DNA from: Balneolaceae bacterium
Lineage (GTDB): Bacteria; Bacteroidota; Rhodothermia; Balneolales; Balneolaceae
Assembly (NCBI GenBank): GCA_020832285.1
Contig: JAFIFB010000028.1
Location: 1 to 64,000 of the forward strand
Length of the DNA: 64,000 nucleotides
Direction of reading: 5' to 3'
The position numbers and the translations under genes are program-made. This document shows, piece by piece, positions 1 to 64,000 of this stretch. The notes below the pieces were generated by a model. The model saw only the letters and a program-made list of their open reading frames with translations, had not been told where the DNA came from and made no database searches. The stretch's first letter is position 1, and every line of letters starts with the position of its first letter.

Positions 1-82
1 GGTCGTCTACATCAATTTTGGTTACTTCCCACTCATCACCAAAATTCAACAGATGCTTAAATAACTTAGAGATTTCACTCAT
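1..82 (-). CDS. Probable ISL3-family transposase, 5' end only
   Basis: Reading the minus strand from the ATG at 82-80 gives 27 codons that run off the window edge. The peptide begins MSEISKLFKHLLNFGDEWEV, followed by TKIDVDD. A short helix ending in a W-E-V motif is typical of the extreme N-terminus of ISL3-family transposases, which precedes their zinc-finger and DDE domains. A good Shine-Dalgarno-like GAGGA lies 8 bases before the ATG on that strand. The sequence at about 130-155 (TAGGTTCTACTGGAAACC on the minus strand) could be part of the terminal inverted repeat, but the other end is outside the window. The family call rests on a short peptide, so it is tentative. Confidence 0.45.
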   Translation of the reverse strand, partial: MSEISKLFKHLLNFGDEWEVTKIDVDD

Positions 83-206
83 TGGATTTTTCCTCAAAAG
101 TACTACCTCATCTATTTACCCAAAAGGTTTCCAGTAGAACCTAAAAAAATGGGTGTGAAAAGCCTGTTTAATATGCTTTTAGTTTTACAGAAAACCGGGT
201 TTTAAA

Positions 207-689
207 ATGGGGCAAGAATATAGAGACTTGAATGAACTTCTTGATGAGGTTAATTCTTTAAAAATGATTTTGGAGAGACAATTAAAAACTGGTGCAGATG
301 ATACAACTGAGGCCAGCAAAATTGTTGAAAATATTGCTAAGAAAATCAGAAAAAAAGAGGAGGGATTACAGAGCACAAATATTGCAGAAGAAAAATACAG
401 GTTAATATTCAGGAACTCTCCTGTTGGGATTATTCATTTTGACGAGTATGGCAGTGTCAAAGACTGTAACGATATCCTGATAGAAATTTTAGGGTCTTCT
501 AAGGAAAAAGTTATTGGATTAAATATGAAGGATCTGCCAGATAAAGAGGTTGTGGAAGCCTTAAAAACAGCTCTTAACGGAAAAACGGGGAGATACGAAG
601 GAATTTATGAGGCGGTTACATCAGGCAGTGTTACCCCTTTACGAACAGTTTTTACTCCTATTTTTAACAGGGAGGGGATGCCTTCCTGA
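207..689 (+). pseudogene. PAS sensor histidine kinase, N-terminal fragment (split by IS4 element)
   Basis: This is the 160-residue N-terminal piece of a cytoplasmic sensor kinase. It has a charged coiled-coil-like stretch (about residues 1-60) followed by a PAS domain (about 64-155; AEEKYRLIFRNSPVGIIHFD and onward). No signal peptide or membrane segment is visible. The frame is ended by the first three bases (TGA) of the inserted element's inverted repeat at 687-689. Removing the element and one copy of the target duplication (1216 bases) joins this piece in frame to the ORF at 1894-3378. The restored protein would be 651 residues with PAS-PAS-PAS-HisKA_2-HATPase order. The fragment alone lacks all kinase elements and cannot signal. 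Confidence 0.9.
675..686. repeat. Target-site duplication, left copy
   Basis: GGGATGCCTTCC flanks the left end of the IS4-family element and recurs exactly at 1891-1902. The duplication is 12 bp if the element ends in TGA...TCA. It is 10 bp if the element is taken to end in CTGA...TCAG. Both values lie in the range usual for IS4-type elements. Confidence 0.92.
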
Positions 690-704
690 CATTACCCATA
701 TAAT
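687..704. repeat. IS terminal inverted repeat, left
   Basis: TGACATTACCCATATAAT. It matches the complement of 1873-1890 at 17 of 18 positions; only base 4 (C versus T) differs. Confidence 0.93.
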
Positions 705-717
705 TTAGAATAGATGG

Positions 718-1824
718 TTATGTGCCTATTTGCAGGCGATAATGACGCATTTTAAACGCCTGAACCATTTTCATATAAAGTGCCTCCGTTTTGCGGTATG
801 CGCTGATATAAATGTGTCGAAAACGCTGCAAAATAGATGTTTTTTCTTCCTCACTGGGTGGAATATTAACCGTTGTACCAATACATACCTGGATGGCATA
901 ACTCAGGCAGCTTAGCACAACCAATTTTTCCAACCGTTGATTTTCAGGAATCTTCCGGGTGTAGGTTTCCCATTTTAAAACGCTTTTTAAATCCTTGAAG
1001 GTTTGCTCGATCCATACGCGATGCTTATAATCGGCAATGGCCTGCTGCGGATCATCCAATGAGGTGGCCAGATACCAGCGGGAGTCCTCATATTGGTCAT
1101 CCTGGTGAATGGCTACCTGTAAGAAATCCACCGGATCTCCTTTGCCCAGTATCACATCGCGGTAGCTGCCCTCATCACAAAGGTGCAACTGTACATACTC
1201 TTGTCCACCGGGGGTTTTAATTTTATAGCTGCCATTGATTCGAATCACCTGATCCCACTCTAACTGATTGCAAAGCTTGAACATATATGAGCCTTCAAAC
1301 CCTCTGTCGCCAATGATTTCGTAGGAAAACGTATCCGGAAGAAGCTCCTTTAATTCCCTCATAAACCCCTCCACACGGCCCCAGTAATCGTAGGATGCAT
1401 GCACATCTTCCCAAATCTTCAGGTAGACCGGAATGCTGCGGCCCCGGTAACTGATCGAAGCCGCCAGGACCCAGTAGTCATCCCGCAGAGTGGTCGCGTC
1501 AATGAGTAGTGTGACGTTCTTGCGGGAATGTAACTTCATATAGGGAAGACAGAACAAGGTTTGAATGAAGCTCTTCCAAAATTGCCGGTCGAGCTCAATA
1601 CCATCCAGGAAGTTTTGCAGCCGTTTTAACTTGTGTTTAACATTGGTTTCTCCCAGCAGTAGAGAGGCGATATGCCGCAAGGTAAACCGCTGGTGGAAAA
1701 ACATGGCCAGCATGAGTTCAGAAAGACAATCAAGGGTATATTTGTTATACTGAGGGAAGGTTCGCTTTAAAATATGGTAGGTAGTACGGGCAAGTTTATT
1801 GGTCATTATCACTAAATTATACAT
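718..1824 (-). CDS. IS4-family DDE transposase
   Basis: A 368-residue transposase that would cut and paste the surrounding element. The DDE residues can be placed at D109 (LLIDATTL), D173 (IIGDRGFEG) and E273. The last sits in a YREK signature (Y266-x2-R269-x3-E273-x6-K280; DYKHRVWIEQTFKDLK), diagnostic of the IS4 superfamily. Length is normal and there is no frameshift. The ATG at 1824 lies 49 bases inside the right inverted repeat. An in-frame second ATG (residue 7, MTNKLARTTYH) is an equally plausible start. No passenger genes are present. Confidence 0.93.
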   Translation of the reverse strand: MYNLVIMTNKLARTTYHILKRTFPQYNKYTLDCLSELMLAMFFHQRFTLRHIASLLLGETNVKHKLKRLQNFLDGIELDRQFWKSFIQTLFCLPYMKLHSRKNVTLLIDATTLRDDYWVLAASISYRGRSIPVYLKIWEDVHASYDYWGRVEGFMRELKELLPDTFSYEIIGDRGFEGSYMFKLCNQLEWDQVIRINGSYKIKTPGGQEYVQLHLCDEGSYRDVILGKGDPVDFLQVAIHQDDQYEDSRWYLATSLDDPQQAIADYKHRVWIEQTFKDLKSVLKWETYTRKIPENQRLEKLVVLSCLSYAIQVCIGTTVNIPPSEEEKTSILQRFRHIYISAYRKTEALYMKMVQAFKMRHYRLQIGT

Positions 1825-1872
1825 AACGCTATAAACTACTGTAGTATAACAATATAATAACTATTTATCAAT

Positions 1873-1890
1873 ATTATATGGGTAATATCA
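1873..1890. repeat. IS terminal inverted repeat, right
   Basis: ATTATATGGGTAATATCA, the inverted partner of 687-704 with one mismatch. It directly abuts the second copy of the target duplication. Confidence 0.93.
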
Positions 1891-1902
1891 GGGATGCCTT
1901 CC
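1891..1902. repeat. Target-site duplication, right copy (contains an in-frame ATG)
   Basis: GGGATGCCTTCC, identical to 675-686. Its internal ATG at 1894-1896 is in frame with the downstream kinase fragment, so the duplication itself supplies a possible new start codon. Confidence 0.92.
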
Positions 1903-3378
1903 GGTGGTTTTGCTTTTGTTGAAGATGTTTCCGAAAGACATGAAGCATACGAAAAACTAAAGGAAAGTGAATCAAGGTATCGGATTCTGTATGAAAATAA
2001 TCATACAGCAATGCTTTTAATTGACCCGGTTGATGGAACTATCTATGACGCGAACCCTGCTGCCTGCAACTTTTATGGTTGTTCCAGAGAGCATTTAAAA
2101 ACGATGAGTATTTTCGAGATAAATATAATGCCGGAAAACAATGTGAAAAAAGTCATCCAAAGTATCCTCAAAGGCCAGCAAGCTGAATTTTATTTTAAAC
2201 ACAAAAAGATTGATGATACGCTCTGTGATGTGGAAGTGTTCAGCGGAACAATGCTGATCGAGGGAAAAGAACTACTTTTTTCCATAATTCATGATATTTC
2301 AAAAAGGAAACTGCTTGAAGGAGAACTGAAAAAGTTCAGGCTTGGCATCGATCGAACCTCAAGTCCGGTAATTATTACAGATGTTAATGGTTCCATAGAA
2401 TATGTTAATGCAGCCTTTGAGAAATTGTATGGTTACAGCAGGGAGGAAGTAATAGGTGAAAATCCCAGGATTTTGAAGTCGGGCCGGCAGGAAGATTCTT
2501 TCTATGAAGAGTTCTGGGACAGAATTAAGGATGGAAAAGTTTCACAGGGAGAAATAGTAAACAAAACCAAAGATGGTGAGTTTGTCACTGTTTTATATAC
2601 AAGTAACCCAATCGTAGGCAAAGACGGAATTGTTATCGGTTTCATAGCCATTCATGATGATATTACCGAGCGAAAAAGGATTGAGAAAAATCTGCGTCAG
2701 TCACTCTATGAGAAAGAGGTCCTTCTTTCTGAAGTTCACCACCGTGTAAAAAATAATCTTGCCATTATCTCTGCTATGATGCTTATGCAGGCCGAAAAGG
2801 GTGGAAATCGTGAAGCAAAAAATAAACTTTACGACACCACCAACCGAATAAAAGCCATCGCAAATATTCATGAACATTTATATGAGTCAAGCACATTTGC
2901 AAAGATCGATTTTACAGAAAACACGTATCGGCTAATAAAGAAAATTGTTTCGAGTCTGCAGTCGGATACAGAGATATCCGTAATTAAAAAAAGCAGAAAA
3001 GTTAATCTGACCATAAATCAGGCTGTGTACTGTTCACTTGTTGTGAACGAAGTGGTGACCAATATCATAAAACATGCGTTCATTGGTAAAGAGAGAGGAG
3101 AAATATGCCTTTGTATTACAGAAGAGGCCGATATGATCAACCTGAAAATTGTTGATAATGGGAATAAACTGCCTGATAACTTCAAAAATGGTGGTAATAG
3201 CTCTTTAGGAATGGAATTAATTCATATTCTGTCACGACAACTGAGTGCCGCTTTTGAATACAGCTCGTCTGATCAAGGTACTGTTTTTAATCTCACATTC
3301 AGAAAAGATCCGGTTCAACAAAAACAGTTTGAAGTGGAGGACAAACAGTGGGTTGAATCATTATCATCAGTAAATTAA
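1894..3378 (+). CDS. PAS-PAS-HisKA_2 sensor histidine kinase, C-terminal part of IS-split gene
   Basis: A 494-residue open frame holding the whole catalytic half of the interrupted kinase. Two PAS domains (about residues 24-135, ending HDISKRK, and 145-262, ending HDDITERKRIE) are followed by a HisKA_2 dimerisation/phosphoacceptor segment, LSEVHHRVKNNLAI, with the probable phospho-histidine at H283. An HATPase domain follows, with an N-box-like VVNEVVTNIIKHAF near 378-391 and a G-box-like SSLGMELI near 450. HisKA_2 kinases often signal to atypical or unlinked regulators, and no response regulator is adjacent. Translation might restart at the ATG at 1894, inside the duplicated target, but no strong ribosome-binding site is evident. 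I treat it as a possibly expressed fragment, otherwise a pseudogene half. Confidence 0.85.
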   Translation: MPSGGFAFVEDVSERHEAYEKLKESESRYRILYENNHTAMLLIDPVDGTIYDANPAACNFYGCSREHLKTMSIFEINIMPENNVKKVIQSILKGQQAEFYFKHKKIDDTLCDVEVFSGTMLIEGKELLFSIIHDISKRKLLEGELKKFRLGIDRTSSPVIITDVNGSIEYVNAAFEKLYGYSREEVIGENPRILKSGRQEDSFYEEFWDRIKDGKVSQGEIVNKTKDGEFVTVLYTSNPIVGKDGIVIGFIAIHDDITERKRIEKNLRQSLYEKEVLLSEVHHRVKNNLAIISAMMLMQAEKGGNREAKNKLYDTTNRIKAIANIHEHLYESSTFAKIDFTENTYRLIKKIVSSLQSDTEISVIKKSRKVNLTINQAVYCSLVVNEVVTNIIKHAFIGKERGEICLCITEEADMINLKIVDNGNKLPDNFKNGGNSSLGMELIHILSRQLSAAFEYSSSDQGTVFNLTFRKDPVQQKQFEVEDKQWVESLSSVN

Positions 3379-3398
3379 TGTGGTAATGAAAAATCAAT

Positions 3399-3434
3399 AA
3401 AAAAGCCGGTTATCCCAATAAAGGATAAACCGGC
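3399..3434 (-). terminator. Intrinsic terminator of the phosphofructokinase gene
   Basis: On the minus strand the arms GCCGGTTTATCC and GGATAACCGGC (one bulged base, loop of about 7) are followed directly by six T. It lies 38 bases beyond the stop of the gene ending at 3473. On the plus strand no T-run follows the stem, so it works mainly for the minus strand. Confidence 0.8.
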
Positions 3435-3472
3435 TATAAACTGATGTTCAGCTGAATTTAATCAGCACTCAC

Positions 3473-4690
3473 TTACTTCTTCTTGGTAATCTGGCTGGCC
3501 ATGATAAAAAGAGGCTGATTTTCAAATACATTATAGTAAGGCCTCAAACGCTCCCTGTTGTAGTATTTATCGATATCCACCACTTTTTCGGAATTGGTTA
3601 CCACATCAACAGGTACATTACCATATTTTCCGTTGTTTAGAACAACCAGGCGTCCAAACTCTTTTCTCATCGTAAGATCAAGAGCAATATTTCCAAAAGC
3701 CATTGGTGCAATACTGTCGATTGCATCAGGGCTGCCTCCACGTACGGTATAACCGAGCTTTTGATTAACAACACCGATTTCACGGCCGTTGTTAAACTTG
3801 GCAGATCGTTTTTTTACTTCTGCGGAAACAATGTCTCCAATTCCGCCGAGCTTTTTGTGACCGTAGGCATCTGCTTCTTCACCTTCAAATACCATATCGC
3901 GGCCTTCAATCATTGCCCCTTCGGAAATCATCACCATCGAATATTTGCTTGGGTGACTGTTACGGTCTTGAACCATGATTTCGGTAAGGTGATCCAGGTC
4001 GAATTTAAATTCGGGAATCAGACAGCGGTGGGAAGCTCCTGCGAGTGTCGGAAGCATTGCGGTGAAACCGGCATATCGGCCAAAAACTTCCATTACAAGA
4101 AACCGCTCATGAGAACCTGCCGGGGTCCGGAGGTCGTTGGCAAGCTGAATGGTTCTTGAAATACAGGTACTGAAACCAATACAGTAGTCAGTTCCCGGAA
4201 CGTCGTTATCCATCGTCTTGGGAATAGCCACCACATTAAATCCTTCCTGGTGAAGTCGAACCCCGTAGCTGAGCGTATCGTCACCGCCTATTGGAATCAT
4301 GGTATCAACGCCAAGAAAATCGAGGTTTTTCAGAACCTCTTCGGTGAGATCGTTGATGTCATCAGTATACTTATCTTTATACTGGTCGGGCATATCTTTT
4401 TTGCTTACCCGGCTCGGGTTTGTTCGGGATGTATGCAAAAACGTGCCGCCTGTTCTTGCAGCCCGGTTTACAACTTCTTCCGTCAGCTCAAAATAGTTTG
4501 AACTGTTATCGGCGTTTTTGTCACGAATAATATCGATCATTCCTCCCCAGCCACGCCGTATTCCAATCACTTTATAGCCCTCCCGGATGGCTCGGATGGT
4601 TACACCTCGGATGGCAGGATTCAATCCGGGAACATCGCCCCCTCCTGTCAAAATTCCAATAACACCTTTTATCTTATTTATGTTAGCCAT
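3473..4690 (-). CDS. 6-phosphofructokinase, PPi-dependent type by signature
   Basis: A 405-residue cytoplasmic glycolytic enzyme that phosphorylates fructose 6-phosphate to fructose 1,6-bisphosphate. The nucleotide/PPi loop TGGGD is at 15-19, IGGDDT at 134-139 and PKTMDND at 157-163. In this family, GGDGS and PGTIDND go with ATP use, while GGDDT and PKTxDND go with pyrophosphate use. The sequence therefore predicts a reversible PPi-dependent enzyme; this is a signature-based inference, not proof. The gene stands alone, divergent from the lipoprotein gene at 4964, with its own terminator. Length fits the longer PFK clade that includes PPi enzymes. Confidence 0.9.
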   Translation of the reverse strand: MANINKIKGVIGILTGGGDVPGLNPAIRGVTIRAIREGYKVIGIRRGWGGMIDIIRDKNADNSSNYFELTEEVVNRAARTGGTFLHTSRTNPSRVSKKDMPDQYKDKYTDDINDLTEEVLKNLDFLGVDTMIPIGGDDTLSYGVRLHQEGFNVVAIPKTMDNDVPGTDYCIGFSTCISRTIQLANDLRTPAGSHERFLVMEVFGRYAGFTAMLPTLAGASHRCLIPEFKFDLDHLTEIMVQDRNSHPSKYSMVMISEGAMIEGRDMVFEGEEADAYGHKKLGGIGDIVSAEVKKRSAKFNNGREIGVVNQKLGYTVRGGSPDAIDSIAPMAFGNIALDLTMRKEFGRLVVLNNGKYGNVPVDVVTNSEKVVDIDKYYNRERLRPYYNVFENQPLFIMASQITKKK

Positions 4691-4963
4691 GTATTCTACT
4701 CTGTTTGATTAACATTACATTTTTGTATCTAAGCACTCAATATAAAGTTATCTCGTGAATATTGAGTATTAAGGAATGAAAAAAATTGGAATTACCGATG
4801 AAAGCGATTTCAAAGGGACTATTTTACACTTTGGGTTGTAATAACTCTCTAATCTGCAATAGAAGACACTACAGCTCTAAAAAGTACGGTTTGTTATAAA
4901 TCTGAGATAATTATTGCCTGATGAAACTGTTAGATTATTGCGAGTGACTAAAACTATAAAAAA

Positions 4964-5893
4964 ATGTGTGTACGTTTTCTGGTATTTTTAATATCGGCAA
5001 TTCTGCTATATGGCTGTGGTGATCCTGAGTTAGGCCGGGCTCCCGCTCCGGAAATGTATAAGGAAGTGGTTGAAAGCTGGAATCAAGACCGGATTGAAAG
5101 CCTCAAAGAACCCGACGGATGGCTTCGACTGATGGGAGTGTTCTGGCTTGAAGAAGGAGAAAACAGGTTTGGCAGTGGTGAAGAAAACGATTTGATCTTC
5201 CCGGAAGGAACTATACCGGAATATGCAGGGACCATTATTTATCAGAATGGTCAGGTAGTTATGAACACAGCCGATAATGTGCCAGTTACACACGATGGTG
5301 AACCGGTTTCAGAAATTATGCTGTATGATGGTTCAGACGCACCCCGCGCAGAGTACGGTTCTCTTGAATGGTTTGTTATTGTTCGGGGTGATATGACAGG
5401 CATCCGCCTTTATGATAAAGAGAACGCCCGGGCCGATGCATTTGATGGTTTTCCCGCTTATCCGGTAGATCCCGAATATAGACGGGAGGCCCGATTTATT
5501 CCCAATCCCGAAGAAACCACAATTTCCATTGTAAATGTACTGGGCCAGCAGATAGATGCACCATCACCTGGTGTGATTGAATTTACTATTGAGGAGGAAA
5601 CTTTTACACTGGACGCACTGGAAGGGGGTGAGAGATTGTTTATTATCGTGGGGGATGAAACCAACAGAACCGAAACTTATCAGGCCGGACGGTACATTTA
5701 CATCGATTATCCTGAAGAGGACAGCGACTATACAGTGATCGACTTCAACAAGATGTACAATCCACCCTGTTCTTTCAACATGTTTACCACCTGCCAGCTT
5801 CCGCCGCTCCGAAACCGGCTGGATGTGGCGATCCCCGCTGGCGAGAAACGCCCAGTTGATTGGGTGGGACTTGATATAACTCCAAATGGATGA
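4964..5893 (+). CDS. DUF1684 lipoprotein, first of tandem pair
   Basis: A 309-residue exported lipoprotein. A signal peptide (MCVRFLVFLISAILLYGCG) ends in a lipobox with the lipidated cysteine at residue 18. The rest is one DUF1684 domain: W-x-x-D-R near 40, GWLRLMGVFWLEEGENRFGS at about 52-71, a DAFDGFPAYPVDP block near 160, and the family's C-terminal FNKMYNPPCSFNMFTTCQLP and IPAGEKRPVDW blocks. The biochemical function of DUF1684 is not established. The downstream gene encodes a close paralogue and overlaps it by 8 bases, so the two are almost certainly co-transcribed. The preceding 273 bases hold no gene and should contain the promoter. Confidence 0.88.
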   Translation: MCVRFLVFLISAILLYGCGDPELGRAPAPEMYKEVVESWNQDRIESLKEPDGWLRLMGVFWLEEGENRFGSGEENDLIFPEGTIPEYAGTIIYQNGQVVMNTADNVPVTHDGEPVSEIMLYDGSDAPRAEYGSLEWFVIVRGDMTGIRLYDKENARADAFDGFPAYPVDPEYRREARFIPNPEETTISIVNVLGQQIDAPSPGVIEFTIEEETFTLDALEGGERLFIIVGDETNRTETYQAGRYIYIDYPEEDSDYTVIDFNKMYNPPCSFNMFTTCQLPPLRNRLDVAIPAGEKRPVDWVGLDITPNG

Positions 5894-6818
5894 ACGTCCC
5901 ATGAGAAGATTTTCTTTGAAATCTCTGATTCTTTTTGCCGCTCTATTCCTGTTGAATGGTTGTGCAGACGATAAGTTAGGCCCTGCGCCTGTACCTGATA
6001 ATTATCTGGAATCTATTGAAGAATGGAAGCAATACAGGATTGATGTGCTTAGCGGGCCAACCAACTGGCTTCGTCTCGACGGTATCTATTGGATAGATGA
6101 GGGAGAAAACAGCTTTGGAAGCGGAGAAGATCAGGACTTGCAATTTCCTGAAGGAACCATTCCGGGGCATGCTGGTGTGGTGATCCTGAAGGAAAATATC
6201 ATTACCATGAAAGTAGCTGATGGGGTTACCATCACTCATGAAGGAGTGCCGGTGGAGGAGATGGTTCTGTTTGATGGAGAAAACCGGCCGAATGTAGAAC
6301 ATGCGGATCTGGAATGGTTTATCGACACGAGAGGAGGTCGCCACGGTATCCGCCTATATAACAAAAACAACTCCAAGGCCGATGCATTTGATGGTTTCCC
6401 GGCCTATTCCGTTGATCCGGATTGGCACCTGAAAGCCTTTTTTGTTCCCCATTCTGACAGTATAGCTGTCACCCTCGACAACGTTATAGGTGAAGAAATA
6501 GAGCGGTTCTCTCCCGGAACGATCGAGTTTGAGGCAGGCGGTGAACGACAGAATGTATTGGCTTTTGAGGCATCTTCAGGACTGTTTATCATGTTCTCAG
6601 ATGAAACCAACAAAACCGAAACCTATTACGCCGGCCGCTACATGATCATCCCATTTCCAGATGATAAAAATAAAACCATCATCGATTTTAACAAAGCCTA
6701 CAACCCGCCTTGTGCATTCAGCAGATATACCACTTGTCAACTCCCCCCGCCTCAAAATCGTCTGAATGTGTCAATTCCCGCCGGCGAAAAACGTCCGGTT
6801 GATTGGGAAGGGATTTGA
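5886..6818 (+). CDS. DUF1684 lipoprotein, second of tandem pair
   Basis: A 310-residue paralogue of the preceding gene with the same block order: GPTNWLRLDGIYWIDEGENS, KADAFDGFPAYSVDP, FNKAYNPPCAFSRYTTCQLP and IPAGEKRPVDW. The lipobox is LLNGC. The ATG at 5886 overlaps the upstream stop region. The in-frame ATG at 5901 (MRRFSLKSLILFAALFLLNG) gives a cleaner signal peptide and has GGATGA a few bases upstream, so it may be the true start. The pair is a tandem duplication that has diverged while keeping every conserved block, implying that both copies are functional. Function unknown. Confidence 0.87.
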   Translation: MDERPMRRFSLKSLILFAALFLLNGCADDKLGPAPVPDNYLESIEEWKQYRIDVLSGPTNWLRLDGIYWIDEGENSFGSGEDQDLQFPEGTIPGHAGVVILKENIITMKVADGVTITHEGVPVEEMVLFDGENRPNVEHADLEWFIDTRGGRHGIRLYNKNNSKADAFDGFPAYSVDPDWHLKAFFVPHSDSIAVTLDNVIGEEIERFSPGTIEFEAGGERQNVLAFEASSGLFIMFSDETNKTETYYAGRYMIIPFPDDKNKTIIDFNKAYNPPCAFSRYTTCQLPPPQNRLNVSIPAGEKRPVDWEGI

Positions 6819-6828
6819 AAAATTGTAC

Positions 6829-6847
6829 CTCGGGTCGCTGACCCGAG
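6829..6847. repeat. Short palindromic hairpin (CGCTG loop), copy 1
   Basis: CTCGGGT-CGCTG-ACCCGAG forms a perfect 7-bp stem. It lies just after the second DUF1684 gene but lacks a following T-run, so it does not look like a simple terminator. It shares its loop and the trailing GACAGGGT with the hairpin at 6976-6992, where the stem bases differ in a paired way. Confidence 0.7.
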
Positions 6848-6947
6848 AAGACAGGGTTTGGGACAAGTTGGAAATTTGGTTGAGGGATCTCTTTCTTGGA
6901 GTTGGTGCAGTTTAGGGTTGGCTGCTTTTTAGGGGTTTTGATTCCTT

Positions 6948-6992
6948 CCGGCTCGGCGAGCCGGGCTACAGTAGCTCGGCTCGCTGAGCCGA
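6948..6992. repeat. Two adjacent palindromic hairpins
   Basis: CCGGCTC-GGC-GAGCCGG (6948-6964) is followed by TCGGCT-CGCTG-AGCCGA (6976-6992), then GACAGGGTAGG, which recalls the context of copy 1. These are REP-like intergenic palindromes in the 290-bp gap before the convergent gene at 7109. No coding potential is seen in the gap. Confidence 0.65.
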
Positions 6993-7108
6993 CAGGGTAG
7001 GTTTTGATTAGGATAGTGGAGTACTCATTCCCATACTAAAGAAATATCCATTTTTTGAAAAAGCCAGAATATTTCTATTAAAACTGATTTTCTAAGAAAA
7101 AATAAGTT

Positions 7109-7879
7109 TTATAAGCCTTCCTCAACAAGAACACTACAGCAAGTCAGTCCTGCCTCCGCTTTAGCTAATTCGGACTGGTCGATAAGGATCAGGTTATATC
7201 CGAGATCGTCCAGTTTTTTTGCGGTGTGCGGAAATGCTTCGGGACATAGCGCAAAAGAGTTTCGGCGCATTACATTTGCTCCGCAGGGTTCGTCGGGATG
7301 AACGTGAACAAATTGGCAGCCGGGAAAGAGCTTTTCATCCATCCACTCAGGATTAATAAGCAGCAGATCATCTTCCAGAATAGCGATGGCCGTTTTAAGG
7401 TGAAGACAACCGGTTACAGGAACTTCCTGAACGCTGTAGCCAAATGGGTCAAGATGTTCCCGGAACTGCCGGATTCCTTCTTTATTGGTTCGGGTGGATT
7501 GTCCGATATATACTTTTTTACCAAGAATCAAAACATCGCCTCCGTCAATAGTACCGGGTGATTCGATAAACCGGAGTTCCCTGTACTCCTTCAGTACATC
7601 TGCCATTGTATTGGTTTCTTCTCTGCGGGAGGCTGCACCGGGACGGGTGATGATGCCCAGTTCTGAAAAAACAACTGCGGTATCTTCCACGAAAACACCA
7701 TCAGGAAGGTGAGGAGTTTCAGGCAGGCGGCGAATAGTATAGCCCATTTTGTGAAGAGCATCTTCGTAGCGCTGGTGCTGTATAGCCGCTTTGTGAATGT
7801 CGATGGGTGATCGATCCATGTGAGTCAGTTCACAATCTGTAAGAAGAGGGCTTACGGCACGGGTTAAAGCTGTGGGCAT
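7109..7879 (-). CDS. Dimethylarginine dimethylaminohydrolase (DDAH)-like hydrolase
   Basis: A 256-residue cytoplasmic enzyme of the amidinotransferase/pentein fold. Family blocks are TRAVSPLLTDCELTHMDRSP at 6-25, LPDGVFVEDTAVV at 58-70, GTIDGGDVL at 109-117, the catalytic histidine in GCLHLKT (H160) and the C-terminal nucleophile in GLTCCSV (C247, with C248 beside it). The double cysteine matches DDAH enzymes, which hydrolyse Nω-methylated arginine to citrulline and methylamines. Length is typical. A second, distantly related hydrolase of this fold lies at 14034-14930. The substrate cannot be decided from sequence; methylarginine is the family expectation. Confidence 0.87.
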   Translation of the reverse strand: MPTALTRAVSPLLTDCELTHMDRSPIDIHKAAIQHQRYEDALHKMGYTIRRLPETPHLPDGVFVEDTAVVFSELGIITRPGAASRREETNTMADVLKEYRELRFIESPGTIDGGDVLILGKKVYIGQSTRTNKEGIRQFREHLDPFGYSVQEVPVTGCLHLKTAIAILEDDLLLINPEWMDEKLFPGCQFVHVHPDEPCGANVMRRNSFALCPEAFPHTAKKLDDLGYNLILIDQSELAKAEAGLTCCSVLVEEGL

Positions 7880-8247
7880 AAAATTTGGGATGGTTTAGAA
7901 AGTGATTGAAGGTTGGCCTTTTTTAAACATTTGAGTGCTGAATTTCTGCATTCTTCTTTCAGCAGGTAAACATCTATATTGAAATTCTAAAAGCTGACGG
8001 CTTTCAACTTTTATTTGCACAAGGGATGATTCAGAGTCACTTCAACTACGTCATGTAAACTCTTCATTTTCCTGAAGAATGCAAATTTATAAATGATTAT
8101 TGGAGTCGATGGTAATTGGTCTTAAAAAAATCACAACTAATCGTTCTATAATTTCGTTAATTTGACGGTAGTGGACTAATGATTCCAATTTTGAAAAATT
8201 TTATTTACAGTGCTGAACTATTTTAAAAAATCGAGTGCTTCCATCCA
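7880..8247. other. Intergenic region, no gene recognised
   Basis: This AT-rich stretch between the divergent genes at 7109 and 8248 must hold both promoters. I see no ORF with coding character, no RNA gene and no strong hairpin. Confidence 0.6.
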
Positions 8248-8811
8248 ATGAGATCTTTACAGCGATATTGCGGGAAGTGGATTCTTAATCTTGATTTGCG
8301 TGAAAGTGTTAAAAAATTTCGTTCATTTCGTTTGTACATCTTCTGTTTGCTGTTTTTCGTTTCTTTCGGATTTTTATCTGAAGTTCAGGCACAGGTTGAG
8401 GACGACACCACTCGAGTAGAGAGAGAACTTGAAGAGCGTCCTGAAACCGATCGATACAATGATTTTATTATGGCTCCTTACCAGATCGACATCCCGGAAT
8501 CACAGATTGAGCGCTACCGTCTTTACGATTTTCAAAGCCCCCACCGGTTCTACAGGAGGCTTCAATTCTACGGTATTGCCGACTTTTTACTGGATGAGGA
8601 CGAAGAATATAACATGTATGGGCCCGAATGGGAGCGTCAGTTAAACGAAAACCTGGCATTGGTACTGAGCTCCACATTTAAAGAACAGAATAGTATTTTG
8701 CAGCTATTGTCGCGTATTGCACCGTTTTTGGGATTTGGCTTTTTTGAGCCTTACGAAGTGCCAGTGGTTCCGCGAATGGAAGATGGTGACCGCGTTTATA
8801 CGGAGGATTAA
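8248..8811 (+). CDS. Hypothetical exported protein
   Basis: A 187-residue protein I do not recognise. After a basic N-terminus there is one hydrophobic segment (about 28-46; RLYIFCLLFFVSFGFLSEVQ) ending at an AQA-like signal-peptidase site. The mature part is acidic and rich in aromatic residues (QIERYRLYDFQSPHRFYRRL) with no cysteines. A predicted helix near 140-165 precedes a glycine/phenylalanine-rich IAPFLGFGFFEPYEV segment. It stands alone between a divergent gene and a broken GH16 gene. It is probably periplasmic or envelope-associated; no function is proposed. Confidence 0.65.
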   Translation: MRSLQRYCGKWILNLDLRESVKKFRSFRLYIFCLLFFVSFGFLSEVQAQVEDDTTRVERELEERPETDRYNDFIMAPYQIDIPESQIERYRLYDFQSPHRFYRRLQFYGIADFLLDEDEEYNMYGPEWERQLNENLALVLSSTFKEQNSILQLLSRIAPFLGFGFFEPYEVPVVPRMEDGDRVYTED

Positions 8812-8965
8812 TTCCCGGCTAAGCATGACGGCCGATAAGATTCAGATTTTTGTTATTAGGATGTACTGCCCTGAGACTTTCCATCAGGTAATTTAAATGG
8901 ATTTTATATATATCTCTTTTTTGAAAGAGTAACTTGATTCCACATTTCAGCCAAGAGAAATTGCG

Positions 8966-9500
8966 ATGAAGCCATTTTACATCTTTCTCCTTTCCTTATT
9001 TTATATAACATTTTCTAATTCTTGTGCAGAGTCTTCGGCGGACAACGGCCCGGAAACCCCTGAAGAAGACACTGCGATAGAAAAAGAGTGGCAATTGGTT
9101 TGGTCGGACGAGTTTGACAGTGAAAGTCTTGATGCCGATCTATGGAGCTTTCAGTTTGGAACCGGAAACCATTCACGGAACTGTACACTACGGGCCTGAC
9201 TGGCCGGAAAATCAGCACACTGGTGAATCTTACTCACTGGAAGAAGCAACCTTTTCTGATGATTTTCACATCTATTCTATTGAGTGGGAGCAGAATGAAA
9301 TTCGCTGGTTTGTGAATGGAGAGCTGTATTTCAAAGTGACACCCTCCGATCTTCAGCCCCACAACTATCCGTTTAATGCCCGTTTTCACCTTATTTTGAA
9401 CCTGGCGGTGGGCGGTAATTGGCCCGGCAGCCCCGATGGTACCACGGATTTTCCCCAATCATTCTTGATAGATTACGTGCGGGTCTATCAATACAAGTAA
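8966..9500 (+). pseudogene. GH16 laminarinase-like glycoside hydrolase, internally deleted
   Basis: Remnant of a secreted family 16 beta-glucanase. The first frame (8966-9199) has a lipoprotein-type signal (FSNSCAES) and the GH16 N-terminal strand, WQLVWSDEFDSESLDADLWS then FQFGTG. From about 9165 homology continues in another frame, ending at 9500, with IHGTVHYGPDW, HIYSIEWEQNEIRWFVNG and LILNLAVGGNWPG then a C-terminal FLIDYVRVYQYK. In intact GH16 enzymes these parts are separated by about 100 residues, including the catalytic E-x-D-x-(x)-E motif just before the HGTVHYG strand. That part is missing and the frame is shifted, so the product cannot be active. It is a deletion remnant, or less likely an assembly error. 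Confidence 0.88.
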
Positions 9501-9501
9501 C

Positions 9502-10293
9502 TCAGCGATCGGAAGCAGTTTTCACCAGTTCCCTGAAAATTCGCCGCTGTCTTTTGATCTGAATCATATACTCCGGGTGCCACTGGACACCAATAGCAAA
9601 AGTGTATCCGGGATGCTCCATACCCTGGACAATCTCCGTATCCAGCTCTTTTGCCACAAGCTGTACACCTTCTCCCGTTTTGTCAATCGCCTGATTGTGA
9701 AGGGCATTTACATTGCAAATATCGGTTTGAAGGATCGATTGAAGTTTAGATCCGTCCCTGATCGTAATTCGTTTTTTTGGGAAAATAGTGGCGATTTGCG
9801 GCTGCTCCACGTAATAACCGCTAATGTCCTGGTGAAGATTTCCCTGGAAGTGCACATTCATGAGCTGCATTCCGCGGCAAATGCCGAGAACCGGTTTATT
9901 AAAGGCGAGAGCATCGTGAAGAAGGGTAAGTTCCAGTTTGTCCCTTTCCGTATCGATGGGGGCACTTTTAGTGTGCCGGAAATATCGGGCAATCCAGTAA
10001 ACCGGGAAAAAGAGAATCGATAGTACCCATTCAAAAATGGTTCGTTTGTCTTTGGTAAGTTTTGTTTTTTCAATCCGTTCCTGCCCATATTTTTTGGGTT
10101 CTACATCGGCACCACCGCCCAGAATCAGGCCGTCCAGGCCAGACATCTCAAAAGGGTGATTTGGGGTGACTCGTTTGGGGATACCACCAGCCAGACGCAC
10201 CGAAAGTGCCGTGAAAAACCAGGCGGCACCTCCGCCTTCATCCGGTCCGGTTACACCAATTACAGGCTTTTTTTTACTACGCATTCTCCTCAA
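9502..10293 (-). CDS. Class I glutamine amidotransferase-like / gamma-glutamyl hydrolase (peptidase C26)
   Basis: A 263-residue PuuD-like enzyme that would cleave gamma-glutamyl amide bonds. The nucleophile elbow GICRGMQ places C139, and QWHPE gives H239 and E241. LILGGGADVEPKKYG (57-71) is the C26 N-terminal signature. Residues about 85-110 (RTIFEWVLSILFFPVYWIAR then YFRHTKSAP) form an unusually hydrophobic, aromatic insertion flanked by basic residues. It might be a membrane-touching helix. The gene overlaps the upstream amidoligase gene by 17 bases, so the two are translated from one mRNA. This pairing suggests the hydrolase trims or recycles what the ligase makes. Confidence 0.88.
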   Translation of the reverse strand: MRRMRSKKKPVIGVTGPDEGGGAAWFFTALSVRLAGGIPKRVTPNHPFEMSGLDGLILGGGADVEPKKYGQERIEKTKLTKDKRTIFEWVLSILFFPVYWIARYFRHTKSAPIDTERDKLELTLLHDALAFNKPVLGICRGMQLMNVHFQGNLHQDISGYYVEQPQIATIFPKKRITIRDGSKLQSILQTDICNVNALHNQAIDKTGEGVQLVAKELDTEIVQGMEHPGYTFAIGVQWHPEYMIQIKRQRRIFRELVKTASDR

Positions 10294-11281
10294 TTCTGCG
10301 GTTCATAAGTTCAATCCATTTTCTCTTAAAACCGATCAGCGTCTCCTTCTCCATTTTCAGCCAGGCCCGGGAATATTGGTTCAGTGCGCTTTTATCGGAG
10401 GCGAGCTCTTCCACCAAAACCCATCGATTCCATTCAGCAGCAAGGGTCCAGTTTTCATCTTCGAGCGAGCAGTTTGGCAGCCGGTAATGGAAGGTAGGGC
10501 GGGAGGATGTGAGGCCCTCTTCAATAAGAGATACGGTGAACTCTTCTTCCAGGTGCATGAACAAGGGAAGCATATCAAGCGGACGGTTACGTGAATTTTT
10601 GTATGAAAAATAGTCAGTGATCAACTGTTTGAGATCCGGCTGATAGTCCGGGTTTAAAATCAGGCGGATATATTCATCCTCATACGGGTTGATATAGGGT
10701 GTTATTCTGCGGCTGATGTCGATATCGGCAGCTTCACGGATCCATGGATCAAGCATAACGTATGCACGGAGATGATTGAGAAGGCTTTCTGTCCGTTCGG
10801 ATGGAATTTCGGGATTGAGGTGAAGACCAAAAGCGTAGATGAACGAGCTCCCGGTTCCCCTGGCTTTTTCATTTCGCAGGTGACTAACGAGACTGTTAAG
10901 GCGGTACATTTCCGGAACAGGAATCGGTGGAGTCACAATTTCAAAAGGAACTACTGTGGATGCTACGCCCAAAAGCGAATCTTCAATCTTCTCTTTATCT
11001 TTGAATCTGGGTAGATCGACACCCACAGCACCGAGTAATTTTTCATACTTTTTCTCGCGCAGTAGCTGTGCATCCAGTTCCAGTGTGAAAGTGCCAAATT
11101 TTGTGTCGTTTACCTCATATTCAAATGTGGTAATTTTCTGGACATCTCCGCCATAAAGCTCTTTTACAATAGCTGCAACCCGGGCCATGTCAATACCTGT
11201 AAATTCAAATTCATAGCCAACTCTTCGTATATCACCATGAATATTTTGGAGAACAGGAGGATGTTTAAATTTCTCTGACAT
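10277..11281 (-). CDS. Putative amidoligase (COOH-NH2 ligase of the glutamine-synthetase-like fold)
   Basis: A 334-residue protein matching the putative amidoligase family (Amidoligase_2 type). The N-terminal RRVGYEFEFTGIDMARVAAI carries the characteristic G-x-E-x-E/F-E metal/ATP-binding strand. It is followed by GTFTLELDAQLL (second acidic strand) and VPFEIVTPPIP. A conserved FIYAFGLHLNPEIP strand lies near 164-177. Known family members are predicted from comparative genomics to form amide or isopeptide bonds using ATP; substrates are mostly unknown. It is first in a two-gene minus-strand operon with the overlapping C26 amidohydrolase. No carrier peptide gene is visible next to it. Confidence 0.82.
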   Translation of the reverse strand: MSEKFKHPPVLQNIHGDIRRVGYEFEFTGIDMARVAAIVKELYGGDVQKITTFEYEVNDTKFGTFTLELDAQLLREKKYEKLLGAVGVDLPRFKDKEKIEDSLLGVASTVVPFEIVTPPIPVPEMYRLNSLVSHLRNEKARGTGSSFIYAFGLHLNPEIPSERTESLLNHLRAYVMLDPWIREAADIDISRRITPYINPYEDEYIRLILNPDYQPDLKQLITDYFSYKNSRNRPLDMLPLFMHLEEEFTVSLIEEGLTSSRPTFHYRLPNCSLEDENWTLAAEWNRWVLVEELASDKSALNQYSRAWLKMEKETLIGFKRKWIELMNRRIEENA

Positions 11282-11515
11282 TGTACAGTTTTTCTGGAGG
11301 GTTAAAAATGATTCTGCATTTCAGCTATCATAGGTTTGATTTGTTAAGACAGAGATTACAACCTGTTTTTGATTGAGAATTCAGTAGAACACCATTATAT
11401 ATTTTATATACTTTTGTTACGCTTTTGTGCAATAGTTTGTGGCATATCAAAATAGATTTTAACTGTTGGATTTTCGGGCAAATTCAGGCTCCGCTTATAA
11501 AAATTCCCAATTAGG

Positions 11516-11547
11516 AGGCCGGATGCAAAAGTCCGGTTTCTTTTTTT
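11516..11547 (+). terminator. Orphan plus-strand intrinsic terminator
   Basis: AGGCCGGA-TGCAAAAG-TCCGGTTT (stem of 8 including two G·U pairs) is followed by C and seven T. No plus-strand gene precedes it; both neighbours lie on the minus strand. It therefore either ends an unannotated small RNA from the 11282-11515 gap or acts against antisense transcription of the gene at 11546. Confidence 0.6.
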
Positions 11548-12316
11548 AAAAGGAGATCAATACACCGTTTTTCAGTTCATAGGTCAGTCTTGGTATATCG
11601 ATAATTGGTTTCGCATCGTGCTGCATGGTAAAGCTGACGGCAAGGCTTACGTAGCGACCCATTCTAACTCTCAGCTGGCTTTCCAGAATAGCTCTTGGGG
11701 TAAAAAAACGGTCGGGCCGTGCCTGGTAGTAACCGGTTAGCAGCAGGGACGTTTGCTCATTAATGTCTCCGATAAACGATATGTTACTGGTACTTTTAAG
11801 ATACCGGGTTTCAACAGGGTCCAGATCGGTTACTTCCCAGTCTTCATATTCATACATCAGGCCGGTTTGAAAGTGGCCTGAAAACTGGCGGGCCGAAATC
11901 AGCTGAATTCGGATTCCAGTTCCAGCCAATGCGCGGTTATTCAGTCCCAGGTTATTATTGTATTGATATTGTAGAAACATTTCGGGAGAAACCGTTCGGT
12001 TGCGCAGCAGGGTAGATCTCAGGTGAAAATATCCGCTGCTGATCAATGAGGATCCATCTACATTTACCAGTTCGAGATTGGTGAGAAACAGGTAGGAGTG
12101 GTTTTCTGTGTTATAGGAAGCATTGGCACTGTTTGCAATTTTTATCACACGGTCTTTGTAGCGGTTCACGGAAAAATCGAAGCCGAGATCGCCGTTCCAG
12201 CCTGTGTCATCTGTTTCGCCTCTAACCCGCTCAACATTTAAGAGTTGGGCCTGTACCGAAGAGGCCAGGAAAAGTGTGAGAAAAAGGCAGATAGCTGCAC
12301 GTTGCAAATGTGGCAT
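11546..12316 (-). CDS. DUF481-like outer-membrane beta-barrel protein
   Basis: A 256-residue exported protein with a classical signal peptide (LFLTLFLASSVQAQ, cleavage near residue 23). The mature part is made of alternating amphipathic strands rich in Y, N, S and T (GYFHLRSTLLRNRTVSPEMF, LQYQYNNNLGLNNRALAGTG, FQTGLMYEYEDWEVTDL) and ends in a terminal strand closing with phenylalanine (LKNGVLISF), the usual outer-membrane barrel sorting feature. This pattern matches DUF481/YdiY-type proteins. Ligand and role are unknown. It sits just downstream of the erythromycin-esterase-like gene on the same strand. Confidence 0.75.
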   Translation of the reverse strand: MPHLQRAAICLFLTLFLASSVQAQLLNVERVRGETDDTGWNGDLGFDFSVNRYKDRVIKIANSANASYNTENHSYLFLTNLELVNVDGSSLISSGYFHLRSTLLRNRTVSPEMFLQYQYNNNLGLNNRALAGTGIRIQLISARQFSGHFQTGLMYEYEDWEVTDLDPVETRYLKSTSNISFIGDINEQTSLLLTGYYQARPDRFFTPRAILESQLRVRMGRYVSLAVSFTMQHDAKPIIDIPRLTYELKNGVLISF

Positions 12317-12377
12317 AGGTTAGCAGTTATTTAGGTTTTTCGTAGTGTATAAGCCGCTGTATTACCCGGGATTTTTA

Positions 12378-13676
12378 TCAATCAAGAGGGTCGAGGGTGT
12401 TCGTGGTGTGGATGAAGATAAATGCGTTGTACCGATCAGGCAACACTGATGGGACATAATTGTTGGATTCATTGGCCGGATTGTAGGTGACACCGATCGC
12501 TCTGTGCGGATAGCGATCCGTCAGGCCGGAGGCCAGTTCTTCATCGCCAAAATAGAGATAGAGCTTGTCGAGTCCGGTTTGCATCAGCAGGTGTTCCCAG
12601 CTCCCTTCCTCTGCTTCAGGTGTGTTCATGCTTCGCATGGCACCTTCCCACTCTCTTCCGGCCAAAACCTCACCGGTGTAAGTTCCGAACCCGATGGCAA
12701 AAGTGTTTTCCCGGCCGAGGGCGTCGCGGCTGAGCTGGCCGATGTTTTGCATGCCCACCTGCCCCATGTCCGTAGCCCGTGCATCTCCGATGTGTGTGTT
12801 ATGTGCCCAGATGATACCCCGGCTGCTTTCGCTGTAATAATCAAGCAGACGCTCAGCGGTGAGGTAAAAATGAGAAGCCCTGTAATTCCACGATTGCGGA
12901 CCCTGCTGGAGATTTGCCCGGTAGTGTAGCTCTGCATTAATGGCTACTTTGGCCCCGTGTTCTGCTTTGAAAAATTCCCATTTGGTGACATCGGGATGAT
13001 CCTCAAGTGATCGGACAATGCCCAGTACTTCTTCGATATCTTCCGAACAATCTTGTCCGGTTCGGGCTACCATCTGTACATAACCAGCGGGTTCAGGGTG
13101 GCGGCTCATGCAGGAGTAGAGTCTGTCGGCACGGTCACCTTGCTCAGAATCAATTGATGAAATCCATGCTGCCACATCCTCCATCGATGAGTAGTTGTCG
13201 TAAACATCAATGCCGTAAAGGCCCACACGATCGGCGGGGTCAAGATCCTCATTAAAATCGCGCAGCCATGCCACCAATGCCTTAAATTCCTGGTTACGCC
13301 ACATCCAGAGGGGCCACCGGTCAATGGCTGCCATTGCATCGTCCAGGGTTTGCGGGCCGTGCTCTTTGTGTTTTACGTATTCGTTCAGCCTTGAAAAAGA
13401 AGACCAGTCTCCTTCCACTGCAATAAAATTAAACCCGTGCTCCGAAACCAGGTGTTTACTCATAAAGGCACGTTTGGTATAAAATTCGGATGTGCCGTGT
13501 GATGCCTCTCCCATCAGTACAAGCCGTTCACCGCTGATATGTTCCAGCAGAGAAGCCAGTTCGGATCGGTCATCAAAAGCCACCGCTTTTTCTGAAATGA
13601 GCTGTCCTGGATCCTGAGCGGAAAGGGAGCATTGAACTAAGGAGAATATCAGAATCGCAAAAAAGATCTTTCTCAT
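12378..13676 (-). CDS. Exported erythromycin-esterase-like protein
   Basis: A 432-residue secreted hydrolase-fold protein of the EreA/EreB-like superfamily. The start chosen is the ATG at 13676, which gives a good signal peptide (MRKIFFAILIFSLVQCSLSA); the upstream in-frame extension to 13802 has no signal character. The motif VLMGEASHGTSEFYTKRAFM contains the E-x-x-H-G-x-x-E core of the family. FNFIAVEGDWSSF, VGLYGIDVYDNY and GIIWAHNTHIGDAR (a second conserved histidine) follow in family order. Most relatives are not proven resistance enzymes, and export argues for an envelope or extracellular ester substrate. Macrolide resistance should not be assumed. Confidence 0.85.
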   Translation of the reverse strand: MRKIFFAILIFSLVQCSLSAQDPGQLISEKAVAFDDRSELASLLEHISGERLVLMGEASHGTSEFYTKRAFMSKHLVSEHGFNFIAVEGDWSSFSRLNEYVKHKEHGPQTLDDAMAAIDRWPLWMWRNQEFKALVAWLRDFNEDLDPADRVGLYGIDVYDNYSSMEDVAAWISSIDSEQGDRADRLYSCMSRHPEPAGYVQMVARTGQDCSEDIEEVLGIVRSLEDHPDVTKWEFFKAEHGAKVAINAELHYRANLQQGPQSWNYRASHFYLTAERLLDYYSESSRGIIWAHNTHIGDARATDMGQVGMQNIGQLSRDALGRENTFAIGFGTYTGEVLAGREWEGAMRSMNTPEAEEGSWEHLLMQTGLDKLYLYFGDEELASGLTDRYPHRAIGVTYNPANESNNYVPSVLPDRYNAFIFIHTTNTLDPLD

Positions 13677-14033
13677 CGGAGTAGATTTTAGAATAATAGG
13701 TTCATTGAAGATAAAAAAACGAGAGCGGTGGTGGGAAATTTCTTCAATGAAAGTTTGGGATGTACACAGGACAGCATGTCCGGCTCCCCTGAGCCATCGC
13801 ATAGGCTAAAAATCTTGAGCATGGCTGAGATTTTATTCCCTGGGGGAAATCTGGATTTGCGAGTACCTGAGTAACGGGCAGGCTGCCCGTTGTACGCCTG
13901 ACAGCTTGTCCGGCACTCCGGGTTTGGGTTTAATATGATGTGTTCTACAGTTTCGAAAACATGTTTCTTTCTTTCATACAGCTCAAAGGGATTTTCAAGG
14001 ATCATCAGTAACGGTCAGGCTGACCGTTGTACA
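13677..14033. repeat. Intergenic region with four palindromic repeats
   Basis: This 357-bp gap holds short palindromes and no recognised gene. GGACA-GCA-TGTCC lies at 13769-13781. AACGGGCA-GGC-TGCCCGTT lies at 13873-13891. GACA-GCT-TGTC lies at 13900-13910. AACGGTCA-GGC-TGACCGTT lies at 14010-14028. The second and fourth share loop, outer stem and trailing TTGTAC but differ by a compensated base pair (G:C versus T:A). The first and third share a TGTAC...GACAGCWTGTCCGGC context. They behave like a REP family, or could be weak terminators for the flanking minus-strand genes. Confidence 0.65.
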
Positions 14034-14930
14034 TTACCAAAACATCAGTTTCATGCAAAAGACACTGCCGCCGCTTTTCAGATATTCACGGGTACTGTAT
14101 TCGTAAACGATAAATCCGGCATCGCGCAGTTTTTTGTTTACATTAGTACAGCCCTGCTGAATCAGGACATTTTTTCCGTCGGGACAGGTGGCGTTCACGG
14201 CAAAAAGTTTCTCAGCCTCATATAGGTTTGCTGTGATTACGTTATCAAAAAGTTTGTGAATTAATTCCAGGCCGGTATCAGTGAAGGCACCGGGATAGAT
14301 GAGTACTGACTGTTCGCTGAGCATGCACATACAGGTGTCGAGGTGGTAAAATTTTTCATCCACCAGTTCGAGGGCGATCACGGGCGTATTAAAAAGTTGT
14401 GAAATCTGCTCATACGCATTTTGAGATGTTCGGAATCCATAGGCACCCCAGATCAGTTTTCGTTTAAAGTGCCAGAGTGCATCACCCATTCCTTCAAATG
14501 TTTGGGTTTTTCCGGGATCCAGACGAAGTGTTTCGTAGCCTTGTTTCTGATACCATTTTTCGATAACTGGCACCTCACCTTTGCGTTGTGATGCATGCAT
14601 GATGCCCATCAGGGCTTTTTTATTTCCTTGTTCATCGACAAAGGGCAGGCTTTGGTTGGCACAGAAAACCATATCGGGCAGGCCTTTTTCTCCTTCAAGA
14701 GTGTGTATGTTCAGGCCCAATTCCGAAAACCCGTCTCTGAGTAATTCCCATTCATGATCGGCCCGGACCTTATCCACTCCGCCAATATGCCCATGCATGT
14801 GCGGGTTGATGATATATTCTACATCAAAAAATGTAGGTTTTACCATCAAAACGTTTGCGGGGACAGGCATAGAGGGTATATCAGAAACAGAGAAGTCGAC
14901 CTGATCGGCAGATGTATAGATTTTTGTCAT
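14034..14930 (-). CDS. Amidinotransferase-fold hydrolase (arginine deiminase/CtlX-related)
   Basis: A 298-residue cytoplasmic protein of the pentein superfamily, distinct from the DDAH-like protein at 7109. VLMVKPTFFDVEYIINPHM (27-45) and GLPDMVFCANQSLP (83-96) are characteristic of the clade annotated as arginine-deiminase-related, dimethylargininase or citrulline hydrolase (CtlX). Catalytic candidates are GMGD (147-150), H196 in FYHLDTCMCML and C292 in SGGSVFCM. The C-terminal nucleophile is present, so an active hydrolase is expected. Whether it acts on arginine, citrulline or methylarginine cannot be told. The gene is monocistronic, divergent from the DUF58 gene. Confidence 0.82.
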   Translation of the reverse strand: MTKIYTSADQVDFSVSDIPSMPVPANVLMVKPTFFDVEYIINPHMHGHIGGVDKVRADHEWELLRDGFSELGLNIHTLEGEKGLPDMVFCANQSLPFVDEQGNKKALMGIMHASQRKGEVPVIEKWYQKQGYETLRLDPGKTQTFEGMGDALWHFKRKLIWGAYGFRTSQNAYEQISQLFNTPVIALELVDEKFYHLDTCMCMLSEQSVLIYPGAFTDTGLELIHKLFDNVITANLYEAEKLFAVNATCPDGKNVLIQQGCTNVNKKLRDAGFIVYEYSTREYLKSGGSVFCMKLMFW

Positions 14931-15196
14931 GAGATTTTATCATTTTTTGATGTACAAATCCATATTTCAACTCACAGAAGAGATATCTTGGGCTCATAAT
15001 GAAAAATAGCAATGTTGTGTAAAAGTAAAACGTTAGATATCCAGATGGCGTTCGGGATATGAATGAGCCGCTGAATACATAGATCAATACTGGGTTTTTA
15101 TTGTCTCCTGAAATTTAGTTTTGATTTATCTTATCTGTCCGTAATTACCACAATCTTCACACTTGGTGTTCAATAACGAAACTCTTAGGTTTATTT

Positions 15197-16117
15197 ATGA
15201 TTTTAGATCCCAACTTGCTCACACAACTTGCCCCGCTCGATTTAAAAGCGCGAACCATCGTGGAGGGATTTATCTCCGGCCTGCACCGAAGCCCCTTTCA
15301 CGGTTTTAGTGTGGAATTTGCCGAACACCGCCCCTACAATAAAGGTGATGATTTTAAACACATCGACTGGAAAGTTTACGGTAAAACGGAGCGATTTTAT
15401 GTGAAGCGCTACGAAGCTGAAACCAATCTTCGTGCCCATATTGTACTGGATATCAGCAGTTCGATGTATTTCAGGCATTTTGCCGAGTGGAGCAAGCTGC
15501 GTTATGCCATTCACTACGCTGCCTCGCTTATTTATATGATGCACCGCCAGCGTGATGCCTGTGGGCTGGTCCTGTTTGATGAAGAAGTAGAAGACCAGTT
15601 CCCGGCTAAATCATCTTACAGCCATGTTCGCATGCTATATAGTGAATTGGAAAAACGCCTCGAGGATGAACAGAAAAAATCGTTTGAAAAGAGAGCCTCT
15701 GCATCGGCCAATGCGCTTCATCAGCTTGCCGAAAACCTGAAACGCCGCAGCCTTGTAGTGATTTTAACTGATCTTTTCGAGAATGTAGGCTCGCACGAGG
15801 CGCTTATCTCATCGATTCGCCACTTGCGCCACCAAAAGCACGAGGTGCTTCTTTTTAACGTACTGGAACATAAAAGTGAGCGACAACTCGATTTTCCTGA
15901 CGGCAAATTCCTGTTCGAAGATATGGAAACCGGTTCAGAGCTGGAGGTGATCCCGGCCCAGGTTAAAGAAGATTATCAGCAAAAAGTAAATGAGTACACA
16001 CAGCAGTTTAAAATTGCTTGCAGCGAAGCCGGGGCAGATTTTGAAGAGATTGACACACAAAGCCCGTTCGACCTTGCCCTGCTTGCCTATCTGAACAAGC
16101 GGAAAAAACTGAAATAA
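15197..16117 (+). CDS. DUF58 domain protein (Bat/MoxR-associated)
   Basis: A 306-residue protein with the DUF58 core HRPYNKGDDFKHIDWKVYGK (49-68), which precedes a von Willebrand A-like fold whose MIDAS-type motif is DISSSM at about 89-94. There is no signal peptide or membrane segment. In Bacteroidota, DUF58 proteins are usually encoded between moxR and batA and are thought to bridge the MoxR AAA+ chaperone and membrane VWA proteins. Here no moxR or VWA gene is adjacent, but BatC/D/E-like genes follow 2.7 kb downstream on the same strand. That suggests a split or rearranged cluster. Confidence 0.88.
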   Translation: MILDPNLLTQLAPLDLKARTIVEGFISGLHRSPFHGFSVEFAEHRPYNKGDDFKHIDWKVYGKTERFYVKRYEAETNLRAHIVLDISSSMYFRHFAEWSKLRYAIHYAASLIYMMHRQRDACGLVLFDEEVEDQFPAKSSYSHVRMLYSELEKRLEDEQKKSFEKRASASANALHQLAENLKRRSLVVILTDLFENVGSHEALISSIRHLRHQKHEVLLFNVLEHKSERQLDFPDGKFLFEDMETGSELEVIPAQVKEDYQQKVNEYTQQFKIACSEAGADFEEIDTQSPFDLALLAYLNKRKKLK

Positions 16118-16155
16118 TTTTGAAGGATCAGGTTGTTGCGGTCAGTCAGCCACCT

Positions 16156-17727
16156 TTACCATTCATTCCAAATTCCGGGCCCTATGGTACTGTCATCCCT
16201 TACATTTCCCCTGATCCGTGTATTCGATATTCCGCATCTCCCGTCTGACCACGAACGGTTTAGCTGACCTTGTGAATTTCTCCAGTTTGCCAAATTGGTG
16301 CCATCAGTGAATTGGTGACCTTCACAAGGTGTGGAGTAAGCTGCAGAATAGAAAGCAACATTGCTCGATTCCCAGCGCTCACTGTACATTTTATTTCCTT
16401 CCACTTTAACCTGAACTCCTCCGGCTATCCCAATTCCAACCTGGCCGGGATTCACACCAATGTTGCCCACCGCCTCCTGATAGCTTCCGCCGTTGTCACC
16501 CAGCATTATGAACGATCCGGAGTTCGAATCCCCGTGCCCTTTTGCACGATTGTAATTCACCTGGATCGAGTTGCCTCTTTCGCCATTGGATTCATATAAA
16601 TTAATCCAGTCTTCCAGCGGGACATTCCCAAACTGTTCCGTTTGCTCCATAGAGTTAAGATTAATTCTGATTTGGCTGCCGTTACATTTATCGCACTGGA
16701 AAAAATTACGGCCTGAGTTCAAAGCGGTGTTTTCTGATACAATTAAAGGACCGTTACTGTTTCTGAGCCGGATACTTGAGGCCACGTTTTCGAAGTGATT
16801 CTGTTTGATCTCCAGGTTCTCAGAGTATTGAAACATTATTGCGCCGTGTTCCTGTCCGTGCTTCTCTCTGGCTATATTATGAAAACGGTTGTTTTGGATC
16901 AGAACATTTCTGCTGCCCGAGGCATATACGCCATGGTCGGTATAATTCCGGATGTCGAGATGACTGATTATATTTCCTCTCAACCCCCCGTTAAAGGCTC
17001 GTGCCAGTTCGTTTTCTCCATCCATGAGAGCCCGGCCAATCCCGATCCACCTGTTTCCCTCTTTGGAAGATTCAACCTTTTGGCCGGTATGTGTGCCCGG
17101 CAAAACGATAAAAACGGAACCTTCGGGACAGAGCTCATTCGCAATATTGAAATGATCTCCGGTTGATAACAGAACATGGCCGTTCTGAACATTGAATACG
17201 TCGGCGCACGATTCACCAGCTTCTCGTTGATTGATGTTGAGCAAAATTTGGCGTACGGTTTCGGCAGATAAATTTCGGACCTGATGAGATTCATCTTCAT
17301 AATTACCAACGATCTGTTCGATCTCACGGCTCAATCTGTTGTGATCCCTGGCTGATATGGTTGCGTGGTTTTGAACAATCCTGGTGATTGGGGCATCCAA
17401 AGCCTGAAGAGTGGAATCGCCATAAACCACCGAACTTATCGCAGCGACACGAAGCGGGTTGCCCAGCTCCAGGATATCCCGGTCACTCCGGCTGGTAAGC
17501 TGAGACCTTCTCATTCGTTGAACTCTTACAACCATATCAGCAAAATCAGAAGATAATTCGGCAGCTGTCATTTCAACAGATTCAGGTACTTCCTGAGTGG
17601 TGATATCTTCGGATTCCGGAGAGTCTCCCTGCATGGCAAGTTCCAGAAATGTGCAACTGGCCATTCCCAGAAGGAATAAGCCGGATAGAACCAGAACGGT
17701 GAGAATAGATTTTTTCGCTGGTTTCAT
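16156..17727 (-). CDS. Right-handed parallel beta-helix lipoprotein
   Basis: A 523-residue exported lipoprotein (lipobox GMASC, cysteine at about residue 25). After an acidic linker and a helical region (about 50-170), residues 185-440 form successive beta-helix rungs marked by asparagine-rich turns: NIISHLDIRNYTDHGVYASG, NVLIQNNRFHNIA, NLEIKQNHFENVASSIRLRN, PLIVSENTALNSG. The fold resembles pectate-lyase-like and PbH1-repeat proteins, but I see no catalytic set that assigns a lyase or hydrolase activity. Cysteine pairs (CDKCNG; C near the C-terminus) may form disulfides. It is encoded convergently to DUF58 and outside the sulfatase locus. It may bind or cut an extracellular glycan. Confidence 0.8.
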   Translation of the reverse strand: MKPAKKSILTVLVLSGLFLLGMASCTFLELAMQGDSPESEDITTQEVPESVEMTAAELSSDFADMVVRVQRMRRSQLTSRSDRDILELGNPLRVAAISSVVYGDSTLQALDAPITRIVQNHATISARDHNRLSREIEQIVGNYEDESHQVRNLSAETVRQILLNINQREAGESCADVFNVQNGHVLLSTGDHFNIANELCPEGSVFIVLPGTHTGQKVESSKEGNRWIGIGRALMDGENELARAFNGGLRGNIISHLDIRNYTDHGVYASGSRNVLIQNNRFHNIAREKHGQEHGAIMFQYSENLEIKQNHFENVASSIRLRNSNGPLIVSENTALNSGRNFFQCDKCNGSQIRINLNSMEQTEQFGNVPLEDWINLYESNGERGNSIQVNYNRAKGHGDSNSGSFIMLGDNGGSYQEAVGNIGVNPGQVGIGIAGGVQVKVEGNKMYSERWESSNVAFYSAAYSTPCEGHQFTDGTNLANWRNSQGQLNRSWSDGRCGISNTRIRGNVRDDSTIGPGIWNEW

Positions 17728-17956
17728 GAGTTTTATTGAAGGGTTATTTCATCGAAAAAAATCTCAGAGTAAAAGATGTAAAGATACATAAATAAGAATT
17801 TGAAGATTGCGCCAATCAAAAATCAGGTTTTGCTACACTTATTTAAACGGAAATTTTAGAAAGTGTTTCCAGGTGGATGATTTTTAGGTGAAAATTATCA
17901 TTTCCATTATATTAAAGACTGGTCTGTTTTTAACAAACAAGTTACAGCAATTTATT

Positions 17957-18718
17957 ATGGCAGGACATTCGAAATGGGCAAATATCAAACACAAAAAGGC
18001 GAAAGAAGATGCCAAACGGTCAAAAGCATTCACCAAGCATATCCGTGAAATTACGGTAGCCGCCCGTGAAGGAGGGGGCGATCCCGACGGTAATCCGCGT
18101 CTTGCCCTGGCAATTGAAAATGCCAAGGGTGTGAACCTTCCAAAAGACAATATCGAACGTGCTATAAAAAAAGGTACGGGTGAACTGGATGACGGTTCCG
18201 GCAACTACGAAGAAGTAACCTACGAAGGATACGGACCCGGTGGTATCGCCTATTTTATAGAGGCGACCAGTAATAATCTGAATCGCACCGTGGGTGAGCT
18301 CCGCCACATCTTCACCAAACATGGTGGTAACCTTGGCACAGACGGCTCGGTGGCTTACCTGTTTGAACAGAAAGGCTCCATAAGAATAAACAAAGAAGGG
18401 ATTGATGAAGAGGAATTGATTCTGATTGCTATTGATGCAGGTGCCGAAGACGTTGAGATTGAGGAGGAGTTTATTGAAGTGATCACCATTCGGGAAAATC
18501 TGATTTCCACCCGTAAAAACCTGGAAGAGCAGGGAATTAGTATCGAATCGGCTGAATTGGTAAGAATTCCAATGACTGAAGTTTCAGCCGACCCCGAAAC
18601 GGCAAAGCAAAATCTCAGGTTGATGGACCTTTTTGATGAGAATGATGATGTATCCAACATCTTTACTAATATGAAGCTGGATGATGAAACACTTGAGCTG
18701 GTTGGACAGGAGCAGTAA
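17957..18718 (+). CDS. YebC/PmpR-family protein
   Basis: A 253-residue cytoplasmic protein. The start is the ATG at 17957, which begins the invariant MAGHSKWANIKHKKAKEDAK; an upstream in-frame ATG at 17888 lacks support. Other family blocks are AREGGGDPDGNPRLALAIEN, NLPKDNIERAIKKGTGE, YEGYGPGGIA and GTDGSVAYLFEQKG. YebC proteins were annotated as transcriptional regulators; more recent work on YebC/YebC2 links members to relief of ribosome stalling at proline runs. The sequence alone does not say which subgroup this is. Monocistronic as far as can be seen. Confidence 0.95.
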   Translation: MAGHSKWANIKHKKAKEDAKRSKAFTKHIREITVAAREGGGDPDGNPRLALAIENAKGVNLPKDNIERAIKKGTGELDDGSGNYEEVTYEGYGPGGIAYFIEATSNNLNRTVGELRHIFTKHGGNLGTDGSVAYLFEQKGSIRINKEGIDEEELILIAIDAGAEDVEIEEEFIEVITIRENLISTRKNLEEQGISIESAELVRIPMTEVSADPETAKQNLRLMDLFDENDDVSNIFTNMKLDDETLELVGQEQ

Positions 18719-18772
18719 TCGGCAAAAATGTATCAGTACATCTAATTTGTATTATTCTATTCCTATAAAAAT

Positions 18773-18798
18773 TCTTGGTGAATAATACAGGCTAAAAA
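18773..18798 (+). repeat. Recurring intergenic motif TTGGTGAATAATRCAGG
   Basis: TCTTGGTGAATAATACAGGC lies in the gap before the Bat genes. Nearly the same string occurs at 26923-26942 (TTTCTTGGTGAATAATGCAG). Weaker versions are at 30747-30765 and 52568-52590. All are plus-strand and close upstream of a plus-strand gene. Confidence 0.5.
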
Positions 18799-18860
18799 AG
18801 TAAATACTCCATTTGAAGATTAATCGTTATCTCACTGCCTAAAATAAAGTTTGATCCGGA

Positions 18861-19568
18861 ATGAGACTGTTCACACTAATTTTTCTTTTTTTAATTCTGA
18901 CGGCATCGGCGCTGAACGATGCTCGTAAAGCCAATGACGCATTTGAGCGCGGAGACTACGCTGAAGCTGTGGAGCTTTATCAGCGTGCGATTGAACAAGA
19001 CCCCGAAAATGCCCGTCTTCATTTTAACATGGGCAATGCACTCTATGAGCTGGGCCGTGCTGATGAGGCGAGAGAGTCGTATGAACGATTCCGGAACCTT
19101 ACCGACAACTCTTTGGAACAATCTTTTGCCGATTATAATACCGGCCGAATGCTCGCTGATCAGGGACAGTATGATGAAGCCCTCGAATATTTTCGGGAGG
19201 CTTTGAAGAAAAATCCCAATGATGCGGATGCCAAGCATAACTATGAGCTTGCACTGCGTCAGCAGCAGGAACAGGAGCAGGATCCAGATTCTGATAGCAA
19301 TGGCGATGATGATGAAGAGCAGGACCAGGACCAGCAGCAGGATGGTGACCAGGATCAGGATCAGCAGCCGGACATGGGCGAACAGCCCGACTCTCCTGAA
19401 GGGCAGGACGGCGATCAGGAACAGGAACAGCAGCCCGAACCGCTGGATATGAGTCCTGAAGAAGCGGAAAATATTCTTGATGCCCTTCGACAGCTCGAAA
19501 GAGAATTACTTGAAAACAGAAAAAAAGAATCTTCAGATCCAGACGTGAGAAATGAACAAGACTGGTAA
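18861..19568 (+). CDS. batC: BatC-like TPR protein
   Basis: A 235-residue exported protein. After a signal segment (MRLFTLIFLFLILTASA), three TPR-like units run from about 20 to 130 (ANDAFERGDYAEAVELYQRA, RLHFNMGNALYELGRADEAR, DYNTGRMLADQGQYDEALEY). A low-complexity Q/D/E tract follows (about 132-200), then a helical MSPEEAENILDALRQLEREL segment. This architecture is the BatC type: TPRs plus an acidic disordered tail ending in the MSPEEA...LLDAL helix. It overlaps batD by 17 bases. Bat proteins are periplasmic/inner-membrane factors linked to aerotolerance and envelope stress in Bacteroides and Leptospira. Confidence 0.82.
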   Translation: MRLFTLIFLFLILTASALNDARKANDAFERGDYAEAVELYQRAIEQDPENARLHFNMGNALYELGRADEARESYERFRNLTDNSLEQSFADYNTGRMLADQGQYDEALEYFREALKKNPNDADAKHNYELALRQQQEQEQDPDSDSNGDDDEEQDQDQQQDGDQDQDQQPDMGEQPDSPEGQDGDQEQEQQPEPLDMSPEEAENILDALRQLERELLENRKKESSDPDVRNEQDW

Positions 19569-21336
19569 CGTATCATCCGGGCTCGCCTGTTTTTTTATTT
19601 TTGTGATGTTTTGCACCGGCGTAGCACCAAAGCTGTTTGCCCAGGATTTTAATGTGGATGCAACTGTATCTGAAAACCAGGTCTTTATCGGGGAGCAGTT
19701 TTCGTTGCGCATAGAAATAACAGGTTCATCCATGCGTGATGTTTCCCTGCCTTCACTGCCTGACCTGGATGGCATCAGAGTACTTTCTTCCACACCTTCA
19801 CGCAGCACCAGTCTCTCCATTGTAAACGGCCGTACCAGCACCTCCACAACATATACTTATACACTCATTGCCCGGGAAACGGGTGAACATACCATTCCGC
19901 CTGTTACCATAGAAATTGGCGGTGAAACCTTTGAAACCGAACCGGTTCGTGTTGAAATAATTGAACGGGGCGGGTTGTCTCAGGAAGGGGACAGGCAGCT
20001 GCCCGATATTTTTTTAGAAGTAAAAGTAGATGAAACCAATCCCGTGCCCGGTCAGCAGATTGTGGCCAGTGTGGTGCTCTTTTTTAAACAGGGAATTGAG
20101 GTCTCTTCCTTTCAGCCCACAGCAGGATGGCGAACTGATGGCTTCTGGAAAGAAGAGCTTGAAAATATTCGTCAGCCCCAGGCCGAAACTGTTGTGCTCG
20201 ACGGAGTGAGATATCGTTCCGCCACGCTGATGCGTTATGCGCTGTTTCCTTCAAGAAGCGGAGAACTTTCCCTGTCTGAATTTCCAATGAATGTGGGTGT
20301 CCGTTCACAGCCGTCGAGAAATGATCCGTTCGGAAGTTTTTTTGGTTCTGGCTCGAATCAGCGGAGAGTATCGCTCGAATCAGATCCGGTAAGCCTTACG
20401 GTGCGTCCGCTGCCCGCAGTGGAAAACGCCCTTGGAATGAATGCTGTGGGAGATCTCAGGGTAGAACGAAGACTTTCTAATACGGAGGTGGAAACTGGAG
20501 AAACACTTGAACTTATTACCAAAGTGGAAGGCAGCGGAAACATTCCGCTGGTTCGAAAGCCCGACTATAGTCTCCCGGATGGATTGGAGCGGTACACCCC
20601 CCAGGAGAGCAGTAATGTTGAGCGGCGAGGCCTTACCATTCGCGGAGATAAAACATTTACAGAACTGCTTTCTCCCAGGGCTCCCGGACGATATGAAATT
20701 CCGGCTGAACGTGTGGCTGTTTTTGATCCTCAGAGCAGAAGTTACCGTTATATAAATCTGCCTGCTATTGAGTTTGAAGCTCTGCCTTCTTCTGCTGCCC
20801 AAATTGCCTCTTTTGACTATCAGCCTGTTCGCCTTCAACCCGTTACCGGCCTGGCAGTCTGGAAAAACTCCGGAAGCAGATCTGTGTTTGACACAATTTG
20901 GTTCTGGCTGTTATTGATTATTCCCGCTGCGGCATTTATCGCAGCCCTTCAGCGCCGAAAGCTGATGCTGAGGCTTCAAAATGACAAAGAGTTCGCCCGG
21001 TCTCATCTCGCTGATGAAGTTGTTGCCACTCGGTTTGAGAAAGCGAAAGAATGGGTGGATGCAGGCCATGCTAAAGAGGTTTACAACACCCTTCACAAAG
21101 CTGTGGTTGGCTATGTTACTGATAAACTGGGTCTTCCAGAAGCCGGTTTGTCGGATGCCGAGCTGATTGAAGAAGTGAAAAACAGCGGTGCTGATCCTGC
21201 CAGTATCAAAAAACTGAAAAGTATTCTCGAAAAGTGTGCTACAATCAGTTATGCCCCTACAGGAAGTAAGACAGATTTCAGGGCCGATATCGATAAAACT
21301 GAAATACTGATTGAAGAGTTGAGGAAGCAGCTTTGA
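19552..21336 (+). CDS. batD: BatD-like oxygen-tolerance protein
   Basis: A 594-residue membrane-anchored periplasmic protein. A signal peptide (GLACFFIFVMFCTGVAPKLF) is followed by immunoglobulin-like beta domains (about 30-450) with the BatD signatures VDATVSENQVFIGEQFSLRI, STTYTYTLIARETGEHTIPP and GIEVSSFQPT. One transmembrane helix lies near 448-468 (TIWFWLLLIIPAAAFIAALQ), and a cytoplasmic helical tail follows. It is the middle gene of three overlapping genes. BatD is expected to work with VWA proteins BatA and BatB, which are not in this cluster. Confidence 0.88.
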   Translation: MNKTGNVSSGLACFFIFVMFCTGVAPKLFAQDFNVDATVSENQVFIGEQFSLRIEITGSSMRDVSLPSLPDLDGIRVLSSTPSRSTSLSIVNGRTSTSTTYTYTLIARETGEHTIPPVTIEIGGETFETEPVRVEIIERGGLSQEGDRQLPDIFLEVKVDETNPVPGQQIVASVVLFFKQGIEVSSFQPTAGWRTDGFWKEELENIRQPQAETVVLDGVRYRSATLMRYALFPSRSGELSLSEFPMNVGVRSQPSRNDPFGSFFGSGSNQRRVSLESDPVSLTVRPLPAVENALGMNAVGDLRVERRLSNTEVETGETLELITKVEGSGNIPLVRKPDYSLPDGLERYTPQESSNVERRGLTIRGDKTFTELLSPRAPGRYEIPAERVAVFDPQSRSYRYINLPAIEFEALPSSAAQIASFDYQPVRLQPVTGLAVWKNSGSRSVFDTIWFWLLLIIPAAAFIAALQRRKLMLRLQNDKEFARSHLADEVVATRFEKAKEWVDAGHAKEVYNTLHKAVVGYVTDKLGLPEAGLSDAELIEEVKNSGADPASIKKLKSILEKCATISYAPTGSKTDFRADIDKTEILIEELRKQL

Positions 21337-22097
21337 AACAGACAGCATTTCTGATCATGGCATTCTTACTTTCGGGATGGCTTACAGATATTTCTGCGCA
21401 GCAATCCCGGTTTGATGAAGCCAATGACCTTCTGGAAGAAAACAGCTATCGCGATGCCATTGAGATTTACAAATCTATTGCAGATGAAGGCTACCACTCC
21501 GGTCCGCTCTGGCTGAATATGGGTATCGCTTACACCCACCTTGATTCACTGGGAGCGGCCAAATTTTACCTGATGAAGGCAGAGAAGTATTCCGAAACCC
21601 GTGAACTTGCTTCCCAGTCTCTTGAGTTTGTAAATGAAAGGTTCAGCCGGCGTTCTGCTGTACTCCCGCCATTGCCCTGGGACCGTTTTTTCCAGTGGCT
21701 ATCGGAAAATATTGGTGTTGGGTGGCTGGTGTTTATCGCTTTCTTTTTTCTTTATACCGGTGCGGGTTTGCTCATCTGGTCGTGGTTCCGGTACGATCTT
21801 CACAAGCTTCTTCGTTACTCCGGATATTCGTTGTTGGGTGTTTCGCTGGTATTTTTCTCCTTTTCACTGATTGTGAATTACCAGGATAACCGGTACGGTA
21901 CAGGTGTGATGGTAGATCGGCAGGGGCCGGTTTATGAGCAGCCTCAGGAAGCTTCATCTGTGGTAAGTACTGCTTATGAAGGCTATATCATGCGGGTTGA
22001 TTATCGCAGAAGTGAGGAACATGCCGACTGGAAGTATGTTCGGCTCGAAAATGGCATGTACGGCTGGGTGAAGCAGGATGGATTGATGGTTTTTTGA
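21333..22097 (+). CDS. batE: BatE-like TPR/SH3 membrane protein
   Basis: A 254-residue protein starting with TTG at 21333 that overlaps the batD stop (TTGA). The start is supported by a signal peptide (MKQTAFLIMAFLLSGWLTDI then SAQ). Two TPR-like repeats (DEANDLLEENSYRDAIEIYK; LWLNMGIAYTHLDSLGAAKF) are followed by two transmembrane helices (about 130-155 and 160-185) and a C-terminal bacterial SH3 domain ending in WKYVRLENGMYGWVKQDGL. This is the BatE architecture. The TTG start and overlap suggest translational coupling to batD. Confidence 0.85.
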   Translation: MKQTAFLIMAFLLSGWLTDISAQQSRFDEANDLLEENSYRDAIEIYKSIADEGYHSGPLWLNMGIAYTHLDSLGAAKFYLMKAEKYSETRELASQSLEFVNERFSRRSAVLPPLPWDRFFQWLSENIGVGWLVFIAFFFLYTGAGLLIWSWFRYDLHKLLRYSGYSLLGVSLVFFSFSLIVNYQDNRYGTGVMVDRQGPVYEQPQEASSVVSTAYEGYIMRVDYRRSEEHADWKYVRLENGMYGWVKQDGLMVF

Positions 22098-22099
22098 TT

Positions 22100-22117
22100 G
22101 TCTGATTCAAATCAGAC
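22100..22117. terminator. Small hairpin between convergent genes
   Basis: GTCTGATT-CA-AATCAGAC is a perfect 8-bp palindrome between the stops of batE (22097) and the GWxTD gene (22124). There is no clear T-run on either side, so it is at best a weak bidirectional terminator. Confidence 0.35.
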
Positions 22118-22123
22118 GTTAAA

Positions 22124-24187
22124 TCAATTTACTACTTCAAAGCGGATTTTTCTCTCTTTGCTCTGTTCTGACTGGATATCCTGAATAGTAACAACCAATT
22201 CATAAACTCCAGGCTGCAGATCGGCTGTTTCGATTTCGAGATCTTCTATAATTGTTCTATCCTCATTAACGAAGTTCAGCGTAAGGATAAATTCAGTTTG
22301 ATCCATCAGTACATTACCGCGCTCATCCACCGGAAAAATTCGGTAAGTCAGCTCAAATTGAGTGAAACCGTCGTACATTCGTTCAAGATTATACACCTCA
22401 AAATGCAGGAGCAGGGTTTCTCCGAATGGAACTTCCTGAGTGTTCGCTACTGCAAATGAAAACGGTTCAGTTGTACGCCCGTCCGGGTCCAGATAGCCCA
22501 GTACCAGGTCTGCAACTTCCAGCGAATCGGTATGGCTTTTCAATGGAGGAGGCTGTCGGAATTGTTGTTTATTCCATCCCCGCAGTGCCGGAGAAAACGG
22601 AGTATCGTGAACAGGTTCGGAATCGGGATCATAATTCATTAGTTCTACCGAAGCCGCCTGATATTTACGGTTTGTGTGTGGAAGTTTAAATACCGTGCCA
22701 GACATTCGGTTTCCTGTGGAAAGGCTGGCATAGAGAGGCGGATGTTCCTGCTGCAATTCGATGATGCCCCAGTTTTCATCATAAGACTGGAGGCTGTGAA
22801 CAAGTTCATAATAGGGGTTGCCTTCCAGCAGATTTTCTCCGTTCAGGAAATCGGCATCCTCCGTATTTCTTCCGCGCGTCCGGTGGTAATCGATCATAAA
22901 TGCTTCATACGCCGAACTTTCAACGTAGGTTAAAATATATGGGCGCAGAGAATCATCCAGGAACCGATAGTGCTGAACTTCCAGTGGAATTCTGGGAATA
23001 ACTCCTTCATAGGTAGAGCGTTCTCTCGGTGCCTGAATTGCCCGCTGATTAACCAGTTCCTGGCTTTCGGATCGGAATGCTTCGTCTATACCTCTGAATG
23101 CTTCTATTCCCTGATCCAGAACATTATCGCGGAGAGCATTCAGCCGTGTTTCGAAGAAGGGATCTACTTCGGCCAGTTGCTCATAATAGAGGAGCTGCAG
23201 CATAAGTGCGGGCGTGATACCTGCACGTGTGAACTCAAGTACCTCATCAGGGCGTTCACGTTCGGGATTGTAGGCTCGCTCTGGGATAAAATCTTCGAGG
23301 CTGGTCTGGAGAGCAAATTGATCATTACGAACATCAGTGCCAAACATAAAAATTGTAGGGTCCCGCTGGTTTTCAAAAATATTATCGTAAAACCAGATTT
23401 CATATTCCGGATAACGGTGCCACCGGTAGATCGCATCAGATAATCTGTTGATAATTTCCTGATCACGAATTTCCGGATCCTGTAATTCACTGCTTTCCGA
23501 ATCACGGCTGCGCCTTCGTTCTTCTGAGGGATAAAGCTGGGCAGCCAGCCAGGGTTTGAGGTTAAAACTCTGGATGGTTAGGATTCCGTTTTTTACCCGG
23601 TCCGGCTCGCCATACCGAATGAGAATCAAGGCACGGTCATCCGTTCCGTAAACAGTTCTTTGGTTTCGGGTAAAAGATTGCCGTGCCGCAGCAATACGAT
23701 CCCAGTGTTCAATAAGCCGTTCGTTTTTTAGATGAGCCGGAGTGGGATCTTGCTGAATCCAGTAGCCGTGCATATCGGACTCCAGTGCAGGATTTCGTTC
23801 ATCCCACCATTCCATCCATTGTCGGTAATATCCTTCCCCGGCAATCGGCTCAAGCCGTTCAATTTCCTGGCGGATAGCGATCCGGCTATTGATTCCAACA
23901 CCCTTGGTAAGTGCCAGGTAGTACATTTTAGTAGCCGATTCATAATAGGAACGCATCCCCTCTTCAGTAACCACACGGATAAATTCAAACCCGATGCGGC
24001 TGTCCACTTCCTGAGATTGATCGTAGGAATTGTACCAGATGTCAAGAGCCTGGCTAACATTTCCGCGATTCAGCTCTTCGATACCTCTGTCATAAGCCCG
24101 CTGCGGTTGTGCCTGTACAATCTCTGCAGCAATGCCCATTAAAAGAACCGCAAGTGAAAATGATATGGTGTGTATAAATGAAAGCAT
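22124..24187 (-). CDS. GWxTD-domain exported protein
   Basis: A 687-residue exported protein with a signal peptide ending AAEIVQAQ. The N-terminal third is helical (tetratricopeptide-like; ELNRGNVSQALDIWYNSYDQ). The GWxTD-type block YGTDDRALILIRYGEPDRVK lies at about 183-202, with RWHRYPEYEIWFYDN downstream. The C-terminal part is beta-rich and resembles a carbohydrate-binding or Ig-like module (ETLLLHFEVYNLERMYDGFT; LQPGVYELVVTIQDI). The GWxTD domain is common in Bacteroidota, Rhodothermota and Acidobacteriota, and its function is not established. Convergent with the Bat operon. Confidence 0.82.
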   Translation of the reverse strand: MLSFIHTISFSLAVLLMGIAAEIVQAQPQRAYDRGIEELNRGNVSQALDIWYNSYDQSQEVDSRIGFEFIRVVTEEGMRSYYESATKMYYLALTKGVGINSRIAIRQEIERLEPIAGEGYYRQWMEWWDERNPALESDMHGYWIQQDPTPAHLKNERLIEHWDRIAAARQSFTRNQRTVYGTDDRALILIRYGEPDRVKNGILTIQSFNLKPWLAAQLYPSEERRRSRDSESSELQDPEIRDQEIINRLSDAIYRWHRYPEYEIWFYDNIFENQRDPTIFMFGTDVRNDQFALQTSLEDFIPERAYNPERERPDEVLEFTRAGITPALMLQLLYYEQLAEVDPFFETRLNALRDNVLDQGIEAFRGIDEAFRSESQELVNQRAIQAPRERSTYEGVIPRIPLEVQHYRFLDDSLRPYILTYVESSAYEAFMIDYHRTRGRNTEDADFLNGENLLEGNPYYELVHSLQSYDENWGIIELQQEHPPLYASLSTGNRMSGTVFKLPHTNRKYQAASVELMNYDPDSEPVHDTPFSPALRGWNKQQFRQPPPLKSHTDSLEVADLVLGYLDPDGRTTEPFSFAVANTQEVPFGETLLLHFEVYNLERMYDGFTQFELTYRIFPVDERGNVLMDQTEFILTLNFVNEDRTIIEDLEIETADLQPGVYELVVTIQDIQSEQSKERKIRFEVVN

Positions 24188-24471
24188 GTAAGGGTGGAAA
24201 TTAACGGATTCTTCTTAAAATAAAACGTTTGTTTTTTGAGGGACTGAATTTCTTATCGATTGAAAAACTTTTTGAACTCATATCTCAGGGTATGTTCCGT
24301 ACAATAACGGATGGTTGCTAAGCGGCAGTATTTTTCAAAAAACAGAGGATAACTTTCTGAATGATCATTCGGTGTTAAAAAATAATGGAAGGGTTCAGAA
24401 AGGTAGCTCATTTTTTGTACCTTTCAATATCAGATTCAGAATGACCATCATTGTGAAGACCAATCAATTTT

Positions 24472-26286
24472 ATGGCCGAAAACTACCGGGCACTAACCCG
24501 AAAATACCGACCCCAGTCTTTCGAGGATGTTGTATCGCAAGAGCATGTGAGCAGCACCTTGAAAAATGCAATCCGCCAGAACCGCCTCTCTCACGCCTAT
24601 ATGTTTTGTGGCCCGAGAGGTGTGGGTAAAACTACGATGGCCAGAGTGCTGGCACGTTCTATTAATCAAATTGGTGAAAATGTAGATGGTGAAGCCCTCA
24701 GTCAGACCCTTAACGTGGTTGAAATTGATGCCGCATCTAATAATAAGGTGGAAGATGTACATCACCTGCGAGAGATTGTAAGGGTTCCTCCACAGAGCGG
24801 GAATTACAAGATTTTTATCATAGATGAGGTTCACATGCTCAGCAAGGCTGCATTTAACGCCTTGCTGAAAACACTGGAAGAGCCGCCTCCCCACGCTATT
24901 TTTATTTTTGCAACGACGGAGCCACACAAAGTCCTTCCCACCATTTTATCGAGGGTTCAGCGGTTTGATTTCAAGCGGATCAGTGTGGATGAGATCGTGA
25001 GCCGACTGAAGGAAATTTGTGAAAAAGAAGGCATCAAAATTGATGATGAATCGCTTCATACGATTGCCAAAAAGGCCGATGGCGCACTCCGGGATGCCTT
25101 GGGGCTGATGGACCAGGCCATCGCATTTTGCGGAGTGGAGATCGCTTACGATCAGCTTGTGCAGGCATTGAATGTGGTTGGCAACGATCAGTTGTTTGAA
25201 TTCACACAAGCTATTTCCGGGAGGGATTCTCATGCCGGACTTCTGCTTATCGACCGGCTGATGAAAGAGGGTGTGGACATCCAGGAATTTCTCGTCTCTA
25301 TGACCACCCACCTGCGTAACCTCTACGTGGCAAAGCAGGGCGGCCGGATGCACCTTGTGGAGGCAACGGAAGATACAAAGCAGCGTTATCTTGATGCAGC
25401 CAAAAGTTTTTCCGAAGAAGATCTGATGCGAATGCTCCATCTCGTGAGTGAGGCTCAGATTAAAATCAGGGATGTGCAGCAGCCCCGGGTTCATTTCGAG
25501 ATAATGATGCTAAAACTGATTCACATGAGCCGGGCCAAAGAGTTGAGTGAACTGCTGAACGGGCTGAATCAGTTAAAAAAAAACGCCAATAACTCCGTAA
25601 ACTCGCTCAAAGAAAGTGAAAGCGTTGAAAATGAGCAGACAGAACAGGCTACTTCATCTGAACCGGCCGATACAGAAAAATCTTTGGTTTCAAAATCTGA
25701 TACTGATACTAATCTGCAATCGTCTCAGTCTTCAGAGGCTCGGGAACTGTCCGCTTTAACCGAAAAGAATGTACTTGCCACAGATGCTGATGAGGAAGAT
25801 ATCGACACACTGCTGACCGGCAAACCCAGTCTTGGATTTGCAAAAAGCAACAGGCCGCCAAACGGGGCCGTTAATAAAAAAAAATCTCAGAAAAATGAAG
25901 TTCCGGAACCTGTCGTTAAGTTGAACGGGATTGAAGATATTGAGGCCTGCTGGGACCAGTTTTTAAACCACCTGAAAAAGAACAGTTCTAAAACCTTGTT
26001 TCACCAGGTAGAAGCTGTCCGGTTAAAAAACCTGAAGGGAACCGAACTGTTTGTTTCGGTCAATAATATGTTTGCGGCAAATCTTCTTGAAGAACACCGC
26101 GTTTTTCTTTCAACCCTGCTGAAGGAAACTGTTGGGATTCATATTCGTTTGAAGTGTGTTGTTGAACGTGAAAAGAAAACTTCAGCCGAATCGCTGAATC
26201 CGTATGACCGGTTTCGGGAACTCCAGAAAAAAGATGCACATTTAAAAACCATTGTGGAACTATTTGGTGCAGAGCTGGAGTATTAA
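24472..26286 (+). CDS. dnaX: DNA polymerase III subunit gamma/tau
   Basis: A 604-residue clamp-loader ATPase. MAENYRALTRKYRPQSFEDV is the canonical start. Walker A GPRGVGKT is at 47-54, Walker B IIDEVHM at 116-122, sensor 1 ATTEPHK follows, and an arginine-finger LSRVQRF. A charged, low-complexity linker (about 365-465) joins a tau-type C-terminal domain. Unusually, the four-cysteine zinc module normally found between Walker A and the EIDAASN motif is absent: residues 62-83 (RSINQIGENVDGEALSQTLN) contain no cysteine. It heads a dnaX-ybaB-recR gene order. Confidence 0.95.
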   Translation: MAENYRALTRKYRPQSFEDVVSQEHVSSTLKNAIRQNRLSHAYMFCGPRGVGKTTMARVLARSINQIGENVDGEALSQTLNVVEIDAASNNKVEDVHHLREIVRVPPQSGNYKIFIIDEVHMLSKAAFNALLKTLEEPPPHAIFIFATTEPHKVLPTILSRVQRFDFKRISVDEIVSRLKEICEKEGIKIDDESLHTIAKKADGALRDALGLMDQAIAFCGVEIAYDQLVQALNVVGNDQLFEFTQAISGRDSHAGLLLIDRLMKEGVDIQEFLVSMTTHLRNLYVAKQGGRMHLVEATEDTKQRYLDAAKSFSEEDLMRMLHLVSEAQIKIRDVQQPRVHFEIMMLKLIHMSRAKELSELLNGLNQLKKNANNSVNSLKESESVENEQTEQATSSEPADTEKSLVSKSDTDTNLQSSQSSEARELSALTEKNVLATDADEEDIDTLLTGKPSLGFAKSNRPPNGAVNKKKSQKNEVPEPVVKLNGIEDIEACWDQFLNHLKKNSSKTLFHQVEAVRLKNLKGTELFVSVNNMFAANLLEEHRVFLSTLLKETVGIHIRLKCVVEREKKTSAESLNPYDRFRELQKKDAHLKTIVELFGAELEY

Positions 26287-26342
26287 TAAATAATCCGGAT
26301 TTTTAATATGGAAAATCGAAATCAAAAAAATCAAAAAAAGAA

Positions 26343-26690
26343 ATGAATCAATTTAACATGGCCGATATGTTCGGGAAAATTTCCGACATGCAGGCAAAAA
26401 TGAAAGAAGCTCAAGATCGTCTCGCCGAAGTAATCGTGGAAGCGGAAGCGGGCGGAGGCATGGTAAAAGTGAAAGCCAATGGAAAACGCCAGATTATAAG
26501 TATTGAACTGGACCCGGATGTAATCGATCCAGATGACAAGGAGATGATTGAAGACCTGGTTGTTGCCGGTGTGAACAAAGCTTTGGAAAAAGCCGAAGAA
26601 GCTGCCAAAGACAAGATGCAGGATGTATATAAGGATATTTTACCGGGCGGCGGGATTCCGGGCATGGATATGAGTAAATTCGGTATGTAA
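26343..26690 (+). CDS. YbaB/EbfC nucleoid-associated protein
   Basis: A 115-residue DNA-binding protein. FGKISDMQAKMKEAQDRLAE forms the N-terminal coil. VEAEAGGGMVKVKANGKRQI contains the family's GGG-x-V-x-V-x-x-NG core. IDPDDKEMIEDLVVAGVNKA completes the fold, and a glycine-rich GGGIPGMDMSKFGM tail ends it. Located 57 bases after dnaX and before recR, the classic arrangement. It binds DNA as a dimer; roles in nucleoid organisation and recombination are proposed. Confidence 0.95.
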   Translation: MNQFNMADMFGKISDMQAKMKEAQDRLAEVIVEAEAGGGMVKVKANGKRQIISIELDPDVIDPDDKEMIEDLVVAGVNKALEKAEEAAKDKMQDVYKDILPGGGIPGMDMSKFGM

Positions 26691-26806
26691 TTTTTTTCAT
26701 CCTGCATTATTCACAAATAATAGTTGATTGATTTTATCACTATGTCCATCAGCATGATACATCAAACAAAGATTAAAATTCATTCAACGAATTGTCACGA
26801 GCTGCG

Positions 26807-26945
26807 AAATTTACTTGTGGACTGCGTTGTATCAAAAATGGTTTACTCAACGTCCGACAGCCGTCGGACTGTTTCCGTCACCATTTTCTCCCGACCGCCG
26901 TCGGGCTTGACCACAACCAAATTTCTTGGTGAATAATGCAGGTCA
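26807..26945 (+). repeat. Nested palindromic intergenic element with conserved tail
   Basis: This 139-bp element between ybaB and recR shows nested pairing. The outer arms AAATTTACTTGTGG (26807-26820) and CCACAACCAAATTT (26911-26924) have two mismatches. The middle arms AAAATGGT (26835-26842) and ACCATTTT (26880-26887) are perfect. Inside is the hairpin GTCCGAC-AGCC-GTCGGAC (26852-26869), and beside it CCCGAC-CGCC-GTCGGG (26890-26905). It ends in TTGGTGAATAATGCAGG, a motif seen elsewhere in the window. It resembles a folded mobile repeat or a structured RNA more than chance sequence. Confidence 0.6.
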
Positions 26946-26968
26946 TAGCTTCATTCAATTATTTATAA

Positions 26969-27574
26969 ATGCAAATTACCTCCGAAGCCCTCGAACGGGC
27001 GATTGAAGAACTGGCCCGTCTACCCGGAACCGGGCGTAAATCAGCTCAGAGAATTGCCATTCATCTTCTGAAGCAGAGTGATGAGCGCGTAACAACTCTT
27101 GCCGATGCGCTCATTCAGCTTAAAAAATCGGTGATCCGCTGCTCAGTATGCGGTACCATCACCGATTCGGACCCCTGTTCCATCTGCAGTAACCACAAAA
27201 GGGAAACAGGGGTGGTTTGTGTTGTGGAGGAGTTCCAGGATGTTTACATCATCGAAAAAACCAATGAATTTCGGGGGCGCTACCACGTACTGGGCGGAAC
27301 TATCTCACCACTCGAAAATATCGGGCCGGACAATATCCGCATAAAAGAGCTGCTGGAGCGAATGTCGGGAGAGGAGGAAAACATCAGCGAGGTAATTCTT
27401 GCTCTCAATCCTGACGCCGAGGGCGAGGCAACTTCCTATTATATAAACAAGCTTTTATTAAATTACGACGTTACCGTAACTCGAATTGCCTACGGTATCC
27501 CGATGGGAACGGAGTTGGAATTTATTGACGAAGCCACTCTAAGCCGTGCTTTTGCAAGCCGAACCCCTTTTTAA
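26969..27574 (+). CDS. recR: Recombination mediator protein RecR
   Basis: A 201-residue protein of the RecFOR pathway that helps load RecA on gapped DNA. The N-terminal helix-hairpin-helix is LARLPGTGRKSAQRIAIHLL. A four-cysteine zinc finger follows (CSVCGTITDSDPCSICSN). The Toprim domain has VCVVEEFQDVYIIEKTNEFR, and the C-terminal IAYGIPMGTELEFIDEATLS closes the family pattern. Length is standard. It is the third gene of the dnaX-ybaB-recR set, although a 278-bp gap containing a palindromic element separates it from ybaB. Confidence 0.97.
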   Translation: MQITSEALERAIEELARLPGTGRKSAQRIAIHLLKQSDERVTTLADALIQLKKSVIRCSVCGTITDSDPCSICSNHKRETGVVCVVEEFQDVYIIEKTNEFRGRYHVLGGTISPLENIGPDNIRIKELLERMSGEEENISEVILALNPDAEGEATSYYINKLLLNYDVTVTRIAYGIPMGTELEFIDEATLSRAFASRTPF

Positions 27575-27758
27575 ACGATCATCCAAGCCATTTTAGATGT
27601 TTTTATTCAGCAATTTTTCAATGCGGAACAGACGTAATAATTTCACACTTAACTGGCGCGGTCATTCCGCCCAATCTCCCGTTCCGAACAAATCAATTTC
27701 ACAGAAATGGCGCAAGCATCTCGGTTGTGCCTGTTATTCTTTTACTGAAAAAAACTTT

Positions 27759-29756
27759 ATGTTTTCAAGTCACTCCCTGAAAAGTGAAAGTTTAATATCG
27801 GACAAATTACTACAAGGTTTGGCAGAAGCGGGAGGCTTGCGCCATTGCGGTTTATTGCTCATTGCACTGCTGTTTTTTATGATGTTGGCGCCGGTTCAAG
27901 CCGAAGCGCAGCGGGCGGGTTACTGGCAGCAGGCCGTAGAGTATGAGATGGAAATTGATATGGATGCGGAGGCCAATCAGCTCAGAGGCCATCAGGTGCT
28001 TACCTATCATAACAACTCACCCGACCGGCTGGACCGTGTTTTTTATCATCTTTTTTTTAACGCCTTTCAGCCCAACAGCATGATGGACAAGCGTTCGCGG
28101 ACTATTGCCGATCCCGATCGCCGGGTAGGTGACCGGATTTATCACTATGATGAGACGGAGATCGGATATCAAAAAATTGACTGGATGACCCAAAATGATG
28201 AACCGGTAGAGTTTACAGTGAAAGGAACCATCATGGAAGTTCACCTGAACGAGCCAATTGAACCGGGTGAATCTGTAGTGTTCGAGATGGAATTTGATGC
28301 ACAGGTTCCTCTTCAGACTCGCAGGTCGGGTCGAGACAATGCTGAGGGGATCCGGTTCTCAATGGCACAGTGGTTTCCGAAAATTGCTGCTTATGACGAG
28401 ATGGGTTGGCACGCCAACCCCTATATCGGTCGGGAGTTTTTTGCTCCCTTTGGCACATTCGATGTAACTATCCACATCGACCGGGATTACGTGGTTGCGG
28501 CAGCAGCAATTCTGCAAAATCCAGAAGAAGTAGGATACGGTTACGAAACCGAAGGTATGGAAGTGAATCGGCCAGACGGAGAAAAACTGACCTGGCACTT
28601 TAAATCAGAAAATATACACGATTTTATGTGGGCAGCTGATCCGGATTATACGCATGTAACTGCCCGGGTGCCGGATGGCCCGCTGCTGCGGTTTTTCTAT
28701 CAGACCGACCCTGTTGCAGAAAATGCAGATGAAGAGCGCCAGGAAGTTTTGCTGGAAAACTGGGAAGCCCTGCCGCAGTACACCATCGATGCATTCGAAT
28801 ATATGGACCGATATGGTGAGTATCCCTACGATGAATATATCGTTATTCAGGGCGGTGATGGTGGAATGGAGTACACCATGGGAACGCTCATTACCGGAAA
28901 CCGGTCACTGCAAAGCCTGGTGGGTGTGACGGTTCACGAGCTGGTTCACGCCTGGTATGAGGGAGTACTTGCCAACAACGAGGTGTACGACCAGTGGATT
29001 GATGAAGGTTTTACCACCTATGCTTCAGCTTTTATAATGAATGAGCTGTTTAGCGATGGCGAGGGAGATCCGATGATTGCGCGCTATAACAGTTACTACC
29101 AGATTGTAAATGCAGGGTTCGAAGAACCGATGCACAAACATGCTGATCACTATGTAACCAATACAGCCTACGGAGTGGCATCTTACACTAAAGGTGCCAT
29201 ATTTCTGCACCAGCTTGGGTATGTCATTGGGGATGATGTGCTGCAGCGCACACTCAGGAGGTTTTATGATGAGTGGAAATTCAAGCATCCCAACGGTATG
29301 GATTTCATCCGAATTGCCGAACAGGAGAGCGGCATTGAACTGAAATGGTATTACGAATACTGGGTGACGACAACCAAAACCATCGACTACGGAATTGCGT
29401 CTGTGAAAGAATCGGAAGATGGAAGTACCACACTGGTTACACTCGAAAAAATCGGGCTGATGCCGATGCCGCTCGATGTGGAAGTGGAGTTTTCTGATGG
29501 AACTATCGTTCACCACTACATTCCAATGCGAATTATGTGGGGAGAAAAAGAGAATGAATTTTCGGACATTGAACGGTTTGCAGAAGAAGACTGGCCCTGG
29601 GTATTCCCGGAATATGAATTCACCATCGATAGTCCGCTGGAAGAGATTGTCCGAATTGAAATTGATTCTTCTCAGCGTATGGCCGATATCGACCGCAGCA
29701 ACAACCTGTGGGAGCCTGCCGAAGAAGTGGAGGAAGAGGAAGCTGAGGTGAAATGA
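27759..29756 (+). CDS. Exported M1-family metallopeptidase
   Basis: A 665-residue zinc aminopeptidase-like enzyme. The start chosen is the ATG at 27759, about 30 residues before the signal-peptide hydrophobic core (CGLLLIALLFFMMLAPVQAE); the frame stays open back to an ATG at 27597, which would add 54 residues. The M1 N-terminal beta domain is followed by the exopeptidase-type GGDGGMEYTMG motif and the zinc site VTVHELVHAWYEG with E 19 residues after the second histidine (QWIDEGFTTY; HExxH-x18-E). The C-terminus is acidic. Export indicates breakdown of peptides in the periplasm or at the surface. It follows recR closely but probably has its own promoter. Confidence 0.92.
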   Translation: MFSSHSLKSESLISDKLLQGLAEAGGLRHCGLLLIALLFFMMLAPVQAEAQRAGYWQQAVEYEMEIDMDAEANQLRGHQVLTYHNNSPDRLDRVFYHLFFNAFQPNSMMDKRSRTIADPDRRVGDRIYHYDETEIGYQKIDWMTQNDEPVEFTVKGTIMEVHLNEPIEPGESVVFEMEFDAQVPLQTRRSGRDNAEGIRFSMAQWFPKIAAYDEMGWHANPYIGREFFAPFGTFDVTIHIDRDYVVAAAAILQNPEEVGYGYETEGMEVNRPDGEKLTWHFKSENIHDFMWAADPDYTHVTARVPDGPLLRFFYQTDPVAENADEERQEVLLENWEALPQYTIDAFEYMDRYGEYPYDEYIVIQGGDGGMEYTMGTLITGNRSLQSLVGVTVHELVHAWYEGVLANNEVYDQWIDEGFTTYASAFIMNELFSDGEGDPMIARYNSYYQIVNAGFEEPMHKHADHYVTNTAYGVASYTKGAIFLHQLGYVIGDDVLQRTLRRFYDEWKFKHPNGMDFIRIAEQESGIELKWYYEYWVTTTKTIDYGIASVKESEDGSTTLVTLEKIGLMPMPLDVEVEFSDGTIVHHYIPMRIMWGEKENEFSDIERFAEEDWPWVFPEYEFTIDSPLEEIVRIEIDSSQRMADIDRSNNLWEPAEEVEEEEAEVK

Positions 29757-30121
29757 TATTCATAATGTGAGCCTCATAATTTATTAATGGTATCTGGAAT
29801 CGCACGTCACGATTTTCCTTTTTACAACATTTAGTTTCATGTTGGGCGTAACAAAAAAGTATCCAATTATAAACTGCCAGCCTCAGATTTGTCTTCTGGA
29901 AAAGGGGATGTTATAAAAATGGTGATGCCTTTTTAAAGTTCTGCCAAAAATTGTTATCGAGCTATAGTTCTGCTCCATGAGGAGTTACACCGGTAATACC
30001 TGTTGTTGAAACATTTGCAAGTATGTGGAGAACTTTTATATTGTATAATCAATAGGTGGTATTCGTTCGGTAGTATGTATCCAGCCTGAATAAATGGTGA
30101 GTTAATTAGTCAGTTACCCAG
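29757..30121. other. Intergenic region upstream of the sulfatase-locus sigma gene
   Basis: 365 bp without a recognisable gene or RNA. It separates housekeeping genes from the sulfatase locus and should contain the promoter of the sigma factor. I see no convincing autoregulatory motif by eye. Confidence 0.55.
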
Positions 30122-30682
30122 ATGTTATTTTCCAAATATGCCAGTCATGCATCTCGTATAAAAAAAGGGGATAAGGACGCGTTCCGGGAGGTATATTATT
30201 CCTATTACAAACAGCTTTATGCTGTAGCGGGAAAATATCTGAAAGACAGCCAGATGGCAGAGGATGCGGTTCAGGAAATTTTCATCAGTTTATGGCTGAA
30301 ACGGGAATTGCTGGATCCATCCAAATCTCTTAAAAATTTTCTGTTCGCGTGCCTGAAGAATCACGTTTTGAATATGATCAAAAGCCGAAAACGAAGAATT
30401 TTAACGGCTTATCAGGCCAGCGAAGAAAAACCGCACTCTTCCAATTCTACGGAAGATGATTTTTACTATTCCGAATACAAGGACATTATTAAACAGGGGC
30501 TTGAGAAGTTGCCCGACAGAAGAAGAGAGATTTTTGAACTAAAAACCTATCAGGGATTAAGCAACCCCCAAATTGCTGAAAATCTCAGTATTTCTATCAA
30601 TACCGTTAAAAATCACTACTACCACAGTAATAAATTTTTACGGTCCTACCTGAGGGAGAAAACCGGGATTGAGTCTGCATAG
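30122..30682 (+). CDS. ECF RNA polymerase sigma-70 factor (Bacteroidetes FecI-like)
   Basis: A 186-residue extracytoplasmic-function sigma factor. Region 2 runs from about 18 to 90 (KKGDKDAFREVYYSYYKQLY; QMAEDAVQEIFISLWLKREL). Region 4 runs from about 125 to 178 (LEKLPDRRREIFELKTYQGL with a SNPQIAENLSISINTVKNHY helix-turn-helix). This is the sigma type that controls SusC/SusD loci through trans-envelope signalling, and a FecR gene, an STN-domain SusC and a SusD follow in order. The likely targets are susC-susD and perhaps later genes in the locus. Confidence 0.95.
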   Translation: MLFSKYASHASRIKKGDKDAFREVYYSYYKQLYAVAGKYLKDSQMAEDAVQEIFISLWLKRELLDPSKSLKNFLFACLKNHVLNMIKSRKRRILTAYQASEEKPHSSNSTEDDFYYSEYKDIIKQGLEKLPDRRREIFELKTYQGLSNPQIAENLSISINTVKNHYYHSNKFLRSYLREKTGIESA

Positions 30683-30686
30683 TCTT

Positions 30687-30918
30687 TAGCTGTCAGCATT
30701 CAGCTATCAGCGGTTAGTTAGTGTCAGCTCCATAACTATGACACACTTCTTGGTAAGTAATGCACTGGTCTGTTGATTTTTATTTCTGCACTGTTTACAC
30801 ATGGTTTGAAAAATTTTTAGTTCAAAATGAATTTTCACCAGCAGTTTTTATTATGACTTATAAACCCTTGTATAAACAACCTAAAAGCTGCTGCCTGATA
30901 GCTGAAAACTAACAGCTA
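30687..30918. repeat. Inverted-repeat-bounded element between sigma and anti-sigma genes
   Basis: A 24-bp arm at 30687-30710 (starts TAGCTGTCAG, ends TTCAGCTATCAG) pairs with 30895-30918 at 21 of 24 positions. The 184 bp between contain a smaller hairpin (GTGTCA at 30721, TGACAC at 30739) and the weak TTGGTAAGTAATGCA motif. No ORF is present. It could be a MITE-like element or a long-range RNA structure separating sigma from FecR. Confidence 0.6.
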
Positions 30919-31044
30919 CATCCCCCAATGAATTACATCATAAATAATTTTTTTAAAAAAAGACTAACACTTTCATTCGCGGCAGTTGTACTAAACTGTA
31001 GAAACCCCGAAGGATAGGGGCAGGCACAAACATAACCCGGATGA

Positions 31045-32085
31045 ATGAGCGAATACAACAGAAAGCTCGCAGATAAATTTTTCAACAATCAATGCAGTTC
31101 TAAAGAAGCAGAAAAGGTTCTTGAATGGCTTGACAGTTCCGAAGGTCAGGACTACCTCAGTGAAAAAATGGATGATGATCTTGATTCTTTTGATGAGAAT
31201 TCTGATGCAGATGAAAACGATGCTGAGCACCTGCCAAATATAAATAAGCTGGATCCGGGACGTCATTTCAGCGGTATTTTGTCAACTATTGAACAGCTTG
31301 AGAGAAGCGTACAGAGAAAGAGAGACATGTTTGCTCCTCTTCTGAAAATAGCAGCCGCCCTTCTTGTAGTTGCAGCTGCATCCGTTTTTGTATATACATC
31401 CGGCATATTTGAATATCAGGAAGAACAAGTTTCAGAAACCGTTCTGACCACCACAGCAGATCAACAGCGGGAAGTGACCTTAGTAGACGGAACGATTATC
31501 CACCTGAATCAGCACTCAGCAGTTACTATATCCGAAAAATACATGCAGGAAAAAAGAGAAGTTTTCCTGGAGGGTGAAGCTTATTTTGAGGTAGCCCATC
31601 GTGCAGATCTTCCATTTATCATACGTACTGCCTACTCCGAAGTAGAGGTTTTAGGAACTTCTTTTAACGTAAAATCAAACCCGGAAGCCGGGCAAATAGA
31701 GGTTGCGGTTCTGGAGGGAAGTGTCTCTTTTAGGGACAGCAGGGAGAGTGAAGCCACACAGGTTATTTTGCAAAAGGGCGAATACGGCTTCCTCGATATT
31801 GCCAGCAGGCAGATCACGACAGAAGATTTTGGCGTGGAAAACTACCTGGCCTGGAAAAATCGAGAATTTGTATTTAATGAGCTCTCTCTGGGCCGGGTAT
31901 GTATTCAGCTCAACAGGTTTTATGATGTGACCTGTGAGTTTGAGGATGAAACAATTGAAAACAGAAGACTGACTGCAAATTTCCCGAATGATGATCTGGA
32001 GAATACACTTTCGGTCATCGCTTTTACCCTGTATCTCGAATATGAATCCGATGGCAGCAAGGTTTCATGGCTGAATGCTCAATGA
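31045..32085 (+). CDS. FecR-type anti-sigma factor
   Basis: A 346-residue inner-membrane regulator. The cytoplasmic N-terminal domain (1-95; KLADKFFNNQCSSKEAEKVL then EWL) would hold the sigma factor. A single transmembrane helix lies at about 97-118 (LLKIAAALLVVAAASVFVYT). The periplasmic FecR domain has TLVDGTIIHLNQHSAVTISE and EVFLEGEAYFEVAH. A DUF4974-type C-terminal module is present (NREFVFNELSLGRVCIQLNR then FYDV). It is expected to relay occupancy of the neighbouring SusC, through its STN domain, to the sigma factor at 30122. Confidence 0.94.
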   Translation: MSEYNRKLADKFFNNQCSSKEAEKVLEWLDSSEGQDYLSEKMDDDLDSFDENSDADENDAEHLPNINKLDPGRHFSGILSTIEQLERSVQRKRDMFAPLLKIAAALLVVAAASVFVYTSGIFEYQEEQVSETVLTTTADQQREVTLVDGTIIHLNQHSAVTISEKYMQEKREVFLEGEAYFEVAHRADLPFIIRTAYSEVEVLGTSFNVKSNPEAGQIEVAVLEGSVSFRDSRESEATQVILQKGEYGFLDIASRQITTEDFGVENYLAWKNREFVFNELSLGRVCIQLNRFYDVTCEFEDETIENRRLTANFPNDDLENTLSVIAFTLYLEYESDGSKVSWLNAQ

Positions 32086-32175
32086 GGGTAACATCATGCC
32101 GTCAAATTAACAATTCCTATAAAGCAGTATAAAATTTATATCAAACCATAACACAAACAATTAATTCATGAACCC

Positions 32176-35100
32176 ATGAGTAAAAAAGTTACGTTTTCCT
32201 ATAAAAAAACGGGAGTACTCTCAGGGCAATGGTTGCGGCTTATTTTACCCGTAGTCTTCATTTTGGGAATTCTTACCAGTAACATGTATGCGTTCCAGAA
32301 CACCGATCTGCTAAGCCAGAATCATCGCCTGGATATAGATGGTGCTGGTCAGTTCATCGATGTTAAAGAATATGAACAGGGTGATTATTTCGTCTCTTTG
32401 AATGTTGAAGAGATGGAATTAATATCCGCACTTCAGGCCCTGACTGGCCAGATACAGGTTGGCCTTTCGTATGATTCGGATGCCGATCTTAATCATACGA
32501 TCTCCCTCAAGGCAGAGGATGCTGCGTTTTATGATGTGGTGGAACAGATGCTGTATGGAACCGGTCTGGAATATCTGGTTACACCGAATCAAAACACATT
32601 GGTGATCCGGCCTTACAAGGAAATAGAAACGGAACTGCAGGAAACGATTACCGGTCAGGTTATTGATGCTGAAACCGGAGAATCTCTTCCAGGAGTAAAT
32701 ATTGTTATTGAAGGCACAACTACTGGAGTAGTAACCGATATTGATGGTGAGTACACCATTTCGGTTCCGGACACCGAATCCGTGCTGGTTTTTAGTTATG
32801 TTGGATACATAGCTCAGAGAGTAACAGTCGGAGACCAGACTGAAATCAACGTAGAACTGGAGCAAGATTTAAGCCAGCTCGATGAGGTTGTTGTTGTTGG
32901 GTATGGAACCGTGCGAAGAGCAGATTTAACCGGTGCCGTTACACAGGTAAGTGCCGCTGATTTTGAAAGAGTACCGGCAACTAACCCTTTAATGTCGCTT
33001 CAGGGAAGAGCACCAGGATTGCAAATTACGCCAAATTCAGGCTCACCGGGAGCAAGCGCCAGTATCCGTGTTCGGGGTGAGCAGTCTATTAGCGGCTCCA
33101 ATTCGCCGATTTTTGTAGTAGATGGAAATATAACCACCAATATTGATAATGTAAGCAGTCAGGATATTGAATCTGTTTCGGTATTGAAAGATGCTTCGGC
33201 TGTTGCGATTTATGGTTCCCGGGCGGCCAATGGTGTGATTGTAATTAATACAAAGCGCGGAAGCCGTGAGACAACCCCAACCATTAATTTTCATGCCTAC
33301 ACCGGATTTCAGCATGAAAGTAATTTAAGGTTGAATCTTTTGAATTCAGATGAGTTTGTTGAGATCTTCACAGAAGCACACCAGAATAGCGGAATTAGCA
33401 GGCCGTGGGATGAATCGGACCTGGCTGATTACCAGGGAGTAGATTCTGACTGGCTTGGAGCTGTTACAGGATATGGGTATCTCTCCAATGCAGACCTTTC
33501 GGTAGCCGGCGGCTCTGAAAATTCCAACTATTATGTAGCTGCATCACATATTGACCATCAGGGCATGGTGATCAACACAGACTACCATCGCACAAACCTT
33601 CGTCTGAACACCGATCACGTAGTCCGGGATCGTATCCGGTTCGGAAACTCTCTCAACCTCTTTTCCGGGAAGACCAATAATGCCACTCACCAATATGTGG
33701 GTGCGCTTCAAAAAGTACCATTAACCCGAATTTATGAGGATGATGGAAGCTGGGGAAGAATTCGAAATGTCCCTCTTGAGCACATGCATGCCAACCCTCT
33801 TTGGCAAGCTGATGATGTTAGTGATCGAATAGAAAGAGGCGTTTTGGGGAATATTTATCTTACAGTAAACCTGTTTGAAGGCCTTGAGTTCACAGCCAGA
33901 GGGAATGTGGAGTGGACCAATGATTACAGAAGCCAGTTTGAGCAGGGTGTGCCAAGTGGTGATCTCGGGTGGGAAGGAAGCTCTATTAACCGGGTAGCCA
34001 AAGACAATCGCGAAACACTCTTTTGGCAGACCGATTTTCTTCTGGAATATGAGAATCGGTTAGGAATGGATCACTACGTGACAGGACTTCTCGGTTACTC
34101 AATTGAAGAACAGACCTATGAAAGGCTCTGGGCTGATGGAACCGGAACACCCAGTAATGAAATCCGTTATCTGAGTGCAGTTGACCCGAACTCCATGAGA
34201 AATGACAACACGTTCTCTGATTGGGCATTTGAAGCGGTATTTGCCCGAGCAAGCTACACATTCCGTGACCGGTACATTATTAATGCTACTGTGAGAAGAG
34301 ACGGAACATCCAGATTACATGCTGACCACCGATGGGGAACATTTCCTTCGTTTTCGGCTGCATGGCGAATTGCTCAGGAAAGCTTTATGGATGATGTTGA
34401 CTGGCTCGATGAGCTGAAGCTCAGGGGAAGCTGGGGAACGACCGGGAACGTATTGAGTATTTCCACATACGGAACCAGAACAAGCCTGACCAACTGGAAT
34501 TATGCCATGGGCGGGCAACAGCGATCAGGGTATACTCTGACATCAGCGGTAAATGCCGATCTTCAGTGGGAAAGTACAGAAAAGAAAAATATCGGACTCG
34601 ATATTGAAGTTTTCGATAGTAGACTCTACGGAATTATCGACTTTTTTATGGAAGACACACGCGACCTGCTTTTCACACAGCCGATTCCTAATTCCACCGG
34701 CCTTGTTGGAAACCCCTTTATAAATGCAGGACATATCAAAAATACCGGATTAGAACTTGAATTAGGATTCCGTGAGATGTCAGGTGACTGGCGTTACAGT
34801 GTCAGCATGAACATGACTCATGCCAAAAACGAAGTGATCGATCTTGAAGGGCGGGATCTTACCACTTCGGGTATTGTGGAAGGGTATCCGCTCCGTTCTT
34901 TTTATGGCTACGAATCTAATGGGTTGATCCGTACAGAGGACGATCTTAATAATAATCCACATTATTCGGGCAAACAAGTTGGTGATATCTGGTTTCTTGA
35001 TACGAATGAAAACGGATCAGTTACCTCAGATGACCGTGTAATACTTGGAGACAGATTTCCCTCTATGACCTATGGAGCCATGGGTACACTTGGGTTCCGG

Positions 35101-35550
35101 AACTGGACTATGCAGGTTCAGGTGCAGGGTGTGCAGGGTGTACTCCGGGATATTCGCGGCGGCCATAACCTGGGTGTACTTCACTACTTTACACAGTGGG
35201 CGAAAAACCATGATAATTTGATCATGGACCGGTTTCACCCAACGAATAATCCAGATGGGCAATATCCTATCGTGAGGACAGATGACAGTGGGAGTAACCT
35301 TTCAACATTTTCTGACTTTTGGCTGTCTGATGCATCTTTTTTGAGAATCAGTAACATGAATTTGAATTATGATTTCCCAGTTTCACTTACCGAGGCTCTG
35401 GGTATTGGTGCACTGTCAGCATATATGAGTGTGCAGAACCTCTATACATTCACCAGTTTTGCCGGACCGGAAGTAGATTCCAATGCAGATGCACTTACGG
35501 GTGTGCCTCAACCACGAACCTGGCTCTTTGGCGTTCGGATGAGCTTCTGA
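32176..35550 (+). CDS. SusC/RagA-type TonB-dependent transporter with STN signalling domain
   Basis: A 1124-residue outer-membrane importer. A signal segment (about 20-40) is followed by an STN (secretin/TonB short N-terminal) domain at about 73-147. A carboxypeptidase-regulatory-like domain (157-230) begins ITGQVIDAETGESLPGVNIV. The SusC box LDEVVVVGYGTVRRADLTGA leads into the plug (about 250-365; PIFVVDGN, VLKDASAVAIYGSRAANGVI). The long barrel ends in LFGVRMSF with a terminal phenylalanine. The STN domain marks it as a transducer that contacts FecR. It is followed 39 bases later by susD. Confidence 0.96.
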   Translation: MSKKVTFSYKKTGVLSGQWLRLILPVVFILGILTSNMYAFQNTDLLSQNHRLDIDGAGQFIDVKEYEQGDYFVSLNVEEMELISALQALTGQIQVGLSYDSDADLNHTISLKAEDAAFYDVVEQMLYGTGLEYLVTPNQNTLVIRPYKEIETELQETITGQVIDAETGESLPGVNIVIEGTTTGVVTDIDGEYTISVPDTESVLVFSYVGYIAQRVTVGDQTEINVELEQDLSQLDEVVVVGYGTVRRADLTGAVTQVSAADFERVPATNPLMSLQGRAPGLQITPNSGSPGASASIRVRGEQSISGSNSPIFVVDGNITTNIDNVSSQDIESVSVLKDASAVAIYGSRAANGVIVINTKRGSRETTPTINFHAYTGFQHESNLRLNLLNSDEFVEIFTEAHQNSGISRPWDESDLADYQGVDSDWLGAVTGYGYLSNADLSVAGGSENSNYYVAASHIDHQGMVINTDYHRTNLRLNTDHVVRDRIRFGNSLNLFSGKTNNATHQYVGALQKVPLTRIYEDDGSWGRIRNVPLEHMHANPLWQADDVSDRIERGVLGNIYLTVNLFEGLEFTARGNVEWTNDYRSQFEQGVPSGDLGWEGSSINRVAKDNRETLFWQTDFLLEYENRLGMDHYVTGLLGYSIEEQTYERLWADGTGTPSNEIRYLSAVDPNSMRNDNTFSDWAFEAVFARASYTFRDRYIINATVRRDGTSRLHADHRWGTFPSFSAAWRIAQESFMDDVDWLDELKLRGSWGTTGNVLSISTYGTRTSLTNWNYAMGGQQRSGYTLTSAVNADLQWESTEKKNIGLDIEVFDSRLYGIIDFFMEDTRDLLFTQPIPNSTGLVGNPFINAGHIKNTGLELELGFREMSGDWRYSVSMNMTHAKNEVIDLEGRDLTTSGIVEGYPLRSFYGYESNGLIRTEDDLNNNPHYSGKQVGDIWFLDTNENGSVTSDDRVILGDRFPSMTYGAMGTLGFRNWTMQVQVQGVQGVLRDIRGGHNLGVLHYFTQWAKNHDNLIMDRFHPTNNPDGQYPIVRTDDSGSNLSTFSDFWLSDASFLRISNMNLNYDFPVSLTEALGIGALSAYMSVQNLYTFTSFAGPEVDSNADALTGVPQPRTWLFGVRMSF

Positions 35551-35589
35551 TAGAATTCTGAATTTTAACACCATTAAAAATATAACGTT

Positions 35590-37266
35590 ATGAAAACGAC
35601 AAAATATAGCATAACATCCATTCTGATATTGTGTGGAGTCTTTCTCTTTAGTTCCTGTGACGTACTGGGAGAAGATGACTTTCTGGAGCGATATCCCCAG
35701 GATTCACCAAGTCCCGAGGTATTTTTCATTGATGAAAACTCGGCTAAACAAGCTGTTATTGCTGCATATAGGCCATGGGCCCGTGGAAGCTGGGCAATGT
35801 ACCAAAGAGATATGCAGATATTGTTCGACGGTATGAGCGATGATGCCCATTGGCGCCCTTCAAGAGCTGCTTCCATTCAACAGGCAGACTGGAATATTAA
35901 TTCTGATCACGGTACAATGAATATTTACTGGAGTCAGGTATTTCAGGCTGTGAATGCTGCTAATTTTGCGATTGACGGAATTCCGATTCTGTTAGACAGA
36001 GGACTGGATCAACAGCAACTTGACCCCTACATTGCAGAAGCACGTTTTATCAGAGCGTTTAGCTACATATTTCTCACTACTTTTTTTGGAGATGTGCCGC
36101 TAATCGACAGGCCGCTTAGCTCGTTTGATGAGTTCAATCAGCCACGGGCGGCAGTAGATCAGATTTATGAACAGATTATTATCCCCGATCTTGAATATGG
36201 CAGAGACAACCTGCCTGCACAGCAACCGTCAGCGTATCAAGGTAGTGCTACAAGGGCTACTGCTGCAGCATATCTGGCAAAAGCTCATCTCTATCAGAGG
36301 AACTTTGATTTAGCCGAAACAGCAGCGCGAGCAGCGATAACAATGGCTGAGGGTGATGGGTACGAACTGGTGGATGATTTTATGTCGATCTTTGATATTG
36401 AAAATGAACCAAGTCCTGAAGTACTTTTCTATATTCAATTTCTCGATAATCATCCAGATCAGGGTAGCAACGACATGGTTCAAAAGTTAGCCCGTGACAT
36501 TCCTCCTGCATTTAACCATGTTTGGGGTGTTCCAGGATGGGGTTATCACCTTCCACAGAGAGATCTTTATGATGCATTTGAAGAAGAAGATCCGAGAAGG
36601 GAATACACCATCTTTGCACCAGGCGATGACTGGGGAGTTTACGAGGGTAGTGAACCATTCACTTACACCCACAGAGGATTTGATGAAGATGGTAATCCAA
36701 CGTCCTGGGAAAGAACCTATACTGCAGGCGATGTCATCGAGTATGATTACCGTTGGGGTGAAACCGGCATGAACGTTCGCAAGGGGATCTATAATATTGG
36801 ACACCTTGCAGATGAGCGTTGGTCCGGAAAAGACGTAGCACTCATGCGAATGGGTGAGCTCTATCTGATCTTGGCTGAAGCACTGGCTGAACAGGGTAAC
36901 ACAGAAGCTCTCGAATGGGTAAATGCCGTTCGTTCACGAGGCACTGTAGATATGCACCCGAAAGAAGTAGGGTATATGGGAATGGACTTGGTTGAACTGG
37001 TACGGCATGAACGCCGTGTTGAGCTTGCTATGGAAGGAAAGAGGCTCTGGGACTTGATTCGATGGAGAAAGGTGAAAGATGTTTTCGGAGACGGAACCCA
37101 GGTGAAGCGGCACTACTATTCAGACTTCCTGGAGGATAGCCATTCCCGTTTCAATAGTCCGAACCTGGATAATTATCCTGATGATCTGATTTTGTTCCCG
37201 ATCCCGCTAGCCGAGATCGATCAGAACTCTGAAATCAGTCCGGCCGATCAGAATCCGGGGTACTAA
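35590..37266 (+). CDS. SusD/RagB-type outer-membrane glycan-binding lipoprotein
   Basis: A 558-residue surface lipoprotein that caps the SusC channel. The lipobox is LFSSC, cysteine near residue 23. The family features are the N-terminal FLERYPQDSPSPEVFF block, TPR-like helices (YIAEARFIRAFSYIFLTTFF GDVPLIDRPL; AYLAKAHLYQRNFDLAETAA) and the C-terminal SusD block: LMRMGELYLILAEALAEQGN, ELVRHERRVELAMEGKRLWD, LIRWR, then LFPIPLAEIDQN. It is co-transcribed with the preceding susC and ended by the terminator at 37291. Ligand identity cannot be read from sequence. Confidence 0.96.
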   Translation: MKTTKYSITSILILCGVFLFSSCDVLGEDDFLERYPQDSPSPEVFFIDENSAKQAVIAAYRPWARGSWAMYQRDMQILFDGMSDDAHWRPSRAASIQQADWNINSDHGTMNIYWSQVFQAVNAANFAIDGIPILLDRGLDQQQLDPYIAEARFIRAFSYIFLTTFFGDVPLIDRPLSSFDEFNQPRAAVDQIYEQIIIPDLEYGRDNLPAQQPSAYQGSATRATAAAYLAKAHLYQRNFDLAETAARAAITMAEGDGYELVDDFMSIFDIENEPSPEVLFYIQFLDNHPDQGSNDMVQKLARDIPPAFNHVWGVPGWGYHLPQRDLYDAFEEEDPRREYTIFAPGDDWGVYEGSEPFTYTHRGFDEDGNPTSWERTYTAGDVIEYDYRWGETGMNVRKGIYNIGHLADERWSGKDVALMRMGELYLILAEALAEQGNTEALEWVNAVRSRGTVDMHPKEVGYMGMDLVELVRHERRVELAMEGKRLWDLIRWRKVKDVFGDGTQVKRHYYSDFLEDSHSRFNSPNLDNYPDDLILFPIPLAEIDQNSEISPADQNPGY

Positions 37267-37290
37267 AAACCAGTTTTATTTATAAAGTTC

Positions 37291-37320
37291 AGGGCCGGGG
37301 CAAAAACTCCGGCCCTTTTT
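37291..37320 (+). terminator. Strong intrinsic terminator after susD
   Basis: AGGGCCGGGG-CAAAAA-CTCCGGCCCT (10-bp stem with one G·T pairing) followed by TTTTT. It closes the sigma/susCD part of the locus, so the sulfatase genes beyond it need their own promoters. Confidence 0.88.
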
Positions 37321-37372
37321 GTTACACTTTCTCAAATCCTATCAAAGTTAAACTTGACACATTTTTCTCGCT

Positions 37373-38142
37373 ATGAAAAAAATGCATAGAAAAGATTTTC
37401 TTAAAACCACTGTAAAAGCCGGTGGAGTAGCACTGACGGCACACCTTACATGGACCGGGCCAATAAGCTATTCTCTCAGGCCAAGTATTGGCCGCATCGA
37501 AGACAGCGAGATACCCGAAGGGGTAGACTGGGATAAGTTTTTAGGTTCGGCTCCCCGGAGGCCCTTTAATAAAAACCGGTTCATTTACAACTGGCACTGG
37601 ATGTGGGATACCGGGAACGGCGACATTGGAAATTTGGGAATCTACGAACTGGACCTGATTCGATAGGCTTTAAAACACCCAACAATATGAATGCGACTTA
37701 TGAGTATGAAGATGACGTGCTGGTACAAATCGAAATACGCAATCACTACACCAATCTGGAAGGAAGCAATATCCGCTGCTCGATGATTTACACGGATGAA
37801 GGATGGATAGAATTTACTGGTACAGGTTACCGTGCATTTGTTGGCAGTTCACGTGAACCGGAATATGAGCTCTCATGTAATGATGTCCATGAAACAGAAG
37901 AGATCAATGGCTGGCAGGAGTTTATTGATACCGTTCGCAACCGGGATATTGATAAGTTCCGTAATAATATTATTGAAGGGCATAAATCAGCTGTGTTGCC
38001 TCATCTTGCCAATATTTGATATCGAACCGGTAAAAAACTGAAATTTGATCCGAAAACAGAACGATTTTTAAATGACAGTGAGGCTGATGAGTATCTCAGC
38101 CGTGAATATCGGGCTCCCTATTTAATGCCAGATAGGATTTGA
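37373..38142 (+). pseudogene. Gfo/Idh/MocA-family oxidoreductase, degraded
   Basis: Remnant of a Tat-exported NAD(P)-dependent sugar oxidoreductase. A signal (MHRKDFLKTTVKAGGVALTA) leads directly to the C-terminal-domain sequence GVDWDKFLGSAPRRPFNKNR and WHWMWDTGNGDIGN, so the Rossmann NAD-binding half has been deleted. A frameshift near 37650 moves homology to another frame (MNATYEYEDDVLVQIEIRNH; EINGWQEFIDTVRNRDIDKF). A second break near 38018 precedes GKKLKFDPKTERFLNDSEAD and a final REYRAPYLMPDRI ending at 38142. There are at least two frame disruptions plus a large deletion. Intact relatives are common beside sulfatases in Bacteroidota and Planctomycetes. Confidence 0.88.
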
Positions 38143-38314
38143 AAAAATGGCAATGAGAAGTTCCGTTGACTGGCCTTTAAATAAACGTCTCAGCATAGGA
38201 ATATAAGTCTGTAGTCTTAAATTAGTACTTGGAATCAATTAAAAAAACCAAGCAAGAACTGTCCAATATAATGGAGTAACTTCACATTTTTTCTTGACTG
38301 AATTTTACCAATTA

Positions 38315-38850
38315 TTATTCAATTTCTATTTTTGGTTCCTTGTTTAAATACCCAAGAGACTGGAGAAACTCATCAGCTTCTGCAACTGTTTTTTTATAAT
38401 ATTTAAAATTTCTATAGTTGAAGAATCCGTGTCCTTGTCCTTCATATAAATGAAGCTCACATCTGCTATTAATGTTCTCCATTACTTTTTGATAATATTT
38501 AGCGGTTTCTACAGGTATTAGATGATCATTTGTTCCCAGGAATAAAATTGTAGGGGGTGCTCCTTTTTTAATATTGTGTAGTGGCGAAAAGCTTTTGTAG
38601 GCATCACCAATTCTCTCATATCCATAACCGCCAGGGCCGTAGCTGCCTCGAGATGTCCTCCCACAGAACTACCAGATGCAACTATTTTTGCAGTATCAAT
38701 ATGAAATGTATCAGCATGTTTTCTTATAAACCGAATAGGTGATTTTGCGTCTTTTAATGACTCAATTGAAGTATTTTGGTGCCTGCAATTTATTCTATAA
38801 TCTGCGAGAATAGAAAACATGCCTCTTTGCGAAAAATACTTTGCATGTGG
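38315..38850 (-). pseudogene. Alpha/beta hydrolase pseudogene (copy of 46602-47447)
   Basis: On the minus strand this region is nearly the same sequence as the intact hydrolase gene at 46602-47447, from its stop codon to about residue 77. The copy lacks the N-terminus: homology ends at about 38850. It also has an internal deletion near 38637 that shifts the frame; the flanks CAGGACCGT and CAGGGCTGT in the intact copy suggest slippage at a short repeat. The nucleophile context is also altered (GSSVGG instead of GGSAGG). The product is non-functional. Confidence 0.9.
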
Positions 38851-39373
38851 TAGTTTTGCCGAATTCGCCTTTTTATAATGTTAATAACACACAAAACAGA
38901 CTTTTAAAACCATGACAGTTTTAATAACTAACTAACCCAAGATGAGATACTTTATATTCACCATAATTAATTCAATACTGTTTTTAAAACTGTATGTTCT
39001 AATAGCCTTGAGCTAATCACAGCCATGCCCATGGGGCTCACTTTGCTCCAGAATGGGGCAATTTGTCTGGAATTACCAGAAATTTAAACCAAAAATAAAC
39101 AGGTTTTTTTAAAGGTCACTTTATTGAAATATGTCAATTTTGAATGAATTCGTCATAGTGGACAAAATAACCATAAATAATCAGATGGCAGGAATTGTAA
39201 TATGCAAGGTTAAAAGTAAAAAATGAGTTAAGTCTGTGAAAATCTATTAAAAAATGAATAGATATGGAGTATTATATATAGTTTAATAAATAATACATCT
39301 TTGATCATTAACTGCTTGATCATTTAGAGAGAAAAAGACGGAAATTGTAATTATAAATAAAATAATAATACAT
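38851..39373. other. AT-rich intergenic region, no gene recognised
   Basis: 523 bp, visibly richer in A and T than the susCD region. I see no coding frame with family similarity, no RNA gene and no strong terminator. It holds the promoter of the following GDPD gene and may be a scar of past rearrangement, as it abuts a truncated pseudogene. Confidence 0.5.
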
Positions 39374-40231
39374 ATGAATTATATAATGAAAATGATTATT
39401 GGGTTTGTCTTATGCTTCATGATTATTGGAAGTCTTAAATATGATTGTCTTCAAAAAGAAAAAGATAATGTATCTTTTTCATCTCAAAATAAAGAGGTGC
39501 TATTAGCTGGTCATCGGGGTTATAGTGCATATTATCCAGAAAATACTATGTTAGCTTTTAAGAATGCTATTGCTGAAGGTGCGCGTGGAATAGAGCTCGA
39601 TGTACATGTCACTAATGATGGTATTGTTGTTGTTAGTCATGATGACGCTGTTGATAGAGTAACTAATGGTACTGGTGTTATATCAGAAATTACTTGGGAT
39701 TACATATCAAATTTGGATGCTGGCAGTTGGAAAGATGAAAAATATGCAGGTGAAAGAATGGTTCGTCTTGATGAAGTTCTTGATGAATTCCGGGGACAAA
39801 ATGTATTTTTACTCATTGAACTGAAAGTCAATGCAGCAGAAATGGTTGTCCAGTTAATAGAAGAAAGAAATATGGAAAATCAGTCTATCGTACGTAGTTT
39901 TTCGCTTGATTACATTAATCGTGCTAAACATTTAGCACCCCATATTCGTACTCAGTATATATACTACGAGGAAGAAGAATGGAAAAAAGCTTATAGTGAT
40001 GCATTAGAAAATGGACATGAAATAACTTTAAGATATAATCAAATAAGTAAAAATAAGATGAGTTATGCTCGTGAAAAAGAGCTTATAGTATATGTCTCAA
40101 CTGTTAATGATATTGATGATATTCGGTACATGATTAATCTTGGGGTAAATGGAGTTATAGGTGATTATGTTGATAGATTGATGAAAGTAAAAAGAGAAAA
40201 AAATATAACTCAACCTGAAGTGTCAATTTGA
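39374..40231 (+). CDS. Glycerophosphodiester phosphodiesterase (GDPD) family protein
   Basis: A 285-residue phosphodiesterase with one N-terminal hydrophobic segment (5-20; MKMIIGFVLCFMIIGS), so membrane-anchored or exported. The catalytic GDPD pattern is complete: AGHRGYSAYYPENT (H47, R48, E56), GIELDVHVTNDG (E74, D76) and VVSHDDAVDR (H89), followed by TNGTG and a LLIELKV strand. It splits glycerophosphodiesters into an alcohol and glycerol 3-phosphate, or acts on related phosphodiesters. Codon use is clearly more AT-rich than in neighbouring genes such as susD, suggesting separate acquisition. It lies between a pseudogene and the PVC-type dehydrogenase. Confidence 0.9.
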   Translation: MNYIMKMIIGFVLCFMIIGSLKYDCLQKEKDNVSFSSQNKEVLLAGHRGYSAYYPENTMLAFKNAIAEGARGIELDVHVTNDGIVVVSHDDAVDRVTNGTGVISEITWDYISNLDAGSWKDEKYAGERMVRLDEVLDEFRGQNVFLLIELKVNAAEMVVQLIEERNMENQSIVRSFSLDYINRAKHLAPHIRTQYIYYEEEEWKKAYSDALENGHEITLRYNQISKNKMSYAREKELIVYVSTVNDIDDIRYMINLGVNGVIGDYVDRLMKVKREKNITQPEVSI

Positions 40232-40552
40232 TCTTAAAACTTCAAAACAGGAAGCGCGATTTTTGTATCCACTCGAGATTATACACTCTTAACTTTAAGT
40301 ATTGGTTCGAATAAAACAACCTGACAGAACCCACCGGATCTGTCAGCGTTGTGAACCAAGATTAATTCCCTGTAATGCTTTAGCGTTTCGTAGAGGCCTT
40401 ATAGTTCACTTATCAACAAAAATAAGGCGCATTTTATTGAAAAATGATGGAAATAGATGCAACTTCGGTTAAAGATATTTCCAGTCATAAATCATATTCG
40501 ATAAAAATTTAATTAATATTCCATCAGCTAATACTATTACATATTGTAGTCA
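40232..40552. other. Intergenic region, no gene recognised
   Basis: 321 bp of mostly AT-rich sequence between the GDPD and dehydrogenase genes. I see no ORF, RNA gene or clear terminator. Confidence 0.5.
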
Positions 40553-43500
40553 ATGATTAAAAAATTACTTTCATCTCATATCAAAAACGGATTGATGGTT
40601 TTCATGATGGGGTTCCTTTTTACAGGAATCTCTTGTCAAAGTAAACAAGAAGTAAGCATCGAAGACCTTTCTGATGAAGAGATACACGATCCGGTGCACG
40701 CACTTTTGGGGGTCGACATGAGGGAAGGTCTGGACATAACTCTTTTTGCATCTGAAGATATGGTGAGAAATCCTACCAATATGGATGTGGACGACCGCGG
40801 TAGAGTTTGGATCACAGAGGGAGTGAATTACCGTTCGTGGCGCAATCCCGACGTGTCTCATCTGCGAAGAGAAGAGGGAGACCGTATTGTCATCCTTGAA
40901 GATACAAGCGGAGACGGCAAAGCCGATAAAGAGACCGTTTTTTACCAGGGAAATGAGATAGATTCAGCCTTGGGTATTATGGTACTTGGGAATAAGGTAT
41001 ATGTCTCGCGAAGTCCCCATGTTTTCGTTTTTACCGATACTACCGGTAATGATAAAGCGGATACCAAAGAAATTCTTTTCCAGGGAATCGGCGGGGAAGA
41101 CCATGATCACGGGGTACATGCATTCGTGTTTGGGCCTGATGGAAAACTCTATTTTAATTTCGGGGATGCCGGGGGACAAATTGAAAATGCCGATGGTGAG
41201 ATTATTGTCGACCAGGCAGGGAACAGGGTGAGCGAAGAAGAGGGCCTCTATCGAAAAGGAATGGTGTTTCGGACCAATATGGATGGATCTGAATTTGAAG
41301 TACTCGGCCATAATTTCAGAAACCCCTACGAAGTAGCCGTCGATTCATACGGAACCCTTTGGCAGTCGGATAATGACGATGACGGAAACCGGTCTGTACG
41401 GATAAATTTTGTGATGGAATATGGAAATTATGGCTATACCGATGAGATGACCGGAGCAGGCTGGAGAACCCGCAGGGTCAATCAGGAGGAGACGGTTCAT
41501 GGCCGGCACTGGCATCAAAACGATCCAGGTTCGGTGCCAAATGTATTGGATACCGGCTCCGGGTCTCCCACCGGTATCATCGTGTATGAAGGAGACTTGC
41601 TGCCGGAAATATTTCACAATCAGATGATACATACCGAACCGGGTCACAATGTCGTGCGTGCCTACCCGGTTGAAAAAGATGGTGCCGGTTACAGCGGAAC
41701 CATTGAAAATCTTATGGTTGCAACAGACAATCAGTGGATACGTCAGGTTGATGTGACTGTGGCACCGGATGGATCTCTGTTTATTGCAGACTGGTATGAT
41801 CCGGGTGTAGGCGGACATCTATACAGAGCCCCGGAACAGGGACGGGTCTATCGGATTGCACCGGAAAATACTCCCTACCGGGTTCCGGATGTGGATTACA
41901 GCACGATTGAAGGCGCCATCGAAGCCCTGAAAAACCCGAATCATGAAACCCGTTCCAGGGCCTGGCTCAGACTGAACGAGTGGGGAGAGGAAGCTGAAGA
42001 GGCTTTGGTGGAGGTATGGAATTCGGATCATTCCAGGTTCCGGGCTCGTGCTCTGTGGCTTCTGAGTAAAATCGATGGCAGAGGGGAGTACTATGTTGAT
42101 CAGGCATTGGAGGATGAAAATCCGGATATACGAATTACAGCCCTGCGAGCCGCTCGTCAGCTGGACATGGATATCATTCCTGTCGTTGAAAAATTGGTGA
42201 ATGATCCTTCACCGCAGGTGCGTAGAGAAGCGGCCATAGCACTCAGGGACAACGAATCAGCGGATGCCGCTCGGTTGTGGGCAGAACTGGCTGTTCAGCA
42301 CGACGGGCAGGACCGCTGGTATCTTGAAGCGTTGGGCATAGCTGCTGACGGTCAGTGGGATCGTTACTTTGAGGCATGGTTGGAAAGAGTTGGCCAGAAT
42401 TGGAATAATCCTGCAGGTCGTGACATCGTATGGCGTTCGCGTTCCAGCCAGGCACTTATCATGCTGTCAGAGATTATTAGTGACCCGGCATTGGATATAG
42501 ATGAAAAGCCAAGATATTTCAGGGCATTTCATTTCCATACAGTAGCTGAAAAAGAACAGATCATTGTAAATCTGTTGGAAGAAGATCATAGGGATCAGCG
42601 TGAGATTACATCCCTTGTTTTGCAAATAATAGAGCCGTCAGCAGTTAATCGATACCCGGAAGTCAGACAAGCACTTGATCGAACGCTGGATGCAACCAGG
42701 GGGACCATTGACTATTTGGATTTGGTGGAGCGATACCGTCTGGAAGATCAACATGAAGGCCTTGCCCGGTTAGTAATCATGTATCCGGATAGTAGTTTAG
42801 GAGTCGGAGCAGCCAGGCACATGCTCAATTACGGTGGGCAGAGGTACCTTTCTGACATTATTGATCGTCATGATAGCGGTGAAATTGAGAGTGTCGTACA
42901 GGTGCTCGGTATTATTGCAAATCCTGTTTCACTCGATCTTCTGCAATCGATGGTTGAGAATGAAGATATGGATTTTGAGTCCAGACAATTAGCCGTTGAG
43001 GCTTTCGGCTTCGGTAGTGGTGAGAGCGGTAGAAATGCGGAAGACAGATTATTAGAAATGCTGCAGAATGATTTGATTCCCTCAGCATTGGAAGTTTCGG
43101 CTGCTAATGTTTTGATGATTTCAAATCGTGAAGAGATCAGACAGGAGGCGTCGCAATATTTACAAATTGCAGAAATGGATGCCGGAGGTGGCATACGTCC
43201 GGTAACTGAGCTGCTTTCAGAGAGTGGAAATGTTGAGAATGGGAGGCAGGTATTTGAGCGGTCATGTCAAATCTGTCATCAGGTCCAAGGGCAAGGCATT
43301 CACTTTGGTCCCGATCTGACGGATATAGGTGCAAAATTACCAAAAGAAAGTCTCTATAATAAAATTATAAACCCGGATGCAGGGATTAACTTTGGCTATG
43401 AAGGCAATATTCTGACATTGGAAGACGGATCTACAGTTACTGGTATTAATGAAAGTGAAACGGAAACAGAAATTGTTCTTCTTTTGCCCGGAGGTTTTAC

Positions 43501-43639
43501 CGAACGTTTTGATCAATCGGAAATCTCATCCAGAGAAATAATGGAGCAGTCCCTTATGCCACCCCTTGCTTTAACGATGACGGAAGAAGAGTTGGTTGAT
43601 TTGGTTGAATATCTGTCTACACTTAGAGTAGGAAATTAA
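40553..43639 (+). CDS. PVC-type heme-binding dehydrogenase/HEAT-repeat lipoprotein with C-terminal cytochrome c
   Basis: A 1028-residue exported lipoprotein (lipobox FTGISC, cysteine near 29). An N-terminal beta-propeller dehydrogenase-like domain (about 55-440) has DGLDITLFASEDMVRNPTNM-type opening strands (here starting REGLDIT), GRVWITEGVNYR, HDHGVHAFVFGPDGKLYFNF and ADWYDPGVGGH. A HEAT-like helical region follows (about 455-880; EDENPDIRITALRAARQLDM, DPSPQVRREAAIALRDN). The C-terminal cytochrome c has RSCQICHQ with C905, C908 and H909, then GIHFGPDLTDIG. This domain order is typical of planctomycete and Bacteroidota proteins near sulfatases. It probably oxidises a sugar or alcohol in the periplasm and passes electrons to the respiratory chain. 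Confidence 0.9.
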   Translation: MIKKLLSSHIKNGLMVFMMGFLFTGISCQSKQEVSIEDLSDEEIHDPVHALLGVDMREGLDITLFASEDMVRNPTNMDVDDRGRVWITEGVNYRSWRNPDVSHLRREEGDRIVILEDTSGDGKADKETVFYQGNEIDSALGIMVLGNKVYVSRSPHVFVFTDTTGNDKADTKEILFQGIGGEDHDHGVHAFVFGPDGKLYFNFGDAGGQIENADGEIIVDQAGNRVSEEEGLYRKGMVFRTNMDGSEFEVLGHNFRNPYEVAVDSYGTLWQSDNDDDGNRSVRINFVMEYGNYGYTDEMTGAGWRTRRVNQEETVHGRHWHQNDPGSVPNVLDTGSGSPTGIIVYEGDLLPEIFHNQMIHTEPGHNVVRAYPVEKDGAGYSGTIENLMVATDNQWIRQVDVTVAPDGSLFIADWYDPGVGGHLYRAPEQGRVYRIAPENTPYRVPDVDYSTIEGAIEALKNPNHETRSRAWLRLNEWGEEAEEALVEVWNSDHSRFRARALWLLSKIDGRGEYYVDQALEDENPDIRITALRAARQLDMDIIPVVEKLVNDPSPQVRREAAIALRDNESADAARLWAELAVQHDGQDRWYLEALGIAADGQWDRYFEAWLERVGQNWNNPAGRDIVWRSRSSQALIMLSEIISDPALDIDEKPRYFRAFHFHTVAEKEQIIVNLLEEDHRDQREITSLVLQIIEPSAVNRYPEVRQALDRTLDATRGTIDYLDLVERYRLEDQHEGLARLVIMYPDSSLGVGAARHMLNYGGQRYLSDIIDRHDSGEIESVVQVLGIIANPVSLDLLQSMVENEDMDFESRQLAVEAFGFGSGESGRNAEDRLLEMLQNDLIPSALEVSAANVLMISNREEIRQEASQYLQIAEMDAGGGIRPVTELLSESGNVENGRQVFERSCQICHQVQGQGIHFGPDLTDIGAKLPKESLYNKIINPDAGINFGYEGNILTLEDGSTVTGINESETETEIVLLLPGGFTERFDQSEISSREIMEQSLMPPLALTMTEEELVDLVEYLSTLRVGN

Positions 43640-43742
43640 AATTTTACGAATAAATGATAGATAATGTTTTGAATCCCGTTAAGAGCGTGCAAGATTTTTT
43701 TTGCTTCATCGGAGTGATCGAATGAGGACTGTGTGAAAAATT

Positions 43743-45506
43743 ATGATTGTTAATTTTAATATTAAATCAGGAATTATTTTTGTTTTTTTTGTGGGTTTGA
43801 TGCTTGCTATGCAGGTTCATGCACAGGATCAGCCCAATGTGATTTTAATAATGATGGATGATCAGGGATACGGTGATATTGCAGCTCACGGCCATCCCCA
43901 TCTGATCACGCCAAACATGGATCTGTTGCGAGAGAAAAGTATTCGGCTGGAAAGTTTTCATGTCGATCCGACCTGCTCACCGACCCGGGCGGCGTTAATG
44001 ACCGGCAGGTATTCCGGGCGGGTGGGAGTCTGGCATACGATTATGGGCCGCAATATGCTCCGTGAGGATGAGACTACCATTGCTGACGTTTTTAGTGGCG
44101 CGGGCTACCGCACCGGTATTTTTGGGAAATGGCACCTTGGAGATAACTATCCATATGGTGCAAAATTTCGTGGGTTCGATGACGCTATCATTCACTTTGC
44201 CGGTGGGGTTGGGCAGTCACCTGATTTTTGGGGCAACGATTATTTTGAGGATCATTATTATGACAATGGGCAATGGCGGAGGTTCCAGGGTTATTGTACG
44301 GATGTTTGGTTCAATCAGGCTCTGAGGTTCATCAGGGAAAGCAAGGATGAGCCTTTCTTTCTCTATTTACCGACCAATGCTGCTCATCAGACCCGCCCCC
44401 ATGTACCGGAAAGGTACAAAGCACTGTATGAGGATCTTGACGAGCCCGATCGACTCAAAACCTTTTGGGGAATGATCACAAATATAGACGACAATCTTGG
44501 TGTGATGATAGACCGGCTGGAAAGTTGGGATCTGTTGGAGAACACCATCCTGATCTTCATGGGAGACAATGGTACACAAATGAATGCTGGTTTTTGGCCC
44601 GAAGAACAACGGGACGAATGGTCTGATCGATATAATGCAGGAATGAGAGGTGCTAAGGGTTCACACTACGATGGCGGCCACAGAGTTTTTAGTTATATCT
44701 ATTATCCTTCAGCGGGTATCGAGGGTGGTCGGGATGTCGAACAAATAACCGCTCACATTGACCTGATGCCAACGTTGTTGGAACTCTCTGGAATTGCCAC
44801 GCCTGACAGTTTGGACTTTGATGGAAAATCCCTTGTTCCATTACTTAAAGGTCAGGATAGTGAATGGCCTGAACGCACCATTTTCCTTCACAACCAGCGT
44901 GTATTGGATCCAATCAAATGGAGAAACACATCAATCATGACAAACCGCTGGCGATTTGTGGACAACACCGAATTGTATGATATTCACCAAGATCCGGGTC
45001 AGCAGAGCAATATTATTGAGCATTACCCCGAAGTGGCGGATCAGTTACGCAGTGAGTATGAGGAGTGGTGGGAGGATATCAGTCAAAGATTCGGTGAGAC
45101 CACATCTTTGTACATTGGCGCCGAACAACAGAATCCGGTACAACTTACTGCCCACGATTGGATGTCAACTGATAATATACCACCGTGGAATCAGCCACAC
45201 ATCATTGAACGCCAGAATAGCAATAATGGACCATGGCGTGTACGTGTAGAGCATGCTGACCAATATACATTCGAGTTGCGCGAAAGGCCGGAGATAGCCA
45301 ATTTCCAGCTTTCAGCTACGGAGGCTCGATTACGCATTGGAGATCATATTGATAAAGCAAAGCCAATTAGGGAAGGATCACCAGGGGTTCGTTTCGAAGT
45401 CAGGCTTGAAGCAGGTGATACCGAAATCAAGACTTGGCTAATAGAGGAAGACGGGACTTCTCGGGGAGCTTACTACGTTAAGGTGAAAAGGTTGGGCGAT
45501 CAATGA
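43743..45506 (+). CDS. Exported sulfatase 1 (arylsulfatase-like, CSPTR active site)
   Basis: A 587-residue type I sulfatase with a signal peptide (IIFVFFVGLMLAMQVHAQ). Metal ligands are in VILIMMDDQGYGD. The formylglycine motif is C78-S-P-T-R-A-A-L-M-T-G-R, complete. FGKWHLGD gives the conserved K/H pair, and a second metal set is in FMGDNGTQM. The C-terminal 120 residues form an extra beta-rich module (GPWRVRVEHADQYTFELRER; GVRFEVRLEAGDTEIKTWLI) found in one sulfatase subfamily. Activation needs a formylglycine-generating enzyme or anSME encoded elsewhere. About 100 bases after the dehydrogenase gene, so possibly in the same transcript. Confidence 0.95.
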   Translation: MIVNFNIKSGIIFVFFVGLMLAMQVHAQDQPNVILIMMDDQGYGDIAAHGHPHLITPNMDLLREKSIRLESFHVDPTCSPTRAALMTGRYSGRVGVWHTIMGRNMLREDETTIADVFSGAGYRTGIFGKWHLGDNYPYGAKFRGFDDAIIHFAGGVGQSPDFWGNDYFEDHYYDNGQWRRFQGYCTDVWFNQALRFIRESKDEPFFLYLPTNAAHQTRPHVPERYKALYEDLDEPDRLKTFWGMITNIDDNLGVMIDRLESWDLLENTILIFMGDNGTQMNAGFWPEEQRDEWSDRYNAGMRGAKGSHYDGGHRVFSYIYYPSAGIEGGRDVEQITAHIDLMPTLLELSGIATPDSLDFDGKSLVPLLKGQDSEWPERTIFLHNQRVLDPIKWRNTSIMTNRWRFVDNTELYDIHQDPGQQSNIIEHYPEVADQLRSEYEEWWEDISQRFGETTSLYIGAEQQNPVQLTAHDWMSTDNIPPWNQPHIIERQNSNNGPWRVRVEHADQYTFELRERPEIANFQLSATEARLRIGDHIDKAKPIREGSPGVRFEVRLEAGDTEIKTWLIEEDGTSRGAYYVKVKRLGDQ

Positions 45507-45646
45507 TGATAAAACGCACAAATAATAATTAATTTTATAGCTTATTTTCCGAAAAATCTTAAAAATCGACCTCAATGGCTCGTAAAGAACGATTTGTAGT
45601 GCTAAATCAGTAATCTTCAAAAATCTCAATAAATATTATTTTTGGG

Positions 45647-46016
45647 AAGTTACCCCATTTTTTGATTTAGAAATCAATTTTATCAGCCTTACTTGTACTG
45701 TCCTTTTGGCTTGACCCAAAAGGACCAAAAAGTCAAGCCCCGACGGCGGTCGGGGTTGGCGGCGGGCTTTTCATCGACGCGGCACCCTTTTCCCAAAGGG
45801 ATCCCTGTGGGGTAATGGTCCATCACACTCATTGACGGTAATCAAAGATCCAGCCGGTATAAAATGCTGCCATTGCGTCACTGAAAACACCCTGTTCCCG
45901 CCAACCGATTCAAGGCCGGTTAAAATATATCTCAAACGATTTCCACGTATTGAAATCCATAAATTATTATTTTAACTATTCTTATTTAGTTAATGGCTAA
46001 AATATCGGAGTAACTT
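45647..46016. repeat. Candidate MITE-like element 1 (AAGTTACCCC ... GGAGTAACTT ends)
   Basis: AAGTTACCCC (45647-45656) and GGAGTAACTT (46007-46016) are inverted copies. They bound 370 bp without a gene. A similar pair with the same polarity bounds 50163-50618, and a single copy of the right end is at 38273-38282. Extended end consensus reading inward is about AAGTTACTCCRWWATTTTAG. This could be an IS remnant or a non-autonomous element. Confidence 0.45.
45700..45755. repeat. Overlapping alternative hairpins
   Basis: GTCCTTTTGG (45700-45709) pairs perfectly with CCAAAAGGAC (45716-45725). GGCTTGAC (45708-45715), which includes that hairpin's loop, can instead pair with GTCAAGCC (45732-45739). 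A third hairpin, CCCCGAC-GGCG-GTCGGGG, follows at 45738-45755. The structures compete for the same bases. No gene follows directly on the plus strand except a sulfatase remnant. Confidence 0.6.
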
Positions 46017-46049
46017 TTCATTTTTTCTTTGTAGAAACTTTAGATAGGA

Positions 46050-46584
46050 GTGGGTTTTGTACGGCCGCATGTCCCCTGGTATGTTCCGTAATCTTGACTG
46101 GAGATGCATCCGGTTGAGGAGATAGAATTACATCCGTACAAAGAAGGTTACATGGAAGATATACCGGAACTTGGGCAACGCATGATATTTCATGCCACCC
46201 ATACCCCCAGAGACTACCTCATCGAATATGGACAATGGAAGGAAATGCTTCAGGCATACCTGGCATCGACAACGTGGGCAGATCATCAGGTTGGCCGGGT
46301 CTTGCAAGCGCTGGAAGAGAGTCCATATGCGGACAATATGATTATTGTTCTGTTTTCGGATCACGGTTATCATCTAAAAAAAAATCTCTTGGTGAGATAA
46401 TCAGGTTAATAGTCTCCCTGAAAATCCGCAAAATGAAGGCCGTAGTTTAACACCACTGATGGAAAACGTTGAAAAGGAGTGGCCCTACTCGGCAATGACC
46501 GCCTTTGGACCCTTTAATATATCGCTTCGAAATGATCATTTTCGGTACAAACGTTATGAAGATGGCTCAGAGGAATTTTTATGA
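46050..46584 (+). pseudogene. Sulfatase fragment (iduronate-2-sulfatase-like), degraded
   Basis: Only the middle and C-terminal portions of a sulfatase remain. The frame from 46050 reads GFVRPHVPWYVP, then hits two stops, then continues LEMHPVEEIELHPYKEGYMEDI and MLQAYLASTTWADHQVGRVL, with the metal-ligand-like strand IIVLFSDHGYHL. A frameshift follows at about 46390, and a final piece SAMTAFGPFNISLRNDHFRY ends at 46584. The N-terminal catalytic domain with the C-x-P-S-R motif is absent. The fragment lies directly next to the intact hydrolase gene, whose truncated copy lies at 38.3 kb without this fragment. Confidence 0.87.
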
Positions 46585-46601
46585 CCACATATTTTCAATT
46601 A

Positions 46602-47447
46602 TTATTCAATTTCTATTTTAGGTTCCTTGTTTAAGTACCCAAGAGACTGGAGAAACTCATCAGTTTCTGAAACTGTTTTTTTATAATATTTAAAATTTCT
46701 ATAGTTGAAGAATCCGTGCCCTTGTCCTTCATATAAATGAAGCTCACATCTGCTATTAATGTTCTCCATTACTTTTTGATAATATTTAGCGGTTTCTACA
46801 GGTATTAGATGATCATTTGTTCCCAGGAATAAAATTGCAGGTGGTGCTCCATATTTAATATTGTGTAGTGGCGAAAAGCTCTTGTAGGCATCACCAATTC
46901 TCTCATATCCATAGCCACCAGGACCGTTATCTATAACAGGATTAAAAAGTACCAAAGCATTCGGAATGCTGCTTATTGACATATTATCAGTACTTTCATT
47001 AAAGTCATCTATCAGGGCTGTAGCTGCTGCCAGATGTCCTCCCGCAGAACCACCAGATGCTACTATTTTTGATGGGTCAATATGAAATTTATCTGCATGT
47101 TCTCTTATAAATCGAATAGCTGATTTTGCGTCTTTTAATGACTCAAATGGAGTAGTTTGGTGTCTGGTATTTACTCTGTAATCTGCGATAATTGAAATCA
47201 TGCCTCTTTGCGAAAAATACTTTGCATGTGGCTCAAATTGCTGAATAGAGCCGCTATTCCATCCACCTCCAAAAAAGAAAACAATTGCAGGATATTTTTT
47301 TTCTGCATTGATTGTTTCAGGGTAGAAGATTTCCATGAATAATTTAGTGGTATCAACCTGCTTATAGAGTACTTGCTCTTGAGAATAACCTAATGAATAA
47401 GCAAATAATGAAATCAATACTGTTGCAAAAATACGTTTGCTATTCAT
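46602..47447 (-). CDS. Exported alpha/beta hydrolase (acetyl-esterase-like)
   Basis: A 281-residue secreted serine esterase with a signal peptide (FATVLISLFAYSLGYSQ). AIVFFFGGGWNSG holds the oxyanion-hole GGGW, IVASGGSAGGHLAAA has the nucleophile serine (G-x-S-x-G), FLGTNDHLIP the acid residue and YEGQGHGFFN the catalytic histidine. This is the hormone-sensitive-lipase/BD-FAE-like type that often removes acetyl or acyl groups from glycans. It is encoded opposite to the sulfatases, and a broken copy exists at 38315-38850. It has AT-rich codons compared with several neighbouring sulfatases. Confidence 0.9.
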   Translation of the reverse strand: MNSKRIFATVLISLFAYSLGYSQEQVLYKQVDTTKLFMEIFYPETINAEKKYPAIVFFFGGGWNSGSIQQFEPHAKYFSQRGMISIIADYRVNTRHQTTPFESLKDAKSAIRFIREHADKFHIDPSKIVASGGSAGGHLAAATALIDDFNESTDNMSISSIPNALVLFNPVIDNGPGGYGYERIGDAYKSFSPLHNIKYGAPPAILFLGTNDHLIPVETAKYYQKVMENINSRCELHLYEGQGHGFFNYRNFKYYKKTVSETDEFLQSLGYLNKEPKIEIE

Positions 47448-47749
47448 CTTGTCGATACTTTAAATAGTTGGTGATGTTTTGGTGCTTAAGCGGGGCAGAG
47501 AGTATGATTTATTTTAAGAAACCCAATTTCAAAATTACAAACATCTTTCATAGAATTTTGTTTAAATCCACTTTGACCCGAATACCTCACAGAAAATAAC
47601 ATGAATGAAATTTATATTTTGATTTGGGAATTGTTCAGGTTCATTTAATAGATTATGTTATTTGATACGGCCGATAATATAAAATGGGAAAGGGAATTCC
47701 TCGGTCCCGGATATTTTTTGGACAAACACAATATAAAACAAATGCCTGT

Positions 47750-49177
47750 ATGAAATTATTAGTGATAACACTGGTCGCTCTGCTTGGTTTTTATCCGATT
47801 TCAACATCTGTTGCTCAAAACAGTGATCCAGTAAAACCCAATGTCATCATTATTTTTACCGATGATCAGGGATATGGTGATTTGAGCTCATTCGGTGCTC
47901 CCAATATTCGAACACCTCATCTCGATAAAATGGCGGCAGAGGGACAGAAATGGACCAATTTTTACACTGCGGCCAGTGTGTGTACACCCAGCCGCGCAGG
48001 ACTGGTAACAGGACGTTATCCAGTGCGAAGCGGCATGGCCAGTGATGTGTTCAGAGTGCTCTTTCCTGATTCGAAGGGAGGATTGCCTGAAGATGAAATC
48101 ACGATTGCCGAACAGGTAAAAAAAGCAGGCTATCAAACCGCGATGATCGGGAAATGGCACCTGGGGCATCGCGAACAATTTCTGCCTACAAATCATGGGT
48201 TTGATTATTATTTCGGTATTCCCTACTCCAACGATATGGATATATCAGAGGAAAATCCCCAGAGAGGAAATTATATTAATGGATATTTTGAGTTCGCTGA
48301 TGATGAGATTCCCATAGAGTACTATAACGTGCCACTGATGCGAAACACCGAAATCATCGAGAGGCCAGCCGATCAAAACACCATTACCCGCCGGTACACT
48401 GAAGAGACGATCTCATTTATAGAACAGCATAGTGATGAGCCATTCTTCGTGTTGCTGGCACACAGCTTGCCGCATATTCCCCTTTTTGTTTCTGAGGAGT
48501 TCATTGGCCATAGCGATGCAGGCTTGTATGGCGATGTAATTGAAGAGATCGATTACGGAGTGGGACAAATTGTTGACAAACTGAATGAGCTTGAGATTGC
48601 AGAACGAACATTGGTCGTATTTACTTCTGACAACGGCCCCTGGCTTGTATTTAAAACACATGGAGGCAGCTCCGGTCTGCTTCGCGGAGGTAAAGGCATG
48701 ACCTGGGAGGGCGGCTTTCGTGTCCCTGCTATTTTTTTTTGGCCGGGAACCATCAGTCAGAAAATTGTGACTGATATCGGCAGTACGATGGATTTATTTA
48801 CGACAGTGAGTCACCTGGCAGGAGTTCCTATTCCGGATGACCGGATTATAGATGGGGTCAATTTAGCACCTGTATTGATGGGCGAGGGTGAATCACCCCG
48901 GAAAGAGATGCTGTTTTATCGCGGGGCTACATTATATGCGGCCCGGAAAGACAATTTCAAGGCTCACTTTATTATCGAAGGTGCTTACGGTCAGTTAGAA
49001 GAGAGACAAGTGCTGGAAACTCCGCTCTTGTTCGATTTACGTGAAGATCCGGGTGAAAATCACGACATAGCAGACGAACACCCGGAGATCATTTCTGAAA
49101 TCATGGAGATGGTAAAAAGACATCAAGAAAACCTGGTTAAGGGGAAAGATCAATTGGCTGATCGGGAATCTGATTAA
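47750..49177 (+). CDS. Exported sulfatase 2 (CTPSR active site)
   Basis: A 475-residue type I sulfatase. The start chosen is the ATG at 47750 (MKLLVITLVALLGFYPISTS then VAQ), which yields a proper signal peptide; the frame is open to an ATG at 47684. Metal ligands are in IIIFTDDQGYGDLSS, with the formylglycine motif C78-T-P-S-R-A-G-L-V-T-G-R. GKWHLGH and LLAHSLPHIP follow, then the second metal site FTSDNGPW. Close to arylsulfatase A-type (cerebroside-sulfatase-like) families. Followed 32 bases after its stop by the metallophosphoesterase gene, so likely co-transcribed. Confidence 0.95.
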   Translation: MKLLVITLVALLGFYPISTSVAQNSDPVKPNVIIIFTDDQGYGDLSSFGAPNIRTPHLDKMAAEGQKWTNFYTAASVCTPSRAGLVTGRYPVRSGMASDVFRVLFPDSKGGLPEDEITIAEQVKKAGYQTAMIGKWHLGHREQFLPTNHGFDYYFGIPYSNDMDISEENPQRGNYINGYFEFADDEIPIEYYNVPLMRNTEIIERPADQNTITRRYTEETISFIEQHSDEPFFVLLAHSLPHIPLFVSEEFIGHSDAGLYGDVIEEIDYGVGQIVDKLNELEIAERTLVVFTSDNGPWLVFKTHGGSSGLLRGGKGMTWEGGFRVPAIFFWPGTISQKIVTDIGSTMDLFTTVSHLAGVPIPDDRIIDGVNLAPVLMGEGESPRKEMLFYRGATLYAARKDNFKAHFIIEGAYGQLEERQVLETPLLFDLREDPGENHDIADEHPEIISEIMEMVKRHQENLVKGKDQLADRESD

Positions 49178-49209
49178 GTATCATTCAAACAGTTCAATAA
49201 AATATCGTT

Positions 49210-50109
49210 ATGATTAAAAAAAATAGCAGTTCTTTAAATTTTATCTCAATGATAACTGGCTGGTTTAAGTCAAAAAGCTATCAATTCATTTTGAAGTGGG
49301 TTGTTAGTTTGATGATTGCTTTCCCCATTTTCTTGCTGCCGTTTATTACTGTATCAGATGATGTAACCTCACCTGATGAAGAAGTCATTTGGTGGGTAGC
49401 AGGTGACACTCATGTTGGCCATCATTCTGAGCCGGCTTTGGGACAGCATCTTGCTACGGCTGTGGCTGACGTAAATAATCTCGATATAGCAGACTATGCG
49501 ATAATATTGGGAGATTTAGTTGAAGATAGTTATGAGTTTACTACTCCATTTATCCAGGAAATGAATAAACTGAATGTCGGTTGGACGTATGTGCTTGGGA
49601 ATCATGATTTCGATTCAGTTACATATGAACCTATATTGCCGGTTCATTTTTCTGCCCGAACTGTTAGTGGTATCCGTTTTATTTTCCTTTCTGATGAATT
49701 GACCGGGTATGAAGATAGAGATTTAATAATGGGAGAAGATCAAAGTAAATGGTTTTGGGAAGAATTGGAGACTAACAGAGATAAGCCTGTTTTTATATTT
49801 ACCCATCAACCGCATCCGGAATTTGGAGAGTGGCCTGCATTAAAAGAAAAACTTGATGATTATAATATTGCGGCCTGGGTGAGTGCTCATAAACACAGCT
49901 GGAATATGGAAAAGGAAACTGACTACGGTTTCACTCAGGTCAATATTCATTCAGTTGGGGGTGTAAATGATGATTATTTAAGTTCATTTCTCAAAATGGA
50001 ACGGACAGGGGATATAGTTACAGCTACCGTTACTTACAGAAATCACGAAACTCAAGAATGGATTGAAGTTGATGGGGAAAAAGAATTCACTTTTTCTGTA
50101 GATCTATGA
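49210..50109 (+). CDS. Membrane-anchored calcineurin-like metallophosphoesterase
   Basis: A 299-residue binuclear metal phosphoesterase. An N-terminal helix (about 33-55; VVSLMIAFPIFLLPFITVS) anchors or exports it. The five metallophosphoesterase motifs are present: GDTHVGH, GDLVED, GNHDFD, FTHQPH and SAHKH. The fold removes phosphate from mono- or diesters. Together with the GDPD at 39374 it suggests that phosphate esters, not only sulfate esters, occur on the locus substrate, or that released phosphate is scavenged. It follows sulfatase 2 by 32 bases. AT-rich codon use. Confidence 0.9.
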   Translation: MIKKNSSSLNFISMITGWFKSKSYQFILKWVVSLMIAFPIFLLPFITVSDDVTSPDEEVIWWVAGDTHVGHHSEPALGQHLATAVADVNNLDIADYAIILGDLVEDSYEFTTPFIQEMNKLNVGWTYVLGNHDFDSVTYEPILPVHFSARTVSGIRFIFLSDELTGYEDRDLIMGEDQSKWFWEELETNRDKPVFIFTHQPHPEFGEWPALKEKLDDYNIAAWVSAHKHSWNMEKETDYGFTQVNIHSVGGVNDDYLSSFLKMERTGDIVTATVTYRNHETQEWIEVDGEKEFTFSVDL

Positions 50110-50162
50110 ATTTTGCAGAAGTGCACTTTGAAATACCACCTTATATGCTCTCTATAGTTGAG

Positions 50163-50618
50163 AAGTTACTCCAAAATTTTAGATAAATACTTAATATGAA
50201 TATTGAGAATAAACTTTACGGATTTCAAAAAGTGGAAATCTTTTGAGATAAATTTAATCAAACTCGTTAGGGCAATGTTTTAAGAAATGGAATCAGTAGT
50301 GTCCAGTTAAAATGAATGATATTCATTGTAACTCATTGTGTAACAATTAAATATATATTTTGATATTATAATCGACTTGAATTCATAATTTCGTATAGAC
50401 GATTGAAAACTGCACTAAGGATGCGCATTCATTGAAATTGGTTTCAACATACTGCCAATTTACTCACCAAAACGAATATTTTTACCGTGATAAAATCAAA
50501 GCATATAGCGCTTAAACAGCTATTTTGCACCGAATCACACACAGAATAATATCCCTAAATACGTAACTAATTGGGAATTAGTGACTTTAAACCGGGCACT
50601 ACTGAAATGGGGTAACTC
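50163..50618. repeat. Candidate MITE-like element 2 (AAGTTACTCC ... GGGGTAACTC ends)
   Basis: AAGTTACTCC at 50163-50172 and GGGGTAACTC at 50609-50618 are inverted copies (8 of 10 positions) in the same polarity as the pair at 45647/46007. The left end extends to CAAAATTTTAG, matching the complement of the element-1 right end. The 456 bp fill almost the whole 558-bp gap before the FAD oxidoreductase gene and hold no ORF of note. Confidence 0.4.
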
Positions 50619-50667
50619 CTGTCTATAGATCAATTAACTAACCATTTAAAAGCTTCAAACATATAAA

Positions 50668-52440
50668 ATGAATATTAATAGAAGAGATTTTTTAAAGGGC
50701 TCCCTGGCTCTTACAGGGGGAATATTATTGCCAGCACATCTCGTTAGCTGTAATGGGTCGGAAGGTGACAAAGAATACGATATTGTGATTTATGGAGCCA
50801 GTTCAGCGGGTATCATTGCCGCTGTTGCTGCAACCCGAAAAGGGAAATCTGTCATCTTAATCGAGCCATCCAATCATCTTGGAGGGTTAACAACGGGAGG
50901 GCTTGGCCATACTGATATTGGTATAGAAGGAACAATTGGTGGAATGTCACTGGAATTTTACAGTCAAATACGGGAGTATTACAGGGCTGAAGATTTATGG
51001 GTACATGAAGAGAGGATGGATTACATGAATCGAAGCGGCCTTTTTCAGCCGGATAGGGAAGGAATGTTTGGTTTTGAGCCGCATGTTGCCAGGAAAATAT
51101 ATGAAATGATGCTGGAGGAAGCTGGTGTGCCTGTAGTTATGAATGACAGGATTGTGCTGGGCAGCAGGGGAGTAGAAAAACGTGGAGAAAGAATCAGAGC
51201 AATTGTTACCGAAGACGGCAATGTTTATCGCGGCAAAGTTTTCATAGATGCTTCTTATGAAGCCGATCTTATGGCTATGGCCGGAATATCTTACCACGTA
51301 GGCCGGGAAGCCAACTCCAAATATGATGAGACGCTGAACGGAGTTCAAAAAGTGAGAACACACAATCACATATTTCCGGGTTTTGTTGATCCATACATTG
51401 AGCCGGGCAATCCTCAAAGCGGACTCTTGCCACATGTACACGACGAAGATCCGGGTGAAGAGTTTTCCGAAGACCACCGTGTACAGGCATACTGTTTTCG
51501 AATGTGCCTTACGGATGCCGATGAGATCAAAGTCCCGTTTGAGCAACCCGAAGGTTACGATGAGCTTGAATATGAATTGCTTTTTCGGAATTTTGAATCT
51601 GGTGAAACCCGGGGTTTACCCATGGATCCGATGCCAAACCGGAAGACAGATACCAATAACCGATGGGGCTTTTCAACCAATATGGTCGGTGAGAATTACG
51701 AATATCCGGATGGCGATTATGCTACTCGTGAGGCTATTATTGAGAAACATGAACACTATCAGCGGGGACTGATGTGGACACTGGCAAATCACCCTCGTGT
51801 ACCGGAACATGTTCGGAGTGAAGTGAGCCGGTGGGGACTGGCTGCAGATGAATTTACAGATAACAACAACTGGCCTGCACAAATCTATGTTCGCGAGGCC
51901 CGCCGTATGGTTGGTGAATATGTAACCACAGAACATGACTGCCGCAGAATGCGTATGGTTGATGATCCCGCAGGACTTGGTTCCTATACGATGGATTCCC
52001 ATAATGTTCAAAGATACATTACTGAACAGGGATGTGTTCAGAACGAAGGAAATATTGAAGTATCACCAGGTGGCCCTTATGCAATATCCTATCGGTCACT
52101 TCTTCCAAAACAAAATGAGTGCAGCAATTTGCTGGTCTGTTGTAATGGTGTCTCTTCGTCACATATTGCATTTGGCTCGATACGAATGGAACCTGTTTTT
52201 ATGATGCTGGGGCAGTCGGCTGCAACGGCGGCTGTACAGTCACTAAATGATGGTTCTGATCTCCATAATCTTGATTACAACAAATTGCATGATCAGTTAG
52301 TCGCAGATGGACAGAGATTAGATGTGGATCTCGATCAATATCCTCCGCTGCCTGCAGACGAGGAACCACCTGTAGAAAGAAGTCGTATCCCGGGCGAACC
52401 GGTAATTGAGGGTGGATGTATGGTTAGATCTGATGCTTAA
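50668..52440 (+). CDS. Tat-exported FAD-dependent oxidoreductase
   Basis: A 590-residue flavoprotein. A twin-arginine signal (NRRDFLKGSLALTGGILLPA) may end in a lipobox (HLVSC). The FAD-binding Rossmann strand is DIVIYGASSAGIIAAVAATR, with KSVILIEPSNHLGGLTTGGL characteristic of the FAD_oxidored (PF12831-like) family. Later blocks are FIDASYEADLMAMAGISYHV, IYVREARRMVGEYVTTEHDC and a C-terminal EPVFMMLGQSAATAAV. Tat export means the protein folds with its cofactor before transport and acts in the periplasm. A sugar- or polyol-oxidising role within the locus is inferred only from location. Confidence 0.9.
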   Translation: MNINRRDFLKGSLALTGGILLPAHLVSCNGSEGDKEYDIVIYGASSAGIIAAVAATRKGKSVILIEPSNHLGGLTTGGLGHTDIGIEGTIGGMSLEFYSQIREYYRAEDLWVHEERMDYMNRSGLFQPDREGMFGFEPHVARKIYEMMLEEAGVPVVMNDRIVLGSRGVEKRGERIRAIVTEDGNVYRGKVFIDASYEADLMAMAGISYHVGREANSKYDETLNGVQKVRTHNHIFPGFVDPYIEPGNPQSGLLPHVHDEDPGEEFSEDHRVQAYCFRMCLTDADEIKVPFEQPEGYDELEYELLFRNFESGETRGLPMDPMPNRKTDTNNRWGFSTNMVGENYEYPDGDYATREAIIEKHEHYQRGLMWTLANHPRVPEHVRSEVSRWGLAADEFTDNNNWPAQIYVREARRMVGEYVTTEHDCRRMRMVDDPAGLGSYTMDSHNVQRYITEQGCVQNEGNIEVSPGGPYAISYRSLLPKQNECSNLLVCCNGVSSSHIAFGSIRMEPVFMMLGQSAATAAVQSLNDGSDLHNLDYNKLHDQLVADGQRLDVDLDQYPPLPADEEPPVERSRIPGEPVIEGGCMVRSDA

Positions 52441-52599
52441 TCTGAATTGCATTACACAGGAATCGCTTCGCTCAGTGCAGAGTTTGTAACAATAGGTTGA
52501 ATATAATTTTAATATTTGTTAGATGTACATTGTAGATAGAGATAGCTATAAAACCATCAACTAATATCTGTAAATAATGCAGGCTAAAAACACTGAAAA

Positions 52600-54195
52600 A
52601 TGAAAATCAGATTCTTATTTATCTTTTATCTGTTTGGTCTGTTTTTATTCATTCCATTGTTGTTCGCCCAAGAAGATAGTACAGATCAGCGACCAAATAT
52701 CCTGTTTGCCATTTCCGATGATCAGTCGTTTCCACACGCAGGAGCCTATGGCACAGAGTGGGTACAGACTCCGGCTTTCGATCGCGTGGCTCAGGAGGGT
52801 ATTTTGTTCAATCGTGCCTACGTGCCGAATCCGAAGTGTGCTCCATCCCGGTCCATCATACTAACCGGACGAAATTCCTGGCAGTTGGAAGAAGCGGCCA
52901 ATCACTGGCCTTATTTCCCGCAAAAGTTCAAGGTGTTTCCGGAAGTCCTGGCCGAGTATGGATACTTTGTAGGGGCAACGGGAAAAAAATGGGCGCCCGG
53001 TATTGCCGAAACAGCGGACGGCGAGCCCCGGTCGCTTACTGGATTAGCCTATGATGAGCACACTGCCGAACCACCCACGTCGATGATTTCAAACAATGAC
53101 TATGCCGCCAATTTCGAAGCATTTCTCAAGGATCGTCCATCCGGACAACCATTTTCCTTCTGGTTTGGAGCTACCGAGCCGCACCGCGCCTACGAATACC
53201 GCTCCGGCATTGAAAAAGGCGACAAGCAGCTTTCTGATATTAGTGCCGTACCTGATTTTTGGCCCGATGATGAAAAAGTGCGTATCGATATGCTCGACTA
53301 CGCTTTCGAGATCGAACATTTCGACGACCATCTGGGACGTATGCTGCAGCTGTTGGAAGAGTACGGGGAATTGGAGAATACCGTCGTGGTGGTCACTTCG
53401 GACAACGGCATGCCGTTCCCCCGATCGAAGGGACAGGCCTATGAAATGTCAGCTCACATGCCGTTGGCAATAATGTGGCCAGAGGGGATTGAAACCCCCG
53501 GAAGGATCGTCGATGACTTTGTCAGTTTTGCTGACTTTGCTCCGACATTCATAGAGCTGGCCGGCCTGGACTGGGAGGATACCGGGATGCATCCCGCTGC
53601 AGGCAGGAGTCTAACAGATATTTTGTATTCTAACGAAGACGGACATATCAACCCGCAGCGCGATCATGTCCTGTTGGGTAAGGAACGGCATGATATTGGC
53701 CGACCGTACGACTGGGGCTACCCGATTCGTGGCATAATCCGGGGGGATATGCTCTACATCCACAACTTCGAGCACACTCGCTGGCCGGCCGGCAACCCGG
53801 AAACCGGCTATTTAAATACGGATGGCAGCCCGACCAAAACTTTTATCCTTGACAATCGCACGACGCTGGGAATGCATCACTTTTGGCAATGGAATTTTGG
53901 AAAGCGTCCGTCCGAGGAGCTTTATAACATCACCGAGGACCCTGGCTGTATTCATAATCTTGCCGGTGATCCCGCCTACCAGAGTACTCTTGATGAACTT
54001 AAATCGGAGCTCTTCGAACGTCTCAAAGAGCAGGAAGACCCGAGAATGTTTGGTCGTGGTTACATATTTGATGCTTACCCATATGCTAACCAACGGAACG
54101 TAAATATGTACCATCGTTACATCATCGAGGGTGAAGATATCAATACCGGCTGGGTTAATGACTCAGACTATGAACAGGACCCGCTACCTGAATAA
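52600..54195 (+). CDS. Exported sulfatase 3 (CAPSR; heparan-N-sulfatase-like)
   Basis: A 531-residue type I sulfatase with a signal peptide ([20 protein letters not shown]). Metal ligands are in [20 protein letters not shown] and the formylglycine motif is C80[11 protein letters not shown]. [10 protein letters not shown] replaces the more common GKWHLG and is typical of the sulfamidase-like clade. [14 protein letters not shown] and [16 protein letters not shown] complete the core. Closely related in layout to sulfatase 7 at 59443. Preceded by an intergenic motif resembling TTGGTGAATAATGCAGG at 52568-52590. Confidence 0.95.
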
Positions 54196-54571
54196 AGCCA
54201 ATAATGATTGCCGGAAGAATCTTTACCCGGGTATTTTATCAAGACATTTGGTTGTGGGTTACTTCACTTGGCAGTGCGTTGATTATATCTTTGTGAAGCA
54301 GATCCATCAGATTGATATGGCCAATTTATATTTTGGTGATTATCCGGATTGTGTAACTTTAGCTCGTATTTCTCCAGTGAAACGAAATGCGCACTAACAC
54401 ATTACAGGGTGTAGTTCATTTAGAATTTAATGTGATATTAGGTATCATCCTGAGCACCATGAGGGATAAAACAATCCAGGACGGCCAACAATTTCATAGA
54501 TGTATCACGCATGCATAGCTACTGAATTGTCAATTTCAGATCACAATTAAAAACAGAGTAATAACAAGGAT
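54196..54571. other. Intergenic region between sulfatases 3 and 4
   Basis: 376 bp. A short open frame at 54131-54397 overlaps the end of sulfatase 3 in another frame and lacks recognisable similarity, so I do not call it. No terminator or RNA was identified. The promoter of the next, AT-rich sulfatase gene should lie here. Confidence 0.5.
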
Positions 54572-56074
54572 ATGATGTATGAAATTAGATTGCACACTGA
54601 TAAATCAAAGAGTACCTCAAATAAAATCTCATCCAGTGTGCCAATCATTTTTCTTTGTTTGTATGTTTTTTTTTTAATACCCGAAGACGTTTCCGGACAG
54701 GGTTCACAGAATACTTATTCCTATCAGAATGCCCCCAATATAATTTTTATCATGGCGGATGATTTGGGTTATGCAGATATAAACAGCTTTGATCCATTAA
54801 AGCGTACCTTTTATGAAACCCCAAACATTGACAGATTGGCTCAAGAGGGGATCAAGTTTTTACATGCCTATTCAAGTGGTGCAAACTGTGCTCCTACAAG
54901 AGCAGCACTTGTAACAGGACAATATTTTCCGAATCAGCCAATATATCATGTAGGCAATCCTGGGTCTGGGGCAATGATTCCTGCTGAAAATGCCCATGAG
55001 TTACCTGCAGATAAGTTTACTTCGGCTGAAGCATTAAAAAAGGCAGGGTATTCAACTGCGTTAATTGGAAAGTGGCATTTAGGTGATCCACCAACACATG
55101 GGCCTCAACAACAAGGTTATGAGGTTAATATAGGTGGCTACGGAGCAGGAAATCCGGGTGTTTGGGAAGGCGGTTTTTTTGAACCTAATAATAATCCATA
55201 TATCGATGATGCGGAGGAAGGTGAATACCTGACTGACTACAAAACCCGAAAAGCAATTGAGTTTATTACTGAGAACAGTGAAGTACCGTTTTATCTGAAT
55301 TTATCTTTATATACACCTCATTGGCCTTTACAAGCACCAGAGCACGTGGTTGAAAAGTATGAGAATAAGGAACCTGAAGGTGGGCACCACAATGCAACCT
55401 ATGCTGCAATGATTGAAATTATGGATAGAAATGTGGGTAAAATTGTTGATGCAGTTGACAATCTGGGCATAGCAGAAGAAACAATGATTATTTTCTATTC
55501 GGATAATGGTGGAATTGGAGGTTATGATGAGATTGAGGAGAGACCTGATTCTGATGCAATAACAGTTGCTGGTATTACTGACAATTCTCCTCTACGAGGC
55601 GGCAAAGCTATGTTTTATGAGGGAGGTATTAGGGTGCCATTGGTTATTAGATGGCCTGGTTCTATTCCACAAGGCAGTATCAGTTATGAGCCGGTAAAAA
55701 GTATTGATTTTTATCCAACCTATCTTGAAGCAGCAGGCTTATCAAAACCAAAAAATCATAAGTTAGATGGTGTCAGTTTCTTACCAATCCTGAAAGATCC
55801 AGAATACTTATTAAATCGTGATGCATTGTATTGGCATTTTCCTGGTTATCCCAATGCTGCCTGGCGAACCACACCGGTGAGTGTTATTCGTTCTGGAGAT
55901 TGGAAACTATTGAAATTCTATGAAACGGATTCGGTTGAACTTTATAATATAATCGAAGATGTCAGTGAAAAAAATAATTTATCTGAAACTCACCCTGAAA
56001 TAAGTAATCACCTTAAACAAAAACTTGAGAATTGGCTGGAAGAGGTAAATGCACCCCTGCCAAGGTGGCCTTAA
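54572..56074 (+). CDS. Exported sulfatase 4 (CAPTR active site)
   Basis: A 500-residue type I sulfatase with a hydrophobic signal (SVPIIFLCLYVFFLIPEDVS). Metal ligands in IIFIMADDLGYADINSFDP, formylglycine motif C106-A-P-T-R-A-A-L-V-T-G-Q. IGKWHLGD, NLSLYTPHWPLQAPEHVVEK and FYSDNGGIGG give the remaining active-site residues. LRGGKAMFYEGGIRVPLVIR is a standard sulfatase substrate-pocket segment. Its codon use is strikingly AT-rich relative to sulfatases 3, 5 and 7, so it probably came from a different donor or has evolved separately. Confidence 0.95.
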   Translation: MMYEIRLHTDKSKSTSNKISSSVPIIFLCLYVFFLIPEDVSGQGSQNTYSYQNAPNIIFIMADDLGYADINSFDPLKRTFYETPNIDRLAQEGIKFLHAYSSGANCAPTRAALVTGQYFPNQPIYHVGNPGSGAMIPAENAHELPADKFTSAEALKKAGYSTALIGKWHLGDPPTHGPQQQGYEVNIGGYGAGNPGVWEGGFFEPNNNPYIDDAEEGEYLTDYKTRKAIEFITENSEVPFYLNLSLYTPHWPLQAPEHVVEKYENKEPEGGHHNATYAAMIEIMDRNVGKIVDAVDNLGIAEETMIIFYSDNGGIGGYDEIEERPDSDAITVAGITDNSPLRGGKAMFYEGGIRVPLVIRWPGSIPQGSISYEPVKSIDFYPTYLEAAGLSKPKNHKLDGVSFLPILKDPEYLLNRDALYWHFPGYPNAAWRTTPVSVIRSGDWKLLKFYETDSVELYNIIEDVSEKNNLSETHPEISNHLKQKLENWLEEVNAPLPRWP

Positions 56075-56145
56075 TTAAATAGAATTAAAGATATAGTAAC
56101 TATTTATATTAATAACACTTTGGCTGCCATTTTAATGAGTAAAAA

Positions 56146-57780
56146 ATGATGAAGAAAATTTTTAAGATTCAATCAGTACTTTCTATTGTTCTGTTTGTGG
56201 TTTTTTGCATGGGATGTAATTCAGAAATTGAAAATCAATCTGATGTCCAAATAGGTTCACCAAATATAATTGTGATGTATTCTGATGACCATACCGCCCA
56301 GGCTATTGGAGCTTATCGAGGAGCTTTAAATTACGGGCTGCAACTGGACCATACCCCGACCCCGAATATTGACCGCCTGGCTGAGGCCGGGATGCGGTTT
56401 GACAATGCCTTTGTCACCAACTCCATTTGCACACCTTCCCGTGCGGTCATGTTAAGTGGGCTGCACAGCCACATTACCGGTGTGATTACCAATGCAGAAT
56501 CGATGCCCGATGAGGTGGAAACCTTTCCGATGATTCTTCAGGAGCATGGGTATCAAACGGCCATGATCGGCAAGTGGCACCTCAAATCGGTTCCATTGGG
56601 ATATGATTATTATGAAGTATTGATAGGTCAGGGCGGACAGGGAACCTATTACAATCCAACCTTTAGTACGCCTGATGGTGATGTTGAATATGAAGGGCAT
56701 GTTACTCCGATTATTACAGATATTGCCCTTAAATGGCTCCGGCTTCAACGCGACCGCGAGAAACCCTTTATGATGATCTACAATCACAAGGCTCCTCACC
56801 GTGAGTGGCTGCCTGGCCCGGCCCTGGATGATTACCGGGATCGGGACTTACCGGAGCCGGAAACACTATTTTATGATTACTCTGGCTTGACTACGGCGGC
56901 TCATGAGCAGGATATGGAAATTGGAACCACAATGCAGTGGGGATGGGATTTAAAGGTGCCGGTGGACCCGGCAACGGGAGAAGATACGGATGGCTGGGGA
57001 AGCTGGGAGCGATTGGTTAATGTGAACCGGTTGACCGAAGATCAGGAGGCGAGAATCAAAGAGGCGTATGCCGAAGAAAACCAGTGGTTACTCGAAAATT
57101 ATGATCAGATGTCTGAAGAAGATCGCCTGCGGTGGCGTTATCAGCGGTATGTAAAGGATTACCTGCGGGTAATACGAGAGGTGGACGATGAAGTGGGCCG
57201 GCTGATGGCGTATCTGAAGCGTGAAAATCTGTATGACAACACCATTGTAATCTATGCCGGGGATCAGGGGTTCTTTTTGGGTGAAAAGGGTTGGTTTGAC
57301 AAACGATGGATTTATGAAGAATCCATGCGAATGCCACTGATTGTACATTGGCCTGAAGGCATTGAACCGGGATCGGTTGATGATCATTTGGTCCAAAACC
57401 TGGACTTTGCCCCGACGATTCTGGAGCTGGCTGGTGCGGAGATCCCCGACCGGTTGCAGGGACGCTCTCTGGTGCCGCTGCTTCGGGGAGAGAATCCGGG
57501 AGCCTGGCGCGATGCGGTTTACTATCACTATTTTGAAGGTCCCCCGCGGGTTCACAATGTAGCTCGCCACTATGGAGTCCGCACTGACCAGTACACACTG
57601 GTTCATTTCCCGGATCACAATGAATGGGAGCTGTTTGATCTTGAGGCTGATCCCAATCAGTTAACCAGTGTTTACGGTGAGTCGGCGTATGCAGAGATTC
57701 AGCAGGATCTGAAAGATAAGATTGATGAACTTCAGGAATATTATGGTGATGACAGCTGGGATGAACAAATTACCAATTGA
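56146..57780 (+). CDS. Lipoprotein sulfatase 5 (CTPSR active site)
   Basis: A 544-residue type I sulfatase anchored as a lipoprotein (lipobox FCMGC, cysteine at 24). Metal ligands in NIIVMYSDDHTAQAIGAYRG, formylglycine motif C95-T-P-S-R-A-V-M-L-S-G-L. IGKWHLKS, IYNHKAPHREWLPGPALDDY and IYAGDQGFFLGEKGWFDKRW follow; the last motif is typical of the N-acetylglucosamine-6-sulfatase / iduronate-like long clade. It has a large helical insertion (about 270-350). Surface or periplasmic membrane attachment separates it from the soluble sulfatases in the cluster. Confidence 0.95.
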   Translation: MMKKIFKIQSVLSIVLFVVFCMGCNSEIENQSDVQIGSPNIIVMYSDDHTAQAIGAYRGALNYGLQLDHTPTPNIDRLAEAGMRFDNAFVTNSICTPSRAVMLSGLHSHITGVITNAESMPDEVETFPMILQEHGYQTAMIGKWHLKSVPLGYDYYEVLIGQGGQGTYYNPTFSTPDGDVEYEGHVTPIITDIALKWLRLQRDREKPFMMIYNHKAPHREWLPGPALDDYRDRDLPEPETLFYDYSGLTTAAHEQDMEIGTTMQWGWDLKVPVDPATGEDTDGWGSWERLVNVNRLTEDQEARIKEAYAEENQWLLENYDQMSEEDRLRWRYQRYVKDYLRVIREVDDEVGRLMAYLKRENLYDNTIVIYAGDQGFFLGEKGWFDKRWIYEESMRMPLIVHWPEGIEPGSVDDHLVQNLDFAPTILELAGAEIPDRLQGRSLVPLLRGENPGAWRDAVYYHYFEGPPRVHNVARHYGVRTDQYTLVHFPDHNEWELFDLEADPNQLTSVYGESAYAEIQQDLKDKIDELQEYYGDDSWDEQITN

Positions 57781-57845
57781 ACTGTTTAAAAAATATTTCT
57801 TAAACTCATAATTCTTTGGTCTATAACCTTCTATAGTAATTTTAC

Positions 57846-59357
57846 ATGAAAAAGTTAATTGTATGCATTTTTGTGGTGGTTTTTGGAAATGCTTCTGTTT
57901 ATTCACAGGAATCTGAGCCGCTTCCAAACATTGTCATTTTGTTTGTCGACGATATGGGCTATGGTGACATTGGTGCTTATAACAAAGATTCAAAAATTCC
58001 GACACCCAATATTGATGGTTTAGCTGCTGAAGGGATTCGTTTTATGGATGCTCATGCACCCGGTGCGCTTTGTCATCCGTCACGATATGGTTTGCTGACA
58101 GGAAGGTATCCGTTTCGTACCGATGTAAGTGTCTGGCCGGATGAACCAGTTATTGAAGAAGGCAGGATGACCTTTGCTTCGTTGTTGCAGTCGCAGGGAT
58201 ATAAGACATCCATGGTTGGTAAATGGCACCTTGGGTTTGACGAATCCCAGGCTACAGATAGAGCATCGGATTCAGATCAGGATACAAATACCCGGGCAGC
58301 CTATCGCCAGTATGATATGGATTTGCCTCTCCCGGGTGGGCCTTTTGACCGTGGATTCGACATTTTTTTTGGAATCCGGGCCTCTACCGACATCCCGCCT
58401 TACTTTTATATTCGTGATGACCGGGTTGTAAATCCGCCCACCGACAGCGTTGATGATAACTTTAGCGGCGGAATATGGACGGATATTCAGGGTGCATTTT
58501 GGAGGGAAGGGGGTATTGCACCTGGTCTGGAATTAATAGATGTCTTACCCCGATTTACGGAAGAATCCATAGAGGTGATCCGCAATCATGCCGCCAATGC
58601 ACAGGATCAGCCTCTGCTGCTGTATGTGGCCTTACCCGCGCCACACACCCCCTGGCTGCCAACTGAGCCGTTTGAAGGGATAAGTGGCGCGGGAATGTAC
58701 GGTGACTTTATGGCGATGGTCGATTCCAAAGTTGGAGATATTCTTTCTGCTCTTGAACAGACAGGCATGGATGAAGAGACAATGGTGATTTTCACCAGCG
58801 ATAACGGCCCGGTTTGGTATGATAAAGATACAGAGAAATTTGGCCACGACTCCATGGGAGGCTTGCGGGGTATGAAAGGGGATGCATACGAAGGCGGGCA
58901 CCGGATGCCGTTTATTGTTCGCTGGCCCGGAGTGGTAGAACCGGGTTCAGTTACGAATCAGACGATTTCGTTTACCGATATGTTGGCAACGTTTGCAGAT
59001 ATCACGGGAACAGAGCTTCCGGTGAATGACGGGGAAGACAGCTTTAGTATCCTTCCTGTCCTGACGGGAAGCCAGCCGGAAACTGAAGCGATTCGTCCGC
59101 CGGTTGTAGTCACGGTTGGCCGTGGTATACGATCCATACAAGATGGAACCTGGAAACTGATAGACGGGCTGGGTTCGGGAGGATTTACCTCTCCTGCCTA
59201 TATCGAGCCGGGACCCGGAGATCCGGAAGGGCAGCTTTATAACCTAAAAGAGGACTTAGCTGAGACAAATAACCTGTGGCATGAGCATCCGGAAGAGGTA
59301 GCACGGTTGCAGGAATTGTTAAATGAATACGATCAGTCGAATCGTAGCCGTCCATAA
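57846..59357 (+). CDS. Exported sulfatase 6 (CHPSR active site)
   Basis: A 503-residue type I sulfatase with a signal peptide (MKKLIVCIFVVVFGNASVYS). Metal ligands in IVILFVDDMGYGDIGAYNKD, formylglycine motif C76-H-P-S-R-Y-G-L-L-T-G-R; histidine after the cysteine is a rarer variant but keeps the C-x-P-S-R rule. VGKWHLGF, YVALPAPHTPWLPTEPFEGI and FTSDNGPVWYD complete the site. The order (short spacing after sulfatase 5, 65 bases) suggests one transcript for sulfatases 5-7. Confidence 0.95.
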   Translation: MKKLIVCIFVVVFGNASVYSQESEPLPNIVILFVDDMGYGDIGAYNKDSKIPTPNIDGLAAEGIRFMDAHAPGALCHPSRYGLLTGRYPFRTDVSVWPDEPVIEEGRMTFASLLQSQGYKTSMVGKWHLGFDESQATDRASDSDQDTNTRAAYRQYDMDLPLPGGPFDRGFDIFFGIRASTDIPPYFYIRDDRVVNPPTDSVDDNFSGGIWTDIQGAFWREGGIAPGLELIDVLPRFTEESIEVIRNHAANAQDQPLLLYVALPAPHTPWLPTEPFEGISGAGMYGDFMAMVDSKVGDILSALEQTGMDEETMVIFTSDNGPVWYDKDTEKFGHDSMGGLRGMKGDAYEGGHRMPFIVRWPGVVEPGSVTNQTISFTDMLATFADITGTELPVNDGEDSFSILPVLTGSQPETEAIRPPVVVTVGRGIRSIQDGTWKLIDGLGSGGFTSPAYIEPGPGDPEGQLYNLKEDLAETNNLWHEHPEEVARLQELLNEYDQSNRSRP

Positions 59358-59442
59358 TGTCAGGTGAATAGCTTGCTATAAAATTCTGACTAACGAAACG
59401 TCGTAAATGCAAAAAAACTTACAAGCCTGATAATTATACAAC

Positions 59443-61005
59443 ATGATGAAAAACGCCCGTTTAGCATTCTGCTTTCATGAATATAATTCAGTAAAAATCT
59501 TTACAGTTTTAACCGGTTTTCTGGCCATTGGTTTTTTCCTGGCTGGTTCAGCATTGTTTTCTAATGCAGATGAAGAGCCAGATCAACGCCCAAATCTTGT
59601 TTTGATCATCGCCGATGATATGGCCTGGGATGATTGTGGGGTCTGTGGCCATCCGAACATAAAGACACCGAATATCGACAAGCTGGCCCGGGATGGGATG
59701 ATGTTTCACCAGGCGTTTTTAACTACCAGCTCCTGCAGTCCGTCCAGGGCGAGCATCATTACGGGAACCTACCCGCACCAAACCGATGCGGAGCAGCTGC
59801 ACTGGGAACTTCCCGCAGATAAAGTAACATTTGTGGAAAAGCTAAAGGAAGCCGGCTACTGGACCGCTCAGGCCGGCAAGTGGCATATGGGCGATCATAT
59901 CAAAGGCCGGTTTGATTTTCTGGCGGAAGATAACACCGATGCCCTTCGGGAGTCGGTCGGAGAGCTGCCGCAAGCCGATGGCAGCGGGAGCCATTTATGG
60001 GTTCCGCTACTGCAGCACCGCCCGGAGAACCAGCCGTTTTTCCTCTGGCTGGCGGCGGTTGATCCCCACCGGGGATACCAGGAAGGGACCATTGATGAAC
60101 CCCATACTCCCGAAGATGTGATCCTGCCGCCCTATGTGCCGGATACCGAAAAGGTCCGGAAAGATTTTGCCATGTATTACGACGAGATTAGCCGCCTGGA
60201 TGAATACACCGGCCGGGTTGTGGAGGAACTGGAACGCCAGGGCGTGCTTGACAATACGGTGATCCTGTTTATCAGCGATAACGGAAGACCCTTTCCCAGG
60301 GATAAAACCACTCTTCATGACAGCGGAATCAAAACCCCCTGGATCATCTCATGGCCGGATGCGATCACACCGGGAACCGAAACCGAGTCGCTGGTCAGTG
60401 TAGTAGATATTGCCCCGACCTTTCTGGCCCTTTCAGGCCTGGAGGCAGGTGATGAGTTTGTTGGCAGGGATTTCAGCCCGATCCTATCCGATCCGAGTAT
60501 GACAATCAGAAGCCATATTTACGGCCAGGCGCACTGGCACGACCATGAAAATTTTGTTCGCTCCATTCGTGATGAGCGGTATAACTACATCCGGAATTTC
60601 TTCAATGACCTTCCGGCCACACCACCAGCCGATGCTCTTACGAGCCCGACCTTTGCCGAAATTCGCAGGCTGGAACAAAGCGGTGAGCTGGATGCCTATC
60701 AGCGGTCTTTGTATTTCGAACCCCGCCCGGAAGAGGAGTTGTACGATGTAATCAATGACCCGCATGAGCTGAACAACCTGGCGGAGGACCCTGAGTACCA
60801 GCAGGTGTTGAACAGGATGCGAGCTGGATTGCTGCAGTTCATGGAAACCCATAATGACGGGGTTCCGCGGCTGCGAACCCCGGATGAGTTTCACAGGGTA
60901 ACCGGTGAACCGCTGCCCAATAACCATCGCCCCAGAACACCTAAAAAAGAGATGTTTGGGGGGTGTAACTGTATTTATTTGCCACCAGCAAAGTTTTTTG
61001 AATAA
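59443..61005 (+). CDS. Exported sulfatase 7 (CSPSR; heparan-N-sulfatase-like)
   Basis: A 520-residue type I sulfatase with an N-terminal signal/anchor (about 18-40; IFTVLTGFLAIGFFLAGSAL). Metal ligands in LVLIIADDMAWDDCGVCGHP, formylglycine motif C98-S-P-S-R-A-S-I-I-T-G-T. QAGKWHMGDH, LWLAAVDPHRGYQEG and LFISDNGRPFPRDKTTLHDS follow, matching the sulfamidase-like layout shared with sulfatase 3. The C-terminus has the EELYDVINDPHELNNLAEDP block and ends CNCIYLPPAKFFE. It is the last gene of the sulfatase locus on the plus strand. Confidence 0.95.
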   Translation: MMKNARLAFCFHEYNSVKIFTVLTGFLAIGFFLAGSALFSNADEEPDQRPNLVLIIADDMAWDDCGVCGHPNIKTPNIDKLARDGMMFHQAFLTTSSCSPSRASIITGTYPHQTDAEQLHWELPADKVTFVEKLKEAGYWTAQAGKWHMGDHIKGRFDFLAEDNTDALRESVGELPQADGSGSHLWVPLLQHRPENQPFFLWLAAVDPHRGYQEGTIDEPHTPEDVILPPYVPDTEKVRKDFAMYYDEISRLDEYTGRVVEELERQGVLDNTVILFISDNGRPFPRDKTTLHDSGIKTPWIISWPDAITPGTETESLVSVVDIAPTFLALSGLEAGDEFVGRDFSPILSDPSMTIRSHIYGQAHWHDHENFVRSIRDERYNYIRNFFNDLPATPPADALTSPTFAEIRRLEQSGELDAYQRSLYFEPRPEEELYDVINDPHELNNLAEDPEYQQVLNRMRAGLLQFMETHNDGVPRLRTPDEFHRVTGEPLPNNHRPRTPKKEMFGGCNCIYLPPAKFFE

Positions 61006-61233
61006 ACTCACAATGATAAAGCTCTGCATAAAACAATCGGGGTTGATTCCTCAGAATACAGACATATTTAAAACCGGCGGCTGACGAAAATTTCTTCCCC
61101 AATTACATAATGGATTTCGATGAATTTATACGGCCAAACTTCCCCAGCTTGCTGTTGTGGCAGAAGATCAGGGCAATTGGATGGGAGTTCATCCCGAATT
61201 CATTAAAAAATTCGTATCAGTTTTTCACGATGC

Positions 61234-62085
61234 TCACTTCTTAACCATCGTACTCAGTACAAACCAGATATTCTCTTTACGCTCCATCAGGCGGCGTTTG
61301 AAATAGGGGAACCACATCGTACCGTAGGGTACATAGACACGGGCGTTATATCCCTGTGTGGCGAACTGTTCCATCGTTTCTTCACGCAGGCCATAGAGCA
61401 TCTGGAACTCGAATCGCTCTTTTGGAATGTTGTTTTCTAAAGTGTGTTTTTTAACCCAATCGATCAATTCATCATCGTGTGTGGCAATACGAGGAAAGGG
61501 TGTCTGTTCAAATAAAATTTTCGCATAATCTTTGAACGCTTTACGAATATCAGTCATATTTTGCAGGGCGATTCCTTTCGGTTCCTTGTAAGCGCCTTTA
61601 CAAAGGCGGATGTCGGCACCCAGCCCGGCAAGTTCTTCAATATCCTTCCTGGAGCGGTAAAGGTAGGCCTGAATTACGATACCCACATGTTTTTCATATT
61701 CGCTGAACGCTTCTTTAAAAATATCGATCGTGCGTTGTGTGTAATCGGAGCCTTCCATGTCGATCCGCACGAATGAATCCAGTTCCTTCGCTTTTTCGAG
61801 GAGCCGGAACAGGTTTTTTTTACAGTAATTCTCATCAATATCCAGGCCCATCATGGTCAGTTTAATCGAGATGGTACTTGTCAGGTTAGCGGTGTGAATA
61901 TCTTCCAGCAGGCCGGTGTATACATCCACAGTTTTATCAGCCGTGGTTTTGTCTTTTACGTTTTCACCCAGCAGATCCAGGGTAACACGAATTCCTTTTT
62001 TATTAAATGTCTTAATTTTAGGGATGGTCTCCTGAAACGTTTCTCCGGCCACGAATCGTCTCGCAAATGCAAATGGTAGTTTCAT
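61234..62085 (-). CDS. Proline dehydrogenase
   Basis: A 283-residue flavoenzyme that oxidises proline to pyrroline-5-carboxylate and feeds electrons to the quinone pool. Family features are VTLDLLGENV (residues 34-43), STISIKLTMMGLDID, FVRIDMEGSDYTQRTIDIF, GIVIQAYLYRSRKDIEEL, ADIRLCKGAYKEP, RIATHDDELIDW, FQMLYGLR and the C-terminal RVYVPYGTMWFPYFKRRLME. The short, single-domain form matches bacterial PRODH proteins not fused to the P5C dehydrogenase. Convergent with sulfatase 7 and divergent from the DUF4097 gene; the partner P5C dehydrogenase is not in the window. Confidence 0.95.
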   Translation of the reverse strand: MKLPFAFARRFVAGETFQETIPKIKTFNKKGIRVTLDLLGENVKDKTTADKTVDVYTGLLEDIHTANLTSTISIKLTMMGLDIDENYCKKNLFRLLEKAKELDSFVRIDMEGSDYTQRTIDIFKEAFSEYEKHVGIVIQAYLYRSRKDIEELAGLGADIRLCKGAYKEPKGIALQNMTDIRKAFKDYAKILFEQTPFPRIATHDDELIDWVKKHTLENNIPKERFEFQMLYGLREETMEQFATQGYNARVYVPYGTMWFPYFKRRLMERKENIWFVLSTMVKK

Positions 62086-62299
62086 GCAGATTGGTTATAA
62101 TGAGATGAATAAGTATTCAATAATAGGGAACTCTTCTCTTTTTGTCATGAAGATAACACTGAATTGAGCGGATTATCGTTGTATGATGAAACCCGTCTTA
62201 TAAACTTTCGTAGGGATTAATAAGTGAAGGCCGAAAACAAGCAAGAGTGCCGGATCGTTTTTGTCAGGAAGAAAATTTTTAACGTAATCTTTTACTGCT

Positions 62300-63229
62300 A
62301 TGGCTGGAAAAATATTTGAAAAGATAATGGCTCTTCTCATTCTGCTGTTCGGTTTATTCAGCATAGCTGAAGCTCAACCCTCAGATCGGGCGTACCGGGT
62401 TGATACATTCAGTACAACTTCTTCGCCATCTGTTCAGGTGACTACATCGGGCGGTTCGGTAAATGTAATTGGTCACACCGAGAACGAAGTTAAAGTAGAG
62501 ATGTTTGTAAGGCGAGGGCGCAGTTACATCACCCCTTCCGATACCGATCTTTCGGATTTTGATATTACAATTGAAAAAGATGGTGACCGGGTAATTGCAG
62601 AAGCTCAGAGGAAACGATCAGGAGTATTCAGAGGAAGCAGGAACATTTCCATCAGTTTTAAGGTGTATGCACCACAAAATGCAAAAGTTGAAGGCCGCAC
62701 AAGTGGGGGTAGTGTTTCTGCCGAAAACCTTCTTAACGGGCTTGATCTGTCTACAAGCGGCGGCAGTGTTACTGCAAAAAAAGTAGAGGGTGACATAAAT
62801 CTTCGCACATCGGGTGGAAACATTACTATAGAAGAGGCGTCCGGCAATATCAATGCAAGAACCAGCGGTGGTTCGGTGAGGGCAAGGGACATTTATGGTG
62901 AAGCTGAACTGCGAACATCCGGCGGCAGTATCCGGCTGGAAAATATTTCCGCAAAAATCTCAGCCCGGACCAGCGGCGGCGGTATACGTGGCTCATTCAC
63001 TACCTTTCTTGACGATATCGAACTTCAGACAAGCGGTGGAAACATCCGTATTGAACTGCCTGAAAGCGACCATTTTGACCTTAATCTGAGTGGGCAGCGA
63101 GTGGAAGTAAGCCTGCAAAATTTTTCAGGGCAACTGGAGAGAAACCGGGTTAATGGGAAAGTGGGAAATGGTGGTCCGATGCTATCGGCAACCACATCCG
63201 GCGGTTCGGTAAGACTTGATTACCATTAA
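62300..63229 (+). CDS. DUF4097 beta-repeat exported protein
   Basis: A 309-residue exported protein with a signal peptide (IMALLILLFGLFSIAEAQ). From about residue 105 it consists of an imperfect repeat of about 19-24 residues, each with a TSGG(S/N/G)(V/I) turn: GRTSGGSVSAENLLNGLDLS, TSGGSVTAKKVEGDINLR, TSGGNITIEEASGNINAR, TSGGSVRARDIYGEAELR, TSGGSIRLENISAKISAR and TSGGGIRG. This is the DUF4097 (putative adhesin / beta-helix) pattern, widespread and without established function. It would form a regular extracytoplasmic beta-solenoid. Confidence 0.88.
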   Translation: MAGKIFEKIMALLILLFGLFSIAEAQPSDRAYRVDTFSTTSSPSVQVTTSGGSVNVIGHTENEVKVEMFVRRGRSYITPSDTDLSDFDITIEKDGDRVIAEAQRKRSGVFRGSRNISISFKVYAPQNAKVEGRTSGGSVSAENLLNGLDLSTSGGSVTAKKVEGDINLRTSGGNITIEEASGNINARTSGGSVRARDIYGEAELRTSGGSIRLENISAKISARTSGGGIRGSFTTFLDDIELQTSGGNIRIELPESDHFDLNLSGQRVEVSLQNFSGQLERNRVNGKVGNGGPMLSATTSGGSVRLDYH

Positions 63230-63551
63230 ATTTAACGACTGCCTGAAGGTGACTACTGATTTCAGATCTAAAATCTGAGGTCTATAATCTGAAGTCTGAG
63301 ATCAATAGTCCCCGTCCTCCGTCATTTTGGAATTAGTTAGCTGGTGAATTGATGGATATCGCATCTTTTTTCTTTTTGGACAAGATTGTCTTTTTACTTT
63401 CTCATATTATTTGCAGTAAATTGCCTCAATTGATTAAATAAAAGAGTTCTTAAACTTAAATTCTGGGGATAATAAAGAATCTATTCGTATAAGATTATCT
63501 TTTATCTTTATATTCAATAATTCATCAATCATAACCAAAATCTAACGAACT
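63230..63551. other. Intergenic region with short degenerate tandem repeat
   Basis: 322 bp upstream of the cytochrome oxidase genes. At about 63258-63303 a 14-bp unit is tandemly repeated with changes (AATCTGAGGTCTAT then AATCTGAAGTCTGA). The remainder is AT-rich and should contain the oxidase promoter. No gene seen. Confidence 0.5.
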
Positions 63552-63686
63552 ATGGGGAATAACGAATCCAGTAATGAATCAGAGGAGTTTATTCCAAAAG
63601 GGGCAATCGCTTTTTTTATACTGCTGATGATTCTCTTTTTGGTAATTTGGTTTGCAATGTACTTCGAACTGTTAAGCAGGGGGTGA
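63552..63686 (+). CDS. Cytochrome c oxidase subunit IIa-like small membrane protein
   Basis: A 44-residue protein: a hydrophilic acidic head (MGNNESSNESEEFIPKG) followed by a single membrane helix (AIAFFILLMILFLVIWFAMY) and a short tail FELLSRG. Size, FIPKG motif and position directly before subunit II match the small subunit IIa of ba3-type oxidases. It ends one base before the ATG of the next gene, so the two are translationally close and surely co-transcribed. The call rests on context as much as on sequence, since the protein is very short. Confidence 0.75.
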   Translation: MGNNESSNESEEFIPKGAIAFFILLMILFLVIWFAMYFELLSRG

Positions 63687-63687
63687 A

Positions 63688-64000
63688 ATGGATAAATCAG
63701 AAAAATTAGCTCTCGGATTAAGCGGACTGCTGCTTGTGATATTCTTTGGAGCCATAATGTATGCAGCTGTAGCCAAAGATATCGATGTGCCAACCTGCAT
63801 AACCGATATGGACCCGTTTACAACTGACACTTTATTTCAAACAGCGCCGGACACCTATGAATTGCAGATGGTTGCCCGGATGTGGGCATTTCAGCCATCA
63901 ACCGTAAGGCTTCCCGTTGGTTCTACTGTGGACCTGTATGTAACATCACAGGATATTATTCACGGATTCAAAATTGAGCAGCATAATGTGAATCTTATGG
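63688..64000 (+). CDS. Cytochrome c oxidase subunit II, ba3-type, 5' part
   Basis: 104 codons before the window edge. A single N-terminal membrane helix (LALGLSGLLLVIFFGAIMYA then AVA) is followed by the periplasmic cupredoxin domain: YELQMVARMWAFQPSTVRLP, VGSTVDLYVTSQDIIHGFKI, EQHNVNLM. The single helix and the D-x-x-H-G-F strand, which provides the first CuA histidine, are typical of ba3/B-type oxidases. CuA cysteines would lie beyond the edge. The neighbouring subunit IIa gene supports a ba3-type terminal oxidase, which would take electrons from cytochrome c in the periplasm. Confidence 0.9.
   Translation, partial: MDKSEKLALGLSGLLLVIFFGAIMYAAVAKDIDVPTCITDMDPFTTDTLFQTAPDTYELQMVARMWAFQPSTVRLPVGSTVDLYVTSQDIIHGFKIEQHNVNLM

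Follow-up and report, generated by a model that had tools for sequence, protein, structure and literature searches.

The amidoligase locus

The window, a stretch of 64,000 nucleotides of Balneolaceae bacterium DNA (contig JAFIFB010000028.1), carries on its minus strand a gene for a PF12224 amidoligase, followed by an overlapping gene for a Peptidase C26 family protein. The features of the pair are as follows.

10277..11281, minus strand: PF12224 amidoligase (carboxylate-amine ligase, predicted glutamine synthetase fold), 334 aa; from Pfam and an AF2 model (Z about 12 with glutamine synthetase, GS)
11204..11218, minus strand: GhExE signature of the ligase (G22-Y-E24-F-E26), the expected Mg2+/ATP site of carboxylate-amine ligases; from the homologue alignment
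9502..10284, minus strand: Peptidase C26 (PuuD/SpuA-like), predicted hydrolase, 260 aa from the likelier ATG start; from Pfam, the starts of relatives and an AF2 model
9502..10293, minus strand: the same reading frame from an alternative TTG start, 263 aa
10277..10293, minus strand: stretch shared by both reading frames, 17 nt long from the TTG start and 8 nt from the ATG start; from the ORFs and the starts of relatives
9949..10083, minus strand: family-specific insertion in the C26 protein, about residues 68-112 (260-aa numbering); from alignment and AF2
9976..10041, minus strand: hydrophobic core of the insertion, residues 82-103, modelled as a kinked helix (83-91 and 93-103); AF2
9877..9879, minus strand: Cys136 of GICRG, predicted to be catalytic, invariant across 49 aligned C26 proteins
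9571..9579, minus strand: predicted catalytic His236 and Glu238 in QWHPE, invariant in the same number of aligned C26 proteins

An earlier note had placed a ligase and a C26 reading frame at these sites, and both are borne out, on the minus strand, by the ORF check and by Pfam. It also described an overlap of 17 bases. This is correct for the TTG start at 10293; however, the ATG at 10284 is the likelier start, because most close homologues of the C26 partner begin at ATG and overlap the ligase by 8 to 14 nt, and the overlap here is then 8 nt. Some homologues have small gaps between the two genes instead. Promoter-like and terminator-like sites around the pair show no excess over shuffled sequences.

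The surrounding genes are varied. In the window, the nearest gene upstream of the amidoligase encodes a DUF481 protein. A penicillin amidase gene lies upstream of the amidoligase in the related locus L047 (2527-4965, plus strand), about 30 nt ahead of it, with similar genes in L048, L050, L052, L053 and L059; the family (PF01804) was tested in L047. Two arginine-deiminase/DDAH-family genes (7109-7879 and 14034-14930, minus strand) flank the pair within about 3 kb, one on each side; relatives of the second also occur close to the pair in other Balneolaceae. A GH16 reading frame at 9114-9500 (plus strand) matches just positions 97-167 of the PF00722 profile and looks broken; the plus-strand translation of 9000-9500 contains stops. 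In the relative L053, a 288-aa GH16 gene (6787-7653, minus strand) adjoins the pair. The neighbouring reading frames 4964-5893 and 5886-6818 (plus strand) are apparent tandem copies of one lipoprotein; the former matches DUF1684 (PF07920).

Conservation of the pair

PF12224 is found in 37 of the 59 nearest relatives, and in all 30 relative loci that were fetched a same-strand C26 gene lies directly downstream of the ligase. Across the class (218 genomes), PF12224 is present in 64 genomes. The partner-type C26 is present in the same 64 and in none of the other 154, and the coordinates place ligase and partner next to each other in every one of the 64. The partner-C26 profile matches these genomes at E 4.5e-68 or better; the next genome reaches E 3.0e-41, in a match confined to the C-terminal part.

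The 80 best-scoring named loci, a set biased toward the query, come from Balneolota, Bacteroidota, Pseudomonadota, Campylobacterota, Thermodesulfobacteriota, Acidobacteriota, Nitrospinaceae and others. A same-strand C26 gene follows the ligase in 74 of them, within 75 nt in 73 cases and at 643 nt in L122. At the remaining six (L063, L075, L100, L107, L111 and L113) the ligase stands alone, which means that hydrolysis is not a constant requirement. In an evenly drawn sample of Gammaproteobacteria, 20 of 323 genomes contain PF12224, at 21 loci; C26 is adjacent at 17 of these, with 5 long and 12 short forms (see below; the loop was judged by reading). Two longer PF12224 frames, of 532 and 1056 aa, also occur in Gammaproteobacteria. 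The earlier note had held that a pair not conserved outside this genome would speak against its reading; the pair is conserved well beyond it.

The two proteins share their history: distances in the ligase and C26 trees correlate with r 0.73, and the maximum reached in permutations is 0.18. These figures, for trees and co-occurrence alike, are drawn from genomes that are related and not from independent events. No fusion of ligase and C26 was seen in the class, where frames around full-length PF12224 matches are 328-389 aa. No conserved third gene is recognisable beside the pair across phyla, just lineage-specific neighbours such as the penicillin amidase of some Balneolaceae and an 877-aa protein in Wenzhouxiangella. 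Some neighbour clusters were rejected as third genes; they had the look of ORFs shadowing a gene in antisense, or of widespread domains (parts of response regulators and diguanylate cyclases).

The amidoligase

The ligase matches PF12224 (Amidoligase_2) with E 1.2e-65 and 222.2 bits (cut-off 22). The GhExE signature is that defined for carboxylate-amine/ammonia ligases (PMC2588565). Its G22, E24 and E26 are invariant in 43 homologues, and GxExE is found in 71 of 72 paired ligase homologues; the remaining one, L055, is truncated. The AF2 model has pLDDT 87.4 and pTM 0.87, and its best 50 VIA-align rows are all glutamine synthetases (Z 11.3-12.5, rmsd 3.1-4.2, 189-221 aligned residues). Foldseek alone is weak (E 1.3e-2), and a PDB sequence search with the ligase returned nothing at E 1. 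Comparison by hhalign with GS and GCS2 of the same genomes, using small profiles built from relatives, is not significant (E 0.13-0.44); for this reason the chemistry is assigned from the fold, the signature and published work. By its signature and its modelled GS fold, the protein is placed in the carboxylate-amine/ammonia ligase superfamily.

The C26 partner

The partner matches PF07722 (Peptidase_C26) with E 2.1e-44 and 152.3 bits (cut-off 20.5). Its best NCBIfam match is PuuD (PRK11366), at 52.9 bits; this is far under the cut-off of 266, and the protein is therefore described as PuuD-like and not as PuuD. The nucleophile motif GICRG (GxCRG) and QWHPE are found in all 72 paired C26 proteins, and VNxxHxQ in 68. 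The AF2 model (pLDDT 87.9, pTM 0.84) is closest to lin1909, PuuD and SpuA, with Z 26-29; amidotransferase domains reach Z of about 22 at most.

The C26 frames of G048, G051, G053 and G112 are longer, at 333-369 aa, and their profile match is broken near position 215. This suggests that these predicted proteins have a further insertion close to the C terminus.

The hydrophobic insertion

The earlier note had pointed to a hydrophobic insertion at about residues 85-110 of the C26 protein. The insertion is real and slightly longer, at about residues 68-112 with a core at about 82-103. The core in the window protein reads TIFEWVLSILFFPVYWIARYFR. The extra length is about 33 residues: from Y66 to R114 inclusive there are 49 residues in the window protein, 46-58 in long-form relatives and 15-16 in short-form relatives. 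The long form, a grouping made here, is defined by at least 46 residues over this interval together with a hydrophobic core, and the window protein belongs to it.

Among 72 complete pairs, 53 have a long-form and 19 a short-form C26. Long forms occur in Balneolota, Gammaproteobacteria, Thermodesulfobacteriota and others. Absence from orthologues had been named as grounds for discarding the insertion; it is kept in these 53 pairs and in all 30 of the first-fetched relatives. As all 30 have both the adjacent partner and the insertion, the latter is not a chance feature. Three changes of the long/short label suffice to explain its distribution on the ligase tree, where shuffles need about 17, and 2 suffice on a C26 tree made without the insert columns. 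Since the label changes just two or three times on the gene trees, the insertion is an old trait passed down with the pair.

The core of the insertion is very hydrophobic and rich in aromatic residues, with basic flanks. The best 19 residues in the window protein have a Wimley-White octanol sum of about -10 kcal/mol, and a hydrophobic-Pro-then-Arg motif is kept within the insertion of 47 of the 53 long forms. AF2 confidence is middling here (mean pLDDT 61, 79, 74 and 58 for 10-residue blocks over residues 71-110). An insertion so abnormal is probably associated with the membrane, judging from its composition and the model. Its position within the catalytic domain leads us to expect a monotopic or re-entrant element, one that goes into the membrane and comes out again on one side. 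Membrane tethering of this kind is not essential to the module, because 19 of the 72 partners are without the insertion.

Related systems

The ligase family that Iyer et al. described in 2008 is presumably the one now called PF12224. The pair had been put forward in the earlier note as a candidate for an undescribed system; however, the pairing of amidoligase and hydrolase was already described in that study (PMC2588565), with the same kind of ligase and the same kind of adjacent partner gene as here. The passages of that paper drawn on here name proteobacteria and firmicutes, not Balneolota, and mention no hydrophobic insertion in the partner. What may be new relative to the 2008 pairing is the old, conserved hydrophobic insertion in the C26 proteins of this branch. 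A literature search found no study joining 'amidoligase' with 'gamma-glutamyl-gamma-aminobutyrate hydrolase', and no substrate for this kind of amidoligase and partner.

PuuA/PuuD of E. coli and SpuA of P. aeruginosa likewise combine a gamma-glutamyl ligase with a C26 hydrolase, and the C26 folds are alike (Z 26-28). However, the Puu pathway has further enzymes between the ligation and hydrolysis steps (PMC9397018), whereas no genes for intermediate steps are conserved with the pair here, and the ligase is of another family. In the membrane-inserted Pup ligases of planctomycetes and deltaproteobacteria, too, ligation relies on a GS fold and a membrane insertion interrupts a catalytic domain. 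As described in PMC2588565, these have four TM segments in the ligase itself and conjugate Pup; here a single kinked helix is predicted, it is in the hydrolase partner, and no Pup is known. Phage PF12224 clusters (UFV-P2 and OM43 phages) have an amidoligase and an amidotransferase in the same genome, nearby in UFV-P2, but that amidotransferase is GATase_6 (PF13522) rather than C26. A link to vesicle production was rejected; it concerns an inactive transglutaminase and not the PF12224 family.

Proposed function

We propose a reversible gamma-glutamylation module, in which an amine is ligated and the product hydrolysed, with the long-form hydrolase held at the membrane by its insertion; we rate the chances of this proposal as about even. 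The GS-fold amidoligase would activate a carboxylate at the expense of ATP and join it to the amine of an acceptor; the likeliest carboxylate is the one at the gamma position of glutamate. The C26 partner, a predicted Cys-His-Glu hydrolase of the PuuD/SpuA type, would cut the gamma-glutamyl amide again. In the long form, the kinked hydrophobic helix, inserted shortly after GGGAD, would hold this enzyme at the cytoplasmic face of the membrane; if so, either the acceptor or some partner protein is probably located there too. It counts against the proposal that a ligase and a hydrolase undoing its work, encoded in one operon, make a futile cycle unless the two are regulated or spatially separated.

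That ligase and gamma-glutamyl-type hydrolase form a unit, as the earlier note had it, is supported by the strict pairing and the family matches. The strongest argument for the gamma-glutamyl part of the proposal comes from a second partner. In firmicutes, according to the published neighbourhoods on which this argument rests, the ligase family adjoins a gene for gamma-glutamyl cyclotransferase (PMC2588565). C26 and the cyclotransferase are unrelated, and share only their action on gamma-glutamyl amides.

The same gene arrangement might instead encode a glutamine-dependent amidotransferase complex, with the C26 protein as a glutaminase passing ammonia to the amidoligase for amidation of a substrate carboxylate (compare CTP synthase and MurT-GatD). 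Co-occurrence in 64 of 64 genomes and overlapping genes would suit two subunits of one enzyme, and C26 has the class I amidotransferase fold. However, within that fold the partner is nearer to the PuuD/SpuA hydrolases than to amidotransferase domains, PuuD is its best NCBIfam match and its nucleophile motif is GxCRG without exception. Six loci have the ligase alone, and the cyclotransferase that is the partner in the firmicute relatives (PMC2588565) is no ammonia supplier; we consider such a complex unlikely. It is similarly doubtful that the pair makes and processes small-peptide or cell-wall amides, with a hydrolase that trims or remodels what the ligase has made and does not simply undo the ligation. 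Iyer et al. proposed glutathione-like or peptide secondary metabolites from gene neighbourhoods (PMC2588565), and the penicillin amidase gene upstream of the pair in several Balneolaceae fits this; but that gene does not adjoin the pair in this window, and the pair has no third gene conserved with it across phyla.

The insertion could also serve, on a soluble enzyme, to dock the amidoligase or to cover the substrate as a lid. This is compatible with any of the chemistries above, and we consider it less likely than not. The insertion lies shortly after GGGAD, which by comparison with the family should place it near the mouth of the active site, and the ligase and C26 share an evolutionary history. 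A core so hydrophobic and so rich in aromatic residues, flanked by basic ones, would, however, be unusual on a soluble surface. The main proposal could be taken further, to a membrane-tethered cycle of gamma-glutamylation and deglutamylation whose target is an amine in the membrane, carried by an aminolipid or by a membrane protein: a reversible glutamate tag of the inner membrane, with a patchy distribution across several phyla. This extension is speculative and quite improbable.

Because the pairing is strict, and because each of the two alternative partners acts on gamma-glutamyl amides, the gamma-glutamyl reading can be tested directly. The hydrolase is of a kind that is normally soluble, and its conserved membrane-type insertion narrows down where to look for the substrate, namely at the membrane.
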